Of a stretch of 64,000 nucleotides of DNA, positions 1 through 64,000 are shown one piece after another. The stretch covers positions 434,001 through 498,000 of the forward strand of contig NZ_LT629695.1 of assembly GCF_900099705.1 (NCBI RefSeq), given 5' to 3'. Positions within the stretch are counted from its first letter, which is position 1; the number at the start of each line of letters is the position of its first letter. A program made the translations under genes and the position numbers. Source of the stretch: Agrococcus jejuensis. GTDB lineage: Bacteria > Actinomycetota > Actinomycetes > Actinomycetales > Microbacteriaceae. The notes beneath the pieces are model-generated. The model was not told the origin of the DNA, ran no database searches, and saw only the letters and a list, made by a program, of their open reading frames with translations.

Positions 1-3000
1 CGCTCGACGCCGTCGTCGACATGATCGCCACGACCGCCTCCTGGCCTTGGAAGCGGTCGACGGTACCGACCCGCGTCTCGTGCAGGCCTGCGGCGTCGAG
101 CGCGCGGCGCAGCAGCGACACCTGCGCGTTGTACGGGGCGACCACGATGACGTCGGCGGCCGTGAGCGGCCGCGACTCGTCGGATCGCGATGGATCGAGC
201 CACTCGCGACCGAGCTGGTCGCGCACGATGCGCACGACCTCGACGGCCTCCTCGGGCGATTCGACGCCGTTCCCCACGTGGTCGACGGGCACGGCGTGCA
301 CGCCCGGCGAGCCCGCGAGCCTCCGCGCCGCCGCGACGGGCGCCGACGTCAGCTGTCGGTCGTACGACAGCGCCGACACGGCCTCGCACAGCACGGGATG
401 CATGCGCCACGACTGCGCGAGGAAGACGCCGAAGCGGTCGGGCAGCACGTGATCGTCGCCCGACAGCCAACCGAGCGCCGAGCGGTCGATGGGCTCGGGA
501 TGCGTGCCCTGGCTCACCTGCGGCAGCTGCTGCGGATCCCCGAGCAGCAGCAGGCGGTCGGCGGCGATCGAGCACGCGATCGTGTTCGCGAGCGAGAACT
601 GCCCGGCCTCGTCGATGACGAGCAGGTCGAGCGCGTGCCTGGGCACCTGGTCGGCGTTCGCGAACGTCCACGCCGTGCCACCGACGATGCGGCCGCCGTC
701 GCGCGCGAGGAAGGCCGCGATGTCGCGCGTCTCGAGCGGCGTGCCCGGCACGGTCGTCGCGCCGCTCTTCGGCTTCTTGCCGACGCGGTCGGCCGGCACG
801 CCCAGGTCGATGGCCTTCTGCAGCAGGTGCTCGACCACGTCGTGCGACTGCGCCACGACGCCGATCTTCCAGCCGCGCTCCGCGAGCGCGCGCAGCACCG
901 TCGCGCCGACGTGCGTCTTGCCCGAGCCGGGCGGTCCCTGCACGGCGAGGTACGACCGGTGCATGCCCTCGAGCGCGTGCACGATGCGCTCGGCGGGCGT
1001 GCCGGCGTCGGCGGCGAGCAGGCCGCCGCGTACGCGCGGGGGCTCGCGGCGCAGCAGGTCGAGCGCCGAGTCCGCGATCGGCGTGGCGCTGGCGGCCACG
1101 TGCTCGCCCCACTCGAGGATCGCGGCACGCTGCTTCGGCGTCGGGATGGGGCGCGACGGCGTGAGCGCGAGCGGCAGCTGCGACCAGCCGACGCCGTCGG
1201 CGGCGCGCTCGTCGAGCACGACCGTCCACGTGCCGGAGTCCTCGGTCGCCTCGACGACCTCGACGTCGGCGTGCGCGCGGTACGTCGCGCCGTCGTCGAC
1301 GTCGCCGAACGGCGCGGGCGAGTCGTAGACGACGAACGGGCGGTCGCCCGTGCTCAGGCGAGAGCCCGCAGCCATGGGCCCGACGAGTCGCAGCCGGCGT
1401 CGCGGCTGCCTGGCGCGCGGCGGCGTCTGCCAGCCGTCGACGACCTCGATCGCGACGTCGGTGGGCGCGAGCACGTCGCGCTGGTCGCGCCACAGGTCGA
1501 CGTGCCCGTCGAGCCGTGCGAAGTGCTCGCCCCAGTAGGCCGTGTCCTCGCGTCGGTGGTACTCGACCGCCGCGGCGGCGAGGGCGACGGCGGCTTGGTC
1601 GTCGGTGCGCTCCTTCGCCGGCACGTGCGCGATCGTGGCGCGCAGGCGCGCATCCACCGCGTCCTCCCGCGCCTCGAGGCGCTCCGAGGCCGTCGACTCC
1701 ACGACGATGCGGCGGCGTCGCGGCACGCCCGCGTCGTCGGCGAGCCCCACGAGCCAGTCGCGCAGGCCCGCGGTCGCGGCGCAGTCGTACTGGTTGTAGT
1801 CGCCGATCTCGCCGAGCAGCGCATCCGCCTCGTCGGCCCGTCCCTCGCCGCGCAGCTCGCCGACGCGCTGGTAGGCGACGATCGACGCGCCACCGTCCTT
1901 CACGGCGCTGTCGCGCAGCCGCGAACCCATGAACAGCGGCTCGAGGCGCTTGAGCGAGTACGACGACTCCGAGATGCGCACGGCGCCGCGCACGATCGGG
2001 TAGAGGTCGACGAGCACGTCGTCGGCGAGCAGGTCGCGCACCTCGTCCTCGCGGATGCCGTGGCTCGCCGAGATCGACCGCAGATGCGTCACCTCGTAGG
2101 GCGCGTAGTGGTAGACGTGCAGGTCGGGCCACCACTGTCGCCGTGCGGCGAGCCAGTCGAGGAAGTCCTCGAGCGCGCGCCCCTCGGCGGCGAAGTCGTG
2201 CGCCCAGAAGGCCGTGAAGACCTCCTCGCCGGTGTCGTACGTCGTGGCGCCGAACAGGTAGTCGATGCCCCAGTGCTCGCCGTCCCACCAGAGCGGGTCG
2301 CCCTCGAAGTCGAAGAAGACGTCGCCGGGGCTCGGCTCGGGCAGCCGACCGAGCACGCGCGCGTCGAAGAGCTCGTGCAGCACACCCGTCTCGGGCGCCG
2401 CGAGCTGCAGCCGCGCCTGCACGCGCAGCGAGGCGAGCGTCGCGTCGCCCACGCCCGGCACGGCGCCCGACGATGCAGCGAGGTCGTCGATCGTGGCGAT
2501 GCCCGCAGCCCGCATCCGCTCGCGCTGCGTCACGCGCAGGCTCGCGACGAGCAGCAGGTCGCGCGTGCGCCCGACCTCCACGGTGCACGTCGCGCAGCGA
2601 CCGCACTGGCGGATCCCCGGCGTGTCCCACGCGATGGGCTCGGATGCCGCACGGCGTTCGGCGAGCAGCGTGCGCATGCGCCCCACGGCGCGCTCGAAGA
2701 CCGGGAGCACGTCGTCGAGGCTGTGCGTCGTGGTCTCGCCGGAGCCGAGCATGAGGTGCACGTCGTCGTGCACGGGGATGCCCTCTCGCTGCAGCTCGAG
2801 CGCGTAGGCGGCGAGCTGCAGCAGCGCCGTCGTCTTCGCGCTGCGCGCGAGCTTGGCGTCGTAGACGGCGTACGCCCACGAGCCGTCGCGCCGCTGCTCG
2901 CGCACGAGGAAGTCGGCGAAGCCCATGAACCCCGTCGTCTCGTCGAGGAACGTCGCCTGGAACGCGACGTCGGCGCCATCGCGCATCGCCGCGAGCGACG

Positions 3001-3289
3001 CATCGCGGGCTGCAGCGAGGCCGGCGATCGACATGGGCTCGGGCCTCGCGATCTCGACGACGCGGTAGCCGGGCTCGCGCGCGGCGCGATCGCGGTACGT
3101 CTGCAGGATGCGCTCCTCGTGCGCGTCGCCGAGGCGGCCGGCGCGCGCGAGCATCGGGTCGTCGACGTCGTCGACCTTGTCGATGCGTCCGAGCTTCGCG
3201 TCGAGCGCGCGCAGCATCGCGAACTCGCACTCGCTCGCGGCCTTCAGGTCGCTCGCACTGTGCAGCAGCAGACCCTCGCGCACGAACAT
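1..3289 (-). CDS. TM0106-family RecB-like nuclease/SF1 helicase (partial, C-terminus cut by window edge)
   Basis: Large nuclease-helicase fusion read from the ATG at 3289 (a GTG at 3298 is in frame). Domains in order: an N-terminal Cas4/RecB-like part with a Cys near residue 16 and a CxxCxxC cluster near residue 227 (probable Fe-S); an RNase H-like domain with DFEGDP near 326 and YNQYDC near 500; then a superfamily 1 helicase with Walker A GPPGSGKT near 781, DEAGQ near 891 and RFQGQE near 1080. The last visible residues follow the RFQGQE motif, so helicase motif VI and the stop lie outside the window. The family is annotated as putative nuclease; the substrate is unknown, and a role in DNA processing is inference from the domains. 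It diverges from the DedA gene. Confidence 0.88.
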   Translation of the reverse strand, partial: MFVREGLLLHSASDLKAASECEFAMLRALDAKLGRIDKVDDVDDPMLARAGRLGDAHEERILQTYRDRAAREPGYRVVEIARPEPMSIAGLAAARDASLAAMRDGADVAFQATFLDETTGFMGFADFLVREQRRDGSWAYAVYDAKLARSAKTTALLQLAAYALELQREGIPVHDDVHLMLGSGETTTHSLDDVLPVFERAVGRMRTLLAERRAASEPIAWDTPGIRQCGRCATCTVEVGRTRDLLLVASLRVTQRERMRAAGIATIDDLAASSGAVPGVGDATLASLRVQARLQLAAPETGVLHELFDARVLGRLPEPSPGDVFFDFEGDPLWWDGEHWGIDYLFGATTYDTGEEVFTAFWAHDFAAEGRALEDFLDWLAARRQWWPDLHVYHYAPYEVTHLRSISASHGIREDEVRDLLADDVLVDLYPIVRGAVRISESSYSLKRLEPLFMGSRLRDSAVKDGGASIVAYQRVGELRGEGRADEADALLGEIGDYNQYDCAATAGLRDWLVGLADDAGVPRRRRIVVESTASERLEAREDAVDARLRATIAHVPAKERTDDQAAVALAAAAVEYHRREDTAYWGEHFARLDGHVDLWRDQRDVLAPTDVAIEVVDGWQTPPRARQPRRRLRLVGPMAAGSRLSTGDRPFVVYDSPAPFGDVDDGATYRAHADVEVVEATEDSGTWTVVLDERAADGVGWSQLPLALTPSRPIPTPKQRAAILEWGEHVAASATPIADSALDLLRREPPRVRGGLLAADAGTPAERIVHALEGMHRSYLAVQGPPGSGKTHVGATVLRALAERGWKIGVVAQSHDVVEHLLQKAIDLGVPADRVGKKPKSGATTVPGTPLETRDIAAFLARDGGRIVGGTAWTFANADQVPRHALDLLVIDEAGQFSLANTIACSIAADRLLLLGDPQQLPQVSQGTHPEPIDRSALGWLSGDDHVLPDRFGVFLAQSWRMHPVLCEAVSALSYDRQLTSAPVAAARRLAGSPGVHAVPVDHVGNGVESPEEAVEVVRIVRDQLGREWLDPSRSDESRPLTAADVIVVAPYNAQVSLLRRALDAAGLHETRVGTVDRFQGQEAVVAIMSTTASS

Positions 3290-3422
3290 GCTCGTCACGG
3301 TACCGGCGACCACCGACGCGCGAGGCGTGGGCCAGACACCGCAGCCGGGCGCTGACGCCCGACCGTCACCACCCGGCCACCCCGGCGTCACCCGTGCCGC
3401 GTAGCCTCGCGCCGGGAGGCCC

Positions 3423-4019
3423 ATGGACCCGGTGCTCGACGCGATCGTCGCGATGGCGGCGTCGCCGTGGGCGCTCGTCGTCGTCGCGGCGCTGTGCATC
3501 GTCGACTCGATCGTGCCGCCGCTGCCGACCGAGGCCGTCGTCATCGCGCTCGTCACGCTCGGCGCGGCGGGCGACGCCCCGCATCCCGTCGCGATCGGCG
3601 CGACGATCGCGATCGCCGCGACGCTCGGCGACTCGCTCGCCTACGTGCTCGGTCGCACGGTGGCGTCGCGCAGGTGGCTGCGCCACCGTCGCATCCGCAC
3701 GCTCGCCCGGCAGGCGTCGACGCTGCTGCGCCTCCGCGGCGCCTCGATCGTCGTCGCCGCGCGATTCGTGCCGGGCCTGCGCGTCGCCGTGAACGCGACG
3801 GCCGGCGCCGTGCGGATGGATGCGCGCCGCTTCGTGCCGCTCGTCGCGACCGCCGCGACGCTGTGGGCGACGATCACGGTGCTCATCGGCGTCGGCGCCG
3901 CGTGGGCGCTCGGCGACTCCCCCGTGCTCGCGGCCCTCGCAGGTGCGATCGCGGGCCTCGGCGTCGGCCTCGCGGTCGATGCGATCCTGCGCCGCCGCGG
4001 GGTCACGACGCCGGCGTGA
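3423..4019 (+). CDS. DedA/VTT-family integral membrane protein
   Basis: A 198-residue membrane protein of the DedA (SNARE-associated/VTT) family, associated elsewhere with lipid flipping and envelope homeostasis. Visible family marks are the PPLPTE loop with Glu37, Asp70, and the RFVPGLR motif at 114-120 that precedes the re-entrant segment. Hydrophobic stretches lie near 17-45, 55-77, 137-162 and 165-188. The ATG has a GGGAGG ribosome site about 4 bases upstream, and a TAGCCT -10 box lies at 3402-3407. Its 3' end overlaps the 3' end of the convergent xerD by 17 bases. The substrate cannot be read from sequence. Confidence 0.85.
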
Positions 4020-4914
4020 CCGACCGCCGCGCCCTCGGGTGCGCCGTCGTGTACATGTCCCGCAGCGTGTCCGCCGTGACCCTCGTGTAGATCTGCGTCG
4101 TCGCGACGCTCGCGTGGCCGAGCAGCTCCTGCACGACGCGCACGTCGGCGCCGCCCTCGAGCAGATGCGTCGCGAACGAGTGGCGGAAGGTGTGCGGCGA
4201 CACGTGCTCGACCTCGGCCTCGGCGGCGACGCGCTGGATGATCGACCACGCCGCCTGCCGCGACAGCCGTCCGCCGCGCGCGCCGAGCAGCAGCGCCGGC
4301 CCGCCCCGCCCTCGCACGGCGAGCAGCGGCCGCGCCCGCACGAGGTACGCGTCCACCGCGTCGCGCGCGTACGAGCCGACGGGCACGAGCCGCTGCTTGC
4401 CGCCCTTGCCCGTGAGCCGCAGCAGCTCCTCGTGCGCGTCGTCGACGTCGAGGTCGCACACCTCCGAGATGCGCGCGCCCGTCGCGTAGAGCAGCTCGAG
4501 CAGCGCCCGATCGCGCAGGCCGTTCGCGTCGTCGCCGCCCGCGTGCTCGAGGATGCGCTGCATCTGCGCGATCGTCACGGCCTTCGGCAGCGGCATGCCC
4601 TGCTTGGGCGGCCGGTGGTCGCGTGCGACGTCCTGCTCGACGAGCCGCTCGTCGACGAGGAACCGGTGGAGGCCGCGCACCGCCGACAGCTGGCGCGCGA
4701 CGCTCGAGGCCGCGAGGCCTCGGTCGGCGAGGGATGCGTGGAACGCCTGCACGTCGGCCGCCTCGATCGCCGCGACGGCATCCCGCCCGCGCGACGCGAG
4801 CACCGCGAGGTACCCGTCGAGGTCGCGCCGGTAGGCGGCGAGCGTGTGCCGCGAGAGCCCGCGCTCGATCGTCAGCTGCCGCAGGTAGCGGGCGACGGCA
4901 TCCGCGGGGCGCAT
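4003..4914 (-). CDS. xerD: Tyrosine site-specific recombinase XerD
   Basis: A 303-residue tyrosine recombinase that with XerC resolves chromosome dimers at dif. It has an N-terminal SAM-like core-binding domain (about 1-95) and a catalytic domain with the full set of active-site residues: Arg148 (ARISE), Lys170 (GKGGKQR), His241 and Arg244 (HTFRH), His267 (LLGHAS) and Tyr276. I chose the ATG at 4914, 7 bases after the stop of the nudix gene; a longer open frame extends upstream but only overlaps that gene. The normal length and the housekeeping location beside pyrG and recN argue for chromosomal XerD rather than a phage integrase. Confidence 0.92.
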
Positions 4915-4921
4915 GCGCGCG

Positions 4922-5545
4922 TCAGCGCTCGGGACGCGCGGGGCGGTGCCAGTCGAACGGCACGTCGGCGGGCTGCGGTGCGCCGTCGCGGGCACGCAGC
5001 GCCTCGTAGGCGAGCACGGCCGTGAGCATCGTGGCGTTGTGCAGGCGGTTCGACAGCGCGGCGGCGACGACCTCGGCGCGCGGCACCCAGCGCGCCTCCA
5101 TGTCCGCCTCCTCGTCGGTGCGCGCGAACGTCTCGGGCGCATCCGACACGTCGGTCGCGAGGTAGATGCGCAGCATCTCGCTCGAGCCGCCGCCCGACGT
5201 CGAGATGTCGCACAGCACGCCCCATGTCGCGGCGACGGTGTCGGTCTCCTCGGCGAGCTCGCGCTGGGCGCCGACGAGCGGGTCCTCGCCCTCGACGTCG
5301 AGCAGTCCCGCGGGCAGCTCCCACATCGTGGCGCCGACGGGGTGGCGGTACTGATGCACGAGCAGCACCTCGTCGCGCTCGTTCACGGCGAGCACGGCGA
5401 CGGCGCCGGGATGGTCGAGCAGGTCGCGCACGATCGTCGTGCCCGAGGGCAGGTCGACCGTGTGCCGCTCGACGTCCCACACGCGCCCGTGGAACACCGT
5501 CTCGCGGTGCGTCACCGGCAGGCTGCCGAGCGTGTCCTCGATCAT
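4922..5545 (-). CDS. Nudix hydrolase, ADP-ribose pyrophosphatase type
   Basis: A 207-residue Nudix protein expected to hydrolyse ADP-ribose to AMP and ribose-5-phosphate. The Nudix box reads [10 protein letters not shown] followed by REL-EE, with one extra residue between the Gly and first Glu, as in the mycobacterial ADP-ribose pyrophosphatase next to pyrG. The flanking [10 protein letters not shown] and the later GGSSE region fit this subfamily. The ATG overlaps the pyrG stop by 4 bases (ATGA), so translation is probably coupled. Exact substrate is inference from family and neighbourhood. Confidence 0.88.
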
Positions 5546-7239
5546 GCGGTCGCGGCCTCGGTGGCCGACTCCGCCGACTCGGCGTCGACGTCGAACAGCT
5601 TCGACGCGCGCTGGCGCTCGAGCGACGCCTCGACGAGGCCGCGGAACAGCGGATGCGCGTGGTTCGGGCGGCTGCGCAGCTCGGGGTGCGCCTGCGTGGC
5701 GATGTAGTACGGGTGGCCAGGCACCTCGACGTACTCGACGAGGCGGCCGTCGGGCGACGTGCCCGAGAACGACAGGCCCGCCTCCGACAGCTGGTCGCGG
5801 TAGTGGTTGTTCACCTCGTAGCGGTGGCGGTGGCGCTCGTGCGACACGGGCGCGCCGTACACGCGCTCGGCGAGCGAGCCGGGCGCGAGCGCCGCCTCGT
5901 ACAGGCCGAGGCGCATGGTGCCGCCGAGGTTGCCGCCGTGCACGTGGGCCTCCTGCTCCGCCATCGTCGCGATGACGGGGTGCGGGGTGCCCTCGTCGAA
6001 CTCGCTCGACGACGCGCCCTCGATGCCGGCGACGTTGCGCGCGTACTCGATGACCATGCACTGCAGGCCGAGGCACAGGCCGAGCGTGGGGATGTCGTTC
6101 TCGCGAGCGAAGCGCAGGGCGCCGAGCTTGCCCTCGATGCCGCGCACGCCGAAGCCGCCGGGCACGCAGATGCCGTCGACGTCGGACAGCTGCTGCGCGG
6201 CGCCCTCGGGCGTCTCGCACAGGTCGGAGGCGACCCAGCGGATCTTCACGGCCGTCTGGTTCGCGAATCCGCCGGCCTTGAGCGCCTCGGTCACCGAGAG
6301 GTAGGCGTCCGGCAGGTCGATGTACTTGCCGACGAGGCCGATCGTCACCTCGTGGCGCGGGTGGTGCACGGCGTCGAGCACGGGCTGCCAGCGGCTCCAG
6401 TCCACGTCGCCCGCGTCGAGGCCGAGCTGCTCGATGATGTAGCCGTCGAGGCCCTGCTCGGTGAGCATCGTGGGGATGTCGTAGATCGAGGGCACGTCGA
6501 CGGCGTTGACGACGGCGCGCTCGTCGACGTCGCACATGAGCGCGATCTTCGTGCGGTTCGACGCGCTCACGGGGCGGTCGGAGCGCAGCACGAGCGCGTC
6601 GGGCTGGATGCCGATCGAGCGCAGCGTCGCGACGGAGTGCTGCGTGGGCTTCGTCTTCTGCTCGCCCGACGCGCCGAGGAACGGCACGAGCGACACGTGC
6701 ACGAAGAACACGTTCTTGCGGCCGAGCTCGTGGCGCACCTGACGGGCGGCCTCGATGAACGGCTGGCTCTCGATGTCGCCGACGGTGCCGCCGATCTCGG
6801 TGATGATGACGTCGGGCTGCGGCACGTTGTCGGCCTGCAGGCGCATGCGGCGCTTGATCTCGTCGGAGATGTGCGGGATGACCTGCACGGTGTCGCCGAG
6901 GTACTCGCCGCGGCGCTCGCGCTCGATGACGCGCGAGTAGATCTGGCCCGTCGTCACGTTGGCGGCCTGCGAGAGCTCGATGTCGAGGAAGCGCTCGTAG
7001 TGGCCGATGTCGAGGTCGGTCTCGGCCCCGTCGTCGGTCACGAAGACCTCGCCGTGCTGGAACGGGTTCATCGTGCCCGGGTCCACGTTGAGGTACGGGT
7101 CGAGCTTCTGCATCACGACGTGGAGGCCACGAGCCGTGAGGAGATTGCCGAGGGAAGCGGCCGTGAGGCCCTTGCCCAGGGACGAGACGACGCCGCCCGT
7201 CACGAAGATCTGCTTGGTCACCCGGGAATCGCTCGCCAC
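5542..7239 (-). CDS. pyrG: CTP synthase
   Basis: Makes CTP from UTP, ATP and glutamine in the cytosol. The 565-residue protein has the N-terminal synthetase domain starting with [10 protein letters not shown] (P-loop) and a C-terminal class I glutamine amidotransferase with the nucleophile in GLCLG near residue 388 and a downstream His/Glu pair in the AHPE motif. The start is a GTG at 7239; a TAGTGT -10 box at 7248-7253 is only 8 bases upstream, so the message may be leaderless. It heads the pyrG-nudix-xerD run; the gap from the recN stop is only 36 bases. Confidence 0.97.
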
Positions 7240-7275
7240 GGGCTCTCACACTATCGGACCCGGAGGCGGCGTCCG

Positions 7276-8970
7276 TCAGCGACGCGGCTGCGGCGTGGCG
7301 TGCGCGTCGGCGAGCAGCTCGGCGGCGTGCGCGAGCGCGGTGTCGGATGCGGTGCCGGCGAGCATGCGGGCCAGCTCCTCGACGCGCGCGTCGTCGCGCA
7401 CGGTCTGCACGCTCGACGCCGTCACGGAGCCGTCGGTGGCCTTCACGACCGTGATGTGGCGGTCGGCGAACGCGGCGACCTGCGCGAGGTGCGTCACGAC
7501 GATGACCTGCGCGTGCTGCGCGAGCGCCGCGAGGCGACGCCCGATCTCGATCGCGGAGGCGCCGCCGACGCCGGCGTCGACCTCGTCGAACACGAACGTC
7601 GGCACGTCGTCGGCCGCGAGGGCGACCTCGAGCGCGAGCATGACGCGCGAGAGCTCGCCGCCCGACGCCGCCTTCGCGACGGGACGGGGCTCGGCGCCCG
7701 GATGCGGCGCGAGCAGGATCGCGACGTCGTCGCGCCCGTGCTCGTGGTGCTCGTCGCCGGGCGTCACCGCGATGCGCAGGCGCGCATCCGGCATCGCGAG
7801 CGCTCGCAGCTCGTGCTGCACGCGCTCCTCGAGGTCGGCGGCGGATGCGGTGCGCACCTCGGTGATGCGGGTCGCGAGGGCGTCGGCGGCGTCGCGCTCG
7901 GCGGCGATGCGCTGCTCGAGCTCGAGCGTGCGCTCGTCGTCGGCGTCGAGCTCGACGAGCCGCAGGGCGCCGAGCCTGCCGTGCTCGAGCGCGGCCTCGA
8001 TGGAGTCGTAGCGACGCACGACGGGCGCGAGCACCGCACGGCGCTCCTGGATCTCGTCGATGGGCCGTTCGGGCGCCTCGAGCGTGTCGGCGTAGCGCGT
8101 GAGCTCGGCGGCGGCCTCCTGCACGGCGGCCTCGGCGTCGGCGAGCAGCGACAGCGCGGTCGCGAGGGCGGCGTCGTCGCGCTCGCCGCGCTCGACGAGG
8201 CGGCGGGCGGTGCCGACGAGCGTCGTCGCGTCGATGCCGTCCTCGCCCGTGATGGCCGTGTGCGCCTCGGCGACGATGGCGCGCAGCGACTCGACGTGCT
8301 CGAGCCGGTGCGCGAGCGCGTCGAGCTCGGCGTCCTCCCCCGGCTGCGGGTCGATGGCCTCGAGCGCCTCGAGCTCGGTGCGCAGCTCGTCGGCCTCACG
8401 GCGGCGCGCGTCGCGCTCGGTCGTGATCGTCGTGAGCTCGCGCTCGGCGTCGCGCCACGCGTGCAGGTGCCCGCGGTAGTCGACGAGCAGCGTCTCGAGC
8501 GCCTCGCCCGCCGCGCGGTCGAGCGCTGACAGCTGCGCCTGCGCGCCGCGCAGCCGCTGCTGGTCGGACTGCCCGTGCACGGCGACGAGCGAGTCGGCGA
8601 GCGACTGCAGGGATGCGGCGGGCACGTTCGCGCCGCCGATCTGCGCGCGGCTGCGGCCCTCGCGCGACACGGAGCGCGCGACGAGCAGCTCGCCGTCCTC
8701 GACGACGCCGCCCGCGTCGTCCACGAGCTCGCGGTCGGTCGCGTCGTCGAGCATCCACACGCCCTGCACCGCGGCGCGGTCGTCGCCGGCGCGGATGAGG
8801 CCGGCATCGGCGCGCGCGCCACGCAGCAGCGACAGCGCCTGCACGACCATGGTCTTGCCAGCGCCGGTCTCGCCGGTGATGGCGGTGAAGCCGGGCGCGA
8901 GCTCGAGCACGGCGTCGTCGATGACGCCGAGGCTGCGGATCGCGAGCTCCTCGAGGCGGGTCCTGCTCAC
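7276..8970 (-). CDS. recN: DNA repair protein RecN
   Basis: SMC-like ATPase acting in double-strand break repair. The 564-residue protein has Walker A GETGAGKT at 33-40, a long middle rich in Glu, Arg and Ala with coiled-coil character (about 150-350), and a C-terminal ATPase half with the ASGGELSR signature and Walker B FDEVDAG. The start is a GTG at 8970 inside a GTGA overlap with the end of nadK, so it is co-translated with tlyA and nadK, a conserved actinobacterial order. I see no SOS box because there is no upstream gap. Confidence 0.96.
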   Translation of the reverse strand: MSRTRLEELAIRSLGVIDDAVLELAPGFTAITGETGAGKTMVVQALSLLRGARADAGLIRAGDDRAAVQGVWMLDDATDRELVDDAGGVVEDGELLVARSVSREGRSRAQIGGANVPAASLQSLADSLVAVHGQSDQQRLRGAQAQLSALDRAAGEALETLLVDYRGHLHAWRDAERELTTITTERDARRREADELRTELEALEAIDPQPGEDAELDALAHRLEHVESLRAIVAEAHTAITGEDGIDATTLVGTARRLVERGERDDAALATALSLLADAEAAVQEAAAELTRYADTLEAPERPIDEIQERRAVLAPVVRRYDSIEAALEHGRLGALRLVELDADDERTLELEQRIAAERDAADALATRITEVRTASAADLEERVQHELRALAMPDARLRIAVTPGDEHHEHGRDDVAILLAPHPGAEPRPVAKAASGGELSRVMLALEVALAADDVPTFVFDEVDAGVGGASAIEIGRRLAALAQHAQVIVVTHLAQVAAFADRHITVVKATDGSVTASSVQTVRDDARVEELARMLAGTASDTALAHAAELLADAHATPQPRR

Positions 8971-9878
8971 GAGGCGCTCCTGGCGGCGTCGCGCCACCCC
9001 TGCACGGGCAGGTCGAACTTCGCCACGAGCCGGTCGGCGAACGGCGCGGGCGTCAGGCGCGCGAGGCGCAGCGGCGTCTCCGAGCGGCGTGCCTCGACGC
9101 GTGCGCCCTGCGGCAGATCGACCGAGCGGCGCGAGTCGCACCACAGCACGGCGTCGCTCGTCGAGTGGGGCGAGATCGTCACCGACATCGTCGACTCGGG
9201 GCCGACGACGAGCGGACGCGTGAAGAGCGCGTGGGCGCCGAGCGGCACCATGAGCATCACCTGCGCCGTCGGCCACACGATGGGGCCGCCCGCCGAGAAC
9301 GAGTACGCGGTGGATCCCGTGGGCGTCGCGAGCAGCACCGCATCCGTGCCGAACGACGAGATGGGTCGGTCGTCGACCTCGAGCAGCGCCTCGATCATGC
9401 GGCCGGCGCCGTGCTTCTCGATCGCGGCCTCGTTGACGGCCCAGGTCGCGGCGACCTCGACCTCGTCGATGAACACGCGCACGTCGAGCGTGAGTCGCGA
9501 CTCGACCTCGTAGTCGCCGGCGACGGCGTGGTCGACGACGGCCTGCACGTCGGCCACCTCCGCCTCGGCGAGGAAGCCGACGTGGCCCATGTTGATGCCG
9601 AGCAGGGGCGCTCCCGTGAGCCGCTGCAGCTCGGCGGCGCGCAGGATCGTGCCGTCGCCGCCGAACGTGACGACGAGCTCGATGTCGCCGGGCGCGTCGG
9701 CGTCGAACGTCGACACGACCTCCGCCTCCGCGGCGTGCGCGACGAGCGCAGCGCGCTCCTCGGGCACGAGCACGGGCGTCACGCCGACCTCGACGAGTCG
9801 GCGGCACACGCTCGAGGCGGTGCGCAGCGTCTCGTCGCGACCCGGGTGGAACACCACGAGGAAGCGGCGCTCGCTCAT
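8967..9878 (-). CDS. nadK: NAD kinase
   Basis: Phosphorylates NAD to NADP using ATP or polyphosphate. The 303-residue protein carries the GGDG motif at 73-76, the NE pair at 149-150 and the GSTAY motif. I prefer the ATG at 9878 because GGAGGG lies 5 bases upstream. A second ATG at 9911 forms an ATGA overlap with the tlyA stop and would add 11 residues, so a coupled longer form is possible. It sits in the tlyA-nadK-recN operon. Confidence 0.95.
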   Translation of the reverse strand: MSERRFLVVFHPGRDETLRTASSVCRRLVEVGVTPVLVPEERAALVAHAAEAEVVSTFDADAPGDIELVVTFGGDGTILRAAELQRLTGAPLLGINMGHVGFLAEAEVADVQAVVDHAVAGDYEVESRLTLDVRVFIDEVEVAATWAVNEAAIEKHGAGRMIEALLEVDDRPISSFGTDAVLLATPTGSTAYSFSAGGPIVWPTAQVMLMVPLGAHALFTRPLVVGPESTMSVTISPHSTSDAVLWCDSRRSVDLPQGARVEARRSETPLRLARLTPAPFADRLVAKFDLPVQGWRDAARSAS

Positions 9879-9907
9879 TCGCCCTCCGTCCGCGCTCACG
9901 TGCATGC

Positions 9908-10720
9908 TCATTCTGTCGGATGCGCGCCGTGGGCGTCGTCGGTTGCGCTGCGAGCGAGGAGGTCGGGCCGATCGCCGAGCTGTGCGGGATCCATGGCGCC
10001 CGCCCGCAAGTGCGCGAGGTACTCGCGGTTGCCGTGGGTGCCGACGACGGGGCTCGCGGCGAGGCCGGCGGTGCCGAGGCCCAGGGCCCACGCGGCGTCG
10101 AGCACCTGGCGGATGGCGCCGGCCCGGGCCGCGGGGTCGTCGACGATGCCGCCCCGCACACGGCCGCGGCCCACCTCGAACTGCGGCTTCACGAGCACGA
10201 GCCAGTCGGCGTCGGCGGTCGCGACGGCTCGCACGGGCGGCAGCACGAGCGCGAGCGAGATGAACGAGACGTCGGCGACGACGAGCGACGGCTGCGGATG
10301 CATCGGCGGGCGCAGGTCGCGCACGTTGACGCCCTCGCGCAACGTGATGCGGTCGTCGAGCGGCACCTGGAACTGGTCGTGCCCCACGTCGAGCGCCGTG
10401 ACGTGACGAGCGCCGCGCGCGAGCAGCACCTGCGTGAAGCCGCCCGTCGAGGCGCCGACGTCGAGGGCGTCGCGGCCGGCGGGGTCGACGTCGAACGCGT
10501 CGAGCGCCGCGAGCAGCTTGCCCGCCGCGCGCGACACCCAGCCGTCGTCGTCGACGTCGATGCGCGCATCCGGCGCGACGGGCGCGGAGGGCTTCGTCGC
10601 GACGACGCCGTCGACGCGCACGGCACCGGCCGCGACGAGGCGCGCGGCGTGCGTGCGGCTGCGCGCGAGGCCACGGGCGGCGAGCGCCTGGTCGAGGCGC
10701 GTCGGCGAGAGGTCGGTCAC
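9908..10720 (-). CDS. tlyA: TlyA-family rRNA 2'-O-methyltransferase
   Basis: A 270-residue protein with an N-terminal S4 RNA-binding domain (about 4-60) joined to a Rossmann methyltransferase whose SAM motif is DVGASTGGF at 87-95. Family members methylate cytidines in 16S and 23S rRNA and determine capreomycin sensitivity in mycobacteria. Catalytic K-D-K-type residues are plausible at Lys68, Asp in VVADVSF and Lys in LVKPQF. Start GTG at 10720 overlaps the stop of a tiny upstream gene (GTGA). Confidence 0.92.
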   Translation of the reverse strand: MTDLSPTRLDQALAARGLARSRTHAARLVAAGAVRVDGVVATKPSAPVAPDARIDVDDDGWVSRAAGKLLAALDAFDVDPAGRDALDVGASTGGFTQVLLARGARHVTALDVGHDQFQVPLDDRITLREGVNVRDLRPPMHPQPSLVVADVSFISLALVLPPVRAVATADADWLVLVKPQFEVGRGRVRGGIVDDPAARAGAIRQVLDAAWALGLGTAGLAASPVVGTHGNREYLAHLRAGAMDPAQLGDRPDLLARSATDDAHGAHPTE

Positions 10721-10845
10721 GACCCGGCGAGCGCCGCCTCGAGGCGGTCGTGCAGTGCCGCGAAGGCCTCGGCGCGACGCTCGAGCGGCTGCTCCTCGAT
10801 GACCTCGATCTCGTCGAGGAGGCCTGCGCTGGTGTCGTCGGTCAC
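10717..10845 (-). CDS. Small acidic conserved protein upstream of tlyA
   Basis: A 42-residue open frame starting at GTG 10845 (another in-frame GTG at 10854 would add 3 residues). It is acidic and Ala/Glu/Leu-rich and looks like a single amphipathic helix ending in RLEAALAGS. It is believed real because its stop and the tlyA start share the GTGA overlap that marks every other junction in this operon, and small proteins in this slot before tlyA occur in other actinobacteria (family knowledge). No function is known to me. Neither GTG has a strong ribosome site. Confidence 0.6.
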   Translation of the reverse strand: MTDDTSAGLLDEIEVIEEQPLERRAEAFAALHDRLEAALAGS

Positions 10846-10903
10846 GGCATCCACGGTACCGCTGCGGCGTCGCCTCGCGCGGGAGGCGACGCCGCGGCGA
10901 CGG

Positions 10904-11680
10904 TCAGTTGAGCTCGCGGAACCCAGGAAGCTCGCCGTGCGCGAGCGCGGTCTCGGCGAGCTCCTGCAGCGCCGTGAGCGCGACGCGCTGCGAGATCGGC
11001 CCGAAGGAGACGCGGGCGACGCCGAGCTCCTGGAGCTCGTCGAACGACGGCGTGCCCGGCAGCGCGATGGTCGTGAGGCGCTGCTTCCCGAACGCGTCGA
11101 CGAGGGTGCGCACCTCGTCGCTCGTGAGCGGACCCGGCACGAACACGATGGGTGCACCGGCGTCGAGGTAGGCGCGGCCGCGCGCGAGCGCGTCGGCGAT
11201 CACGACGTCGCGGTCGCGGTCGCCACCGACGGGGAACGCATCGGTGCGCGCGTTGAGCACGAAGTCGGGCACGCCGGCATCCTTCGCGGCGCGCATGATG
11301 GCCTCGACCTGGCTCGCGGCCTCGTCGAGCGGCTTCAGCTGGTCCTCGATGTTCGCGCCGACGACGCCGAGCTCGATCGCACGGCGGATGGTCTCCGGCG
11401 CGTCGCCGTACCCGCCCTCGAGGTCGGCCGAGACGGGCAGGTCGGTGACGGCGAGGATGCGGCGGATCATGTCGAGCATCTCGTCGACGGGGATCTGCTC
11501 GCCGTCCTCGTAGCCGAGGGTCGCGGCGATCGAGTGGCTCGCGGTCGCGAGGGCGACGGTGCCCTGGGCGCCGGCGACGGCCGACGTCGAGATCGGATCC
11601 CAGACGTTGACGACCTTCAGCAGGGCGGGGTCGCGGTGGAGGCGCAGCAGCTCGGATGCGCGGTCTGCGGTGGTGCTCAT
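10904..11680 (-). CDS. Isocitrate lyase/PEP mutase family protein
   Basis: A 258-residue single-domain TIM barrel of the PEP mutase/isocitrate lyase superfamily, which makes or breaks C-C or C-P bonds next to a carboxylate using Mg2+. Visible marks are NVWDPIS near the N-terminus, SADLEGGYGD (metal-binding acidic loop), GANIEDQ and LNARTDAF. It lacks the long insert of true isocitrate lyases and the KKCGH-type catalytic loop of classical isocitrate lyase, so the exact reaction is open. The ATG at 11680 has a strong AAGGAG site. It is transcribed alone between the epimerase and the tlyA operon. Confidence 0.85.
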   Translation of the reverse strand: MSTTADRASELLRLHRDPALLKVVNVWDPISTSAVAGAQGTVALATASHSIAATLGYEDGEQIPVDEMLDMIRRILAVTDLPVSADLEGGYGDAPETIRRAIELGVVGANIEDQLKPLDEAASQVEAIMRAAKDAGVPDFVLNARTDAFPVGGDRDRDVVIADALARGRAYLDAGAPIVFVPGPLTSDEVRTLVDAFGKQRLTTIALPGTPSFDELQELGVARVSFGPISQRVALTALQELAETALAHGELPGFRELN

Positions 11681-11735
11681 GATGGCTCCTTCTGTCGTGG
11701 GTCGGCCGCGCGTCGTCCGGATGCGCGGCGTGATT

Positions 11736-11777
11736 CGGATGGGTCGGATCGGATGGGGCGGATCGGATGGGTCGGAT
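11736..11777. repeat. Three tandem copies of a 14-bp unit
   Basis: Three head-to-tail copies of CGGATGGG(T/G)CGGAT occupy 11736-11749, 11750-11763 and 11764-11777, followed by CGG. The second copy has G for T at position 9. The array ends 3 bases before the stop of the epimerase gene and lies between that gene and the PEP-mutase gene. No long spacers are present, so it is not a CRISPR array. Confidence 0.9.
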
Positions 11778-11780
11778 CGG

Positions 11781-12749
11781 TCAGTCGCCGGCGAGCGCCG
11801 CGAGCACGGCGAGCTCGTCGGCACGCGAGATGCCGCTGGCACGCGCCCGCTCGAGGCCGCGCTCGCGCTCGTCGGCGACGACGTCGCGCGCGGTCTCGGC
11901 CGTGGGGCGCAGGTGCACGCCGTCGTCGAGCAGCGCGGCGTTCGAGCGCGACCCGTGACCGTCGTACCCGACGGGCAGCCAGAGCGCGAGCGATCGCGGG
12001 CCGCCCCACGGCTGCACGTCGAGGCGCTCGAGGTCCGCATCCGACGCGAGCACGACGGGTCCCGCGTGCCCGGCGGCGGCGCGGATCTCGTCGACGAGCC
12101 CGTGCAGCGTCGAGACGGGGCCGACGGCGGTGCGCACGCCGACGACGCCGCGGGTGCCGAGGTCGACGACGGCGTCGGCGAGGTCGCGCACGTCGATGAC
12201 CTGGGCGGCGACGTCGCGCTCGGGCACGAGCAGCGGGTCGTCGCCGGCGAGCGCCGCGCGCGCCGCCCACGAGCCGTAGCGGTCGCTCGGATCCCCGGGG
12301 CCGACGATGAGGCCGGGCCGCAGCACGAGCAGCCGGGCGCCGAGCGCCTGCTGCATGGTCTGCTCGACGTGCACCTTGGCACGGCCGTAGTCGTCGGGTT
12401 CGGCTGCAGGCTCGAGCAGCGGCGCCGACTCGTCGTCGCCCACGCGGTCGACGTCGCGGTGGACGGACACGGTGGACACGAGCGTCCAGTGCCGCGCGCG
12501 CTCGGCGAGCGCCTGCGCGGCGGCGGAGGCGTGCGCGGGGATGCGCGTGACGTCGACGACCTCGTCCCACTCCCCCGTGAGCGCGGCGAGCGCATCCGCT
12601 CCATCGTCGCGATCGGCCTGCACGAGCGTCGCGCCGTCGGGCACGGCGGCGCCGCGGGCGACGCACGTGACGTCGTGACCGGCGGCGAGGTGAGCGGCGG
12701 CGATCGCGTGGCCCAGCCAGGCGGTGCCACCGAGGACGAGGACGCGCAT
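11781..12749 (-). CDS. NAD-dependent epimerase/dehydratase (extended SDR)
   Basis: A 322-residue extended short-chain dehydrogenase with the nucleotide-binding GGTAWLG motif at about 7-13 and a YGRAK active-site motif (Tyr and Lys four apart). The first-strand glycine motif GxxxxxG fits the atypical, often isoflavone-reductase-like or mRNA-binding subgroup. Substrate unknown. The start ATG at 12749 was chosen because MRVLVLGGT begins exactly at the first beta strand; a CATGCT hexamer lies 6 bases upstream. Its 3' end abuts the 14-bp tandem repeat. Confidence 0.82.
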   Translation of the reverse strand: MRVLVLGGTAWLGHAIAAAHLAAGHDVTCVARGAAVPDGATLVQADRDDGADALAALTGEWDEVVDVTRIPAHASAAAQALAERARHWTLVSTVSVHRDVDRVGDDESAPLLEPAAEPDDYGRAKVHVEQTMQQALGARLLVLRPGLIVGPGDPSDRYGSWAARAALAGDDPLLVPERDVAAQVIDVRDLADAVVDLGTRGVVGVRTAVGPVSTLHGLVDEIRAAAGHAGPVVLASDADLERLDVQPWGGPRSLALWLPVGYDGHGSRSNAALLDDGVHLRPTAETARDVVADERERGLERARASGISRADELAVLAALAGD

Positions 12750-12844
12750 GCTGCGAGCATGGCACCGCGCGGGCACGGATCGCGCGGCCTTCGCGGCAGG
12801 CGAACCGACGGCCTAGGCTGCGCCTCCCGGGCTAGCGTCGAGCC

Positions 12845-13582
12845 ATGGAGCTCGCGAGCGCACCGCCTGCCGACACCCCCGTGCCTGCATCCGTGCTCGC
12901 GATCGCCGCCGGACGTGCCACGCGCATGCTGTGGCGCAACGATCTCGGCGGCCTGACCATCGCCATCGATGGCGACGACCCGCTCGTCGCGAAGTGGAGC
13001 CCACCCGGCGGCCCTGCCCTCGCGGGCGAGGCAGAGCGGATGCGGTGGCTCGCCACTCGCCATCCCGCGCCGCTCGTGCGCGAGCACGTCGTGGTCGACG
13101 ACGGCGAGCTGCTCGTGACCGAAGCGCTCCCCGGAGACGGCGCGGTGGCGAACCGGTGGCTCACGGACCCCGAGACGGCCGTGCGCGCGATCGCCGAGGG
13201 CCTGCGCCGGCTGCACGCGCTGCCGACCGACGACTGCCCCTGGACGTGGCTCCCCGCGGACCGGATCAGCAGCGCTCGCGCGCACGGCAGCATCGTGCCG
13301 ACCCCGCTCGAGCACGCACCGAGCATCGACCACCTCGTCGTAGGCCACGGCGATGCGTGCGCACCGAACACCCTGCTCGATGACGCCGGCGCGTTCCTCG
13401 CGACCGTCGACGTCGGCAGGCTCGGTCTCGCCGACCGGTGGTCGGACCTCGCGGTCGCGACGATGTCGCTCGAGTGGAACTACGGACCCGGATTCGAGCC
13501 CGCGTTCTGGCAGGCGTACGGCATGGAGCCCGACGTCGAGCGCGTCGCCTACTACCGCGCGCTCTGGGACGTCGCCGACTAG
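12845..13582 (+). CDS. APH(3')-like aminoglycoside phosphotransferase family protein
   Basis: A 245-residue small-molecule kinase. The catalytic loop HGDACAPN spans 168-175 with Asp170 as base and Asn175 for metal; the DVG motif (Asp189) and GRLGLADRWSDLA follow as in APH(3') enzymes; Lys50 in VAKW is the probable ATP-binding lysine. A TAGCGT -10 box at 12833-12838 sits 6 bases before the ATG, predicting a leaderless message. Family membership is clear, but real aminoglycoside resistance is not implied: many chromosomal members act on other substrates. It is convergent with the rRNA operon. Confidence 0.85.
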   Translation: MELASAPPADTPVPASVLAIAAGRATRMLWRNDLGGLTIAIDGDDPLVAKWSPPGGPALAGEAERMRWLATRHPAPLVREHVVVDDGELLVTEALPGDGAVANRWLTDPETAVRAIAEGLRRLHALPTDDCPWTWLPADRISSARAHGSIVPTPLEHAPSIDHLVVGHGDACAPNTLLDDAGAFLATVDVGRLGLADRWSDLAVATMSLEWNYGPGFEPAFWQAYGMEPDVERVAYYRALWDVAD

Positions 13583-13615
13583 CGCCTCAGCGAGTCATGT
13601 CCCGAAGACGCGAAA

Positions 13616-13640
13616 GGGCCCCAGCATCATGCTGGGGCCC
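13616..13640 (-). terminator. Second (distal) rrn terminator hairpin
   Basis: Perfect 10-bp inverted repeat GGGCCCCAGC / GCTGGGGCCC with a 5-base ATCAT loop. It lies beyond the first hairpin downstream of 5S and before the stop of the convergent phosphotransferase, so it may also end that gene's message. Confidence 0.8.
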
Positions 13641-13645
13641 AAAGG

Positions 13646-13683
13646 CGAAAGGGGCCCCAGCGTCATGGCTGGGGCCCCTTTCG
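13646..13683 (-). terminator. First rrn terminator hairpin
   Basis: A 16-bp perfect stem (13646-13661 with 13668-13683) and a GTCATG loop, a few bases after the 3' end of 5S rRNA. Its core GGGGCCCCAGC and loop resemble the distal hairpin, so the pair looks like a duplication. The arms end in CGAAA/TTTCG rather than a long U tract, as is common in GC-rich actinobacteria. Confidence 0.88.
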
Positions 13684-13690
13684 AAAAGAA

Positions 13691-13808
13691 GTCCGGCGGT
13701 GTCCTACTCTCCCACAGGGTCCCCCCTGCAGTACCATCGGCGCTGTGAGGCTTAGCTTCCGGGTTCGGAATGTAACCGGGCGTTTCCCTCACGCTATGGC
13801 CGCCGAAA
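13691..13808 (-). rRNA. rrf: 5S ribosomal RNA
   Basis: Reverse complement begins GTTTCGGCGGCCATAGCG and ends with GTAGGACACCGCCGGAC, pairing the two ends as in the 5S terminal helix; the internal CCGAACCCGGAAGCTAAG is the standard 5S loop. About 118 bases; ends are estimated from the terminal helix. Confidence 0.95.
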
Positions 13809-13913
13809 CACTATGGATGTTTCAGTCTGAATCCTAGCGGATTCTTCGTTCTCGACCGTCCATCGAGAACCACAAAGTGGACGCAAGCATCACAACAGTC
13901 ATGTGATGAGTTA

Positions 13914-18968
<5,055 letters not shown>

Positions 18969-19103
18969 AGAAAATTTGCATACCACCGAAGTGGCAGCGA
19001 GTTTGAATCTGACAAGTGGATTGTCACTGACAATCTCAATGTGTCCAAAGGAATCTCAACGCATCCGAAGACACGACGAGGTAATTTGGCATTTGACATT
19101 GTG

Positions 19104-19123
19104 CACGCTGTTGAGTTCTCAAG
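19104..19123 (-). promoter_or_regulatory. rrn leader element (CTTGAGAACTCAACAGCGTG)
   Basis: The transcribed strand reads CTTGAGAACTCAACAGCGTG, about 136 bases upstream of mature 16S. Elements containing TTGAGAACTCAA are common in actinobacterial rrn leaders and spacers and are linked to antitermination or precursor processing. A related TTGAGAACTACAC occurs in the 16S-23S spacer of this operon. Confidence 0.7.
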
Positions 19124-19310
19124 GATCGGGCGCTCCCGACCGCACCCTCCCGGGATTGCATCGAGGCCCTACTTGGCTGCCACGCGACTCTCCGCGAGAT
19201 GGCAACCTGTTGAAGGTAGCACCCCGGTTCGGCCGGAACAAATCCGGCGTGTCGCACCCTGGCCCGGCATGAACCGTGCGAGGACTGCGACGTGCGTCGA
19301 GTGGCTCTCC

Positions 19311-19339
19311 ACCATACGAGCGGCAGCAGCGAAGTGCAA
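19311..19339 (-). promoter_or_regulatory. Main rrn promoter
   Basis: On the minus strand TTGCAC (19339-19334), a 17-base spacer and TATGGT (19316-19311) form a near-consensus housekeeping sigma promoter. Predicted transcription start is near 19304, giving a leader of about 335 bases before 16S. Confidence 0.72.
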
Positions 19340-19529
19340 GACCAGCTGGCCGGCTCTGAGTGGAGGTGGTCCCCGCTTGAGGTCCTGGCCGCTTCGGGCC
19401 GGGCACCTTTGGGGTGACGAGTTAGAACAATACGTTGCCGACCCGCCCCTCCCCCAAATCGGGCGCATCCCGGGCGTGTCGCAGCGGATTCCCAGGTTCG
19501 CGATCGCCCGCCGGCGCACAGACGCACGA

Positions 19530-19557
19530 AGGGGCCCCGCGCGATGCGGAGCCCCCT
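19530..19557 (-). terminator. tyrS terminator hairpin
   Basis: AGGGGCCCCGC pairs with GCGGAGCCCCCT around a GCGAT loop, with one mismatch, just after the tyrS stop. Confidence 0.7.
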
Positions 19558-19571
19558 CGGTGCGGATGCGA

Positions 19572-20861
19572 TCAGCCGGCGTCGACGCCGGCGAGCGTCT
19601 TCTTGCCTCGACGCAGCACGGCGAACCTGCCGTGCAGCAGGCGACCCTCGAGGGTCGCGGCCTCGTCGTCGATGCGCACGTTGTTGACCGAGACCCCGCC
19701 CTGGGCGATCGCGCGTCGCGCCTCCGAGAGCGAGTCGACGAGTCCCGACTCCTGCAGCAGCTGCAGCAGCGGTGCGTCGGGCGTCGCGGTCACGAGCTCG
19801 AGCGACGAGATGGCTGCCTGGAGCGTGCCGGCCTCGAGCGCGGCGAGGTCGCCCGACCCGAAGAGCGCGGCCGACGCATCCATCGCCTGCTGGGTCGCGG
19901 ACTCTCCGTGCACGTAGGCCGTGACCTCGGCGGCGAGCACCTTCTGCGCCTCACGGCGGAACGGCGCATCGGCGACCGCGGCCTCGAGCTCGTCGATGCG
20001 CTCCTTCGGCAGGAACGTGAACGACTTCAGCAGCTGCACGACGATCGCGTCGTCCTGGTTGAGCCAGAACTGGTACATCGCGTACGGCGTCGTCAGGTTC
20101 GCGTCGAGCCAGACGGCGTTGCCCTCGCTCTTGCCGAACTTGCGCCCGTCGGGCTCGGTGATGAGCGGCGTGCCGATCGCGTGCACGTGCGCGCCCTCGG
20201 CCTTGCGGATGAGCTCGGTGCCCGCCGTGAGGTTGCCCCACTGGTCGGAGCCGCCGGTCTGCAGCGTGCACCCGTACGTGCGGAAGAGCTCGAGGTAGTC
20301 CATGCCCTGCAGGACCTGGTAGCTGAACTCGGCGTACGAGATGCCCTCGTCGGAGTCCATGCGCGCCGCGACGGCGTCCTTCTTCAGCATCGTGCCGACG
20401 CGGAAGTGCTTGCCGACCTCGCGCAGGAAGTCGACGGTCGAGAGCGGCGCGGTCCAGTCGAGGTTGTTCACGAGGCGCATCGGGTTGTCGCCATCGGTCG
20501 CGAGGAAGCGCGACACCTGCCCCTGCAGGTACGAGACCCACTCGGCCACGGTCTCGCGCGCGTTCAGCTGCCGCTCGCTCGTGGGCTTGGGGTCGCCGAT
20601 GAGGCCGGTCGATCCGCCGACGAGGCCGAGCGGGTGGTGGCCCGCGAGCTGCAGGCGACGCATGACGACGAGCTGCGCCAGGTTGCCCAGGTGCAGGCTC
20701 GGCGCCGTCGGGTCGAAGCCGCAGTAGAACGTGATGGGCTCGCCGCCGAGCGCGGTGCGCAGCGCATCCGCGTCGGTCGAGACGTGCACCGAGCCGCGAT
20801 AGACGAGCTCGTCCCACACGGTCTCGAAGGACGTGTCGAGCTGGATGGGCGCGGTCTGCAC
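19572..20861 (-). CDS. tyrS: Tyrosyl-tRNA synthetase
   Basis: Charges tRNA-Tyr with tyrosine. The 429-residue class I synthetase has the HIGH-type motif HLGN at 57-60, the KMSKS-type KFGKS at 241-245, tyrosine-binding residues in YCGFD and SYQVLQGMDYL, and a C-terminal S4 domain (about 360-425). The GTG at 20861 is preferred because GGAG is 4 bases upstream and the protein then begins at the usual place; a TACGCT -10 box at 20869-20874 is 7 bases upstream. An open frame runs up to 20933, but it crosses the divergent operator and adds non-family residues. Confidence 0.95.
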   Translation of the reverse strand: MQTAPIQLDTSFETVWDELVYRGSVHVSTDADALRTALGGEPITFYCGFDPTAPSLHLGNLAQLVVMRRLQLAGHHPLGLVGGSTGLIGDPKPTSERQLNARETVAEWVSYLQGQVSRFLATDGDNPMRLVNNLDWTAPLSTVDFLREVGKHFRVGTMLKKDAVAARMDSDEGISYAEFSYQVLQGMDYLELFRTYGCTLQTGGSDQWGNLTAGTELIRKAEGAHVHAIGTPLITEPDGRKFGKSEGNAVWLDANLTTPYAMYQFWLNQDDAIVVQLLKSFTFLPKERIDELEAAVADAPFRREAQKVLAAEVTAYVHGESATQQAMDASAALFGSGDLAALEAGTLQAAISSLELVTATPDAPLLQLLQESGLVDSLSEARRAIAQGGVSVNNVRIDDEAATLEGRLLHGRFAVLRRGKKTLAGVDAG

Positions 20862-20904
20862 GTGCTCCAGCGTATCCGTCCCCGGCCGATCGGCGATGCC
20901 GGAG

Positions 20905-20966
20905 ATCAAGTCGTGAGCCTTGATTGCTGGCAATCAAGCCTGTAGCCTTGTGCATCCGGCCACAAG
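20905..20966. promoter_or_regulatory. Operator array: five half-sites at exact 14-bp steps
   Basis: Half-sites ATCAAG (20905), CTTGAT (20919), ATCAAG (20933), CTTGTG (20947) and CACAAG (20961) start exactly 14 bases apart and alternate in orientation. The middle pair forms the perfect palindrome CTTGATTGC-TG-GCAATCAAG at 20919-20938. The array lies in the 125-base gap between tyrS and the SatD-like gene and covers the latter's -35, spacer, -10 and start region. The SatD-like protein, which has a C-terminal HTH, is the natural candidate binder (inference). Confidence 0.75.
20920..20948 (+). promoter_or_regulatory. Promoter of the SatD-like gene
   Basis: TTGATT at 20920-20925, a 17-base spacer and TAGCCT at 20943-20948. 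The first half-site of the central palindrome overlaps the -35 hexamer and the CTTGTG half-site overlaps the -10, so binding should block RNA polymerase. Confidence 0.65.
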
Positions 20967-20986
20967 CCTGAGGACTGGAGGACCCG

Positions 20987-21598
20987 ATGCATCGGATCGT
21001 GCTCACGATCGACCGCCGCGGCTCGCGCCGCCACGCCGACGACGTCGAGCAGATGCGCGTCGCGCTCGCCGACCGGTGGTCGCGTGCGCTGCGCTCCCCC
21101 GTCGCCCGCTTCGCCGGCGACGAGCTGCAGCTCGTGACCGACGACGCCGTCGCCGCCGTGCGCATCGCCCTCGACCTCACCCGCACGCGCGACTGGAGCG
21201 TCGGCATCGGCGTCGGCGCCGCGACGCTCGCCGACGATCCCGCCGCCTCGACAGGGCCGGCGTTCTTCGCCGCGCGCCGCGCGGTCGACCGTGCGAAGCC
21301 CTCGCCCACGCGCCTCGCCGTCGCCGTCGACGACGCCGACCTCGAGCCTGCCGCCGAGGACGTCGAGGCCGTGCTCTGGCTGCTCGTCGCCCTGCGCGAC
21401 CGCCGCTCGAAGGAGGGCTGGGAGGTCGTCGACCTGCTCGAGCGCGTCGCGACGCAGCGCGAGGTCGCCGACGAGCTCGGCATCTCGGCGAGCGCCGTCT
21501 CGGCCCGCGCCGTCGCCGCCGGCATCCGCGTCGAGTCGGTGGGCGTCGCTACCGTCGAGGGCATGCTCATGAGGCTCGCGGGAGGCGCGGATGCGTGA
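20987..21598 (+). CDS. SatD-family protein with C-terminal helix-turn-helix
   Basis: A 203-residue protein. The N-terminal part matches the SatD pattern: LTIDRRGSR near 6-14 (family D...GSR), FAGDELQ near 43-49 (family GDE-Q), VGIGVGA near 70-76 and TGPAFFAARRAV near 89-100. Residues about 155-180 (ATQREVADELGISASAVSAR) form a typical helix-turn-helix. SatD is known from the Streptococcus mutans sat operon, of unclear biochemical role. The ATG has GGAGGA 5 bases upstream. It overlaps the next gene by 8 bases and is preceded by an ordered operator array, suggesting it represses its own two-gene operon. Confidence 0.75.
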   Translation: MHRIVLTIDRRGSRRHADDVEQMRVALADRWSRALRSPVARFAGDELQLVTDDAVAAVRIALDLTRTRDWSVGIGVGAATLADDPAASTGPAFFAARRAVDRAKPSPTRLAVAVDDADLEPAAEDVEAVLWLLVALRDRRSKEGWEVVDLLERVATQREVADELGISASAVSARAVAAGIRVESVGVATVEGMLMRLAGGADA

Positions 21599-22106
21599 CA
21601 CGACCCGGATCGCGCTGCACGCGACCGCCGCGATCGGCGGGCTCGTGGTCGTCGGCGGCCTCGTCGCCGCCGGCATCGCCTGGCGGCTCGAGCCCGCGTG
21701 GCTGCAGGTGCTCGCCGTCGCTGCGATCGCCGCGGCGGGCACGGCGCACGGCGCGAGCGTCGTCACGATCGTCTTCCGCGTCGCCGACCCGCCGGCGTCG
21801 CGCCTCGACGCGCCGGGCTCCGAGCCCAGGCAGCAGCCCGACCTCGCTCCCCCGAAGAACTCGATGCGCGGCGGCTGGATGATCGGCGTGCTCGAGCGCG
21901 CATCCACGATCCTCGCCATCGCGGTCGCCGAGCCCACGATCATCGCCGCGATCGTCGCGATCAAGGCCGTCGGCCGCTTCGGCGAGCTCGCCGGCGACGG
22001 TCAGGGCGCCGCGGCCCGCATGCGCGAGCGATTCCTCGTCGGCTCGCTCGCGAGCCTCACGATCGCCGGGCTGTGGGGCGTCGCCGCCTGGCTGCTCGTG
22101 CGCTGA
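21591..22106 (+). CDS. Membrane protein paired with the SatD-like regulator
   Basis: A 171-residue protein with four hydrophobic segments (about 8-32, 37-62, 104-125, 150-170) and a Pro-rich loop at 68-92. Its C-terminal half, with WMIGVLER, then IAAIVAIKAVGRFGELA and FLVGSLASL-GLWG, resembles the C-terminal membrane domain of DUF3307 proteins that neighbour satD in Firmicutes and Bacteroidetes. The DUF3307 N-terminal part is replaced by an unrelated hydrophobic region. The start overlaps the satD-like gene by 8 bases, so the two are co-translated. Function unknown. Confidence 0.7.
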   Translation: MRDTTRIALHATAAIGGLVVVGGLVAAGIAWRLEPAWLQVLAVAAIAAAGTAHGASVVTIVFRVADPPASRLDAPGSEPRQQPDLAPPKNSMRGGWMIGVLERASTILAIAVAEPTIIAAIVAIKAVGRFGELAGDGQGAAARMRERFLVGSLASLTIAGLWGVAAWLLVR

Positions 22107-22127
22107 GGCCGACGCCCGTCAGCCGAG

Positions 22128-23537
<1,410 letters not shown>

Positions 23538-24731
23538 CTATCGGCCCGCCGGCGCCCTCGAGGACACGTCGCTCGTCGCCCGCGAGATGGCCGAGAGCCC
23601 CCACTCGAGCGGTCCCTTCGGCAGCAGCGCGCGCCACAGGGTGCAGCCGAGCACGACGCCGACCGAGAGGCGCACCCACGACCACGGGTCCGCCGAGAAG
23701 CCGTCGACGAGCAGGAACACGAGCGCGTGCGCCGTGTACGCCGTGAGGCTCATCGAGCCGACGGCCGCGATGGGGAACAGCACCCAGCGCAACCACCGCT
23801 GCGTCAGCAGGCACAGGGCGATGACGACGCACGCGACGCCTGCCGAGCCGAGCAGGTCGAACGTCGACCCCGAATGACCCTCGGGATCGAGGAGGCTCGC
23901 GAGGTCGGTGCCCTGCACGCGGCCGCGCCAGCCGGCGAGCAGGAAGTCCTCGATCGGCGCGAGCGCGAGCGGCACGAGGTTCGCGGCAGCGATCGCCACG
24001 ACGCCGGCACCGAGGATGACGAGCTGCACGCGCCAGCGCTCCATGTGCGCACGGCCGATCGCCATGCCGACGAGCGTGTAGCCGAACCACGTGAGCGCCG
24101 GGTAGAAGCCCGTGAGCGCCAGCTCGACGATCGCGGTGTCGACCATGTGCGCATCCCGCAGCCCGTCGACGAGCAGCACGCGCACCTGCGGCATCAGCAG
24201 GATCCAGCCGATGCCGAACGCCGCGAGCCCCCACCACGGCATGCGCAGGAACGGCAGGCTCATGGCGAAGAACAGTGCGTAGAACTCGATGATGACGACG
24301 AGCTCGGTGCCGAGCGCGACGATGATGCCGCCGACGGCGAAGATGAGCGCGGCGCGCACGAGGATGCGCATGCGCGCCTGCAGCAGCGGCACCCCGTCCG
24401 GGATGCTCGTGCGGCCCGCGATGATCGCGACCGCGACGCCCGCGAGCACCGCGAAGGTCGCGGAGGCGTTGCCCCACGCGAGCTCGCTCCACGTGCCCGG
24501 CTCGAGCCAGTGGAACTCGTACGCGATGACGCCCGTGTGCACGGCGAACATGCCGAGCACCGCGAGCCCGCGCGCGACGTCGAGGCCGATGACGCGGCCG
24601 CCCGAGCCGACGAGCTCGCGCAGGCGGCGCACGATCCACGGTCGCCGCTGCGGCGCCACGGGCGCGGGCGCCGCGGTTGCGTCGGCCGCGCGCGGCTGCG
24701 CAGGTGCCTCCGTCGCCACCCGCGCCTCCAC
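23538..24731 (-). CDS. Multi-pass acyltransferase-like protein (HGSNAT/DUF418 type)
   Basis: A 397-residue integral membrane protein with about ten hydrophobic segments. GRVIGLDVARGLAVLGMFAVH near residues 45-65 is the hallmark of the heparan-alpha-glucosaminide N-acetyltransferase/DUF1624-DUF418 group, including the Asp and His expected for acyl transfer across the membrane. The N-terminal 35 residues are Ala/Pro-rich and cytosolic. The GTG start at 24731 lies 2 bases after the argF stop. The position inside an arginine cluster is odd; its acceptor molecule is unknown. Confidence 0.72.
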   Translation of the reverse strand: MEARVATEAPAQPRAADATAAPAPVAPQRRPWIVRRLRELVGSGGRVIGLDVARGLAVLGMFAVHTGVIAYEFHWLEPGTWSELAWGNASATFAVLAGVAVAIIAGRTSIPDGVPLLQARMRILVRAALIFAVGGIIVALGTELVVIIEFYALFFAMSLPFLRMPWWGLAAFGIGWILLMPQVRVLLVDGLRDAHMVDTAIVELALTGFYPALTWFGYTLVGMAIGRAHMERWRVQLVILGAGVVAIAAANLVPLALAPIEDFLLAGWRGRVQGTDLASLLDPEGHSGSTFDLLGSAGVACVVIALCLLTQRWLRWVLFPIAAVGSMSLTAYTAHALVFLLVDGFSADPWSWVRLSVGVVLGCTLWRALLPKGPLEWGLSAISRATSDVSSRAPAGR

Positions 24732-24733
24732 GG

Positions 24734-25657
24734 TCAGTCCTGCTCGAGCAGCCAGGCCAGCAGCGCCTTCTGGGCGTGCAGCCGGTTCTCCGCCTCGTCC
24801 CAGATGACCGACTGCGGGCCGTCGATGACCTCCGCCTCGACCTCGAAGCCGCGGTCGGCGGGCAGGCAGTGCAGGAAGATCGCGTCGCCCTTGGCCTTCG
24901 TCATGAGCTCGCGCGTCACCTGGTAGCCGGCGAACGCCTCGAGGCGCGCGGCCTTCTGGTCCTCGCGACCCATCGACACCCACGTGTCGGTCACGACGAC
25001 GTCGGCGTCGGCCATCGCCTCCGCCGGGTCGGACAGCAGCGTGATCGAGCCGCCCGTCGACGCCGCGATGCGGATGGCGTCCTCGACGATCTCGCGCCGC
25101 GGACCGTACGACGCGGGATGCGCGACGCGCAGGTGGATGCCGGCCGTCGCGCACGCGAGCAGGTACGAGTGCACCATGTTGTCGCCGCCGTCGCCGACGA
25201 ACGCGACCGTGAGGCCCTGCAGCGCGCCCTTGTGCTCGCGGATCGTGAGCAGGTCGGCGAGCAGCTGGCACGGGTGGAAGTCGTCGCTGAGCGCGTTGAC
25301 GACGGGCACGGTCGTGCCTGCAGCCATCTCCTCGAGCCCCGACTGCGCGTACGTGCGCCACGCGATGGCGGCGACCTGGCGCTCGAGCACGCGCGCCGTG
25401 TCGCTCGCGGTCTCCTTGCCGCCGAGCTGGCTCGACGCCGTCGAGATCACGAGCGGCACGCCGCCGAGGTCGGCGATGCCGACCGCGAACGAGACGCGCG
25501 TGCGCGTCGACGACTTGTCGAAGATCACGGCGACCGTCTGCGGACCCTCGAGCGGGCGCTCGGCGAACCGATCGGCCTTCATGCGCTCGGCGCGGTCGAG
25601 GATCGCGGCCTGCTCGGCAGGGCTCAGGTCGTCGTCGCGCAGCAGGTGGCGGGTCAT
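24734..25657 (-). CDS. argF: Ornithine carbamoyltransferase
   Basis: Forms citrulline from ornithine and carbamoyl phosphate. The 307-residue enzyme shows the carbamoyl-phosphate loop STRTR at 50-54, the DDFHPCQ region at 125-131 and the ornithine-binding HCLP at 263-266. The ATG at 25657 forms an ATGA overlap with argB. In many actinobacteria argD separates argB and argF; here the two are directly joined. Confidence 0.96.
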
Positions 25658-26565
25658 GCGTGTCCTTCGGTGTCGGGGTGGACCTCCGTGCCGGAGCCGG
25701 AGTCCGTGAAGATCTCGAGCAGCACGGCGTGCGGCTCGCGGCCATCGACGATCGCCGCCTTCGCGACGCCGCCCTCGACGGCGTCGAGGCACGCCTGCAT
25801 CTTGGGGATCATGCCGCTCGCGAGGCTCGGCAGCAGCGAGTGCAGCTCGGTCACGCCGATCGACGAGACGAGCGACGCCGTGTCGGGCCAGTCGCGGTAG
25901 AGGCCGGCGACGTCGGTGAGCACGACGAGCTTCTCGGCGCCGAGCGCGATCGCGAGGGCCGCGGCGGCGGCGTCGGCGTTGACGTTGAGCGACTCCCCCG
26001 GCCGGTCGCGGTCGGGCGCGACCGACGAGACGACGGGGATGACGTCGTCGTCGAGCAGGCGCTGCACCGCGCGGGGGTCGACGGCGACGACGTCGCCGAC
26101 GTGGCCGAGGTCGAACTCCTCGCCATCGACGATCACGCCGCGGCGCACGGCCTGGAAGAGCCCCGCATCCTCGCCGGACAGGCTCGCGGCGTGCGGGCCG
26201 TGCTCGTTGACGAGCGACACGAGCGTGCGCGACACCTCGCCCGTGAGCACCATGCGCACGACCTTCATCGCCTCGGCGCTCGTCACGCGGTAGCCGCCGA
26301 CGAACTCGCTCGCGATGCCGTGACGCTCGAGCTCGGCCGAGATCTGCGGCCCGCCGCCGTGCACGACGACGGGCTTGATGCCCACGTGGTGCAGGTAGAC
26401 GACGTCCTGCGCGAACGAGCGCTGCAGCTCCTCGTTCACCATGGCGTTGCCGCCGTACTTGATGACCATCGTCGCGCCGCGGAAGCGCTGCAGCCAGGGC
26501 AGCGACTCGATGAGGGTCGCGGCCTTCGCGGCGGCGGGCGCGGTGGTGTCGTCGTGCGTCGTCAT
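25654..26565 (-). CDS. argB: Acetylglutamate kinase
   Basis: Phosphorylates N-acetylglutamate, the committed step and usual point of arginine feedback. The 303-residue amino acid kinase has KYGGNAM near 35-41, HGGGPQI and LNVNADAAA. The N-terminal extension of about 30 residues before VIKYGG is the type found in arginine-sensitive enzymes (family knowledge). The ATG at 26565 follows the argJ stop by only 7 bases. Confidence 0.95.
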
Positions 26566-26572
26566 GCTCGGC

Positions 26573-27730
26573 TCAGCTCGCGTAGGCGGAGTTCTCGTGC
26601 ACGTAGTCGTGCGTGAGGTCGTTCGTGCGGATCGTCGCGGCCGCGTCGCCGACGCGCAGGTCGACGAGGATGCGCGTGGCGCGCGGCGTGAGGTCGACCT
26701 CCTCGCGCGGACGGTCGGGTCCGCCGGCGTGGCAGACGCGCACGCCGTTGAACGACACGTCGACGTCGTACGGGTCGAACGCGGCGTCGGTCGTGCCGAT
26801 CGCGGCGAGCACGCGGCCCCAGTTGGGGTCGTTGCCGAAGATCGCGGCCTTGAAGAGGTTGTTGCGCGCGATCGACCGGCCGACGACGACGGCGTCGTCC
26901 TCGCTCGCCGCGCCCACGATCTCGATGGCGATGTCGTGGCTCGCGCCCTCGGCATCCCCCTGCAGTCGTGCGGCGAGGTCGTCGCTCGCGGCCGTGACGG
27001 CTGCGGCGAGCTCGTCGGCGGTGGGCGCGACGCCGGAGGCGCCGGAGGCGAGCAGCACGACGGTGTCGTTCGTCGACATGCAGCCGTCGGAGTCGAGGCG
27101 GTCGAACGTCACGCGCGTCGCGGCGCGCAGCGCGGCGTCGAGCGTCGCGGCGTCGGCGACGGCGTCGGTCGTGAGCACGACGAGCATCGTCGCGAGGCCG
27201 GGTGCGAGCATGCCCGCGCCCTTCGCCATGCCGCCGACGCTCCAGCCGTCGCGCTCGACGTGCACCTGCTTCGCGACCGAGTCGGTCGTCATGATCGCGT
27301 GCGCCGCGTCGTCGCCGCCCTCGGTCGACAGCGCGGCGGCCGCATCCGTCATGCCCTGCAGCACGCCGGCGCGGAACGTCTCGTCGCCCACGCCGATGAG
27401 GCCCGTCGAGCACACGACGACGTCCTGCGCGTCGACGCCCACGAGCTCGGCGACGCGCTCGGCGGTCTGATGCGTGGTCTGGAACCCGAACGAGCCGGTG
27501 AAGCAGTTCGCGCCGCCCGAGTTGAGCGCGACGGCGCGGGCGCGGCCGTCGGCGATCGCCTGCTCGCTCCAGAGGATGGGGTTGGCCTTGGCACGGTTCG
27601 ACGTGAAGACCGCGGCGGCGGCGTCGAGCGGGCCGTCGTTGACGACGAGCGCGACGTCGCGCGCCCCCGACGACTTGAGACCGGCGACGACGCCGGCGGC
27701 GCGGAAGCCCTGCGGCGCGGTGACGCTCAC
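26573..27730 (-). CDS. argJ: Bifunctional glutamate N-acetyltransferase/N-acetylglutamate synthase
   Basis: Transfers acetyl from N-acetylornithine to glutamate, closing the acetyl cycle. The 385-residue Ntn-like precursor self-cleaves before Thr181 in the [13 protein letters not shown] motif, giving alpha and beta chains. The GTG at 27730 overlaps the argC stop (GTGA). No separate argA is seen nearby, in line with the cyclic pathway. Confidence 0.95.
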
Positions 27731-28770
27731 GGGGCGACGCCGTCGGTCGTGAGCCCGAGGTGCTCGTCGAGGCCCAGCGCGATGTTCGCCGACTGGATCG
27801 CGGCGCCCGCGGTGCCCTTGCCGAGGTTGTCGATGGCGCACACGACGACGACGCGACCCGCGCGCTCGTCGACCGTGACGCCCATGACGGCCGAGTTCGA
27901 GCCGACGACGTCGCTCACGCGCGGCGTCTCGCCGTGCGGCAGCACGTGCACGTAGCGCTCGTCGGCGTATGCGGAGTGCCATGCCGACAGCACGTCGTCG
28001 ACGCTCGTGCCCTCGACGAGTGGCGCCGTGACGGTCGCGAGGATGCCGCGCGCCATCGGCACGAGCACGGGCGTGAACGAGATGCGCACCTCGGCGGCGC
28101 CAGCGGCGCGCAGGTTCTGCTCGATCTCGGGGATGTGGCGGTGCGTGCCGCCGACGGCGTACGCCTGCGCGTTGCCGAGCAGCTCGGACGCGAGGAGGTG
28201 CGGCTTGAGCGCGCGACCCGCGCCGCTCGGGCCGACCGCGAGCACGGCCACGACGTCGGTCGCATCCACGATCCCCGCCTGCACGCCCGGCGCGAGCGCG
28301 AGCGTCACGGCCGTGACGTTGCAGCCGGGCACGGCGATGCGGCGCACGCCGCGCAGGTTGCGGCGCTGCAGCGCGTCGCCCACGGGCAGCTCGGGCATGC
28401 CGTACGGCCAGGATCCGCCCCAGCCGTCGCCGTAGAACGCCTGCCAGTCGGCCTCGCTCGTGAGGCGGTGGTCGGCGCCGCAGTCGACGACGAGCACGTC
28501 GTCGCTCAGCTCGGCCGCGATCGCCGCCGACTGGCCGTGCGGCAGGGCGAGGAAGACGACGTCGTGCCCCTGCAGCTGCGCCGCGGTCGTCTCGACGAAC
28601 GAGAGGTGGCCGAGGGATCGGAGGTGCGGGTGGACGGCGAGGAGCGGCTGCCCGGCGTTCGAGTGCGCCGTGACGGTCGCGACCTCGAGCTCCGGGTGCT
28701 GGGCGAGCAGGCGCAGCAGCTCGCCACCGGCGTAGCCGCTCGCACCCGCCACGGCGACGGAGACAGACAT
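27727..28770 (-). CDS. argC: N-acetyl-gamma-glutamyl-phosphate reductase
   Basis: Reduces N-acetylglutamyl phosphate to the semialdehyde with NADPH. The 347-residue protein has the Rossmann start [12 protein letters not shown] at 9-20 and active-site Cys150 in VPGC. It is the first gene of the arg run. A TAGCCT -10 box at 28777-28782 is 6 bases before the ATG, so the operon message is probably leaderless, although GGGAGC also lies in that gap. I could not find a convincing ArgR operator in the short upstream gap. Confidence 0.96.
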
Positions 28771-28804
28771 GCTCCCAGGCTACCCGTGGGCGCGTGCCCG
28801 GCCG

Positions 28805-29449
28805 TCACGCCTGGAAGTCGACCTGCACCTCGCTCGTGACCTCGATGTCGCTGCCCTCGAGCGCGATCGACGTGTCGGCGGCCGCGGCGCCACGCATCGT
28901 CGCCGCCATCGGCTGCGCCTTGAACCGCACGGGCTCGTCGGCGGCGCCCTCGCGGATGCTCGCGACGCGCGGCGACGACAGGCCGGCCGCGGAGGCGAAG
29001 TCGACGGCCTTGCGCTGCGCGTCGGCGATCGCCTCCGCGCGGGCCTTCGAGCCGAGCGCGTGGCTCGTCGCATCCGAGAGCGACCACTGGATGCCGCCCA
29101 CCTGGTGCACGGGGCGGGTCGCGACCGCGCCGATCCACGTGCCGAGCGCCTCGAAGTCGACGAACGTCACGTGCACGCTCGCCGCGGCGTCGAACACGAG
29201 GTCGCGGCGCTTGCCGTCGCCGACCCACTGCTCGTGGTGGCTCACCCACACGCGGTCGGCGTGCCAGCGCTCGGCCTGCCCGCCGTCGACGAACGCGCGC
29301 GCCTGCGCCGCGATCGCGGCGTGCGCCTCCGAGACGACGCGGATCGCCTCCTCGGGGTGGGCTGCGCGGTGCTGCGTCTGCACGACGACCGTCGCGCGCT
29401 CTGCGGGGGCGCGCTCGACGCCGAGGCCGGACACGGTGATCTGGGTCAT
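28805..29449 (-). CDS. SIMPL domain (DUF541) protein
   Basis: A 214-residue protein with the DUF541/SIMPL pattern: it opens with MTQITVSGLGVERAPAERA and carries the ARAEAIADAQRKA helix typical of the family. No signal peptide is visible, so unlike many periplasmic members it is probably cytosolic. A TAGCAT -10 box at 29457-29462 is 7 bases before the ATG (leaderless). The molecular function of the family is unsettled. Confidence 0.8.
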   Translation of the reverse strand: MTQITVSGLGVERAPAERATVVVQTQHRAAHPEEAIRVVSEAHAAIAAQARAFVDGGQAERWHADRVWVSHHEQWVGDGKRRDLVFDAAASVHVTFVDFEALGTWIGAVATRPVHQVGGIQWSLSDATSHALGSKARAEAIADAQRKAVDFASAAGLSSPRVASIREGAADEPVRFKAQPMAATMRGAAAADTSIALEGSDIEVTSEVQVDFQA

Positions 29450-29503
29450 GGCCCGGATGCTACTCGCGGCATCCGTGCCATGACCCAGGATCGGCAGGAC
29501 GCG

Positions 29504-31966
29504 TCAGTCGCGCAGCGTCGCGCCCGTGCGCTCGGTCGCGAGTGCGAGGCCCGCGAGCTTCGCCTCGGTCGCCTGCGCCGCCGTGAGCGTGCGCTCGGCG
29601 TCGCGGAACCGCAGCGCGAACGTCAGCGACTTCGCGCCGTCGAGGCCGGCGCCGCGGAAGTCGTCGACGAGCGCGACGTGCTCGAGCAGGTCGCCTGCAC
29701 CCTCGCGCACGGCGGCGAGCACGTCGCCGGCGGGCACGGAGGCGTCGACGACGACCGAGAGGTCCTGCGTCGCCGCGGGCGTCGCACCGATCGTCGCGGT
29801 GTCGAGGCTCACGCGAGCGGATGCGACGAGCGCGTCGAGGTCGAGCTCGACGACGGCGACCTGTCGGGGCAGGTCGGCGTCGGCGGCGAGCGACGGCAGC
29901 AGCTCGCCCGCGACGCCCACGACCGTCTCGCCCAGCAGCACCTCGGCCGTGCGGCCCGGGTGCAGCCAGTCGCGCTGCGCCTGGCGCACGTCGACCGCGA
30001 GGCCGAGCGTGCGGGCGACGCGACGCGCGACGTCGATGGCGTCGGCGACGCCGTAGACCTCGCGCGCCTGGCCGGGCTGCTTCGCGACGCGCGCGCCGAG
30101 CAGCAGCGCGCCGACGTGGCGCGGCTGCGTCGGCAGCGCGTCGAGCGTCGCGAGCACGTCGGCGTCGGGGCGCACGGCACCGGCCGGCACCGCATCCGTG
30201 CCGTGGTCGCCCTCGACGCGGAAGATCGCGCCGAGCTCGAACAGCGCGAGGTCGGTGAGGCCGCGGCCCACGTTGCGCTGCGCGGTCTCGACGAGGCCGG
30301 GCACGAGCGAGGTGCGCAGGAACGGACGGCGCTCGTCGAGCGGGTTCGTGAGGCGCACGGGCTCCGCACCCACGCGGCGCGCATCGGCCTCCGCCTGGAA
30401 CGGCGCGACGAGCACCTCGGTGAGGCCGCTGGCCGCGAGGGCGTTCGCCACGTTGCGGCGCAGGCGCTGCGGACGCGTGAGGCCGCTGCCCGACGGCGGC
30501 GACGGCAGCACCGAGGGGATGCGGTCGTAGCCGACGACGCGAGCCGCCTCCTCCACGAGGTCGACGCGCTCGGTGATGTCGGGGCGCCACGTCGGCGGCG
30601 TCACGCGCCACGTCGGTCCCTCGCCCGCGACGACGGTCGCGCCGATGCGCACGAGCGCATCCCGCGTCTCGTCGTCGGAGTAGTCGGCGCCCGTGACGCG
30701 CGAGGCGTCCTGGGGCGCGAACGCGATCGTCGGCTGCGCGGGCGTCTCGCCCACGGAGGTGCCGAGCGGGTCGGCCGTGCCGCCCGCGAGCTCGACGAGC
30801 AGGTCGACGACGCGCTGCGCCGCGACGGCCTGCAGCGCGGGGTCGACGCCGCGCTCGAAGCGCTTCGACGCCTCGCTCCACAGGCGGTGCCTGCGCGCCG
30901 TCCGTGCGATGGAGACGCCGTGGAACCACGCGGCCTCGATGAGCACGTCGGTCGTGCGGTCGCTCATCTCGGTGCGGTTGCCGCCCATGACGCCCGCGAG
31001 ACCCACGGGGCCCATGTCGTCGCAGATGAGCAGGTCCTCGGTCGACAGCGTGCGCGTGACGTCGTCGAGCGTGACGATCGTCTCGCCCTCGGTCGCGCGC
31101 CGCACCGTGATGCCGCCCTGCAGCAGGTCGAGGTCGTAGCCGTGGATGGGCTGGCCGAGCTCGAGCATGACGTAGTTCGTGATGTCGACGGCGAGCGAGA
31201 TCGGGCGCATGCCGGCGAGCGTCAGCCGCTGCTGCATCCAGCGCGGCGTCGCCTTCGTGGCGTCGATGCCGCGCACGGCACGCGCGACGAAGCGGCCGCA
31301 GCCCACGACGCCGCGGATCGGGGCGTCGTCGGCGATCGTCACGGGGAAGCCCGTGCCCTCGCCGGCCTCGATCGCGGCGGGGTCGCGGAACGCCCAGCCG
31401 GTCGAGAGCGCGAGCTCGCGCGCCATGCCGCGGATCGACAGCACGTAGCCGCGGTCGGGCGTGACGTTGACCTCGACCGCGACGTCGTCGAGGCCGAGCA
31501 GCGCGAGCGCGTCGTCGCCGGGCGTGGCGTCGTAGCCCTTCGCGTTGAGGCGCAGGATGCCGTCGTGGTCGTCGCCGAGGCCGAGCTCGCGCTCGGAGGC
31601 GATCATGCCGTCGGACACGTGGCCGTACGTCTTGCGTGCGGAGATCTCGAAGCCGCCGGGCAGCACGGCGCCGGGCAGCGACACGACGACGAGGTCGTCG
31701 ACGAGGAAGTTGCCCGCGCCGCAGACGATGCCGCGAGGCTCGTCCTCGCCGACGTCGACCTGCACCCAGCGGATGGTCTTGCCGTTCTTGTGCTCCTCGG
31801 CCTCGAACGACAGCACGCGGCCGACGACGAGCGGGCCCGTGACGTCGCCGCCGTGCAGCGCCTCCTCCTCGAGGCCGACGCGCACGAGCGCGGCGTGGAC
31901 GTCGTCGCCCGTCGTGCCCGCGGGGACGTCGACGTGCTCGGCGAGCCAGGACATGGGGGCGCGCAT
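29504..31966 (-). CDS. pheT: Phenylalanyl-tRNA synthetase beta subunit
   Basis: The 820-residue beta chain of the alpha2-beta2 enzyme. In order: an N-terminal EMAP-like tRNA-binding domain (about 40-150), the B3/B4 editing domain, the B5 domain (around 410-480), a class II-like core and a C-terminal ferredoxin-fold anticodon-binding domain (about 725-818, SVVVDASVPAGDVL onward). The ATG at 31966 shares one base with the pheS stop (TGATG), showing coupled translation; it lacks its own clear ribosome site. Confidence 0.96.
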   Translation of the reverse strand: MRAPMSWLAEHVDVPAGTTGDDVHAALVRVGLEEEALHGGDVTGPLVVGRVLSFEAEEHKNGKTIRWVQVDVGEDEPRGIVCGAGNFLVDDLVVVSLPGAVLPGGFEISARKTYGHVSDGMIASERELGLGDDHDGILRLNAKGYDATPGDDALALLGLDDVAVEVNVTPDRGYVLSIRGMARELALSTGWAFRDPAAIEAGEGTGFPVTIADDAPIRGVVGCGRFVARAVRGIDATKATPRWMQQRLTLAGMRPISLAVDITNYVMLELGQPIHGYDLDLLQGGITVRRATEGETIVTLDDVTRTLSTEDLLICDDMGPVGLAGVMGGNRTEMSDRTTDVLIEAAWFHGVSIARTARRHRLWSEASKRFERGVDPALQAVAAQRVVDLLVELAGGTADPLGTSVGETPAQPTIAFAPQDASRVTGADYSDDETRDALVRIGATVVAGEGPTWRVTPPTWRPDITERVDLVEEAARVVGYDRIPSVLPSPPSGSGLTRPQRLRRNVANALAASGLTEVLVAPFQAEADARRVGAEPVRLTNPLDERRPFLRTSLVPGLVETAQRNVGRGLTDLALFELGAIFRVEGDHGTDAVPAGAVRPDADVLATLDALPTQPRHVGALLLGARVAKQPGQAREVYGVADAIDVARRVARTLGLAVDVRQAQRDWLHPGRTAEVLLGETVVGVAGELLPSLAADADLPRQVAVVELDLDALVASARVSLDTATIGATPAATQDLSVVVDASVPAGDVLAAVREGAGDLLEHVALVDDFRGAGLDGAKSLTFALRFRDAERTLTAAQATEAKLAGLALATERTGATLRD

Positions 31967-33000
31967 CAGATGACCATCCCGAACTGCTCGGAGAAGCGGA
32001 CGTCGCCCTCGATCATGTCGCGCATGTCGTCGAGCTGGTAGCGGAACTGGAGGGTGCGCTCGATGCCCATGCCGAACGCGAAGCCCGAGTAGCGGTCGGG
32101 GTCGACGCCGGCGGAGCGCAGCACGTTGGGGTGCACCATGCCGCAGCCGCCCCACTCGACCCAGCGCGGGCCGCCGCGCATGCCGGGGTGCCACACGTCC
32201 ATCTCGGCGCTCGGCTCGGTGAAGGGGAAGTGGTTGGGGCGCAGGCGGATGCGCGCCTCCTCGCCGAACATCTGGCGCGCGAGGTGCTCGAGCGTGCCAC
32301 GCAGGTGGGCCATCGTGATGCCCTCGTCGACGGCGAGGCCCTCGATCTGCGTGAAGACCGGCAGGTGCGTCGCGTCGATCTCGTCGGTGCGGTACGTGCG
32401 GCCGGGGGCGACGACGTAGACGGGCAGGTCGCGCGTCAGCAGCGAGCGCACCTGCACGGGGCTCGTCTGCGTGCGCATCACGAGGTGCTTCGAGGCGGGC
32501 TCGACGTAGAAGGTGTCGGACTCGCCGCGCGCCGGGTGGTCGGGGTCGACGTTGAGCGCGTCGAAGTTGTACCACTCGTGCTCGAGCTCGGGGCCCTCCG
32601 CCACCTCCCAGCCCATGCCGGTGAAGATGTCGGCCATCTCGTCCATGAGCATCGTGAGCGGATGCCGCGAGCCGGGACGCTGGTGCGTCGCCAGGGCCGT
32701 GACGTCGACGGCCTCGGCCTGCAGGCGGGCCTGCTCCTCGGCGACGGCGAGCTCGCCCGTGCGGGCCTCGATCGCCTGGCCGACGCGGCCGCGCGCCTGC
32801 CCGATGGCGGCGCCGGCCTCCTTGCGCAGCTCGGGGGCGAGGTCGCGCAGCGAGCCGTTGAGCGAGGCGAGCTCGCTCCCCTGGCCGTTGTGCGCGGTCT
32901 TGGCGGCTTGCAGCTCGGCGACGGTGGTCGCGGCGGCGATGGCCTCGAGCGCGGCCGTCACGGCGGCGTCGAGCCTCGTCGTCAGATCGGGGTTGGACAC
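31966..33000 (-). CDS. pheS: Phenylalanyl-tRNA synthetase alpha subunit
   Basis: The 344-residue catalytic alpha chain: an N-terminal coiled coil (about 1-90) that holds tRNA, then class II motifs including HPLTMLMDE, the RTDEIDATH region and the C-terminal FGMGIERTLQFRY motif 3. The GTG start at 33000 lies 8 bases after a TACGAT -10 box (33009-33014), suggesting a leaderless message. I find no T-box or Phe-rich leader peptide in the 47-base gap. Confidence 0.96.
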   Translation of the reverse strand: MSNPDLTTRLDAAVTAALEAIAAATTVAELQAAKTAHNGQGSELASLNGSLRDLAPELRKEAGAAIGQARGRVGQAIEARTGELAVAEEQARLQAEAVDVTALATHQRPGSRHPLTMLMDEMADIFTGMGWEVAEGPELEHEWYNFDALNVDPDHPARGESDTFYVEPASKHLVMRTQTSPVQVRSLLTRDLPVYVVAPGRTYRTDEIDATHLPVFTQIEGLAVDEGITMAHLRGTLEHLARQMFGEEARIRLRPNHFPFTEPSAEMDVWHPGMRGGPRWVEWGGCGMVHPNVLRSAGVDPDRYSGFAFGMGIERTLQFRYQLDDMRDMIEGDVRFSEQFGMVI

Positions 33001-33015
33001 AGTCGTCCATCGTAT

Positions 33016-33043
33016 CGGCGGCGCGCCCGTGGGCGCGCCGCCG
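33016..33043 (-). terminator. Terminator of the amino acid ABC operon
   Basis: CGGCGGCGCGCCC pairs perfectly with GGGCGCGCCGCCG, directly after the last permease gene and just before the pheS promoter hexamer. The stem is almost closed (2-base centre), so the real loop is 4 or more bases. Confidence 0.72.
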
Positions 33044-33047
33044 TCGA

Positions 33048-33962
33048 TCACGTGGCGCGACCGGTCTCCGAGTCCGTCCCGACCTGGATGGCGATGAGCT
33101 TCGTGGTCGAGGTCTCGCCGCCGACCATCTTGCCGCGCTTCGGGGCGGCACCAGCCTTCGGGCCCTTGCTGATGCGGCGCTCGACGATCGTCGCGACCCA
33201 CGAGAGCAGGAGGCACATCGCGATGTAGACGACGGCGATGACGATCGCCGACTGGATGATCGGGCTGCCATAGGTGGCCTGCGTGCCGAGCAGCTTCGCG
33301 ACGTAGAGGAGCTCCTGGTACGTGATGATCGAGCCGAGCGCCGTGTCCTTCAGGGTCACGACGAGCTGGGCGATGATCACGGGCAGCATCGCGCGGATCG
33401 CCTGCGGCATCAGGATGAGGCGCAGCACGCCCGTCTTGCGCAGGCCGATCGCGTAGCCCGCCTCCTTCTGCCCGTTGGGCAGCGACTCGACGCCGGCGCG
33501 GATGACCTCGGCGAGCACGGAGCCGTTGTAGGCGATGAGCGCGATGACGACGGCGAAGTACGGCTCCATGCGGATGCCGATCGTGGGCATGCCGTAGTAG
33601 AGCAGCATCATGAAGATCAGCACGGGGATCGCGCGCATGACCTCGACGACGACCGTGACGGGCACGCGGATGACCGCGTGGTCCGAGAGCTTGCCGACCG
33701 CGAGGATGAAGCCGAGGATCAGCGAGCCGATCGCGGCCGCGACGAACGCGGCGAGGGTCTGCACGAGGCCGTCGATGACGCGCTGCCACACGGTCGAGTA
33801 CGTGAAGATGTACCACTTGTCGTACGAGAACTGGCCGGTGACGGCCATGCGCCAGAGGATGAAGCCGACGAAGGCGCCGACGATGGCGATCGTGACGACC
33901 GCGAGGATGCGGTTGCGCGCGATCGCGCGGGGGCCGGGGACGTCGTAGAGGACGGAGCTCAT
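33048..33962 (-). CDS. Amino acid ABC transporter permease (GluD-like)
   Basis: A 304-residue inner-membrane permease of the His/Glu/Gln family. It has about five hydrophobic helices and the EAA loop EAGYAIGLRKTGVLRLILMPQAIR that meets the ATPase. The C-terminal tail of about 45 residues is hydrophilic and Lys/Thr-rich, as in corynebacterial GluD. The ATG forms an ATGA overlap with the partner permease. With the three genes upstream it makes a complete importer; glutamate is the likely but unproven substrate. Confidence 0.88.
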   Translation of the reverse strand: MSSVLYDVPGPRAIARNRILAVVTIAIVGAFVGFILWRMAVTGQFSYDKWYIFTYSTVWQRVIDGLVQTLAAFVAAAIGSLILGFILAVGKLSDHAVIRVPVTVVVEVMRAIPVLIFMMLLYYGMPTIGIRMEPYFAVVIALIAYNGSVLAEVIRAGVESLPNGQKEAGYAIGLRKTGVLRLILMPQAIRAMLPVIIAQLVVTLKDTALGSIITYQELLYVAKLLGTQATYGSPIIQSAIVIAVVYIAMCLLLSWVATIVERRISKGPKAGAAPKRGKMVGGETSTTKLIAIQVGTDSETGRAT

Positions 33963-34606
33963 CGTGCGACCTTCCAACGACGCTCGAGTCGGTTCTGGAT
34001 CCACGTGAGGACCAGGACCATCAGGACGAACAGCACGGCGACCCAGAGCATGACCCCGAGGGCGTTCTCGCCGCGCTCGGAGAGGTAGGCGCGCACGAGG
34101 CCGAGGTTCACGACCGAGAAGCCGGCGGCGACGGTCGTGTTCTTCAGCAGTGCGATGAGGACGTTCATCATCGGCGGGATGACGCTGCGACCGGCCTGCG
34201 GCAGCACGACGCTGCCCATGACCTGGCCGAACGTGAGGCCGAGGGCGCGCGCTGCCTCGGCCTGGCCGACGGGCACGGTGTTGATGCCGGCGCGGATCGT
34301 CTCGGCGACGTACGTCGCCGTGTAGATGCCGATCGCGAGGATGCCGAGCGTCAGGAAGTCGAGGCGCACGATGCGCAGCGCCGGGAAGGCGAGCGCGAAG
34401 GCGAAGAACACGAGCGTGAGGGGCGTGTTCCGAATGGTGTTGACGTAGAGGGCGCCGATGCCGCGTGCGATGGGCACGGGCGAGACGCGCATGGCCCCCA
34501 CGATGAAGCCGAGGACGAGCGCAAGGGCACCACCACCTAGGAACAGCCAGATCGTCCCGAGGAGCGCCTCGCCCCACAGGTCGAGGTTGTCGGTGATGAT
34601 GCCCAT
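33959..34606 (-). CDS. Amino acid ABC transporter permease (GluC-like)
   Basis: A 215-residue permease with five predicted helices and the EAA loop EAARALGLTFGQVMGSVVLPQAGR. It begins MGIITDNLDLWGEALLGT, typical of GluC. It is shorter than its partner and the two probably form a heterodimer. It follows the binding-protein gene after a hairpin-containing gap. Confidence 0.88.
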   Translation of the reverse strand: MGIITDNLDLWGEALLGTIWLFLGGGALALVLGFIVGAMRVSPVPIARGIGALYVNTIRNTPLTLVFFAFALAFPALRIVRLDFLTLGILAIGIYTATYVAETIRAGINTVPVGQAEAARALGLTFGQVMGSVVLPQAGRSVIPPMMNVLIALLKNTTVAAGFSVVNLGLVRAYLSERGENALGVMLWVAVLFVLMVLVLTWIQNRLERRWKVAR

Positions 34607-34622
34607 GCGTCGCCTCTCTCAC

Positions 34623-34653
34623 GCGTGGGCGGGCAGCTCGCGCCCGCCCACGC
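34623..34653 (-). terminator. Intra-operon hairpin after the binding-protein gene
   Basis: GCGTGGGCGGGC pairs with GCCCGCCCACGC (12 bp, 7-base loop) between the solute-binding protein gene and the first permease gene. Such hairpins commonly stabilise the abundant binding-protein mRNA or partly stop transcription so that permeases are made in smaller amounts. Confidence 0.65.
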
Positions 34654-34662
34654 TGCGATGGA

Positions 34663-35568
34663 TCAGTAGCGGTCGACCTCGGGCTGCTCGACCTCGATGC
34701 CGGTCGCGCCCAGGTTGTTGTCGTAGATCGCGGTCCAGGTGTCGCCGCCGTCCTCGAAGAGGTCGTTGATCCACGTGCGGAGGGCGTCGTCGCCAAGCGG
34801 CAGGCCCACGCCGTAGCGCTCCTCCGTGAAGGGCTCGCCGACGACCTGGATCTCGTCCGAGTACAGCGCGGCGTAGCCGAGCAGGATGGCCTGGTCGGTC
34901 GTCACGGCGTCGACCGTGCCGTTGCGGAGGGCGTCGACGCACTGCGAGTACGTGTCGAACTCCTGGACGGGGACCTCGGGGTAGTTGTCGCGGATGTTCT
35001 GGATCGGCGTCGAGCCCGTCGCCGAGCAGACCGTCGTGTCGGCCGACAGGTCGGCCTCGCTCGCGATGTCCGAGTCGGCGCCGACGAGGATGCCCTGGCC
35101 GGTGATGAAGTACGGGCCGGCGAAGTCGATCTGCTGCTTGCGCGCGTCGGTGATCGAGTAGGTGCCCACGTAGATGTCGATGTCGCCGTTCACGAGCGCC
35201 TGCTCGCGGTTCGCCGACGGGATGGCCACGAACTCGATGTCCTCCTCGTCGAAGCCGAGCGAGGCTGCGATCCAGCGGGCGATGTCGACGTCGAAGCCGG
35301 TGCGCTCACCCGTGACGGCGTCGAGGTAGCCGAGACCGGGCTGGTCCTCCTTGACGCCGATCGTGATGACGCCGTCCTCCATCATGGCGTCGTACGTCGG
35401 CGAGCCGGTCAGGTCGACGTCGGTCGCGACCTCCCAGGGCGTCGACGAGCCCTCGGCGCCGGGCTCGGCGTCGGGGTCGGCGGTCGGGGCGCCGGAGTTG
35501 CAGGCGGTCAGCGCGAGCAACGCTGCGGCGCCGACGACGCCGATCTTCGAGAGGCTGGAGAGCTTCAT
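34663..35568 (-). CDS. Glutamate-type amino acid ABC transporter, substrate-binding lipoprotein (GluB-like)
   Basis: A 301-residue extracytoplasmic binding protein. The signal peptide ends in the lipobox ALTAC with lipidated Cys23, followed by a Ser/Pro/Asp-rich linker (about 24-50). The mature part has the family 3 solute-binding signature GFDVDIARWIA near 96-106 and the YSITDARKQQIDFAGPYF region. The ATG has AAGGAG 7 bases upstream. It lies between the ATPase and permease genes, as in the corynebacterial gluABCD operon. Confidence 0.9.
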   Translation of the reverse strand: MKLSSLSKIGVVGAAALLALTACNSGAPTADPDAEPGAEGSSTPWEVATDVDLTGSPTYDAMMEDGVITIGVKEDQPGLGYLDAVTGERTGFDVDIARWIAASLGFDEEDIEFVAIPSANREQALVNGDIDIYVGTYSITDARKQQIDFAGPYFITGQGILVGADSDIASEADLSADTTVCSATGSTPIQNIRDNYPEVPVQEFDTYSQCVDALRNGTVDAVTTDQAILLGYAALYSDEIQVVGEPFTEERYGVGLPLGDDALRTWINDLFEDGGDTWTAIYDNNLGATGIEVEQPEVDRY

Positions 35569-35597
35569 GCTCTTCTCCTTCGTGTCGTGGTGCGGGG

Positions 35598-36335
35598 TCA
35601 GTGGGTGATGAGCTTCGAGAGGAAGTCCTTCGCACGATCCGTCTCCGGGTTCGTGAAGAACTCCTCGGGGGTGCGGTCCTCGAGCACCTCGCCGTCGGCC
35701 ATGAAGACGACGCGGTCGGCCGCCTTGCGGGCGAAGCCCATCTCGTGGGTGACGACGACCATCGTCATGCCGTCCTTCGCGAGGCCGATCATGACGTCGA
35801 GGACCTCGTTGATCATCTCGGGGTCGAGCGCCGAGGTCGGCTCGTCGAAGAGCATGACCTTGGGCTTCATCGCGAGGGCGCGCGCGATCGCGACGCGCTG
35901 CTGCTGACCGCCCGAGAGCTGCGCGGGGTACTTCGCAGCCTGATGGGCGACGCCGACGCGGTCGAGCAGCGCCATCGCCTCCTCCTCGGCCTGCTTGCGC
36001 GAGATCTTGCGCACCTTGATCGGGCCGAGCGTGACGTTCTCGAGGATCGTCATGTGCGCGAAGAGGTTGAACGACTGGAAGACCATGCCGACGTCGGCGC
36101 GCAGCGTCGCGAGGGCCTTGCCCTCCTTGGGCAGCTCCTTGCCGTCGATCTTGATCGACCCCGACGTGATCGTCTCGAGGCGGTTGATCGTGCGGCACAG
36201 GGTCGACTTGCCCGAGCCCGACGGGCCGATGACGACGACGACCTGGCCCTTGTCGACCGTGAGGTTGATGTCCTTGAGCGCGTGGAAGTCGCCGTAGTGC
36301 TTCTCGACACGCTCGATCTCGACCAGAGGCTGCAT
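35598..36335 (-). CDS. Amino acid ABC transporter ATP-binding protein (GluA-like)
   Basis: A 245-residue ABC ATPase: Walker [10 protein letters not shown] at 37-45, LSGGQQQR signature, Walker B VMLFDEP and the switch His in VVTHEM, all intact and typical of the polar amino acid subfamily. The start could be the ATG at 36335 (chosen, since [10 protein letters not shown] matches the family start) or the in-frame GTG at 36353; neither has a good ribosome site. It heads the four-gene importer operon. Confidence 0.9.
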
Positions 36336-36400
36336 GGGAACAGTCAAGCGCACGCCATGTGACGGCGATGTTTCGTCACGGCTATCGAGACCGAATGGTT

Positions 36401-36433
36401 ATGGCGACGATCGAGGTACCTCGACCGTCGCCA
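36401..36433 (-). terminator. Hairpin after the rRNA methyltransferase gene
   Basis: ATGGCGACG-A-TCGAG faces CTCGA-C-CGTCGCCAT around GTAC: a long inverted repeat with one symmetrical mismatch. It lies between the methyltransferase stop and the ABC operon start, so it may serve as terminator for the former. Confidence 0.65.
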
Positions 36434-36445
36434 TCACCAGGGCCA

Positions 36446-37231
36446 TCAGGCGTCGGCGCGCGCGATCGCCGACTGGTAGAGGCACACCGATGCTGCGGTC
36501 GCCAGGTTGAGCGACTCGGCGCGGCCGTAGATGGGCACGCGCACCGGCAGGTCGGCCAGCGCGAGCGTCGCGTCGTCGAGCCCGCGCGCCTCGTTGCCGA
36601 AGAGCCACGCCGTCGGGCGCGCGAGCCGCTCGCGCACCGACGGCGCCGTGAGCTCGTCCCCCGACACGTCGGCGGCGAGCACCTGCAGGCCCGCCTGGCG
36701 TGCGGCGAGCACGGCATCCTCGGTGCTCGCACCCACCGAGTGGCGGATGTGCAGGATCGATCCGGTCGTCGCGCGCACGACCTTCGGGTTGTACGGGTCG
36801 ACGCTCGAGCGCGTGACCACGACCGCGTCCGCGCCCGCCGCGTCGGCGACGCGCAGGATCGTGCCGAGGTTGCCGGGATCCTGCACCTCGTGGAGGATCA
36901 CGACGAGCGACGCCCCCTCGAGGGCGGCGTCGAGCGACGTCGGCTGCTGCCTGCACATCGCGACGACGCCCTGCGGGCGCACGGTGTCGCTCATCGCGGC
37001 GAGCGCCCGCTCCCCCACGAGCTCGAGCGCGTCGCCGAGGGCGGCGGCGAGGTCCGGATGGCGGTCGACGAACGGCTGGGTCGCGAACGCCTCGACCACG
37101 GCATCCGCCGCGATCGCCTCGCGCAGCGCGTTCGGGCCCTCCAACAGGAACAGCCCGGTCTCGGACCGGGCTGCTCGCTGCTGGAGTCTCGCTGCCGCAC
37201 GCACTCGCTCGTGGCGCGGAGACTCGATCAA
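36446..37231 (-). CDS. TrmH/SpoU-family RNA 2'-O-methyltransferase
   Basis: A 261-residue SPOUT methyltransferase with a substrate-binding N-terminal domain (1-95) and knot motifs HEVQDPGNLGTILR, LFGNEARGL and the C-terminal SLNLATAASVCLYQ. The family methylates riboses in 23S rRNA or tRNA. The start is TTG at 37231, 7 bases after the rplT stop, where the protein opens MIESPRHERVRAAARL as in relatives. A terminator-like hairpin (37151-37173) lies inside its first 30 codons. Same operon position after rplT is common in actinobacteria. Confidence 0.88.
   Translation of the reverse strand: MIESPRHERVRAAARLQQRAARSETGLFLLEGPNALREAIAADAVVEAFATQPFVDRHPDLAAALGDALELVGERALAAMSDTVRPQGVVAMCRQQPTSLDAALEGASLVVILHEVQDPGNLGTILRVADAAGADAVVVTRSSVDPYNPKVVRATTGSILHIRHSVGASTEDAVLAARQAGLQVLAADVSGDELTAPSVRERLARPTAWLFGNEARGLDDATLALADLPVRVPIYGRAESLNLATAASVCLYQSAIARADA
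37151..37173 (-). terminator. Terminator-like hairpin inside the methyltransferase coding region
   Basis: CAGCCCGGTC and GACCGGGCTG form a perfect 10-bp stem with a TCG loop, 66-88 bases downstream of the rplT stop and inside codons of about residues 20-27 of the methyltransferase. Position suggests an attenuator for the infC-rpmI-rplT operon; only a few U residues follow it. Confidence 0.5.
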
Positions 37232-37238
37232 GAGGTGA

Positions 37239-37625
37239 CTACTCGGCGCTCTTGGCGGCCGACGTGTCGGCGGGCAGTGCCGCCTTCGCCGTCTCGACGA
37301 GCGACGCGAACGTCGCGGGCTCGTTGACCGCGAGGTCGGCGAGGATGCGACGGTCGACCTCGACGCCGGCCAGGTTCAGACCCTGGATGAGGCGGTTGTA
37401 GGTGAGGCCGTTCTGACGCGATGCGGCGTTGATGCGCTGGATCCACAGGCGACGGAACTCGCCCTTCTTGGCGCGACGGTCGCGGTATGCGTAGACGAGG
37501 GAGTGGGTGACCTGCTCCTTCGCCTTGCGGTAGAGGCGCGACCGCTGACCGCGGTATCCCTCTGCGCGCTCGAGGATGACCCGACGCTTCTTGTGGGCGT
37601 TGACTGCCCGCTTGACACGTGCCAT
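37239..37625 (-). CDS. rplT: 50S ribosomal protein L20
   Basis: A 128-residue 23S-binding protein needed for early 50S assembly. It begins [15 protein letters not shown] and contains the conserved [12 protein letters not shown]. The last 10 residues ([10 protein letters not shown]) are a short acidic tail beyond the usual end. It follows rpmI by 24 bases in the infC operon. L20 represses this operon in other bacteria by binding the leader. Confidence 0.97.
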
Positions 37626-37649
37626 TGCTGTTCTCCTACGTTCCTACGC

Positions 37650-37844
37650 TCAGCGACCGAGCAGCTTCTTGATGACCTTGGCGTCCGCGGGCGCCAGGAC
37701 CTTGTCCTTGTTGAGGCGGCGCGTCTGGACCGACGACTTCACCTCGAGGTTGTGGCGCATGCCGGCCTGCTGCTTGCGGATCTTGCCGCTGCCGGTGACC
37801 TTGAAGCGCTTCTTCGCACCGGAGTGCGTCTTCTGCTTGGGCAT
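37650..37844 (-). CDS. rpmI: 50S ribosomal protein L35
   Basis: A 64-residue basic ribosomal protein starting [17 protein letters not shown] and ending KVIKKLLGR, a full-length match to the family. It lies 8 bases after infC with AGGAGC ahead of its ATG. Confidence 0.97.
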
Positions 37845-37852
37845 GGATGCTC

Positions 37853-38962
37853 CTACTTCGATGCGGGCTTGGCGGCAGGGGATGCCGGCTTGGCCGCGGG
37901 CTTGGCGGCAGCGGGTGCTGCCGGCTTGGCCGCGGGACCTGCGGGCTTCGCAGGAGACGCGGCGGGCTTCTTGGGCGCTGCCTTGTCGGCAGCGGGGGCG
38001 TCGGCAGCCGGCTTCGCCGGAGCTGCGGACGGGGCCGATGCGGGCTTCGCGCCGAGCATGCGGGCAGCAGCGGATGCGGCTGCGCCCGGACGGGCGGCGG
38101 GCACCTGCGGCGCGCTCGAGCTCGAGCCCGAGCCCTGACGCGGCGGACGCGAGTCGCCGCGCGGCTCGCGGGGCTCCCTCGAGTCGGAGCGCTCGCGGTC
38201 GTCGCGGTCGCGACGCGGCGGACGGTCGTCTCGGTCGCGGTCACGACCGCCACGCGACGGACGCTGCGAGGCCTGCTGGTTCGCCAGGCGAGCCGCACGC
38301 GTCTCGCGCACGGGCTCGACGACGCGCGCCGGGCGCGACGCCTCGATCTCGGCCTGGTGCGCAGCCTGCTCCTCGGCGGCGGCGCGACGCTTCTCCTGCT
38401 CGGCCTGACGCACCTGCTGGCGCGCGGCGTTCTGCTCGGCCTTCGCGTCGCTCTTCGAGCGCAGCGGACCCACGACCATCGTCATGTTGCGGCCGTCCTG
38501 CGTCGGACGGTTCTCGACGACGCCCCACTCGGCGATGTCCTCCGCGAAGCGCTGCAGCAGGCGCACGCCCATCTCGGGACGCGACTGCTCGCGACCGCGG
38601 AACAGGATCATGGCCTTGACCTTGTCGCCGTCCTGCAGGAAGCCCTCGGCGCGCTTGCGCTTCGTCTCGTAGTCGTGCTCGTCGATCTTCAGACGGAACC
38701 GGACCTCCTTGAGGACCGTGTTCGCCTGGTTGCGTCGGGCCTCCTTGGCCTTCTGCGCCTGCTCGTACTTGAACTTGCCGAAGTCCATGATCTTCGCGAC
38801 GGGCGGGCGCGCCTCAGGGGCGACCTCGACGAGATCGAGGTCCGCCTCGCGGGCGAGACGCAGCGCGGCGTCGACGCTCACGATGCCCACCTGCTCCCCA
38901 CCGGGGCCGACGAGTCGGACTTCGGGGACGCGGATGCGCTCGTTGGTACGGGGATCGCTGAT
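37853..38962 (-). CDS. infC: Translation initiation factor IF-3 with long C-terminal extension; ATC start
   Basis: Binds 30S subunits and checks start codons. Residues 1-175 are a normal IF-3: [18 protein letters not shown], linker, then the C-terminal domain with KFKYEQ and the [10 protein letters not shown] region. Residues about 185-369 are an extra tail: first Glu/Arg/Gln-rich coil, then Arg/Asp repeats, then Ala/Pro/Lys-rich low-complexity sequence, doubling the usual length. The start is read as ATC (38962-38960) because AGGAG lies 6 bases upstream and homology begins exactly at ISDPR; no ATG, GTG or TTG fits. Rare starts on infC allow autoregulation in E. coli (AUU). Confidence 0.88.
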
Positions 38963-39144
38963 GTGATGCTCCTGGTGCAGTCGAACTCGATGGCACGGAC
39001 GAGGAGCCTTCGGAACGCGTGAACGTTCCGGCTCGGCACCCGCGGCCGTCACCGGCGGGGCGCCATGACCCGGTAGCCTGACATGCGGCTGCGGGTGGGA
39101 GAGACTCCACTTCCATGAGCCTGGGCGAGCCCAGACCAACCGCC

Positions 39145-39173
39145 AGCATAGCAGAGGCCCGCGATCGCGGGCC
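39145..39173 (-). promoter_or_regulatory. infC upstream region: -10 box and perfect 18-bp palindrome
   Basis: On the minus strand TATGCT (39150-39145) is a good -10 box, predicting an infC leader of about 175 bases. Directly upstream, at 39156-39173, lies the perfect palindrome GGCCCGCGATCGCGGGCC, occupying the spacer and -35 zone; no standard -35 is seen. It could be an operator for infC or for the divergent DUF1844 gene. Confidence 0.45.
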
Positions 39174-39195
39174 AGCAGTCTGAAGGGGACGATCG

Positions 39196-39531
39196 GTGCA
39201 GGACGACGACCTGACCCGCGACATCGCAGAGGTGCCCGCGGTCGAGCTCATCAACACGGTGGCCATCCACCTCCTGAGCGCGGCTGCGGTGAAGCTCGGG
39301 CTCGGCGACGGCCCCGATGCCGAGACCGAGGTCGACCTCGACGAGGCGCGCAAGCTCATCAACGCCCTCGCGGGACTCGTGACGGCCGCGGCACCCGAGG
39401 TGGGCAGCGTGCACGCGGCTCCCCTGCGCGACGGCCTGCGCTCGGTGCAGCTCGCGTTCCGCGAGGCGTCGACGATCCCCGACGCACCCGGCAAGGGTCC
39501 AGGCGAGAAGTTCACCGGCTCGGTCGTCTGA
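39196..39531 (+). CDS. DUF1844 protein
   Basis: A 111-residue protein divergent from infC, the usual actinobacterial position. The DUF1844 core is [19 protein letters not shown] near 18-36 with the [15 protein letters not shown] helix near 48-62. GTG start at 39196 with AAGGGG upstream. Mostly helical, no signal peptide. Function unknown. Confidence 0.85.
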
Positions 39532-39536
39532 GCCAC

Positions 39537-39552
39537 GGCCGCCTCGGCGGCC
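39537..39552. terminator. Short convergent terminator
   Basis: GGCCGCC-TC-GGCGGCC lies in the 31-base gap between the convergent DUF1844 and SseB-like genes; it could act in both directions. Confidence 0.45.
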
Positions 39553-39562
39553 CGCACCGCCG

Positions 39563-40375
39563 TCAGCGCGCGCGGTAGACGGCGACGTGCTCGCCCGACG
39601 CGATCCGCGTGGGCTGCGTGAGCCAGACGACCTCGATCGCGACGTCGGTCACGGCGTCCTGCCACGATGCGCGGCGGGCGCCGATCGCGGCGACCGTGCG
39701 CTCGAACGCCGCCTGCACCGTCTGCCGGTCGACGCCGGGCGACGCGACAGCGCGCACCTCGAGCTCGCGGCCGGCGAGGCTCGCCGCCGGGTCCGCGTCG
39801 GCGAGCGCCACGGCCTCGATGCCGTCGACCCGCAGCAGCGGACCCACGATCTCGGCCTGCACGACCGGATGCTCGTGCGGCGGCATCCACGGATCCCCCG
39901 TGAGCAGCGCCACGAGCGCGCTGCGGCGCAGCACGACCTGCGTCGGCGAGCCCGGGTCGATCACGATGCGACCCGCATCCTCGAGCGCCGCAGCCGCGCA
40001 CCGCTCGATCGACGCCGGCACCGGGCGGGCGTCGGGGCGCCACGCGCGCATGGCGTCGGCGCTCGACGTCATCGGCAGGATGGGCGCGCCATCCGGCCCC
40101 GCGACCGCCACGATCGACAGCTCCTGGCTCTTGTCGACCGTGCGACCGTCGACCGTCTCGGTGTCGCCGGCCTCGGCGACGAGCGGCACGAGCAGTCGAG
40201 ACTCGCGCAGCGCCTCGACGACGCCGGCGACGCTCGCCGAGCCGTCGCGCACGGCCGCCGCGGCCGCGAGGAACGCGGGCGGCGCGCTGCCGTCGTCGTC
40301 GGCGTACGCCGTGTCGTGATGCTGGAACGTGCGGCCGACCCACGGCCGCCCGGCGGAGTCGCCCGTGCTCGTCAC
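39563..40375 (-). CDS. SseB-family protein
   Basis: A 270-residue protein with two parts: an SseB-like N-terminal domain (about 35-140, with ESRLLVPLV and [25 protein letters not shown]) and a C-terminal SseB-C-like domain (about 150-268). The GTG at 40375 overlaps the priA stop (GTGA). Actinobacterial relatives are regularly found next to priA; their role is unknown and not necessarily like the Salmonella secretion chaperone that gave the name. Confidence 0.8.
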
Positions 40376-41121
40376 TTCCCGGCGACGTCGAGCGCCGCGG
40401 CGAGGGTGAAGTTGCCCGCGTAGAGCGCCTTGCCCACGATGGCGCCCTCGACGCCGATCGGCACGAGCTCGCGCAGCGCGGCGATGTCGTCGAGGCTCGA
40501 GACGCCGCCCGAGGCGACGATGGGCCGGTCGGTGCGCTCGGCGATCTGCTGCAGCAGCTCGACGTTCGGGCCGTTGAGCATGCCGTCCTTCGTGACGTCC
40601 GTCACGACGTAGCGGCTGCAGCCGGCCTCCTCGAGGCGGTCGAGCACCTCCCAGAGGTCACCCGAGTCCTGCGTCCAGCCGCGCGCCGCGAGCGTCGTGC
40701 CGCGCACGTCGAGCCCGACGGCGATCTGGTCGCCGTACTCGGCGATGACGTGCGCCGTCCACTCGGGGTTCTCGAGCGCCGCCGTGCCGAGGTTGATGCG
40801 CTTCGCACCCGTCTCGAGCGCCGCCTCGAGCGAGCGGTCGTCGCGGATGCCACCCGACAGCTCGATCTGCGCGTCGCCCTTCACGGCCTTGATGACCTTC
40901 TTGATCGCACCGCGGTTCTCGCCGCGACCGAAGGCGGCGTCGAGGTCGACGAGGTGGATCCACTCGGCGCCCTGGCGCGTCCAGTCGAGGGCGGCGTCGA
41001 CGGGGCTGCCGAACGACTGCTCCGTGCCGGCCTTCCCCTGCGTGAGGCGCACGGCCTTGCCGCCCGCGACGTCGACGGCGGGGAGCAGCGTCAGGTGGGG
41101 TGCCTGGGAGAAGTCGGTCAT
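40372..41121 (-). CDS. priA: Bifunctional phosphoribosyl isomerase A (HisA/TrpF activity)
   Basis: A 249-residue TIM barrel that isomerises ProFAR (histidine) and, in actinobacteria, also phosphoribosyl anthranilate (tryptophan). Catalytic Asp17 (PAVDV) and Asp175 (VTDVTKDG) are present. The loop ARGW with Arg147 and Trp149 followed by SGDLWEVL is the PriA-specific element, distinguishing it from HisA. It lies 37 bases after hisH; the ATG has a GAAAGCGAGCC upstream, a weak ribosome site. Confidence 0.93.
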
Positions 41122-41158
41122 GGCTCGCTTTCGTGTGTCGGTGCGACGATCGAGGATG

Positions 41159-41797
41159 CTACTCGCTGCGCAGCGTGCCGACCCAGTTCGTCAGCAGGCG
41201 GGCGCCCGCCTCCCCCGACTTCTCGGGGTGGAACTGCGTCGCGCAGAGGGGGCCGTTCTCGACGGCGGCGAGGAATCGCTCGCCGTGCTCGGCCCAGGTG
41301 GTGATGGGGCGCTGGATGCGCGGGTGGGGATCGATGAGCCACTCGGTCGCGGCGTAGGAGTGCACGAAGTAGAACCGCTCGTGCTCGACGCCGGCGAAGA
41401 GCCTCGACCCCTCGCCCGCCTCGACGGTGTTCCACCCCATGTGCGGCAGCACGTCGGCCTCGAGCCGGCGCACCGTGCCGGGCCACTCGGCGAGCGCCGC
41501 GGTCTCCTCCGCGCCCTCGAGGCCGCGCTCGAAGAGCACCTGCATGCCCACGCAGATGCCGAGCACCGGCCGACCGCCCGCAAGGCGGCGGCCGATGAGC
41601 TCGCCGCCGCGCACGGCGTCGATGCCCGCCATGCACGAGGCGATCGAGCCGACGCCGGGCACGACGAGGCCGTCGGCCTCCATGATCGTCGCGCGGTCGG
41701 CGGTGAGCGTCACCCGCGCACCTGCGGCCTCGAGGGCCTTGGCGGCGGAGTGCACGTTGCCCATGCCGTAGTCGAGCAGCGCGACGGTGGGGGTCAG
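41159..41797 (-). CDS. hisH: Imidazole glycerol phosphate synthase, glutaminase subunit HisH; CTG start
   Basis: Class I glutamine amidotransferase that feeds ammonia to HisF. With a CTG start at 41797 it is 212 residues, the family norm, and carries the triad Cys82 (GICVGMQ), His190 and Glu192 (FHPEKSG). An ATG at 41764 would delete the first beta strand TVALLDYG, which all relatives have. No ATG, GTG or TTG exists upstream in frame, whereas CTG makes a CTGA overlap with the hisB stop and has AAGGGGG 6 bases before it. hisF is not in this window. Confidence 0.88.
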
Positions 41798-42390
41798 AGC
41801 GCCCCCTTGGTGGAGGGGATGCCCGTGACGCGCGGGTCGGGCTCGACCGCGACGCGCAGCGCGCGGGCGAGCGCCTTGAACTCGGCCTCGGCGACGTGGT
41901 GGGGGTCGCGGCCGCCGAGCACCTCGACGTGCATCGTGATGCGGGCGTTGAAGGCGATGGCCTCGAGCACGTGGCGCACGAGCGAACCGGTGAAGTGGCC
42001 GCCGATGCGGTGCAGCTCGAAGCCGGCGGGCTCGCCGGAGTGCACGAGGAACGGGCGGCCGGACAGGTCGACGACGGCGCGCGCGAGCGCCTCGTCGAGC
42101 GGCACGGTCGCGTCGCCGTAGCGGCGGATGCCGGCCTTGTCGCCGAGGGCCTCGCCGAGCGCGAGGCCGAAGGCGATCGCGGTGTCCTCGACCGTGTGGT
42201 GCGCGTCGATGTCGGTGTCGCCCGTCGCCACGACCTTGAGGTCGATGAGCGAGTGCTTCGACAGCGCCGTGAGCATGTGGTCGTAGAACGGCACGGTCGT
42301 CGAGATCTCGCTCGCGCCGGTGCCGTCGAGGTCCAGCTCGAGCTCGATGGATGACTCGCTCGTCGTGCGAACGATGCGTGCAGTGCGCAT
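41794..42390 (-). CDS. hisB: Imidazoleglycerol-phosphate dehydratase
   Basis: A 198-residue monofunctional HisB (no phosphatase domain). The two metal-binding HH motifs are present: [14 protein letters not shown] and [12 protein letters not shown]. Start ATG at 42390, 11 bases after the hisC stop. Its stop overlaps the proposed CTG of hisH. Confidence 0.95.
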
Positions 42391-42400
42391 GGTCTCGATC

Positions 42401-43489
42401 CTACGGTCGTGCGGAGGGCGCGAAGCGCGCCACGGAGGCCAGGAACGCGTCGGTCTCGGCGGGCGTGCCCGCCGTGACGCGCAGCGTGTGCGGGATGCCG
42501 ACGTCGCGGATGAGCACGCCGTCGGCGAGCATCCCGTCGAACGCGGCGTGCGGGTCGGCGAGCCCGCCGAACAGCACGAAGTTCGCATCCGACGCGTACG
42601 GCTCGAAGCCCATCGCGGCGAGCTCGGCGACGATGCGGTCGCGCTGCACGCGCAGCTCGTCGACGCGGGCGAGCATCGTCGGGGCGTGACGCAGCGCCGC
42701 GAGGGCAGCCGCCTGCGTCAGCGCCGACAGGTGGTACGGCAGGCGCACGAGGCGCAGCGCGTCGACGACCGCCGGGTCGGCGGCCAGGTAGCCCACGCGC
42801 ACGCCCGCGTACGCGAACGCCTTGCTCATCGTGCGGGACACGATGAGGCGCTCGAAGCGCGGCAGCAGCGCGAGCGCGGTCTGCGCGCGGTCGTGCGCGA
42901 ACTCCGCGTAGGCCTCGTCGACGAGCACCATGCCGCGCGCGGCCTCGCACGCCGCCTCGATGACGTCGAGCGACAGCGCCGTGCCCGTGGGGTTGTTGGG
43001 CGCGCAGAGGAACACGATGTCGGGGTCGTGCCGCTCGATCGCGGCGACGACCGTCGCGGCGTCGAGCGTGAAGTCGTCGGCGCGCGGCTCGGCGACGTAC
43101 GTCGCGCCCACGCCCTGCGCCAGCAGCGGGTACATCGAGTAGGTCGGCGCGAACGACAGCAGCGAGCGGCCGGGGCCGCCGAACGCCTGCAGCACGTGCT
43201 GCAGCACCTCGTTCGAGCCGTTCGCCGCCCAGATGGACTCGGCCGTCAGGCCGTGGCCCAGGTAGCCGGCGAACGCCTCGCGCAGCTCGGTGAACTCCCG
43301 GTCCGGGTAGCGATGCACGCCTGCGATCGCCTCGCGCACCGACGCCACGACGTCGGCGATCACGACGTCGGCGATGGGGAACGCGTTCTCGTTGACGTTG
43401 AGCCGCACGGGCACGTCGAGCTGCGGCGCCCCGTAGGGCACGCGGCCGACGAGGTCGTCGCGGAGCGGGAGGTCGTCGAGCGATGCCAC
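42401..43489 (-). CDS. hisC: Histidinol-phosphate aminotransferase
   Basis: A 362-residue class I/II PLP aminotransferase. PLP-lysine is Lys223 in [16 protein letters not shown] is at 166-169 and DEAYAEF at 191-197. The GTG at 43489 is 6 bases after a TAGGCT -10 box (43496-43501), so the hisC-B-H-priA-sseB message is likely leaderless. hisD, normally first in this operon, is not here; downstream of the promoter hisC is first. Confidence 0.94.
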
Positions 43490-43562
43490 CCGACCAGCCT
43501 AGGCGCGGGCACGTGCCGCGACGGACAGGCGGCAAGCGCCGCAGCGCGCTGCCCGAACGCGA

Positions 43563-43596
43563 CGGCGCCCCATCCCCTGCACGGGATGGGGCGCCG
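43563..43596 (-). terminator. Terminator of the LysM gene
   Basis: CGGCGCCCCATCCC pairs perfectly with GGGATGGGGCGCCG (14 bp, 6-base loop CTGCAC) between the LysM gene stop and hisC. Confidence 0.85.
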
Positions 43597-43619
43597 AGAT
43601 CGCGGCCTGCGGTGCGCTG

Positions 43620-43949
43620 CTAGCGCGTGTACTCAGCCGGGATCGCCAGCTGCTGACCGGGCTGGATCGCGCCGCCGATGTCGTTGAGGCTCTGGATGTC
43701 GGCGATGACCTCGCGCGGGTCGGCGTCGGGGGCGACGGCCGAGGCGATCGACCACAGCGTCTCGCCCGGCTGCACGACGATCGACTCGTGCACGACGGTC
43801 GAGGCCTCGAGGCCTGCCGTGGCCGTGGTGGCCTGCAGCGCACCGAGCGCCGCGAGCACCAGCACGGGTGCGGCGACGACGATGGCGAGCGCGCGGCGAC
43901 CACGCGCGGTGATGCGCAGCTGGGGGGCCTGGATGGCGATCGCGGTCAT
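43620..43949 (-). CDS. Small LysM membrane protein divergent from lexA (candidate SOS cell-division inhibitor)
   Basis: A 109-residue protein: about 20 N-terminal cytosolic residues, one membrane segment near 22-45, then a LysM domain (about 57-105) with VVQPGETLWSIA and NDIGGAIQPGQQLAIP. Size, topology and the divergent position next to lexA match YneA of Bacillus, and DivS-type and similar actinobacterial genes that stop division in the SOS response. The function here is inferred from that layout. The ATG has GAGGAGC upstream. Several TCGAAC half-sites lie in the shared gap. Confidence 0.8.
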   Translation of the reverse strand: MTAIAIQAPQLRITARGRRALAIVVAAPVLVLAALGALQATTATAGLEASTVVHESIVVQPGETLWSIASAVAPDADPREVIADIQSLNDIGGAIQPGQQLAIPAEYTR

Positions 43950-44021
43950 GGTGTGCTCCTCGTCTGGATCGGATCGCGGGTGCGGCGCTCGGCCGGGAGC
44001 GCTGCACCCGCGTTCCATGAT

Positions 44022-44157
44022 TCGAACGTACCTTCGGATCATCCGTTCGTCAAGACTCGGATTCCGCCGGATTCCTGGGCGACACGCTCGAACATCCGTA
44101 CCCTTTCGAACATTCCGTCGGATACGCTTTCGAACGAGGCACAGGCTGTTCTCGAAC
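44022..44157. promoter_or_regulatory. lexA operator region: Shared lexA/LysM regulatory gap with five TCGAAC half-sites
   Basis: TCGAAC occurs at 44022, 44088, 44106, 44130 and 44152. The best full match to the actinobacterial SOS box TCGAAC-N4-GTTCGA is 44022-44037 (TCGAACGTACCTTCGG, two mismatches). The other half-sites have poor partners, e.g. TCGAAC-ATTC-CGTCGG at 44106. The gap 43950-44212 has no gene. Confidence 0.6.
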
Positions 44158-44212
44158 GAGGACGAGTCAATCGGCGACCACCGACACGGTCGCGCGGAGA
44201 GGACGACGGACC

Positions 44213-44842
44213 ATGGCACAGCGGCAGCTCACCGAGAAGCAGGAGGCGATCCTGCGCTGCATCCAGCAGTCCGTCAAGCAGCGCGGCTACCCGCCGAGCT
44301 ACCGCGAGATCGGCGACGCCGTGGGCCTCTCGTCGCTCTCGAGCGTCACGCACCAGCTCGGCCAGCTCGAGCTCGCGGGCGCCATCCGCCGCGACCCCGC
44401 TCGTCCCCGCGCCATCGAGGTGCTCGTCGAGTCCGACGACTCCGCCGACGGCGCCGGTGCCGACGCCACGGCGTTCGTGCCGCTCGTCGGCCGCATCGCG
44501 GCCGGCGTGCCCATCACGGCAGAGCAGCAGGTCGAGGAGGTCTTCCCCCTCCCCCGCTCGCTCGTCGGAGGCGGCGACGACCTCTTCATGCTCAAGGTCG
44601 TCGGCGAGTCGATGATCGACGCCGCGATCTGCGACGGCGACTGGGTCGTCGTCAAGCAGCAGCAGACCGCCGAGAACGGCGACATCGTCGCGGCGATGCT
44701 CGACGAGGAGGCCACCGTCAAGGTCTTCCGCCAGCGCGACGGCCACACGTGGCTGCTCCCCCGCAACTCCGCCTTCGAGCCCATCCTCGGCGACGACGCC
44801 GTCGTGCTGGGTCGCGTCGTCGCGGTGCTGCGGTCCGTCTGA
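44213..44842 (+). CDS. lexA: SOS repressor LexA
   Basis: A 209-residue repressor-protease. The N-terminal winged helix (about 1-70, with [19 protein letters not shown] as recognition helix) binds SOS boxes; the C-terminal part has the Ala97-Gly98 cleavage site in RIAAGVP, nucleophile Ser133 (VGESM) and Lys170 (ATVKVF). All catalytic residues are intact. ATG at 44213 with GAGAGGACG upstream. It ends at a strong palindromic terminator. Confidence 0.96.
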
Positions 44843-44858
44843 CCTCGCGCACGCGACG

Positions 44859-44888
44859 GAGGCCGGCTGGGGATCCCCAGCCGGCCTC
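44859..44888. terminator. Bidirectional terminator between lexA and metE
   Basis: A perfect palindrome centred at 44873/44874 (AGGCCGGCTGGGGA and its complement, 28 bases) sits between the convergent genes lexA and metE. Confidence 0.8.
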
Positions 44889-44909
44889 TCGTCGTGCATG
44901 CGCCTGCGC

Positions 44910-47162
44910 TCAGACGGTCGCGCCGATCCGCTCGCGCGCCCGCTCCGCCGCGGCGACGAGGCGCTCGAGCGACGCCTCCGTCTCGGCGTAGCCGCGGGTC
45001 TTGAGCCCGCAGTCGGGGTTGACCCACAGCCGCCCCGCGGGGATGCCCGCCGTGGCCGTCGCGAGCAGCTCGTCGAGCTCGTCGGCGCCGGGCACGCGCG
45101 GCGAGTGGATGTCCCACACGCCGGGCCCGATGCCGCGCGGGTAGCCGTGGCCGGCGATGTCGTCGACGATCTCCATGCGGCTGCGCGCGGCCTCGATGCT
45201 CGTGACGTCGGCGTCGAGCCCGTCGATCGCGTCGATGATCGAGCCGAACTCCGAGTAGCAGAGGTGCGTGTGCACCTGCGTGCCCGGCGCCGCCCCTCCC
45301 GTGGCGATGCGGAAGGCGCGCACCGACCAGTCGAGGTAGTCGGCGCGGCGGTGCTCCTCGAGCGGCAGCAGCTCGCGCAGCGCCGGCTCGTCGACCTGCA
45401 CGATGCGCGTGCCCGCCGCCTCGAGGTCGGTCACCTCGTCGCGCAGCGCGAACGCGACCTGCGCGGCGGTGTCGGCGAGCGGCTGGTCGTCGCGCACGAA
45501 CGACCAGGCGAGGATCGTGACGGGGCCCGTGAGCATGCCCTTGACCGGCTTGGCCGTGAGCGACTGCGCGTAGGCGGTCCACGGCACCGTGATGGGCGCG
45601 GGGCGCGCGACGTCGCCCCAGAGGATCGAGGGGCGGGTGCAGCGCGAGCCGTACGACTGCACCCAGCCGTGCGCCGTCGCCGCGAAGCCGTCGAGCGACT
45701 CGGCGAAGTACTGCACCATGTCGTTGCGCTCGGGCTCGCCGTGCACGAGCACGTCGAGGCCCAGGCGCTCCTGCAGCGCGACGACGTCGCGGATCTCGGC
45801 CTCCATCGCGGCGCGGTAGCCGGCGTCGTCGAGCTCGCCCCTCGCGTGGGCGGCGCGGGCGCGGCGGATGTCGCCCGTCTGCGGGAAGGATCCGATCGTC
45901 GTCGTGGGCAGCGCGGGCAGCACGATGTCGGCCTGCGCCGCGACGCGCTCGTCGTAGGCGACGCGCTCGGCGTCGCCCGCCGACGCGGCGGCGACGCGAT
46001 CGCGCACCACGCCGTCGGCGACGCCGGGGGCGACGCGGCGGGCGGCGAGCGCATCCCGAGCCCGGCCGAGCGCCGCCGACTCGTCGGCACCCGAGAGCGC
46101 CGAGGCGAGCGTCACGACCTCGGCGACCTTCTGGTCGGCGAACGCGAGCCATGAGCGCAGCTCGTCCGAGAGCGTCGTCTCGCGGTCGACGTCGTGCGGC
46201 ACGTGGAGCAGCGACGTCGACGTGCCGACCACGACGTGCGCGTCGATGCCGCGCAGCGTCTCGAGTGCGGCGTCGAGGTCGGTGCGCCACACGTTGCGGC
46301 CACCGACGACGCCCGCGACGACCGTGCCGCCGATCGCGGGCACCGAGCCGCGCACGAGGTCCACGGCCACGGCGTCGGCGAGCGGCGCGAGCGCCTCGAC
46401 GCGGCCCGAGGCGTCGCCGTTCGGCACGGCGAGCAGGATGCGCACCCCCGTGCCGCGCACGGCCTCGAGCCCCGCGCGCACGGCGGCCTCGACCTCGGCG
46501 CGCGAGACGTGGCCCCAGTCGCCGACGAGCGCGGGCTCGTCGATCTGCAGCCAGGGCGCGCCGGCCTCGGCGAGCGCCTCCGCGAGGGCGCGGTAGGCGG
46601 GCACGAGGCGGTCGACGAGCTCGATGGGGCGCACGCCGCCGCCCGTCGCGAGCGTCAGCAGCGTCGCGGGTCCGACGATCGAGGGGCGCGTGACGACGCC
46701 GGCGTCGCGCACGGCGGCGAAGCGCTCGACGATGCGGCGGTCCTGCAGCGCGAACGTCGACGCGGCGTCGAGCTCGGGCACGAGGTAGTGGTAGTTCGAG
46801 TCGAGCCACTTCGTCATCTCGAGCGGCGGCACGTCGCCCTCGCCGCGTGCGAGCAGCCACTCGTGCGCGAGCGACACGGGGCCGGCGGGCACGACGTCGC
46901 GCAGGCGCGGCGGCACGGCGCCGAGGGTGATGGCGGCGTCGAGCACGTGGTCGTAGTGCGCCCACTCGCCGGGCACGGCGGCGTCGCCGACGAGGCCGAG
47001 GTCGACGAGGCGGCGCGCGTCGGCGACGCGGATCTCGTGCGCGCGCTCGTGGAACGCGGCATCGTCGATCGCGCCGCGCCAATGCTGCTCGAGCGCGCGC
47101 TTGAGGTCGCGGTCGCGGCCGATGCGGGGGTAGCCGAGGATCGTGGCTGCGGGAAGGGTCAT
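44910..47162 (-). CDS. metE: Cobalamin-independent methionine synthase
   Basis: Transfers methyl from 5-methyl-tetrahydrofolate-triglutamate to homocysteine. The 750-residue protein has the duplicated barrel architecture: N-terminal folate half (1-370) and catalytic C-terminal half with zinc ligands in THLCYSEF and NPDCGLKTR. The ATG forms an ATGA overlap with metF. No cobalamin riboswitch or SAM riboswitch is visible upstream of the pair. Confidence 0.96.
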   Translation of the reverse strand: MTLPAATILGYPRIGRDRDLKRALEQHWRGAIDDAAFHERAHEIRVADARRLVDLGLVGDAAVPGEWAHYDHVLDAAITLGAVPPRLRDVVPAGPVSLAHEWLLARGEGDVPPLEMTKWLDSNYHYLVPELDAASTFALQDRRIVERFAAVRDAGVVTRPSIVGPATLLTLATGGGVRPIELVDRLVPAYRALAEALAEAGAPWLQIDEPALVGDWGHVSRAEVEAAVRAGLEAVRGTGVRILLAVPNGDASGRVEALAPLADAVAVDLVRGSVPAIGGTVVAGVVGGRNVWRTDLDAALETLRGIDAHVVVGTSTSLLHVPHDVDRETTLSDELRSWLAFADQKVAEVVTLASALSGADESAALGRARDALAARRVAPGVADGVVRDRVAAASAGDAERVAYDERVAAQADIVLPALPTTTIGSFPQTGDIRRARAAHARGELDDAGYRAAMEAEIRDVVALQERLGLDVLVHGEPERNDMVQYFAESLDGFAATAHGWVQSYGSRCTRPSILWGDVARPAPITVPWTAYAQSLTAKPVKGMLTGPVTILAWSFVRDDQPLADTAAQVAFALRDEVTDLEAAGTRIVQVDEPALRELLPLEEHRRADYLDWSVRAFRIATGGAAPGTQVHTHLCYSEFGSIIDAIDGLDADVTSIEAARSRMEIVDDIAGHGYPRGIGPGVWDIHSPRVPGADELDELLATATAGIPAGRLWVNPDCGLKTRGYAETEASLERLVAAAERARERIGATV

Positions 47163-48067
47163 GCGGATGCTCCAGCGATCGAGCCGACGCCGCGCAGCAC
47201 CTCGAGCGCGGCGCGATGGCGGTTGAAGGTGTACAGGTGGACGCTCGGTGCGAGGTGTCGCAGCTCGTCGACGAGCGCGACGGTCGCATCGATGCCGATG
47301 CGCTCGGCGTCCTCCGGCGAGGCGCCGTCGAGCGCCGCGAGCAGGGCGGCCGGCGGCCGCTCGTTCGCGAGCTCGGCCGCGCGCACGAGGCGGCGCGCGG
47401 AGTCGGGGATGATGATGCCCGGCACGATCGGGATCGTGATGCCGCGCGAGCGCGCGAGGTCGACGAACCGCTCGTAGTCGTACGGGTCGAAGAACAGCTG
47501 CGTGATCGCCAACGTCGCGCCCGCCGCCTGCTTGGCGAGCAGCGCATCCACGTCGTGGCGCGCCGAGCCCGCACCCGAGCCGGGGTGGCCGTTGGGGAAG
47601 GCCGCGACGGCCACCTCGACCGCGCGCGGCCGCTCGGCGACGACGCTGCGGCCCTCGCGACCGATCTCGCGGTACGGTGCGCGCTCGGCCTCGACGCGCT
47701 GGATGAGCTGCACGAGCTCGCTCGCCGAGCCGAGGTCGCCGAGCGGCGCCCCGTCGACGGGCGGGTCGCCGCGGAGCGCGAGGAAGCGCGTGATGCCCGC
47801 GTCGAGGAAGTCGCGCACGAGCACGCTCGCCTCGCGCACCGTGAGGCCGACGCACGTGAGGTGCGCCATGGGGCGGGCGTCGGCGGCGAGCAGCTGGCGC
47901 AGCACCGCGAGGGAGCCGTCGCGCGTCGAGCCGCTGGCGCCGTACGTCACCGAGACGAACGACGGGCCTGCGGCGACGAGGCGCGCGAGCGAGTCGTCGA
48001 GCGTGTCCGTCGCCGACGCGTCGCGCGGCGGGAACAGCTCGAAGGAGAACGGGAGACAGTGCGACAT
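47159..48067 (-). CDS. metF: Methylenetetrahydrofolate reductase
   Basis: Makes 5-methyl-THF for MetE. The 302-residue flavoprotein has SFELFPPRD near the start, VTYGASGS, LALRGDPP and TQLFFDPYDYERF. The ATG at 48067 follows a TACGTT hexamer (48076-48081) by 8 bases and has no ribosome site, so the metF-metE message is probably leaderless; this hexamer touches the foot of the hflX terminator stem. Confidence 0.92.
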   Translation of the reverse strand: MSHCLPFSFELFPPRDASATDTLDDSLARLVAAGPSFVSVTYGASGSTRDGSLAVLRQLLAADARPMAHLTCVGLTVREASVLVRDFLDAGITRFLALRGDPPVDGAPLGDLGSASELVQLIQRVEAERAPYREIGREGRSVVAERPRAVEVAVAAFPNGHPGSGAGSARHDVDALLAKQAAGATLAITQLFFDPYDYERFVDLARSRGITIPIVPGIIIPDSARRLVRAAELANERPPAALLAALDGASPEDAERIGIDATVALVDELRHLAPSVHLYTFNRHRAALEVLRGVGSIAGASA

Positions 48068-48081
48068 CGCAGGCGAACGTA

Positions 48082-48119
48082 GCGACGCCCGCCCCTCGAG
48101 CAGAAGGGGCGGGCGTCGC
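48082..48119 (-). terminator. hflX terminator
   Basis: GCGACGCCCGCCCCT pairs perfectly with AGGGGCGGGCGTCGC (15 bp, 8-base loop) shortly after the hflX stop. Confidence 0.85.
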
Positions 48120-48157
48120 GGGGCGTCGCACGACGACGCGGGGCGTCACACGACGAC
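48118..48157. repeat. Two tandem copies of a 20-bp unit at the hflX 3' end
   Basis: GCGGGGCGTC(G/A)CACGACGAC is repeated at 48118-48137 and 48138-48157 with a single difference. The second copy contains the hflX stop codon, so the duplication may have moved or restored the gene end. Confidence 0.85.
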
Positions 48158-49630
48158 GCGGAACTCCTCGAGCCCGTCCACGGCATCCTCGGTCACGAGC
48201 ACGTCGACGCGCGTGCCGGTCGCCTCGTACGTCTCGCGCTCGACCGTGAAGCGGTCGTGCAGTCGCGAGACGACGTCGCCGCGGTCGAACGGCACGAGCA
48301 GCGCCATCGCGACCGTGGGCCGCGGCAGCAGCTCGGCGATGCGCTCGCGCAGCTCGTCGACGCCCATGCCCGTACGCGCCGACACGAACACCGCCGTCGG
48401 CACGAGGCCGCGCAGCACGAGCAGGTCGTCGTCGGAGACGAGGTCGGCCTTGTTGAACGCGACGATCTCGGGGATGTCGCGCGCACCGGTCTCGCCGATG
48501 ACCTCCCGCACGGTCGCGAGCTGCGCGGCGGGGTCGGGGTGGCTCGCGTCGACGACGTGCACGATGACGTCGGACTCGCCGACCTCCTCGAGCGTCGAGC
48601 GGAACGCCTCGACGAGCTGGTGCGGCAGGTTGCGCACGAAGCCGACGGTGTCGGCGAGCGTGTAGAGGCGTCCGTCGGGCGTCTCGGTGCGGCGCACCGT
48701 CGCATCCAGCGTCGCGAACAGGGCGTTCTCGACGAGCACGCCCGCGTTCGTGAGGCGGTTGAGCAGGCTCGACTTGCCGGCGTTCGTGTAGCCGGCGATC
48801 GCGACCGACGGCACCTCGAAGCGGTCGCGGTTGGCGCGCTTCGCCTGACGCGCGGGCGCGAAGCCCTTGATCTGCGTGCGCAGCCTCGCCATGCGATTGC
48901 GGATGCGCCGACGGTCGAGCTCGATCTTCGTCTCACCGGGTCCGCGCGAGCCCATGCCGGCGCCCTGGCCGCCGACCTGTCCACCGGCCTGGCGCGACAT
49001 CGACTCGCCCCAGCCGCGCAGGCGCGGCAGCAGGTACTCGAGCTGCGCGAGCTCGACCTGCGCCTTGCCCTCGCGGCTCTTCGCGTGCTGGCTGAAGATG
49101 TCGAGGATGACGGCGGTGCGGTCGATGACCTTGACCTTCACGACGTCCTCGAGCGCACGCCGCTGGCTCGGTGCGAGCTCGGTGTCGGCGATGACGGTGT
49201 CGGCGCCGGTCTCCTTGACGAGCTCGGCGAGCTCCTGCGCCTTGCCGCGGCCGACGTACGTCGCCGGGTCGGGCGTCGGGCGCCGCTGCAGCACGCCGTC
49301 GAGCACGAGCGCGCCGGCGGTCTCCGCGAGGGCCGCGAGCTCGCGCATCGAGTTCTCGGCGTCGACGACCCCGCCGGCGTGCACGCCCACGAGCACGACG
49401 TTCTCGAGGCGCAGCTGGCGGTACTCGACCTCGGTGACGTCCTCGAGCTCCGTGCGCAGGCCGCCGACGCGGCGCAGCGCCGCGCGATCGGCGCGATCGA
49501 GCTGCTCGCCGTCGAAGTCGCCGTCGGTCGCATCGGCGCCGAGCGCCTGGGCCGACTGGTCGAGCAGCCGCTCGTCGCCCGGATCCGCCCACTCGAGGAT
49601 GCGGTCCACGCGCGAGGTGCCGTCCGCCAT
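48146..49630 (-). CDS. hflX: Ribosome-associated GTPase HflX
   Basis: A 494-residue GTPase that splits stalled ribosomes. The N-terminal HflX domain ends in the GPGETKIELDRRR signature; the G domain has P-loop GYTNAGKSS near 279-287, DTVGF, and NKAD. The first 55 residues are an acidic extension. ATG with GGAGGGAAGAGC upstream. It is divergent from the RsmC-like gene across 26 bases. Confidence 0.94.
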   Translation of the reverse strand: MADGTSRVDRILEWADPGDERLLDQSAQALGADATDGDFDGEQLDRADRAALRRVGGLRTELEDVTEVEYRQLRLENVVLVGVHAGGVVDAENSMRELAALAETAGALVLDGVLQRRPTPDPATYVGRGKAQELAELVKETGADTVIADTELAPSQRRALEDVVKVKVIDRTAVILDIFSQHAKSREGKAQVELAQLEYLLPRLRGWGESMSRQAGGQVGGQGAGMGSRGPGETKIELDRRRIRNRMARLRTQIKGFAPARQAKRANRDRFEVPSVAIAGYTNAGKSSLLNRLTNAGVLVENALFATLDATVRRTETPDGRLYTLADTVGFVRNLPHQLVEAFRSTLEEVGESDVIVHVVDASHPDPAAQLATVREVIGETGARDIPEIVAFNKADLVSDDDLLVLRGLVPTAVFVSARTGMGVDELRERIAELLPRPTVAMALLVPFDRGDVVSRLHDRFTVERETYEATGTRVDVLVTEDAVDGLEEFRVVV

Positions 49631-49656
49631 GCTCTTCCCTCCACTACGGTCGGTGC

Positions 49657-50256
49657 GTGACCGACCACTACTTCTCCGCCGCCTCCGGCGACGCTCCCAC
49701 GCGCGAGGTGCGCGCGACGCTCGCCGGCCACGAGCGCTCGCTGCTCACGGCGCCCGGGGTGTTCTCGGGCGACGGCCTCGACGTCGGCACGAGCGTGCTG
49801 CTCGACGAGACCCCGGAGCCGCCGCGGACCGGCGACCTGCTCGACCTCGGCACCGGCTGGGGCCCGGTCGCCCTGTCGCTCGCGCTCCGCGCACCGGAGG
49901 CGCGGGTGTGGGCGGTGGATGTGAATCCGAGGGCGGTGGACCTCGTCCGGCGCAACGCCGAGCGTGTCAGCGTAGCAAACGTGACGGCGGCGCTGCCGGG
50001 CGAGATGCCCGATGTTCGCTTCCAGGGGATCTGGTCGAACCCGCCCATCCGCATCGGCAAGCAGCAGCTGCACGCGCTGCTGCTCGAGTGGCTGCCGCGG
50101 CTCGTGGTCGGCGGCGAGGCGTGGCTCGTCGTGCAGAAGCACCTCGGCTCCGACTCGCTGCTGCGCTGGCTCGACGAGCAGGATGGGCTCGCGGCCGAGC
50201 GCTGGACGTCGAAGAAGACGTTCCGCATCCTGCGCGTGGAGCGCGTCGAGGGCTGA
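49657..50256 (+). CDS. Class I SAM methyltransferase, RsmC-like
   Basis: A 199-residue methyltransferase resembling the catalytic half of RsmC (16S rRNA guanine-N2). Motif I is DLGTGWG at 63-69 and the base-flipping motif SNPPIRIGK starts at 127. The GTG start lies 6 bases after a TACGGT -10 box (49645-49650), so the message is probably leaderless. The stretch 49910-50030 uses noticeably more A/T third positions (GTGGATGTGAATCC, GTAGCAAACGTG) than its neighbours. The rRNA target is inference. Confidence 0.82.
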   Translation: MTDHYFSAASGDAPTREVRATLAGHERSLLTAPGVFSGDGLDVGTSVLLDETPEPPRTGDLLDLGTGWGPVALSLALRAPEARVWAVDVNPRAVDLVRRNAERVSVANVTAALPGEMPDVRFQGIWSNPPIRIGKQQLHALLLEWLPRLVVGGEAWLVVQKHLGSDSLLRWLDEQDGLAAERWTSKKTFRILRVERVEG

Positions 50257-50268
50257 GCCCCCGCGCCC

Positions 50269-51117
50269 TCAGAGGATCGCGGTCTCGCCGCGGTAGACGA
50301 TCTCGGCGGGGCCCGTGAGCCACGCGTGCTCGCCGTCGGCCTGCTGGTCGACGTCGACGTGCACGACCCCGCCCGGCACCTCGACGCGCCAGCGGTTCGG
50401 CGCGCCGCCCGCCCAGTGCCGCGTCGCGAACGCCGCCGCGACCGCGCCGGTGCCGCACGAGAGCGTCTCGCCCGAGCCGCGCTCGTGCACGCGCATGCGG
50501 ATGCGGCCCTCGTCGCCCGCGATGCCCTGCGGCACGACGAGCTCGACGTTGACGCCGCCGGGCGTCGCGGGCTCGAGCTCGGGCGCCGTGTGCAGGTCGA
50601 GCGCCGCGAGCTCGGCGTCGTCGGCGATCGCGACGACGACGTGCGGGTTGCCGACGTCGACGCGCTGGCCGGGGCGCGCGACGGGCAGACCCGCGGCGCG
50701 CACGAGCGGCTCGCCGTCCTCGAGGCGCACGGCACCGAGGTCGGCCGAGAATCCGCCGTCGACGGCGCGCACGTGCTTGATGCCCGCGCGCGTGCCGACC
50801 TGCAGATCCGTCACGTCGGCGAGGCCCTCCTGCTCGAGCAGGCGGGCGAAGACGCGGATGCCGTTGCCGCACATCTCGGCGACGCTGCCGTCGGCGTTGC
50901 GGTAGTCCATGAACCACTCGGCGCCGCCGCCGAGCGCGCGCTCGTGCTCGGGCATCGCCTCGGTGCGCGTCGCGACGATGAGGCCGTCGCCGCCGATGCC
51001 GAAGCGGCGGTCGCACAGCGCCACCACCTGCTCGGGCGTCGGCGAGAGCTCGCCTGCCGGGTCGACGAGCAGCACGAAGTCGTTGCCCGTGCCCTGTCCC
51101 TTCGCGAACGCCACCAC
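50269..51117 (-). CDS. dapF: Diaminopimelate epimerase
   Basis: Interconverts LL- and meso-diaminopimelate for lysine and peptidoglycan. The 282-residue two-domain protein has both catalytic cysteines: Cys83 (MCGNGIRV) and Cys221 (SCGTGAVA). The GTG at 51117 is 7 bases after a TAGGCT -10 box (51125-51130). It is 10 bases after miaA and so probably also read from the upstream messages. Confidence 0.95.
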
Positions 51118-51127
51118 GACGACGAGC

Positions 51128-52024
51128 CTACGGGCTCTGCAGCAGCCGCTCGGCGATGCCCTCGGCGCCGACGGGGCCGTCGACGTCGAGCGCCGGGTAG
51201 CGCTGGAACCACGACACCTGCCTGCGCGCGTACCGCCGCGTGAGGTGCTGCGTGCGCGCGATGGCCTCGGCCTCGTCGATCGTGCCGTGCAGCTGGTCGA
51301 GCGCCTGCCGGTAGCCGATCGCCGCCCGCGCCGTCGTGCCGCGCTCGAGGCCGGCGTCGACGAGCGTGCGCACCTCGTCGAGCATGCCCTGCGCCCACAT
51401 CCGCTCCACGCGGGCGTCGAGGGCCTCGACGAGCGCAGAGCGCTCGCGGCGCACGTGCACGATCGTCGTGCCGGGCAGCACGTCGGGCAGGCCCACGGGG
51501 AACGGCTCCCCCGTCGAGGTCACGACCTCGAGCGCGCGCACGAGCCTGCGGCCGTTGTGCGGGCCGATCGCCTCGGCGGCGCGCGCGTCGACCGCCGCGA
51601 GCCGCGCGTGCATCGCCGCGGCGCCGTCGCGCTCGAGGTCGCCCTCGAGCTGCTGGCGCAGCGCGACGTCGGTGCCGGGGAAGTCGAGCGGCCCCAGCAC
51701 GCTCGACGCGTACAGCCCGCTGCCGCCCACGAGGATCGGCACGGCGCCGCGCGCCTCGATCGCCGCGACCACCTCGCGCGCCCGCGGCTGGTACCAGGCG
51801 ACGCTCGCCTCGGCCGTGACGTCGAGCGCGTCCATGAGGTGGTGCGGCACGCCCTGCCGCTCGTCGAGCGACAGCTTCGCCGTGCCCACGTCCATGCCGC
51901 GGTACAGCTGCATCGCATCCGCGTTCACGACCTCGGCGGCACGACCGCGCTCGGCGAGCGCCGCGGCGACGTCGAGCGCGAGCTGCGACTTGCCGGTGCC
52001 CGTCGCTCCGACGACCGCGAGCAT
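51128..52024 (-). CDS. miaA: tRNA dimethylallyltransferase
   Basis: Prenylates A37 of tRNAs reading UNN codons. The 298-residue protein has P-loop GATGTGKS at 6-13, [17 protein letters not shown] and VGGSGLY. The ATG shares one base with the miaB stop (TGATG). MiaA makes the i6A that MiaB then methylthiolates, so the pair acts in order. Confidence 0.95.
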
Positions 52025-53499
52025 CAGACGCGCAACGTGGGCATGCCGAGGCTCACGGGCACGGGCCCGACGGGCTGTGCGCCCAGCGGCGTGCCTGCGC
52101 GCACGGGCACGCCGCACGAGTCGGCCTGCGCGAGATCCCACGCGTCGCCCCCGCGCGTGCGGCGCACGGCGACGGGGCCGGCGTCGGCCTCGAGGAAGAA
52201 CGGTGCGGCGCGCGTGATCTCGACCGTCGCGACGTCGCCGGGGCGCAGCGCGTGATCGCCGGGCACGAGGTGCACGAGGCGGTTGTCGGGCGCTCGACCG
52301 GAGATGCGGTGCGTCTCGGCATCCTTGCGGCCCTCGCCCGCGGCGACGAGCACGTCGACGACGCGGCCGACCTGTCGCTGGTTCTCCTCGGCGCTGATGT
52401 GGTCCTGCAGCGCCGTGAGACGCTCGTAGCGCTCCTGCACGACGGCCTTCGGCACCTGGTCGGGCATGGTCGCGGCCGGCGTGCCCGGGCGGATCGAGTA
52501 CTGGAACGTGAACGCCGACGCGAAGCGCGACTGCTCGACGACGCGCAGCGTGTCCTCGAAGTCCTCGTCGGTCTCGCCGGGGAAGCCGACGATGATGTCG
52601 GTCGTGATCGCCGCGTCGGGGATGCGGTCGCGCACGCGGTCGAGGATGCCGAGGAACCGCGCCGACCGGTACGAGCGACGCATGGCCTTCAGGATGCGGT
52701 CGGAGCCCGACTGCAGCGGCATGTGCAGCTGCGGCATGACGGCCTCGGTCTCGGCCATCGCGTCGATGACGTCGTCGGTGAAGGCGGCGGGGTGCGGGCT
52801 CGTGAAGCGGATGCGCTCGAGGCCGTCGATCTCGCCGGCAGCGCGCAGCAGCTTGCCGAACGCGAGCCGATCGCCGAACTCGACGCCGTACGAGTTCACG
52901 TTCTGGCCCAGCAGCGTGACCTCCACGACGCCCTCGGCAGCGAGCGCCTCGAGCTCGGCGAGGATCTCGCCGGGCCTGCGGTCGCGCTCCTTGCCGCGCA
53001 GCGACGGCACGATGCAGAACGTGCACGTGTTGTTGCAGCCGACCGAGATCGACACCCAGCCCGAGTACGTCGACTCGCGCTTCGTGGGCAGCGTCGACGG
53101 GAACGTCTCGAGCGACTCGAGGATCTCGATCTGCGCCTCGTCGTTGTGGCGCGCGCGATCGAGCAGGGTCGGCAGCGAGCCGAGGTTGTGGGTGCCGAAC
53201 ACGACGTCGACCCACGGCGCCTTGTCGAGGATCGTGCCGCGATCCTTCTGCGCCAGGCAGCCGCCGACGGCGATCTGGAAGCCGTCGCGCTCGCGCTTCG
53301 TCTTCGCGAGCTGGCCGAGCGTGCCGTAGAGGCGCGTGTCGGCGTTCTCGCGCACGGCGCACGTGTTGATGACGATGAGGTCTGCCTCGGCGCCGTCGGC
53401 CTCGGCGTAGCCGGCGTCGAGCAGCGAGCCGCGCAGGCGCTCGGAGTCGTGCACGTTCATCTGACAGCCGAAGGTGCGCACCTCGAACGTCCTGGTCAT
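52024..53499 (-). CDS. miaB: tRNA-2-methylthio-N6-dimethylallyladenosine synthase MiaB
   Basis: A 491-residue radical-SAM methylthiotransferase. The N-terminal cluster ligands are Cys12, Cys47 and Cys81; the radical-SAM CxxxCxxC is Cys155, Cys159 and Cys162; a TRAM domain follows near 375-440. The last 50 residues (after [12 protein letters not shown]) are a Pro/Gly-rich tail. The ATG has GGAGGGC upstream and a TACCCT hexamer at 53507-53512, 7 bases away. Confidence 0.95.
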
Positions 53500-53518
53500 G
53501 CCCTCCAGGGTACGACGA

Positions 53519-53546
53519 AGGGGGACGGCACCCGTGCCGTCCCCCT
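53519..53546 (-). terminator. Terminator of the first lipoprotein gene
   Basis: AGGGGGACGGCA pairs perfectly with TGCCGTCCCCCT (12 bp, 4-base loop) between the lipoprotein gene and miaB. Confidence 0.85.
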
Positions 53547-53563
53547 CGTGGTCTCGCAGTCGG

Positions 53564-54049
53564 TCAGCCCTGCGTGAAGGTCGCCGTGTAGCCCGACGCG
53601 CCGTTGCCGTCGACGCCCGTCAGCGAGAGCGAGCCGCCGCCCGAGTAGGCGCCCGTGAGGTCGATGCGGTCGATGTCCTCGATCTGCGACAGCGTGATCT
53701 CGAGCGTGCCGCCCGCGACCGACCACGTGTCGCTCGGGGAGTCGAACGGCACGTTCGTGAGGTCGTTCCACTGCGTGATGTAGAGGGTGCCGTCGGCCTC
53801 GAACGTGAAGACGAGGTCGATGCCCGCGTCGACGCCCGAGACGCTGCCGGTCCACTGCGTGTCGACGAGCGCGTCGCCCGCGTCGGTCGCAGGTGCCGAC
53901 GTCGCCGGCGCCGTCGTGCCGGGGTCGGTCGTGGTGGGCTGCGTCGTGGTGGGAGCCTGCGGGATGGAGGGCAGCTGGATGCAGCCGGCGAGCGTGAGGA
54001 TCGCCGCTGCGCCGAGTGCTGCGACGCCTGCGATGCGAGGGAGCTTCAT
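53564..54049 (-). CDS. Lipoprotein, member 1 of a sister pair
   Basis: A 161-residue lipoprotein of no family I recognise. Signal peptide with lipobox LAGC (Cys23), a Thr/Pro/Ala-rich linker (27-58), then a beta-rich domain containing [39 protein letters not shown] and a C-terminal FTQG. The same pattern recurs in the neighbouring gene at 54181-54603. The layout resembles small lipocalin- or META-like folds (inference). GAGGC lies just before the ATG. Confidence 0.82.
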
Positions 54050-54122
54050 GCCTCGAGCGTACGCTTGCGCTCCCCTCGGCTCCTGCATGCCGCGTGGATG
54101 TCACCTGACCGCACGCGACATG

Positions 54123-54161
54123 CCACGAGGGCGACGGGGCTCTCGCCCGCCGCCCTCGTGG
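54123..54161 (-). terminator. Terminator of the second lipoprotein gene
   Basis: CCACGAGGGCG pairs with CGCCCTCGTGG around an inner CGG/CCG helix, between the two lipoprotein genes. Confidence 0.78.
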
Positions 54162-54180
54162 GGATGGATCTGGAAGGGGG

Positions 54181-54603
54181 TCAGCCCTGCGTGATGCTGA
54201 GCGTCTGGCCGGCGGCCGTGCCCGAGCCCGTGAGGCTCATCGAGCCGGTGGCGGCGGGGCCGGTGTAGACGAGGTTGCCCTCGTTCGTCGTGATCGTGAG
54301 CGTCACGTCGGAGCCCGACACGACCCACGTGTCCTCGGGGACGTCGAAGCCGCCCTGGTCGTTCCACTCCGAGAAGTCGATCGAGCCGTCGGCGTTGAGC
54401 GTGAAGGACATGGTGTTGCCGCCGTCGCCGCCGCTCCAGCTCGTGCCGGCGAGCTCGGTCGACGCGCCGTCGCCGCTGCCGCCGTCGGCGGGGGTCGTGG
54501 TGCCCGGGGACGTGGGGGCGCCGGGCAGCTGGAAGCAGCCGGTCATCGTGAGCACAGCTGCCGCAGCGATCGCGGGCAGCGCAAGGAGGCGCGAGGTCTT
54601 CAT
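54181..54603 (-). CDS. Lipoprotein, member 2 of a sister pair
   Basis: A 140-residue lipoprotein with lipobox MTGC, also at Cys23, a Gly/Ser/Thr/Pro linker (25-50) and a beta-rich domain with TSWSGGDGG, FTLNADGSIDFSEWND, DTWVVSGSDVTLT and a terminal ITQG. It aligns over its whole length with the 161-residue neighbour, so the two arose by duplication. Each has its own terminator, so they are probably separate transcripts. Function unknown. Confidence 0.82.
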   Translation of the reverse strand: MKTSRLLALPAIAAAAVLTMTGCFQLPGAPTSPGTTTPADGGSGDGASTELAGTSWSGGDGGNTMSFTLNADGSIDFSEWNDQGGFDVPEDTWVVSGSDVTLTITTNEGNLVYTGPAATGSMSLTGSGTAAGQTLSITQG

Positions 54604-54660
54604 GGGGTCACCATAGCCCTCGACACGGGGGCCGTCGGTGAACGTGCGCTGAATCTGCGC

Positions 54661-55163
54661 TCAGCATGCCCCGGACTCGCCGAGGCGCTCGCGCGCCTGC
54701 TCGATCGCGCGCCTGCAGATGCCCGACGAGAAGCCTCGACGAGCGAGCATGCCGGCGACGCGGCGCTCGGCGACCTCGTCGATCGGTCCGCGGCGCAGTC
54801 GCTGCTCGGCGAGCGCGAGGGCGCGCTCGAGCTCGTCGTCGTCGGAGGGCGGCGCAGCGCGATGCTCCTGGTCGATGCCGCGACGCGCGAGCTCCTGCTC
54901 GACGACGCGGGCGCCCGCCTTGCGGCGACTGCGCACGCGCTCGGCGACGGACTCCGCGAGGGCACGATCGTCGATCGCACCCTCCTGCTCGAGACGCTCG
55001 AGCGCGGCGTCGCGATCCTCGGGCTCGACGCCGTGCTCGTCGAGGCGCTTCGCGACCTCGGCACGGCTCAGCGCACGACGACCGAGCGCGCGTCGCGCGA
55101 CGTCGAGCGCCTCGTCCGAGGCGCGCGCCTTCGCGGCGCGCACCTCGGCGAGGTCGACGACCC

Positions 55164-55167
<4 letters not shown>
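54661..55167 (-). CDS. recX: Regulatory protein RecX
   Basis: A 168-residue all-helical inhibitor of RecA filaments. It shows the repeated three-helix pattern: [54 protein letters not shown] (in parts) and [24 protein letters not shown]. The ATG at 55167 overlaps the recA stop (ATGA), so RecX is made with RecA. Confidence 0.92.
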
Positions 55168-56219
<1,052 letters not shown>

Positions 56220-56316
56220 CCTTGAACCCTTTCGTCGTGTCCGCTCGCCCACAGGCAGCCGATGCTCGGCCGGGCGCAGCCACCGGGGTGACCGGCGGCG
56301 TTCCTTGACCCGGATC

Positions 56317-56339
56317 ACGCTAGGTGGGACCGCCGACAC
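56317..56339 (-). promoter_or_regulatory. PafBC/RecA-NDp-like promoter of recA
   Basis: On the minus strand GTGTCGGCG, 8 bases, then TAGCGT. The actinobacterial LexA-independent damage promoter is TTGTCRGTG-N8-TANNNT; 7 of 9 motif positions, the exact spacing and the -10 fit. Predicted leader is about 90 bases. Confidence 0.6.
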
Positions 56340-56410
56340 GAGGTCGACCGGGGCTCCACCTGTGCAGAGCGCCGGGCTGTGGAACGCTGCGGGATCAGCG
56401 TACGACGGGT

Positions 56411-56426
56411 TCGAACGAATCTTCGA
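56411..56426. promoter_or_regulatory. SOS box upstream of recA
   Basis: TCGAAC-GAAT-CTTCGA matches the actinobacterial LexA box TCGAAC-N4-GTTCGA at all but one half-site position. It is 192 bases upstream of the recA ATG and just after the DUF3046 gene. Confidence 0.78.
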
Positions 56427-56465
56427 ACGCGGAGGCGGCGTGTCGCGCCGAGCGGAGTGCGCGCG

Positions 56466-56687
56466 TCAGCGCAGCGGCGCGCGGCGACCGGCGCCGTGCC
56501 TGCGCGACGCGGGCACCTCCTGCGCCTCGCACAGCGCGAGCCACACGTCGCGCGGCGCGACGCCGTCGGCGAGCGCCTGCTGGCCCGTGCGGCCGTCGAG
56601 GCCGGGCAGCACCTGGTCGGCGAGCAGCACGGCGCCGAGCCGACCGAACTCGTCGTCGACCGCTCGCTGGAGCTCGCTCGTGCGCAT
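56466..56687 (-). CDS. DUF3046 protein
   Basis: A 73-residue protein with the DUF3046 pattern: MRTSELQRAVDDEFG, then ADQVLPGLDGRTGQQALADGV and DVWLALCEAQEVP. In actinobacteria it normally precedes recA, as here. GAGGGAC lies before the ATG and a TATCGT hexamer at 56696-56701 is 8 bases upstream. The C-terminal dozen residues are Arg/Gly-rich. Function unknown. Confidence 0.85.
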   Translation of the reverse strand: MRTSELQRAVDDEFGRLGAVLLADQVLPGLDGRTGQQALADGVAPRDVWLALCEAQEVPASRRHGAGRRAPLR

Positions 56688-56707
56688 GGTCCCTCACGAT
56701 AGGCGAA

Positions 56708-56731
56708 GAGGGGCCGCGTCTGCGGCCCCTC
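56708..56731 (-). terminator. Terminator of the ClgR-like gene
   Basis: GAGGGGCCGC and GCGGCCCCTC form a 10-bp stem with a GTCT loop between the regulator gene and DUF3046; the DUF3046 -10 hexamer is just downstream. Confidence 0.78.
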
Positions 56732-56761
56732 CTCGAAGGTCTGGTCTGGTCGACGCGCGCG

Positions 56762-57091
56762 TCAGCCGGCGAACGACGACAGCTCGCGGACGAGCTCGTC
56801 GGGCACGGCATCCGGGATGCGCTGCAGCGCGGGGTCGAGCGCGGGCACCTCGATGCCCTCCATCACGGCGAGACGGTCACCCACCTCTCGCAGGATGCTC
56901 GACAGCGGCACCTCGAGCGCCTCTGCGACGGCGGCGAGGATCTCGCTCGACGCCTCCTTCTGGCCTCGCTCCACCTCGGAGAGGTAGCCGAGCGCGACCG
57001 AAGCACGCGACGCGACCTGGCGCAGCGTGCGCCCCTGCTGCAGGCGAACGTCGCGCAGCACGTCGCCCAGCTCCTGTCTCAGCAACACCAT
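56762..57091 (-). CDS. XRE-family HTH regulator, ClgR-like
   Basis: A 109-residue regulator with an XRE helix-turn-helix at about 8-65 ([38 protein letters not shown], in parts). The location between cinA and DUF3046-recA is that of clgR, activator of clp protease genes in actinobacteria. ATG at 57091 has AAGGGGG upstream; a GTG at 57106 is also in frame. A TAGGCT hexamer lies in the 107-base gap to cinA, so it is transcribed separately. Gene identity rests on sequence type and context. Confidence 0.82.
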
Positions 57092-57198
57092 GGGATCCCC
57101 CTTCACCCTCGGCGGACGACCAGCCTACCGCTGTCGCCCCGCCAAGATCTGACAACGTCAGTGTCACATCTCGTATTCCGGTTCGGACCCCGACCCGC

Positions 57199-57702
57199 CT
57201 ATGGATGGGCTGTGATCGTGGGCGGATGCGCGGCGAGCTCCGCGACGAGCGCGTCGAGCGCCGCCGCGACGGTCGCGGCACGGATCGCGGCGCGGTCGCC
57301 CGCGAGGTCGAGGCGGATCGAGCGGGCGCCCGCGGCGGTCGCGACGCCGACGTGCACCTCCCCCACCGCGTGCCCGTCCTGCGGCTCGGGACCTGCGACG
57401 CCCGTCGTCGCGACGCCGACCGTCGCGGGGCCGGCGACGTCGGCGAGCAGGCGAGCACCCGCTGCCATCTGCGCCGCGACGTCGCCGTCGACGGCGCCGC
57501 GCTGCGCGAGCAGCTCGGCGTCGACGCCCAGCACCGCCGCCTTCATGGCCGTGTCGTACGCGACGACGCCGAGGCGCAGCACGGCGGAGGCGCCCGGCAC
57601 GTCGACGATGGCGCTCGCGAGCGCGCCGCCCGTGAGCGACTCGGCGACCGCGATCGTCGCACCCGCCTCGCGAGCGAGGCGCACGACGTCGGCGGCCGTC
57701 AT
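57199..57702 (-). CDS. CinA C-terminal domain protein (nicotinamide-nucleotide amidohydrolase type)
   Basis: A 167-residue stand-alone CinA C-terminal domain, which deamidates NMN. It has AVAESLTGGALASAI, GVVAYDTAMKAAVLGV and TTGVAGPEPQDGHAVG, the family core. The N-terminal MoCF-like domain of full CinA is absent, as usual in actinobacteria. The ATG overlaps the pgsA stop (ATGA). Confidence 0.9.
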   Translation of the reverse strand: MTAADVVRLAREAGATIAVAESLTGGALASAIVDVPGASAVLRLGVVAYDTAMKAAVLGVDAELLAQRGAVDGDVAAQMAAGARLLADVAGPATVGVATTGVAGPEPQDGHAVGEVHVGVATAAGARSIRLDLAGDRAAIRAATVAAALDALVAELAAHPPTITAHP

Positions 57703-58304
57703 CGGCGGCGCGGCCGCACGTGCCAGAGGTACTCGAGCCCCGAGACGATCGTGAGGATGACGGCGATCGTCATCGTGACGACGTGCACGATGCCAGCCGC
57801 GCCCTCGCCGAGCCACAGCGAGAGCGGCAGCAGCGCCGCCGACAGCGCGATGGCCTGCGCCCACGTCTTCGCCTTGCCTGGCCACGTCGCCGGGATGACG
57901 ACGTCGCTCGCGATCGCGAGCCGGTGCACCGTGATGCCGATCTCGCGCACGAGCACGAGGATCGTGATCCACCACGGCAGCTCGCCGAGGATCGACAGCA
58001 CGACGAAGCCCGAGCCCGTGATCGCCTTGTCGGCGATGGGGTCGAAGAGCTTGCCGAAGTCGGTGACGAGGTTGCGGCTGCGCGCGATGTGCCCGTCGAC
58101 GAAGTCGGTCGCGATGAGCACGATGAAGAGCACGGCCGCGACGGTGCGCACCGCGACGTCGTCGGCGCCGAGGAGCGCGAGCCACACGAAGACGGGCGTG
58201 AGCACGACGCGCACGACCGAGATGAGGTTCGGCACGCTCGCGACCGACGCCGGCGTCTCGCCGCGAGCCCACACGCGTCCGCGCCAGGGGCTCAGGATGC
58301 TCAT
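57699..58304 (-). CDS. pgsA: CDP-diacylglycerol-glycerol-3-phosphate 3-phosphatidyltransferase
   Basis: Makes phosphatidylglycerol phosphate in the membrane. The 201-residue protein has the complete CDP-alcohol phosphotransferase motif: Asp67, Asp70-Gly71, Ala74-Arg75, Gly84, Asp88 and Asp92. About five membrane helices. The neighbourhood ftsK-pgsA-cinA supports PgsA over other members of the superfamily. The gap of 29 bases after ftsK suggests the same transcript. Confidence 0.92.
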   Translation of the reverse strand: MSILSPWRGRVWARGETPASVASVPNLISVVRVVLTPVFVWLALLGADDVAVRTVAAVLFIVLIATDFVDGHIARSRNLVTDFGKLFDPIADKAITGSGFVVLSILGELPWWITILVLVREIGITVHRLAIASDVVIPATWPGKAKTWAQAIALSAALLPLSLWLGEGAAGIVHVVTMTIAVILTIVSGLEYLWHVRPRRR

Positions 58305-58333
58305 GCGTCCAGGCTACCTCCGCGCGGAGGACG

Positions 58334-61042
58334 TCAGTCGCGACCCGTGAGGCCCCACGCGTCCTCGGACTCGTCGCCGTCGGCCTCGACGACCTCGAGC
58401 CCGCGGTTCGCCTCCGCCTCGGCCTCGGCGACGAGGTCGCGCTGCGGCGCCGGCGCGGGCGGCGCGTCGCCGCGCAGCGACGCCAGCACCGCCGCGAGGC
58501 CGTCCGGCGGCACGAGCACGTCGCGCGCCTTCGAGCCCTCGGAGGGGCCGACGATCTCGCGGCTCTCCATGAGGTCCATGAGTCGACCGGCCTTCGCGAA
58601 GCCCACGCGCAGCTTGCGCTGCAGCATCGACGTCGATCCGAACTGCGTCGTGATGACGAGCTCGGCGGCGGCGCACAGGTCCTCGAGGTCGTCGCCGATG
58701 TCGGCGTCGATCTCCTTCTTCGCCGCCACCTCCTCGACGTCCTGGCGGTACTCCGGCTGCGCCTGGCCCGTGACGTGCTGCACGACGCGCGCGATCTCGG
58801 CCTCGTCGACCCACGCGCCCTGCACGCGCATGGCCTTCGACGCGCCCATCGGCAGGAAGAGGCCGTCGCCCTGGCCGATGAGCTTGTCGGCGCCCGGCTG
58901 GTCGAGGATGACGCGCGAGTCGGTGACCGACGACACCGCGAACGCGAAGCGCGACGGCACGTTCGCCTTGATGAGGCCCGTGACGACGTCGACCGAGGGG
59001 CGCTGCGTCGCGAGCACGAGGTGGATGCCGGCGGCGCGCGCGAGCTGCGTGATGCGCACGATCGAGTCCTCGACGTCGCGCGGCGCGACCATCATGAGGT
59101 CGGCGAGCTCGTCGACGACGACGAGCAGGTACGGGTACGGCTTGAGCACGCGCTCGCTGCCCGGCGGCAGCGCGAGCGATCCCTCGCGCACGGCGGCGTT
59201 GAAGTCGTCGATGTGGCGGAAGCCGAACGACGCGAGGTCGTCGTACCGCATGTCCATCTCCTTCACGACCCACTGCAGCGCCTCCGCCGCCTTCTTGGGG
59301 TTCGTGATGATGGGCGTGATGAGGTGCGGCACGCCCTGGTAGGCGGTGAGCTCGACGCGCTTGGGGTCGACGAGCACCATGCGCACCTCCGACGGCTTCG
59401 CGCGCATGAGGATCGACGTGATCATCGAGTTCACGAACGACGACTTGCCCGAGCCGGTCGAGCCGGCGACGAGCAGGTGGGGCATCTTCGCGAGGTTCGC
59501 GACGACGAACCCGCCCTCGACGTCCTTGCCGATGCCGATCGTCATGGGGTGCGTCGACGTCGTGGCGCGCTTCGAGCGCAGCACGTCGCCGAGCTTCACG
59601 GTCTCGCGGTCGGGGTTCGGGATCTCGACGCCGATCGCCGACTTGCCCGGGATGGGCGCGAGGATGCGCACCTCGTTCGAGGCGACGGCGTAGGCGAGGT
59701 TGTTCGAGAGCGCCGTGACGCGCTCGACCTTGACGCCCTGGCCGACCTCGATCTCGTAGCGCGTGACGGTCGGACCGCGCGAGAAGCCCGTGACGCGGGC
59801 GTCGACCTTGAAGTTGTCGAGCACGCCCGTGATGGCGGCGACCATGTCGTCGTTCGCCTGCGAGCGCGACTTGCCGGGCTCGCCCTGGTTGAGCGACTGG
59901 ATGCTCGGCAGGCGGTACGGGCGGTCGGTCGGCGGGCCGGCGAGGGGCTGCATGCCCTCGGGCTCGACGGGCTCGGGCTCGAGCGCGGGCGTCTCGGCCG
60001 TGATGCGGCGCACGGCCTCCTCGGCGTGCTCGAGGTGCCCGAGCACCTCGGTCTCGTACGCATCCTGGTCGGCCCACTGCTCGAGCACGCTCGTCGCGTC
60101 GTCGGAGGCGGCGATGGGTGCGGGGCCCGTGAGCTCGCCCGTGCCACGGTCGACCATGACGGGGGTGTCGTACGCGGGGTCGACCTCGCGGCCCGTCGCG
60201 TTGCGGCGCCAGAACGGCAGGGACTCGTCGTCGCCGCCCTCCTCGGTGTCGCCCTCGCGCTCGGCGCGGGCCGCGAGGCGCTCGGCACGGCGGCGCTCGC
60301 GCTCGTCCTCCGTCTCGGGGTCCATGCCGAACAGGTAGCGGTACAGGTCGCCGACGCGCTGCACGATGCGGTTCGGCGGCGTCGCCGTGATGACGAGGAT
60401 CGAGACGGCGATGAGCAGCGCCGCGACGACGCCGGCGCCGGGCAGCTGGATGAGCGCCGCGATCGGGGTCGCGACGAGCCAGCCGAGGATGCCGCCGGCC
60501 GTCGAGACCGCGGGCAGGCCCGCCGACGCCTGCGGCGCGCCGAGCGTGACGTGGCACAGCGTCGCGACGGACACGAGCAGCATGACGAGGCCCACGCCGA
60601 CGCGGCCGTTGTCGGCGACCGACGCGGGGTGGCGGAACATCCACAGCGCCAGCAGCGCCAGCACGACGGGCAGCGCGAGCGCGACCTGCCCCAGCAGGCC
60701 GCCGAACGTGTAGTCGCTCAGCGCGCCCGTGACGGGGTTGGCAGGCAGGATCCACTCGACGACGCCGCCGGCGATCGCGAGCAGCGTCAGCAGGAACGGC
60801 ACGCCGTCGCGGCGCTCCTCCTTCGCGAGCGACTCGCGACCGAAGACGCGGGCGGCGCCGCCCGTGAGGTGCGCGAGCCCCATCCAGGCACGTGCGAGCG
60901 CTCCGGGGCGCTCCTCGGCGGCGGGCAGGACCTTCGTCTGCGCACGCGTCGACGACGTGCTGCGCGAGGACGTCTTCGAGGACTGCGTCTTCGAGGTCGC
61001 GCGCTTGGCGGCAGGCGTGCGCGTCGGCTTCGTGGTGGCCAT
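58334..61042 (-). CDS. ftsK: DNA translocase FtsK
   Basis: A 902-residue septal DNA pump. After a Thr/Ser/Lys-rich tail (1-45) come four to five membrane helices (about 70-215), an acidic/Arg linker (220-400), the RecA-like motor with Walker [10 protein letters not shown] near 525-535 and Walker [12 protein letters not shown], and a C-terminal winged-helix gamma domain (about 825-885, [23 protein letters not shown] in parts). The ATG at 61042 is 6 bases after a TACCGT -10 box (61049-61054), predicting a leaderless message. XerD, its partner at dif, is also in this window. Confidence 0.95.
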
Positions 61043-61089
61043 GGCGTCACGGTAGCCGCGAGGCGGCGCGCAGCCCGTGAGGCGCACCG

Positions 61090-61123
61090 TGCCGCGCCAC
61101 GACTCCCCGGTCGTGGCGCGGCA
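61090..61123 (-). terminator. Terminator of the MacAB-like exporter operon
   Basis: TGCCGCGCCACGAC pairs perfectly with GTCGTGGCGCGGCA (14 bp, 6-base loop) after the permease gene and before ftsK. Confidence 0.85.
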
Positions 61124-61141
61124 GACGGCGCGTGCGACGCA

Positions 61142-62347
61142 TCAGAACCGGATGGCGTCGATGACCTTCGACCGCACGGCGACGACGGCCGGGATGATGC
61201 CGGCGATCGCGCCGACGGCCGTCGCGACCGCGAGGCCCACGATCGCCGCCCACACGGGGAAGGCGGGCAGGTCGCCCGGCAGGCCGAGCGGGATGACCTG
61301 CTCGACGAGCAGCAGCCGGTACGCGAGGACGACGACCATGATGCCGACGACGCCGGCCACGACGGTGCCGACGACGGACTCGAGCATGACGCCGACGAAC
61401 ACGCGCGACAGGCTCGCGCCGAACGCTCGGCGGATGCCGAGCTCGCGCACGCGATGCCGCACGGTGATGACCGCGATGTTCACGAGGCTCAGCGCGCCCA
61501 GCAGCAGCACGACGCCCGAGATGCCCAGCAGGATCTGCTGCACGAACGCCGTCGGGTCGCCCGCCTCGTCGAAGTACGCCGCGTAGTCCTGTCGGTACGA
61601 GTCGACCTGCGCGTCGGGGAAGGCGCCCTGCAGGTCGCGCGTGACCATCGTCTGCACGGCATCCGCCGACTCCTCGGGCACCCACATCTCGATCGTCGGC
61701 TGCGCGTACGCGGGGTCGGCGCCCGAGATGGCCGCCGCCGTGTCCGGCAGCGCCCACAGGTACGGCCACCCCTGGTACATCGGGCTGTCGATGACGCCGA
61801 CGACGACCGCCGTGCGCCCGTCGGGCAACGCGATCGTCGGGTGCTGCGCGGCCGACGCGAACCCGAGCATGTCCATGACGTACTGGTTCACGACCACGGG
61901 TGGCGCGAGCCGCTCGGCGTCCGACTCGACGAACCAGCGCCCGTCGGTCACCTCGACGCGATGCATCGCCTGGTAGTCGACGCCCACGCCCATCACCTGG
62001 GCGTCGGTGCGCACGTCGCCGAGCTGCACGGAGCCGCCGAGGTACGTCACGGGGCTCATGTAGCGGATGTCGTACCGCTCGGCGATCGCCTCGGCCTCCT
62101 CGACGAGCGCGTCGGCGTCGATCGGGTCGCCCTCGAGCGAGTACGCCGAGAAGCCGAACGTCGCGGGACGTCCCGACGACTGCTCCATCGACTCGATCGA
62201 CGTCTGCCGCACGATGTCGCCCATCGCGACCGACGCCGTGAGGGCCGCGACCGCGACGGCGACGCCGACGAGGCTCAGCATCACGCGCACGCGGTGGATG
62301 CGCAGCTGCGCGACCGCCTCGACGAACGTCGCTGCGATCACCCTCAT
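61142..62347 (-). CDS. MacB/FtsX-type ABC transporter permease
   Basis: A 401-residue permease with the MacB layout: one N-terminal helix (about 20-44), a large extracytoplasmic MacB-PCD domain (45-265), then three C-terminal helices around 275-300, 325-350 and 365-390, including the RELGIRRAFGAS coupling region. The ATG is in ATGA overlap with the ATPase gene. Likely exports a peptide, lipid or antibiotic, or senses envelope stress; no substrate clue is visible. Confidence 0.87.
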   Translation of the reverse strand: MRVIAATFVEAVAQLRIHRVRVMLSLVGVAVAVAALTASVAMGDIVRQTSIESMEQSSGRPATFGFSAYSLEGDPIDADALVEEAEAIAERYDIRYMSPVTYLGGSVQLGDVRTDAQVMGVGVDYQAMHRVEVTDGRWFVESDAERLAPPVVVNQYVMDMLGFASAAQHPTIALPDGRTAVVVGVIDSPMYQGWPYLWALPDTAAAISGADPAYAQPTIEMWVPEESADAVQTMVTRDLQGAFPDAQVDSYRQDYAAYFDEAGDPTAFVQQILLGISGVVLLLGALSLVNIAVITVRHRVRELGIRRAFGASLSRVFVGVMLESVVGTVVAGVVGIMVVVLAYRLLLVEQVIPLGLPGDLPAFPVWAAIVGLAVATAVGAIAGIIPAVVAVRSKVIDAIRF

Positions 62348-63048
62348 GCGGCGACCTCCGCGACCTGCTCGGCCGGCGACAGCACGCCGGCATCGAGGCG
62401 GTGCATGCGCTCGGCGCGCGCCGCGACGTTGACGTCGTGCGTGATCGTGACGAGCGCCGCCTGCGAGTCGCGCGCCACGGACTCGAGCAGATCCATGATC
62501 TGGGCGCCCGTCTCGAGGTCGAGGGCGCCCGTGGGCTCGTCGGCGAGGATGAGGCGCGGCGAGCGCACGAGCGCACGAGCGATCGCGACGCGCTGCTGCT
62601 CGCCGCCCGACAGCGTCGTCACCTGCGAGTCGGCGCGGTGGCCGAGCGAGACGCGGTCGAGCATGTCGCGCGCGAGCCGATCGCGACGCCAGAAGTGCGT
62701 GCCCGAGCCGTACAGCAGCGGCATCTGCACGTTCTCGAGCGCCGTGAGCCCCTCGATGAGGTGGAACTGCTGGAAGACGAACCCGACCGCGAGGGCCCGG
62801 AGCCGGTCTCGACGGCGCGCGGACATGAGCAGCACGGGCTCGTCGTCGAAGCGCATCCTGCCGGTCGTCGGCTGGTCGAGCAGGCCGAGGATGTTGAGCA
62901 GGGTCGACTTGCCCGAGCCCGACCGGCCCACGATCGAGACGCGATCGCCCGCATCCACCTCGAGGTCGATGCCGCGCAGGATCTGCAGCGGCGGCGCGTC
63001 GGGCAGGGCGACGTGGCGCGTGACGCCCTCGAGCGACAGCAGCGTCAC
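62344..63048 (-). CDS. MacB/LolD-type ABC transporter ATP-binding protein
   Basis: A 234-residue ATPase: Walker A GRSGSGKST, the subfamily stretch VGFVFQQFHLIEGLTALENV, signature LSGGEQQR, Walker B LILADEPTGALD and switch His in ITHD. The GTG at 63048 overlaps the adaptor stop (GTGA), so adaptor, ATPase and permease are made together. Confidence 0.9.
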   Translation of the reverse strand: MTLLSLEGVTRHVALPDAPPLQILRGIDLEVDAGDRVSIVGRSGSGKSTLLNILGLLDQPTTGRMRFDDEPVLLMSARRRDRLRALAVGFVFQQFHLIEGLTALENVQMPLLYGSGTHFWRRDRLARDMLDRVSLGHRADSQVTTLSGGEQQRVAIARALVRSPRLILADEPTGALDLETGAQIMDLLESVARDSQAALVTITHDVNVAARAERMHRLDAGVLSPAEQVAEVAA

Positions 63049-64000
63049 GGCACGACCTCGCCGCACGCGATCGGGTCGTACGTCATCGACATGGGGTCGG
63101 CGCACGGGTCGTCGAGCGGCTCGCCGCCCGGCACGAACTGCATGACCTGCTCGCCGTCGGCGAGGCCGCTGCGGATCTCGATGACCTGGCCGTCGGTGAG
63201 GCCCAGCTCGACCTGCACCTCCTCCTGCGCGCCGTCGGCGCCGATGCGCACGACGCGGCCGGTGTCGGCGCTGCCGAGCACCGCGGTCGTCGGCAGCGTG
63301 AGCACGTTCTCGGCGACGCCGCCCGCGATCGTCACGTCGGCCGCGAGGCCCGAGAAGACGCGCACCTCGGCGGGCACCTGGCAGCGTGCCGTCGCCGTCG
63401 AGACGCCGGCCGACCCCTCGCCGCCGGGCGTGCCGCCGCCCGAGCCCGTCGACGGCTGCAGCACCTGCAGGCCCGTGCACGTGAACGGCGCGGGGCCGCC
63501 GGGGATCTGCACCTGCGCCTCGGTCGGCTGCGTCGTGAGGCGGTACTGCTCCTGCGCCGTGAGCGGCGCGTCGACGTGGAACGTCGCCGGCTGGACCGAG
63601 CCCGTCTCGGTGCCCACCTGCAGCTCCTGGTTCAGCAGCACCTCGAAGCCCGTCAGCACGCCCGCCGCGGGCGACGTGATCGTGAAGAGCCGCACCGTCG
63701 GGGCCGGCAGCGATCCGTCGGCGTTCGGCTGCGTCGGCTGCGTCTCGACGCGCACGACGTACAGCTCGCTGCCCGCCGAGACGCCCTGGCCGTTCGACGC
63801 GAGGATGCGCGACACCGTGCCGGTCTGCGTCGAGCGCACCGCCACGGCGTCGTCGGGCAGCACCTGGCCCGTCAGCGACAGGTCGTTGCGCACCGTGCCG
63901 ACGGTGGCGGCGACGAGCGGCTCCTCCATCGACGCCGTCGGCGGCAGGTCGACGCCCGCCTCCGACGCCGACGCGTCGGGGAAGAACGCGACCTTCACGA
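63045..64000 (-). CDS. HlyD/MacA-like efflux adaptor (partial, N-terminus outside window)
   Basis: The visible 318 residues show a secreted adaptor: a short beta-barrel/lipoyl part with GTVRNDLSLTGQV and SRILASNGQGVSAGSELY, a cysteine pair region (FTCTGLQV ... ATARCQVP) and the C-terminal barrel with VLTLPTTAVLGSADTGRVV and VELGLTDGQVIEIRSGLADGEQVM. The N-terminal membrane anchor expected before KVAFFPDASA is missing because the gene crosses the right edge. It links the MacB-like permease to the outside in this Gram-positive type exporter. Confidence 0.85.
   Translation of the reverse strand, partial: VKVAFFPDASASEAGVDLPPTASMEEPLVAATVGTVRNDLSLTGQVLPDDAVAVRSTQTGTVSRILASNGQGVSAGSELYVVRVETQPTQPNADGSLPAPTVRLFTITSPAAGVLTGFEVLLNQELQVGTETGSVQPATFHVDAPLTAQEQYRLTTQPTEAQVQIPGGPAPFTCTGLQVLQPSTGSGGGTPGGEGSAGVSTATARCQVPAEVRVFSGLAADVTIAGGVAENVLTLPTTAVLGSADTGRVVRIGADGAQEEVQVELGLTDGQVIEIRSGLADGEQVMQFVPGGEPLDDPCADPMSMTYDPIACGEVVP

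Follow-up and report, generated by a model that had tools for sequence, protein, structure and literature searches.

Evenly phased, alternating half-sites as a likely autoregulatory operator of a SatD-like helix-turn-helix gene in Agrococcus jejuensis

Across the promoter of a gene for a SatD-like helix-turn-helix (HTH) protein in Agrococcus jejuensis, five six-base half-sites follow one another at exact 14-bp steps and in alternating orientation. They lie within the window, the stretch of 64,000 nucleotides of contig NZ_LT629695.1 that was analysed here. An earlier note on this DNA had reported the places, spacing and orientations of the half-sites, all of which are confirmed from the window sequence (Table 1). 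On the evidence of sequence comparison, it is highly likely that the array is an autoregulatory operator, controlled through the SatD-like protein's own HTH.

Table 1. Half-sites, promoter elements and neighbouring genes, in positions of the window
Feature	Position	Strand	Remarks
Half-site 1	20905..20910	-	ATCAAG on +; CTTGAT read on -
Half-site 2	20919..20924	+	CTTGAT; 14 bp from the start of half-site 1; also source of the -35-like TTGATT
Half-site 3	20933..20938	-	ATCAAG on +; 14 bp beyond half-site 2
Half-site 4	20947..20952	+	CTTGTG; 14 bp beyond half-site 3
Half-site 5	20961..20966	-	CACAAG on +; 14 bp beyond half-site 4, its pair partner
-35-like TTGATT	20920-20925	+	within the register of half-site 2
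-10-like TAGCCT	20943..20948	+	17 bp after TTGATT; overlaps half-site 4
SatD-like HTH gene	20987..21598	+	203 aa; predicted class III cyclase-like domain (about 1-134) and C-terminal HTH
Membrane protein gene	21591..22106	+	171 aa; overlaps satD by 8 nt; four hydrophobic segments
tyrS	19572..20861	-	divergent; GTG start taken at 20861; 125-bp gap to satD
rRNA operon (16S, 23S, 5S)	13691-18969	-	complete; just beyond tyrS

Half-sites 2 and 3 together make up a perfect palindrome of 20 bp, CTTGATTGC-N2-GCAATCAAG, at 20919-20938, with two free central bases. This palindrome occurs at a single place in the genome when up to three mismatches are allowed. A candidate sixth half-site, CTGGAG at 20975, is in register but poor, and overlaps the ribosome-binding stretch; it was counted in the chain score of the window, and the claim of an array does not rest on it. 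The nearest named relative found is an A. jejuensis record (L002) with a protein 93% identical to that of the window. There, the last pair of half-sites is changed on both arms (CTTGCG/CGCAAG versus CTTGTG/CACAAG in the window) and the steps are the same. The array was said in the earlier note to cover a good promoter. The elements TTGATT-N17-TAGCCT are indeed present, but the adjective was too generous: TAGCCT has three of the six bases of TATAAT, and a consensus promoter scan of this region reported no promoter at these elements.

Could an array of this kind arise by chance? Arrays were scored with a chain model in which half-sites alternate at distances of 12-16 bp, and were tested against 40 dinucleotide shuffles. 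The window array scores 49.9, against a maximum of 9.8 among the shuffles (it was scored as L008, an identical sequence). A loose three-half-site pattern with up to two mismatches has 35 matches in the 3.40-Mb genome, fewer than the 161 of its reversed control, and such loose matches thus carry no meaning. Without mismatches, there are three matches in the genome, all within the window array. One of the two one-mismatch matches outside the array (673873-673904, L113) did not look array-like on inspection. No second array was found in this genome with the palindrome and the three-half-site patterns.

An exact three-half-site pattern was sought in 199 genomes of the family, where it gave 28 overlapping matches, spread over 12 places in as many genomes, all directly upstream of satD; its control had no match in the same 199 genomes. 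The array thus belongs to the SatD-like HTH gene, as had been supposed, in that the exact pattern is found in family genomes only just upstream of satD. The exact pattern is limited to 12 of the 199 genomes, although 102 of them have the protein.

Those 102 genomes are the ones with a match at E <= 0.001 in a protein search of the family. The other 97 gave no match to the satD-like gene, three of them from the same genus (G049, G119, and G174), so the gene is patchy in its distribution. The family set consists of 102 usable upstream regions, including the named A. jejuensis, Ruania, Demequina, Gordonia, and a Corynebacterium. Left out were L006 (a second copy of L005), L102 (an unusable start), L106-L108 (missed when the search was repeated), and one weak match in G158. 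From later sets, L002 was omitted as a near-duplicate, as were six class-level loci already present in the family set.

By the chain model, the array beats all 40 shuffles in 87 of the 102 family regions, and a significant array is absent in 15. In a later, control-matched scoring, 86 of 101 regions beat all shuffles and 80 of 101 score at least 20. The corresponding figures are 2/99 and 0/99 for a control stretch from -500 to -297, and 0/101 on both counts for a control inside the gene. A model trained on the family was then applied to a class-level hold-out set, in which 41 of 68 regions beat all shuffles and 28 score at least 20; in the controls, 2/67 (upstream stretch) and 0/68 (in the gene) are significant and none is above 20. 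Among the 27 of 68 class regions without a significant array, some have badly scored CTTGC- or CTTTC-like letters; others may have none. When the class set is taken together with distant SatD genes, 50 of 84 regions are significant. Conservation of the half-sites and their phase upstream of orthologues, the check named in the earlier note, is therefore borne out (87/102 in the family set against 2/99 and 0/101 in the controls).

The periodicity can also be seen without any motif. In the family upstream regions, direct-repeat lags of 28 and 29 bp have 499 and 394 matches, where shuffles give 45 and 41 (z of 38.2 and 39.5, respectively), and lags of 56 and 58 come next. Inverted-repeat lags peak at about 14 and about 42. 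Inverted repeats are weaker evidence here than direct ones, as 123 matches at lag 14 fall inside the gene, compared with 198 upstream.

How strictly is the spacing kept? From ATCAAG to CTTGAT the step is 14 bp in 248 of 281 cases; from CTTGAT to ATCAAG it is 14 bp in 119 of 208 and 15 bp in 70 of 208. These counts come from a chain model that has no preference among 12-16 bp and allows only these steps, so that they are bounded by design. Exact hexamers, taken without the chain model, give 14 bp in 52 of 64 cases from the ATCAAG type to the CTTGAT type; for the other step, they give 14 bp in 30 of 70 and 15 bp in 22 of 70. Among arrays that contain a given step two or more times, its length is uniform in 82 of 105 for ATCAAG to CTTGAT and in 56 of 82 for CTTGAT to ATCAAG. 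The best chains have four to six half-sites in 80 of 102 regions, and the longest has ten in register (L047). Because both steps are constrained, neighbouring proteins probably touch on both sides. The choice between 14 and 15 bp was also compared with the protein columns, of which 147, 175, 171, and 11 lead, but the step may merely track clades and this comparison was set aside.

The promoter follows the same register. In scored arrays, a TAnnnT -10 element coincides in phase with one or other of the two final forward half-sites (37/108 and 33/108), versus 0/81 forward half-sites further upstream and 5/293 reverse half-sites; the total for forward half-sites is 70/297. In the window, the -35-like TTGATT is supplied by the forward half-site 28 bp before the one that the -10-like element overlaps, and the promoter is thus built into the register of the array. 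Often, no more than about 25 nt separate the beginning of the final scored half-site from the start codon.

Which protein reads the array? The half-site letters vary among species and tend to agree within one array, for example as CTTGAT, GTTGAT, CCTGAT, CTTAAT, or CTAAAT. For each half-site position, the best-following column was sought among the 203 columns of the protein. Loci with a chain score below 20 were excluded, which kept 79 of 100 loci and, later, 107 of 168. The recognition helix is at residues 168-177 of the predicted structure. The best column falls within residues 167-176 for five of seven positions with 79 loci and for six of seven with 107; at half-site position 3, column 41 ranks top (107 loci). 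When the loci are thinned, top columns lie in the recognition helix for 3/5 positions at less than 70% identity, 5/5 at less than 60% (61 loci), and 3/4 at less than 55%. Kinship alone should not pick out the recognition helix.

Individual residues and bases go together in the same way. Lysine or arginine at 173 is paired with G at half-site position 1 (G1) in 12 of 18 loci, and in none of the other 89. The counts for Asp-173 and C at position 2 (C2) are 6 of 9 and 4 of 98, and those for Gln-169 and G at position 4 (G4) are 80 of 82 and 10 of 25. After thinning to less than 60% identity, the link of Lys/Arg-173 with G1 has p 2.8e-7 and that of Gln-169 with G4 p 5.8e-6, while the link of Asp-173 with C2 weakens (p 0.03 at 60%, and 0.20 at 55%). 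In a tree-based independent-pairs test, which is underpowered with few supported branches, four pairs differ at 173 between basic and non-basic, and base 1 changes the same way in 2.6 and the opposite way in 0.0. In the same underpowered test, among six pairs that differ in the base at C2, Asp changes the same way in only 1.0. Since the half-site letters track the recognition helix of the adjacent protein, the reader is very probably the SatD-like protein, through its HTH. This is the reader that the earlier note had implied, and residues 169 and 173 of the recognition helix are among those with which the letters covary.

The SatD-like protein represents a divergent actinobacterial branch. The window protein scores 26.4 bits against Pfam PF16264 (SatD), below the cut-off of 29, and it is therefore called SatD-like rather than a family member. 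Of 60 alignment members, 48 match the SatD profile at E <= 1, the best at 3.4e-10. The branch has a core in common with canonical SatD, namely D9, S13, G44-D45-E46, Q48, G73, G75, and G90, each of which is present in no fewer than 161 of the 168 branch sequences and 34 of the 35 classed as canonical. Of these 35, one may be a duplicate place and another a member of the branch (L214 and L228). Several weak matches to HTH profiles fall near residues 145-175 of the window protein.

The N-terminal part is predicted to have a class III cyclase fold. The window protein is about 18% identical to class III nucleotidyl cyclases such as Rv1264 and Ma1120, and is cyclase-like by predicted fold. No cyclase family is among the nine Pfam matches of the window protein, or among the 25 families, out of 61, listed for 60 relatives. 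D9 and D45, which are conserved across the branch and canonical SatD sequences, may correspond to the metal-binding aspartates of class III cyclases, to judge from the aligned range and from what is generally known of these enzymes. The catalytic asparagine presumably has no counterpart in the SatD-like protein, where, by eye, an aromatic residue is found. With regard to a role in defence, PADLOC gave no match for the SatD-like protein or the membrane protein.

The membrane protein encoded downstream is a regular partner. An ORF with at least two hydrophobic segments starts beside or within the end of satD at 92 of the 94 loci of the family and at 55 of the 66 of the class, the ORF taken being the most hydrophobic of the candidate starts. 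In 48 of 70 complete membrane-protein ORFs, the overlap with satD is 4 nt. In an alignment of 50 partners, the invariant residues mostly fall in the C-terminal half. The profile of these partners matches ORFs at 18 of 41 distant-SatD loci, some of which have just 390-550 nt of downstream sequence. DUF3307 (PF11750) was found in two of five scanned partners at distant-SatD loci, and was not found in the membrane partner in the window or in any of 50 partners of its branch; this membrane protein resembles the partners of other satD genes, some of them with DUF3307, in the C-terminal part only. On two haloarchaeal plasmids, genes annotated as 'SatD family protein' and 'DUF3307 domain-containing protein' overlap by 4 nt. 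At two distant loci (L204 and L205), the membrane-protein gene adjoins the SatD gene in the opposite orientation. Two others (L217 and L227) have long SatD variants of 278 and 289 aa, with a C-terminal part that looks unlike the usual HTH, beside a DUF3307 protein.

On the other side of the array, tyrS is divergent in 84 of 104 family-based loci. Within the sequence taken, it is upstream of satD in none of 102 class or phylum loci, 64 of which are of this branch; at one locus (L213), it stands on the opposite flank of satD. Some relatives have satD close to the end of a contig, perhaps owing to the adjoining rRNA operon.

The spacing reaches well beyond this branch. In 35 regions upstream of distant SatD genes, the 28-bp direct lag stands at 193 against 29.5 (z 27.5). 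With one over-sampled group removed and the regions otherwise unthinned, 26 regions are left and the 28-bp lag has z 9.6. These distant arrays mostly have CTTCA-like letters, with pentamer steps of 12 (32/34) and 16 (18/32), whereas the CTTGA/TCAAG type of the window gives pentamer steps of 13 and 15.

In two near-identical haloarchaeal plasmid regions, there are eight GTTCG half-sites at steps of 15, 14, 15, then 32, then 15, 14, and 15. The haloarchaeal arrays are thus two blocks of four, set 32 bp apart rather than 14 or 15 (L253 1394-1426 and L255 1094-1126). A lag of 28 or 29 exceeds all 200 shuffles in both haloarchaeal regions and in Natronosalvus, Sphingomonas, and Agrobacterium. The Sphingomonas (L257, 850-1019) and Agrobacterium (L258, 843-1013) plasmids have GGGTTA/TAACCC-like inverted repeats with a 28-bp lag upstream of SatD; neither has an exact 5-mer chain. 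Tsukamurella (L254) has an exact 5-mer chain, with 0 of 100 shuffles as good, and a weak lag, with 26 of 200 as good. No 28-bp signal was found in Fusobacterium vincentii (L259). A search of phages with the haloarchaeal SatD gave no match.

We propose that the SatD-like protein would control its own two-gene operon, consisting of satD and the membrane protein gene, through the array. The C-terminal HTH of one monomer would read one half-site, with the consensus GGCTTGAT, and monomers would sit every 14 bp in alternating orientation, contacting neighbours on both sides. One contact, across ATCAAG-N8-CTTGAT, would be rigid and nearly always span 14 bp; the other, across CTTGAT-N8/9-ATCAAG, would be looser and span 14 or 15 bp. 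A cyclase-type dimer contact and an HTH-side contact would be the natural candidates for the two, the cyclase-like N-terminal domain probably forming one of them. The resulting row, with its repeat of 28/29 bp, would cover the -35, the -10, and the leader, and transcription would presumably be repressed, not activated, by the SatD-like protein. The cyclase-like domain may also sense a nucleotide, which would free the operon when the membrane partner is needed. Assembly of the monomers on the array would presumably be co-operative. The earlier note had suggested a co-operative, polymer-like complex; this fits the constraint on both steps and the arrays of up to ten half-sites, and geometry is the basis on which it can be proposed.

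Might ordinary dimers suffice, bound independently to two or three adjoining palindromes without contact between neighbours? The strongest element in the window is a perfect 20-bp palindrome (20919-20938), and scored arrays of four half-sites are common (18/102), as such dimers would have it. Independent dimers would, however, let one of the steps drift, yet of 281 steps of the one kind 248 are 14 bp, and of 208 of the other kind 189 are 14 or 15 bp, and exact hexamers give the same picture. Together with arrays of up to ten half-sites (L047) and the haloarchaeal series of 15, 14, 15, which is kept with other letters, this makes independent dimers unlikely. It is similarly improbable that the SatD-like protein is an activator, or mainly a structural protein that covers DNA, rather than a repressor. 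Some half-sites lie far ahead of the promoter, whose poor -10 and -35 recall those of activated promoters; but the array overlaps both elements and its last half-site often lies no more than about 25 nt from the start codon, where bound protein is expected to block RNA polymerase.

Two further readings concern what the array serves and what binds it. A shared control region for tyrS and satD would suit the window, in which tyrS stands opposite across the 125-bp gap, and 84 of 104 family-based loci in which it does the same. We give this little credence, because tyrS is upstream in 0/102 class and phylum loci, many of which keep the array, and because a -10-like element occurs at forward half-sites (70/297) and at almost no reverse ones (5/293). 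The earlier suggestion that the array may affect tyrS is thus not supported, many arrays persisting at loci with no tyrS upstream. A regulator encoded elsewhere might bind the array, the HTH of the SatD-like protein being coincidental: the reader has been assigned by comparing sequences, and overlap with a promoter fits any operator. It is very hard to reconcile such a regulator with letters that track the recognition helix of the adjacent protein, or with an exact pattern that occurs only beside satD, and we regard it as most improbable. Autoregulation by the SatD-like protein through its own array is the reading that we prefer.

A wider reading, which we think possible and incline to doubt, is that the SatD and SatD-like proteins found in bacteria and archaea form polymers on DNA, regulate themselves, and sense a nucleotide. 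The cyclase-like domain would assemble monomers on the 28/29-bp array, and nucleotide binding or turnover at the cyclase-type dimer interface would open or close the array, thereby setting the level of the DUF3307-type membrane protein. As the geometry of the array is kept and its letters are free to change, array and recognition helix would, on this nucleotide-sensing reading, co-evolve in each lineage.

How does the system compare with those already described? To our knowledge, no 28-bp array has been found for PucR-type regulators. Such regulators, which pair a GGDEF-like domain with an HTH (for example MabR, Rv2242; PMC11617747), likewise join a fold of the GGDEF/cyclase superfamily to a C-terminal effector domain. 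A Foldseek search with the model of the window protein gave weak matches to 3onq and 9f80 (TM 0.27-0.32, rmsd 14.4-15.5 Å). BldC, an oligomeric MerR-like protein, is reported to form co-operative multimers along repeated sites in Streptomyces (PMC5859096). It covers repeated sites, as is proposed here; however, those are direct repeats bound head-to-tail, whereas the half-sites in the window alternate, and the domains differ. The SatD-like protein is not a BldC-type member. ParB of pSM19035 is reported to act through an uninterrupted array of short repeats, at least four of which are needed for a stable ParA-ParB complex (PMC9499535). Its ribbon-helix-helix fold, contiguous 7-bp repeats (heptads), and role in partition are all unlike the system in the window. 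Oligomeric regulators on repeat arrays are thus already known, while the alternating 14-bp geometry and its pairing of a cyclase-like domain with an HTH were not found described in the searches made of the open-licence PMC literature. None of the papers listed by those searches gives SatD a function; the one that came up for the family by name concerns the annotation of Fusobacterium (PMC10326533).

A sat operon is known from Streptococcus mutans, and SatD (PF16264) is annotated in bacteria and archaea. The evidence assembled here would give this branch a job, namely to regulate itself through a defined operator, and suggests that a cyclase-like domain is employed in a repressor. It also offers a first protein-DNA recognition code, in which residues 169, 170, 171, and 173 are set against half-site positions 0 to 4 and which is directly testable. 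Unusually, it is the geometry and not the sequence that is conserved, in an operator repeat of 28/29 bp that extends from actinobacteria to haloarchaea with letters that change freely. The SatD arrays may therefore serve as a natural set for the study of joint change in a repressor and its operator.
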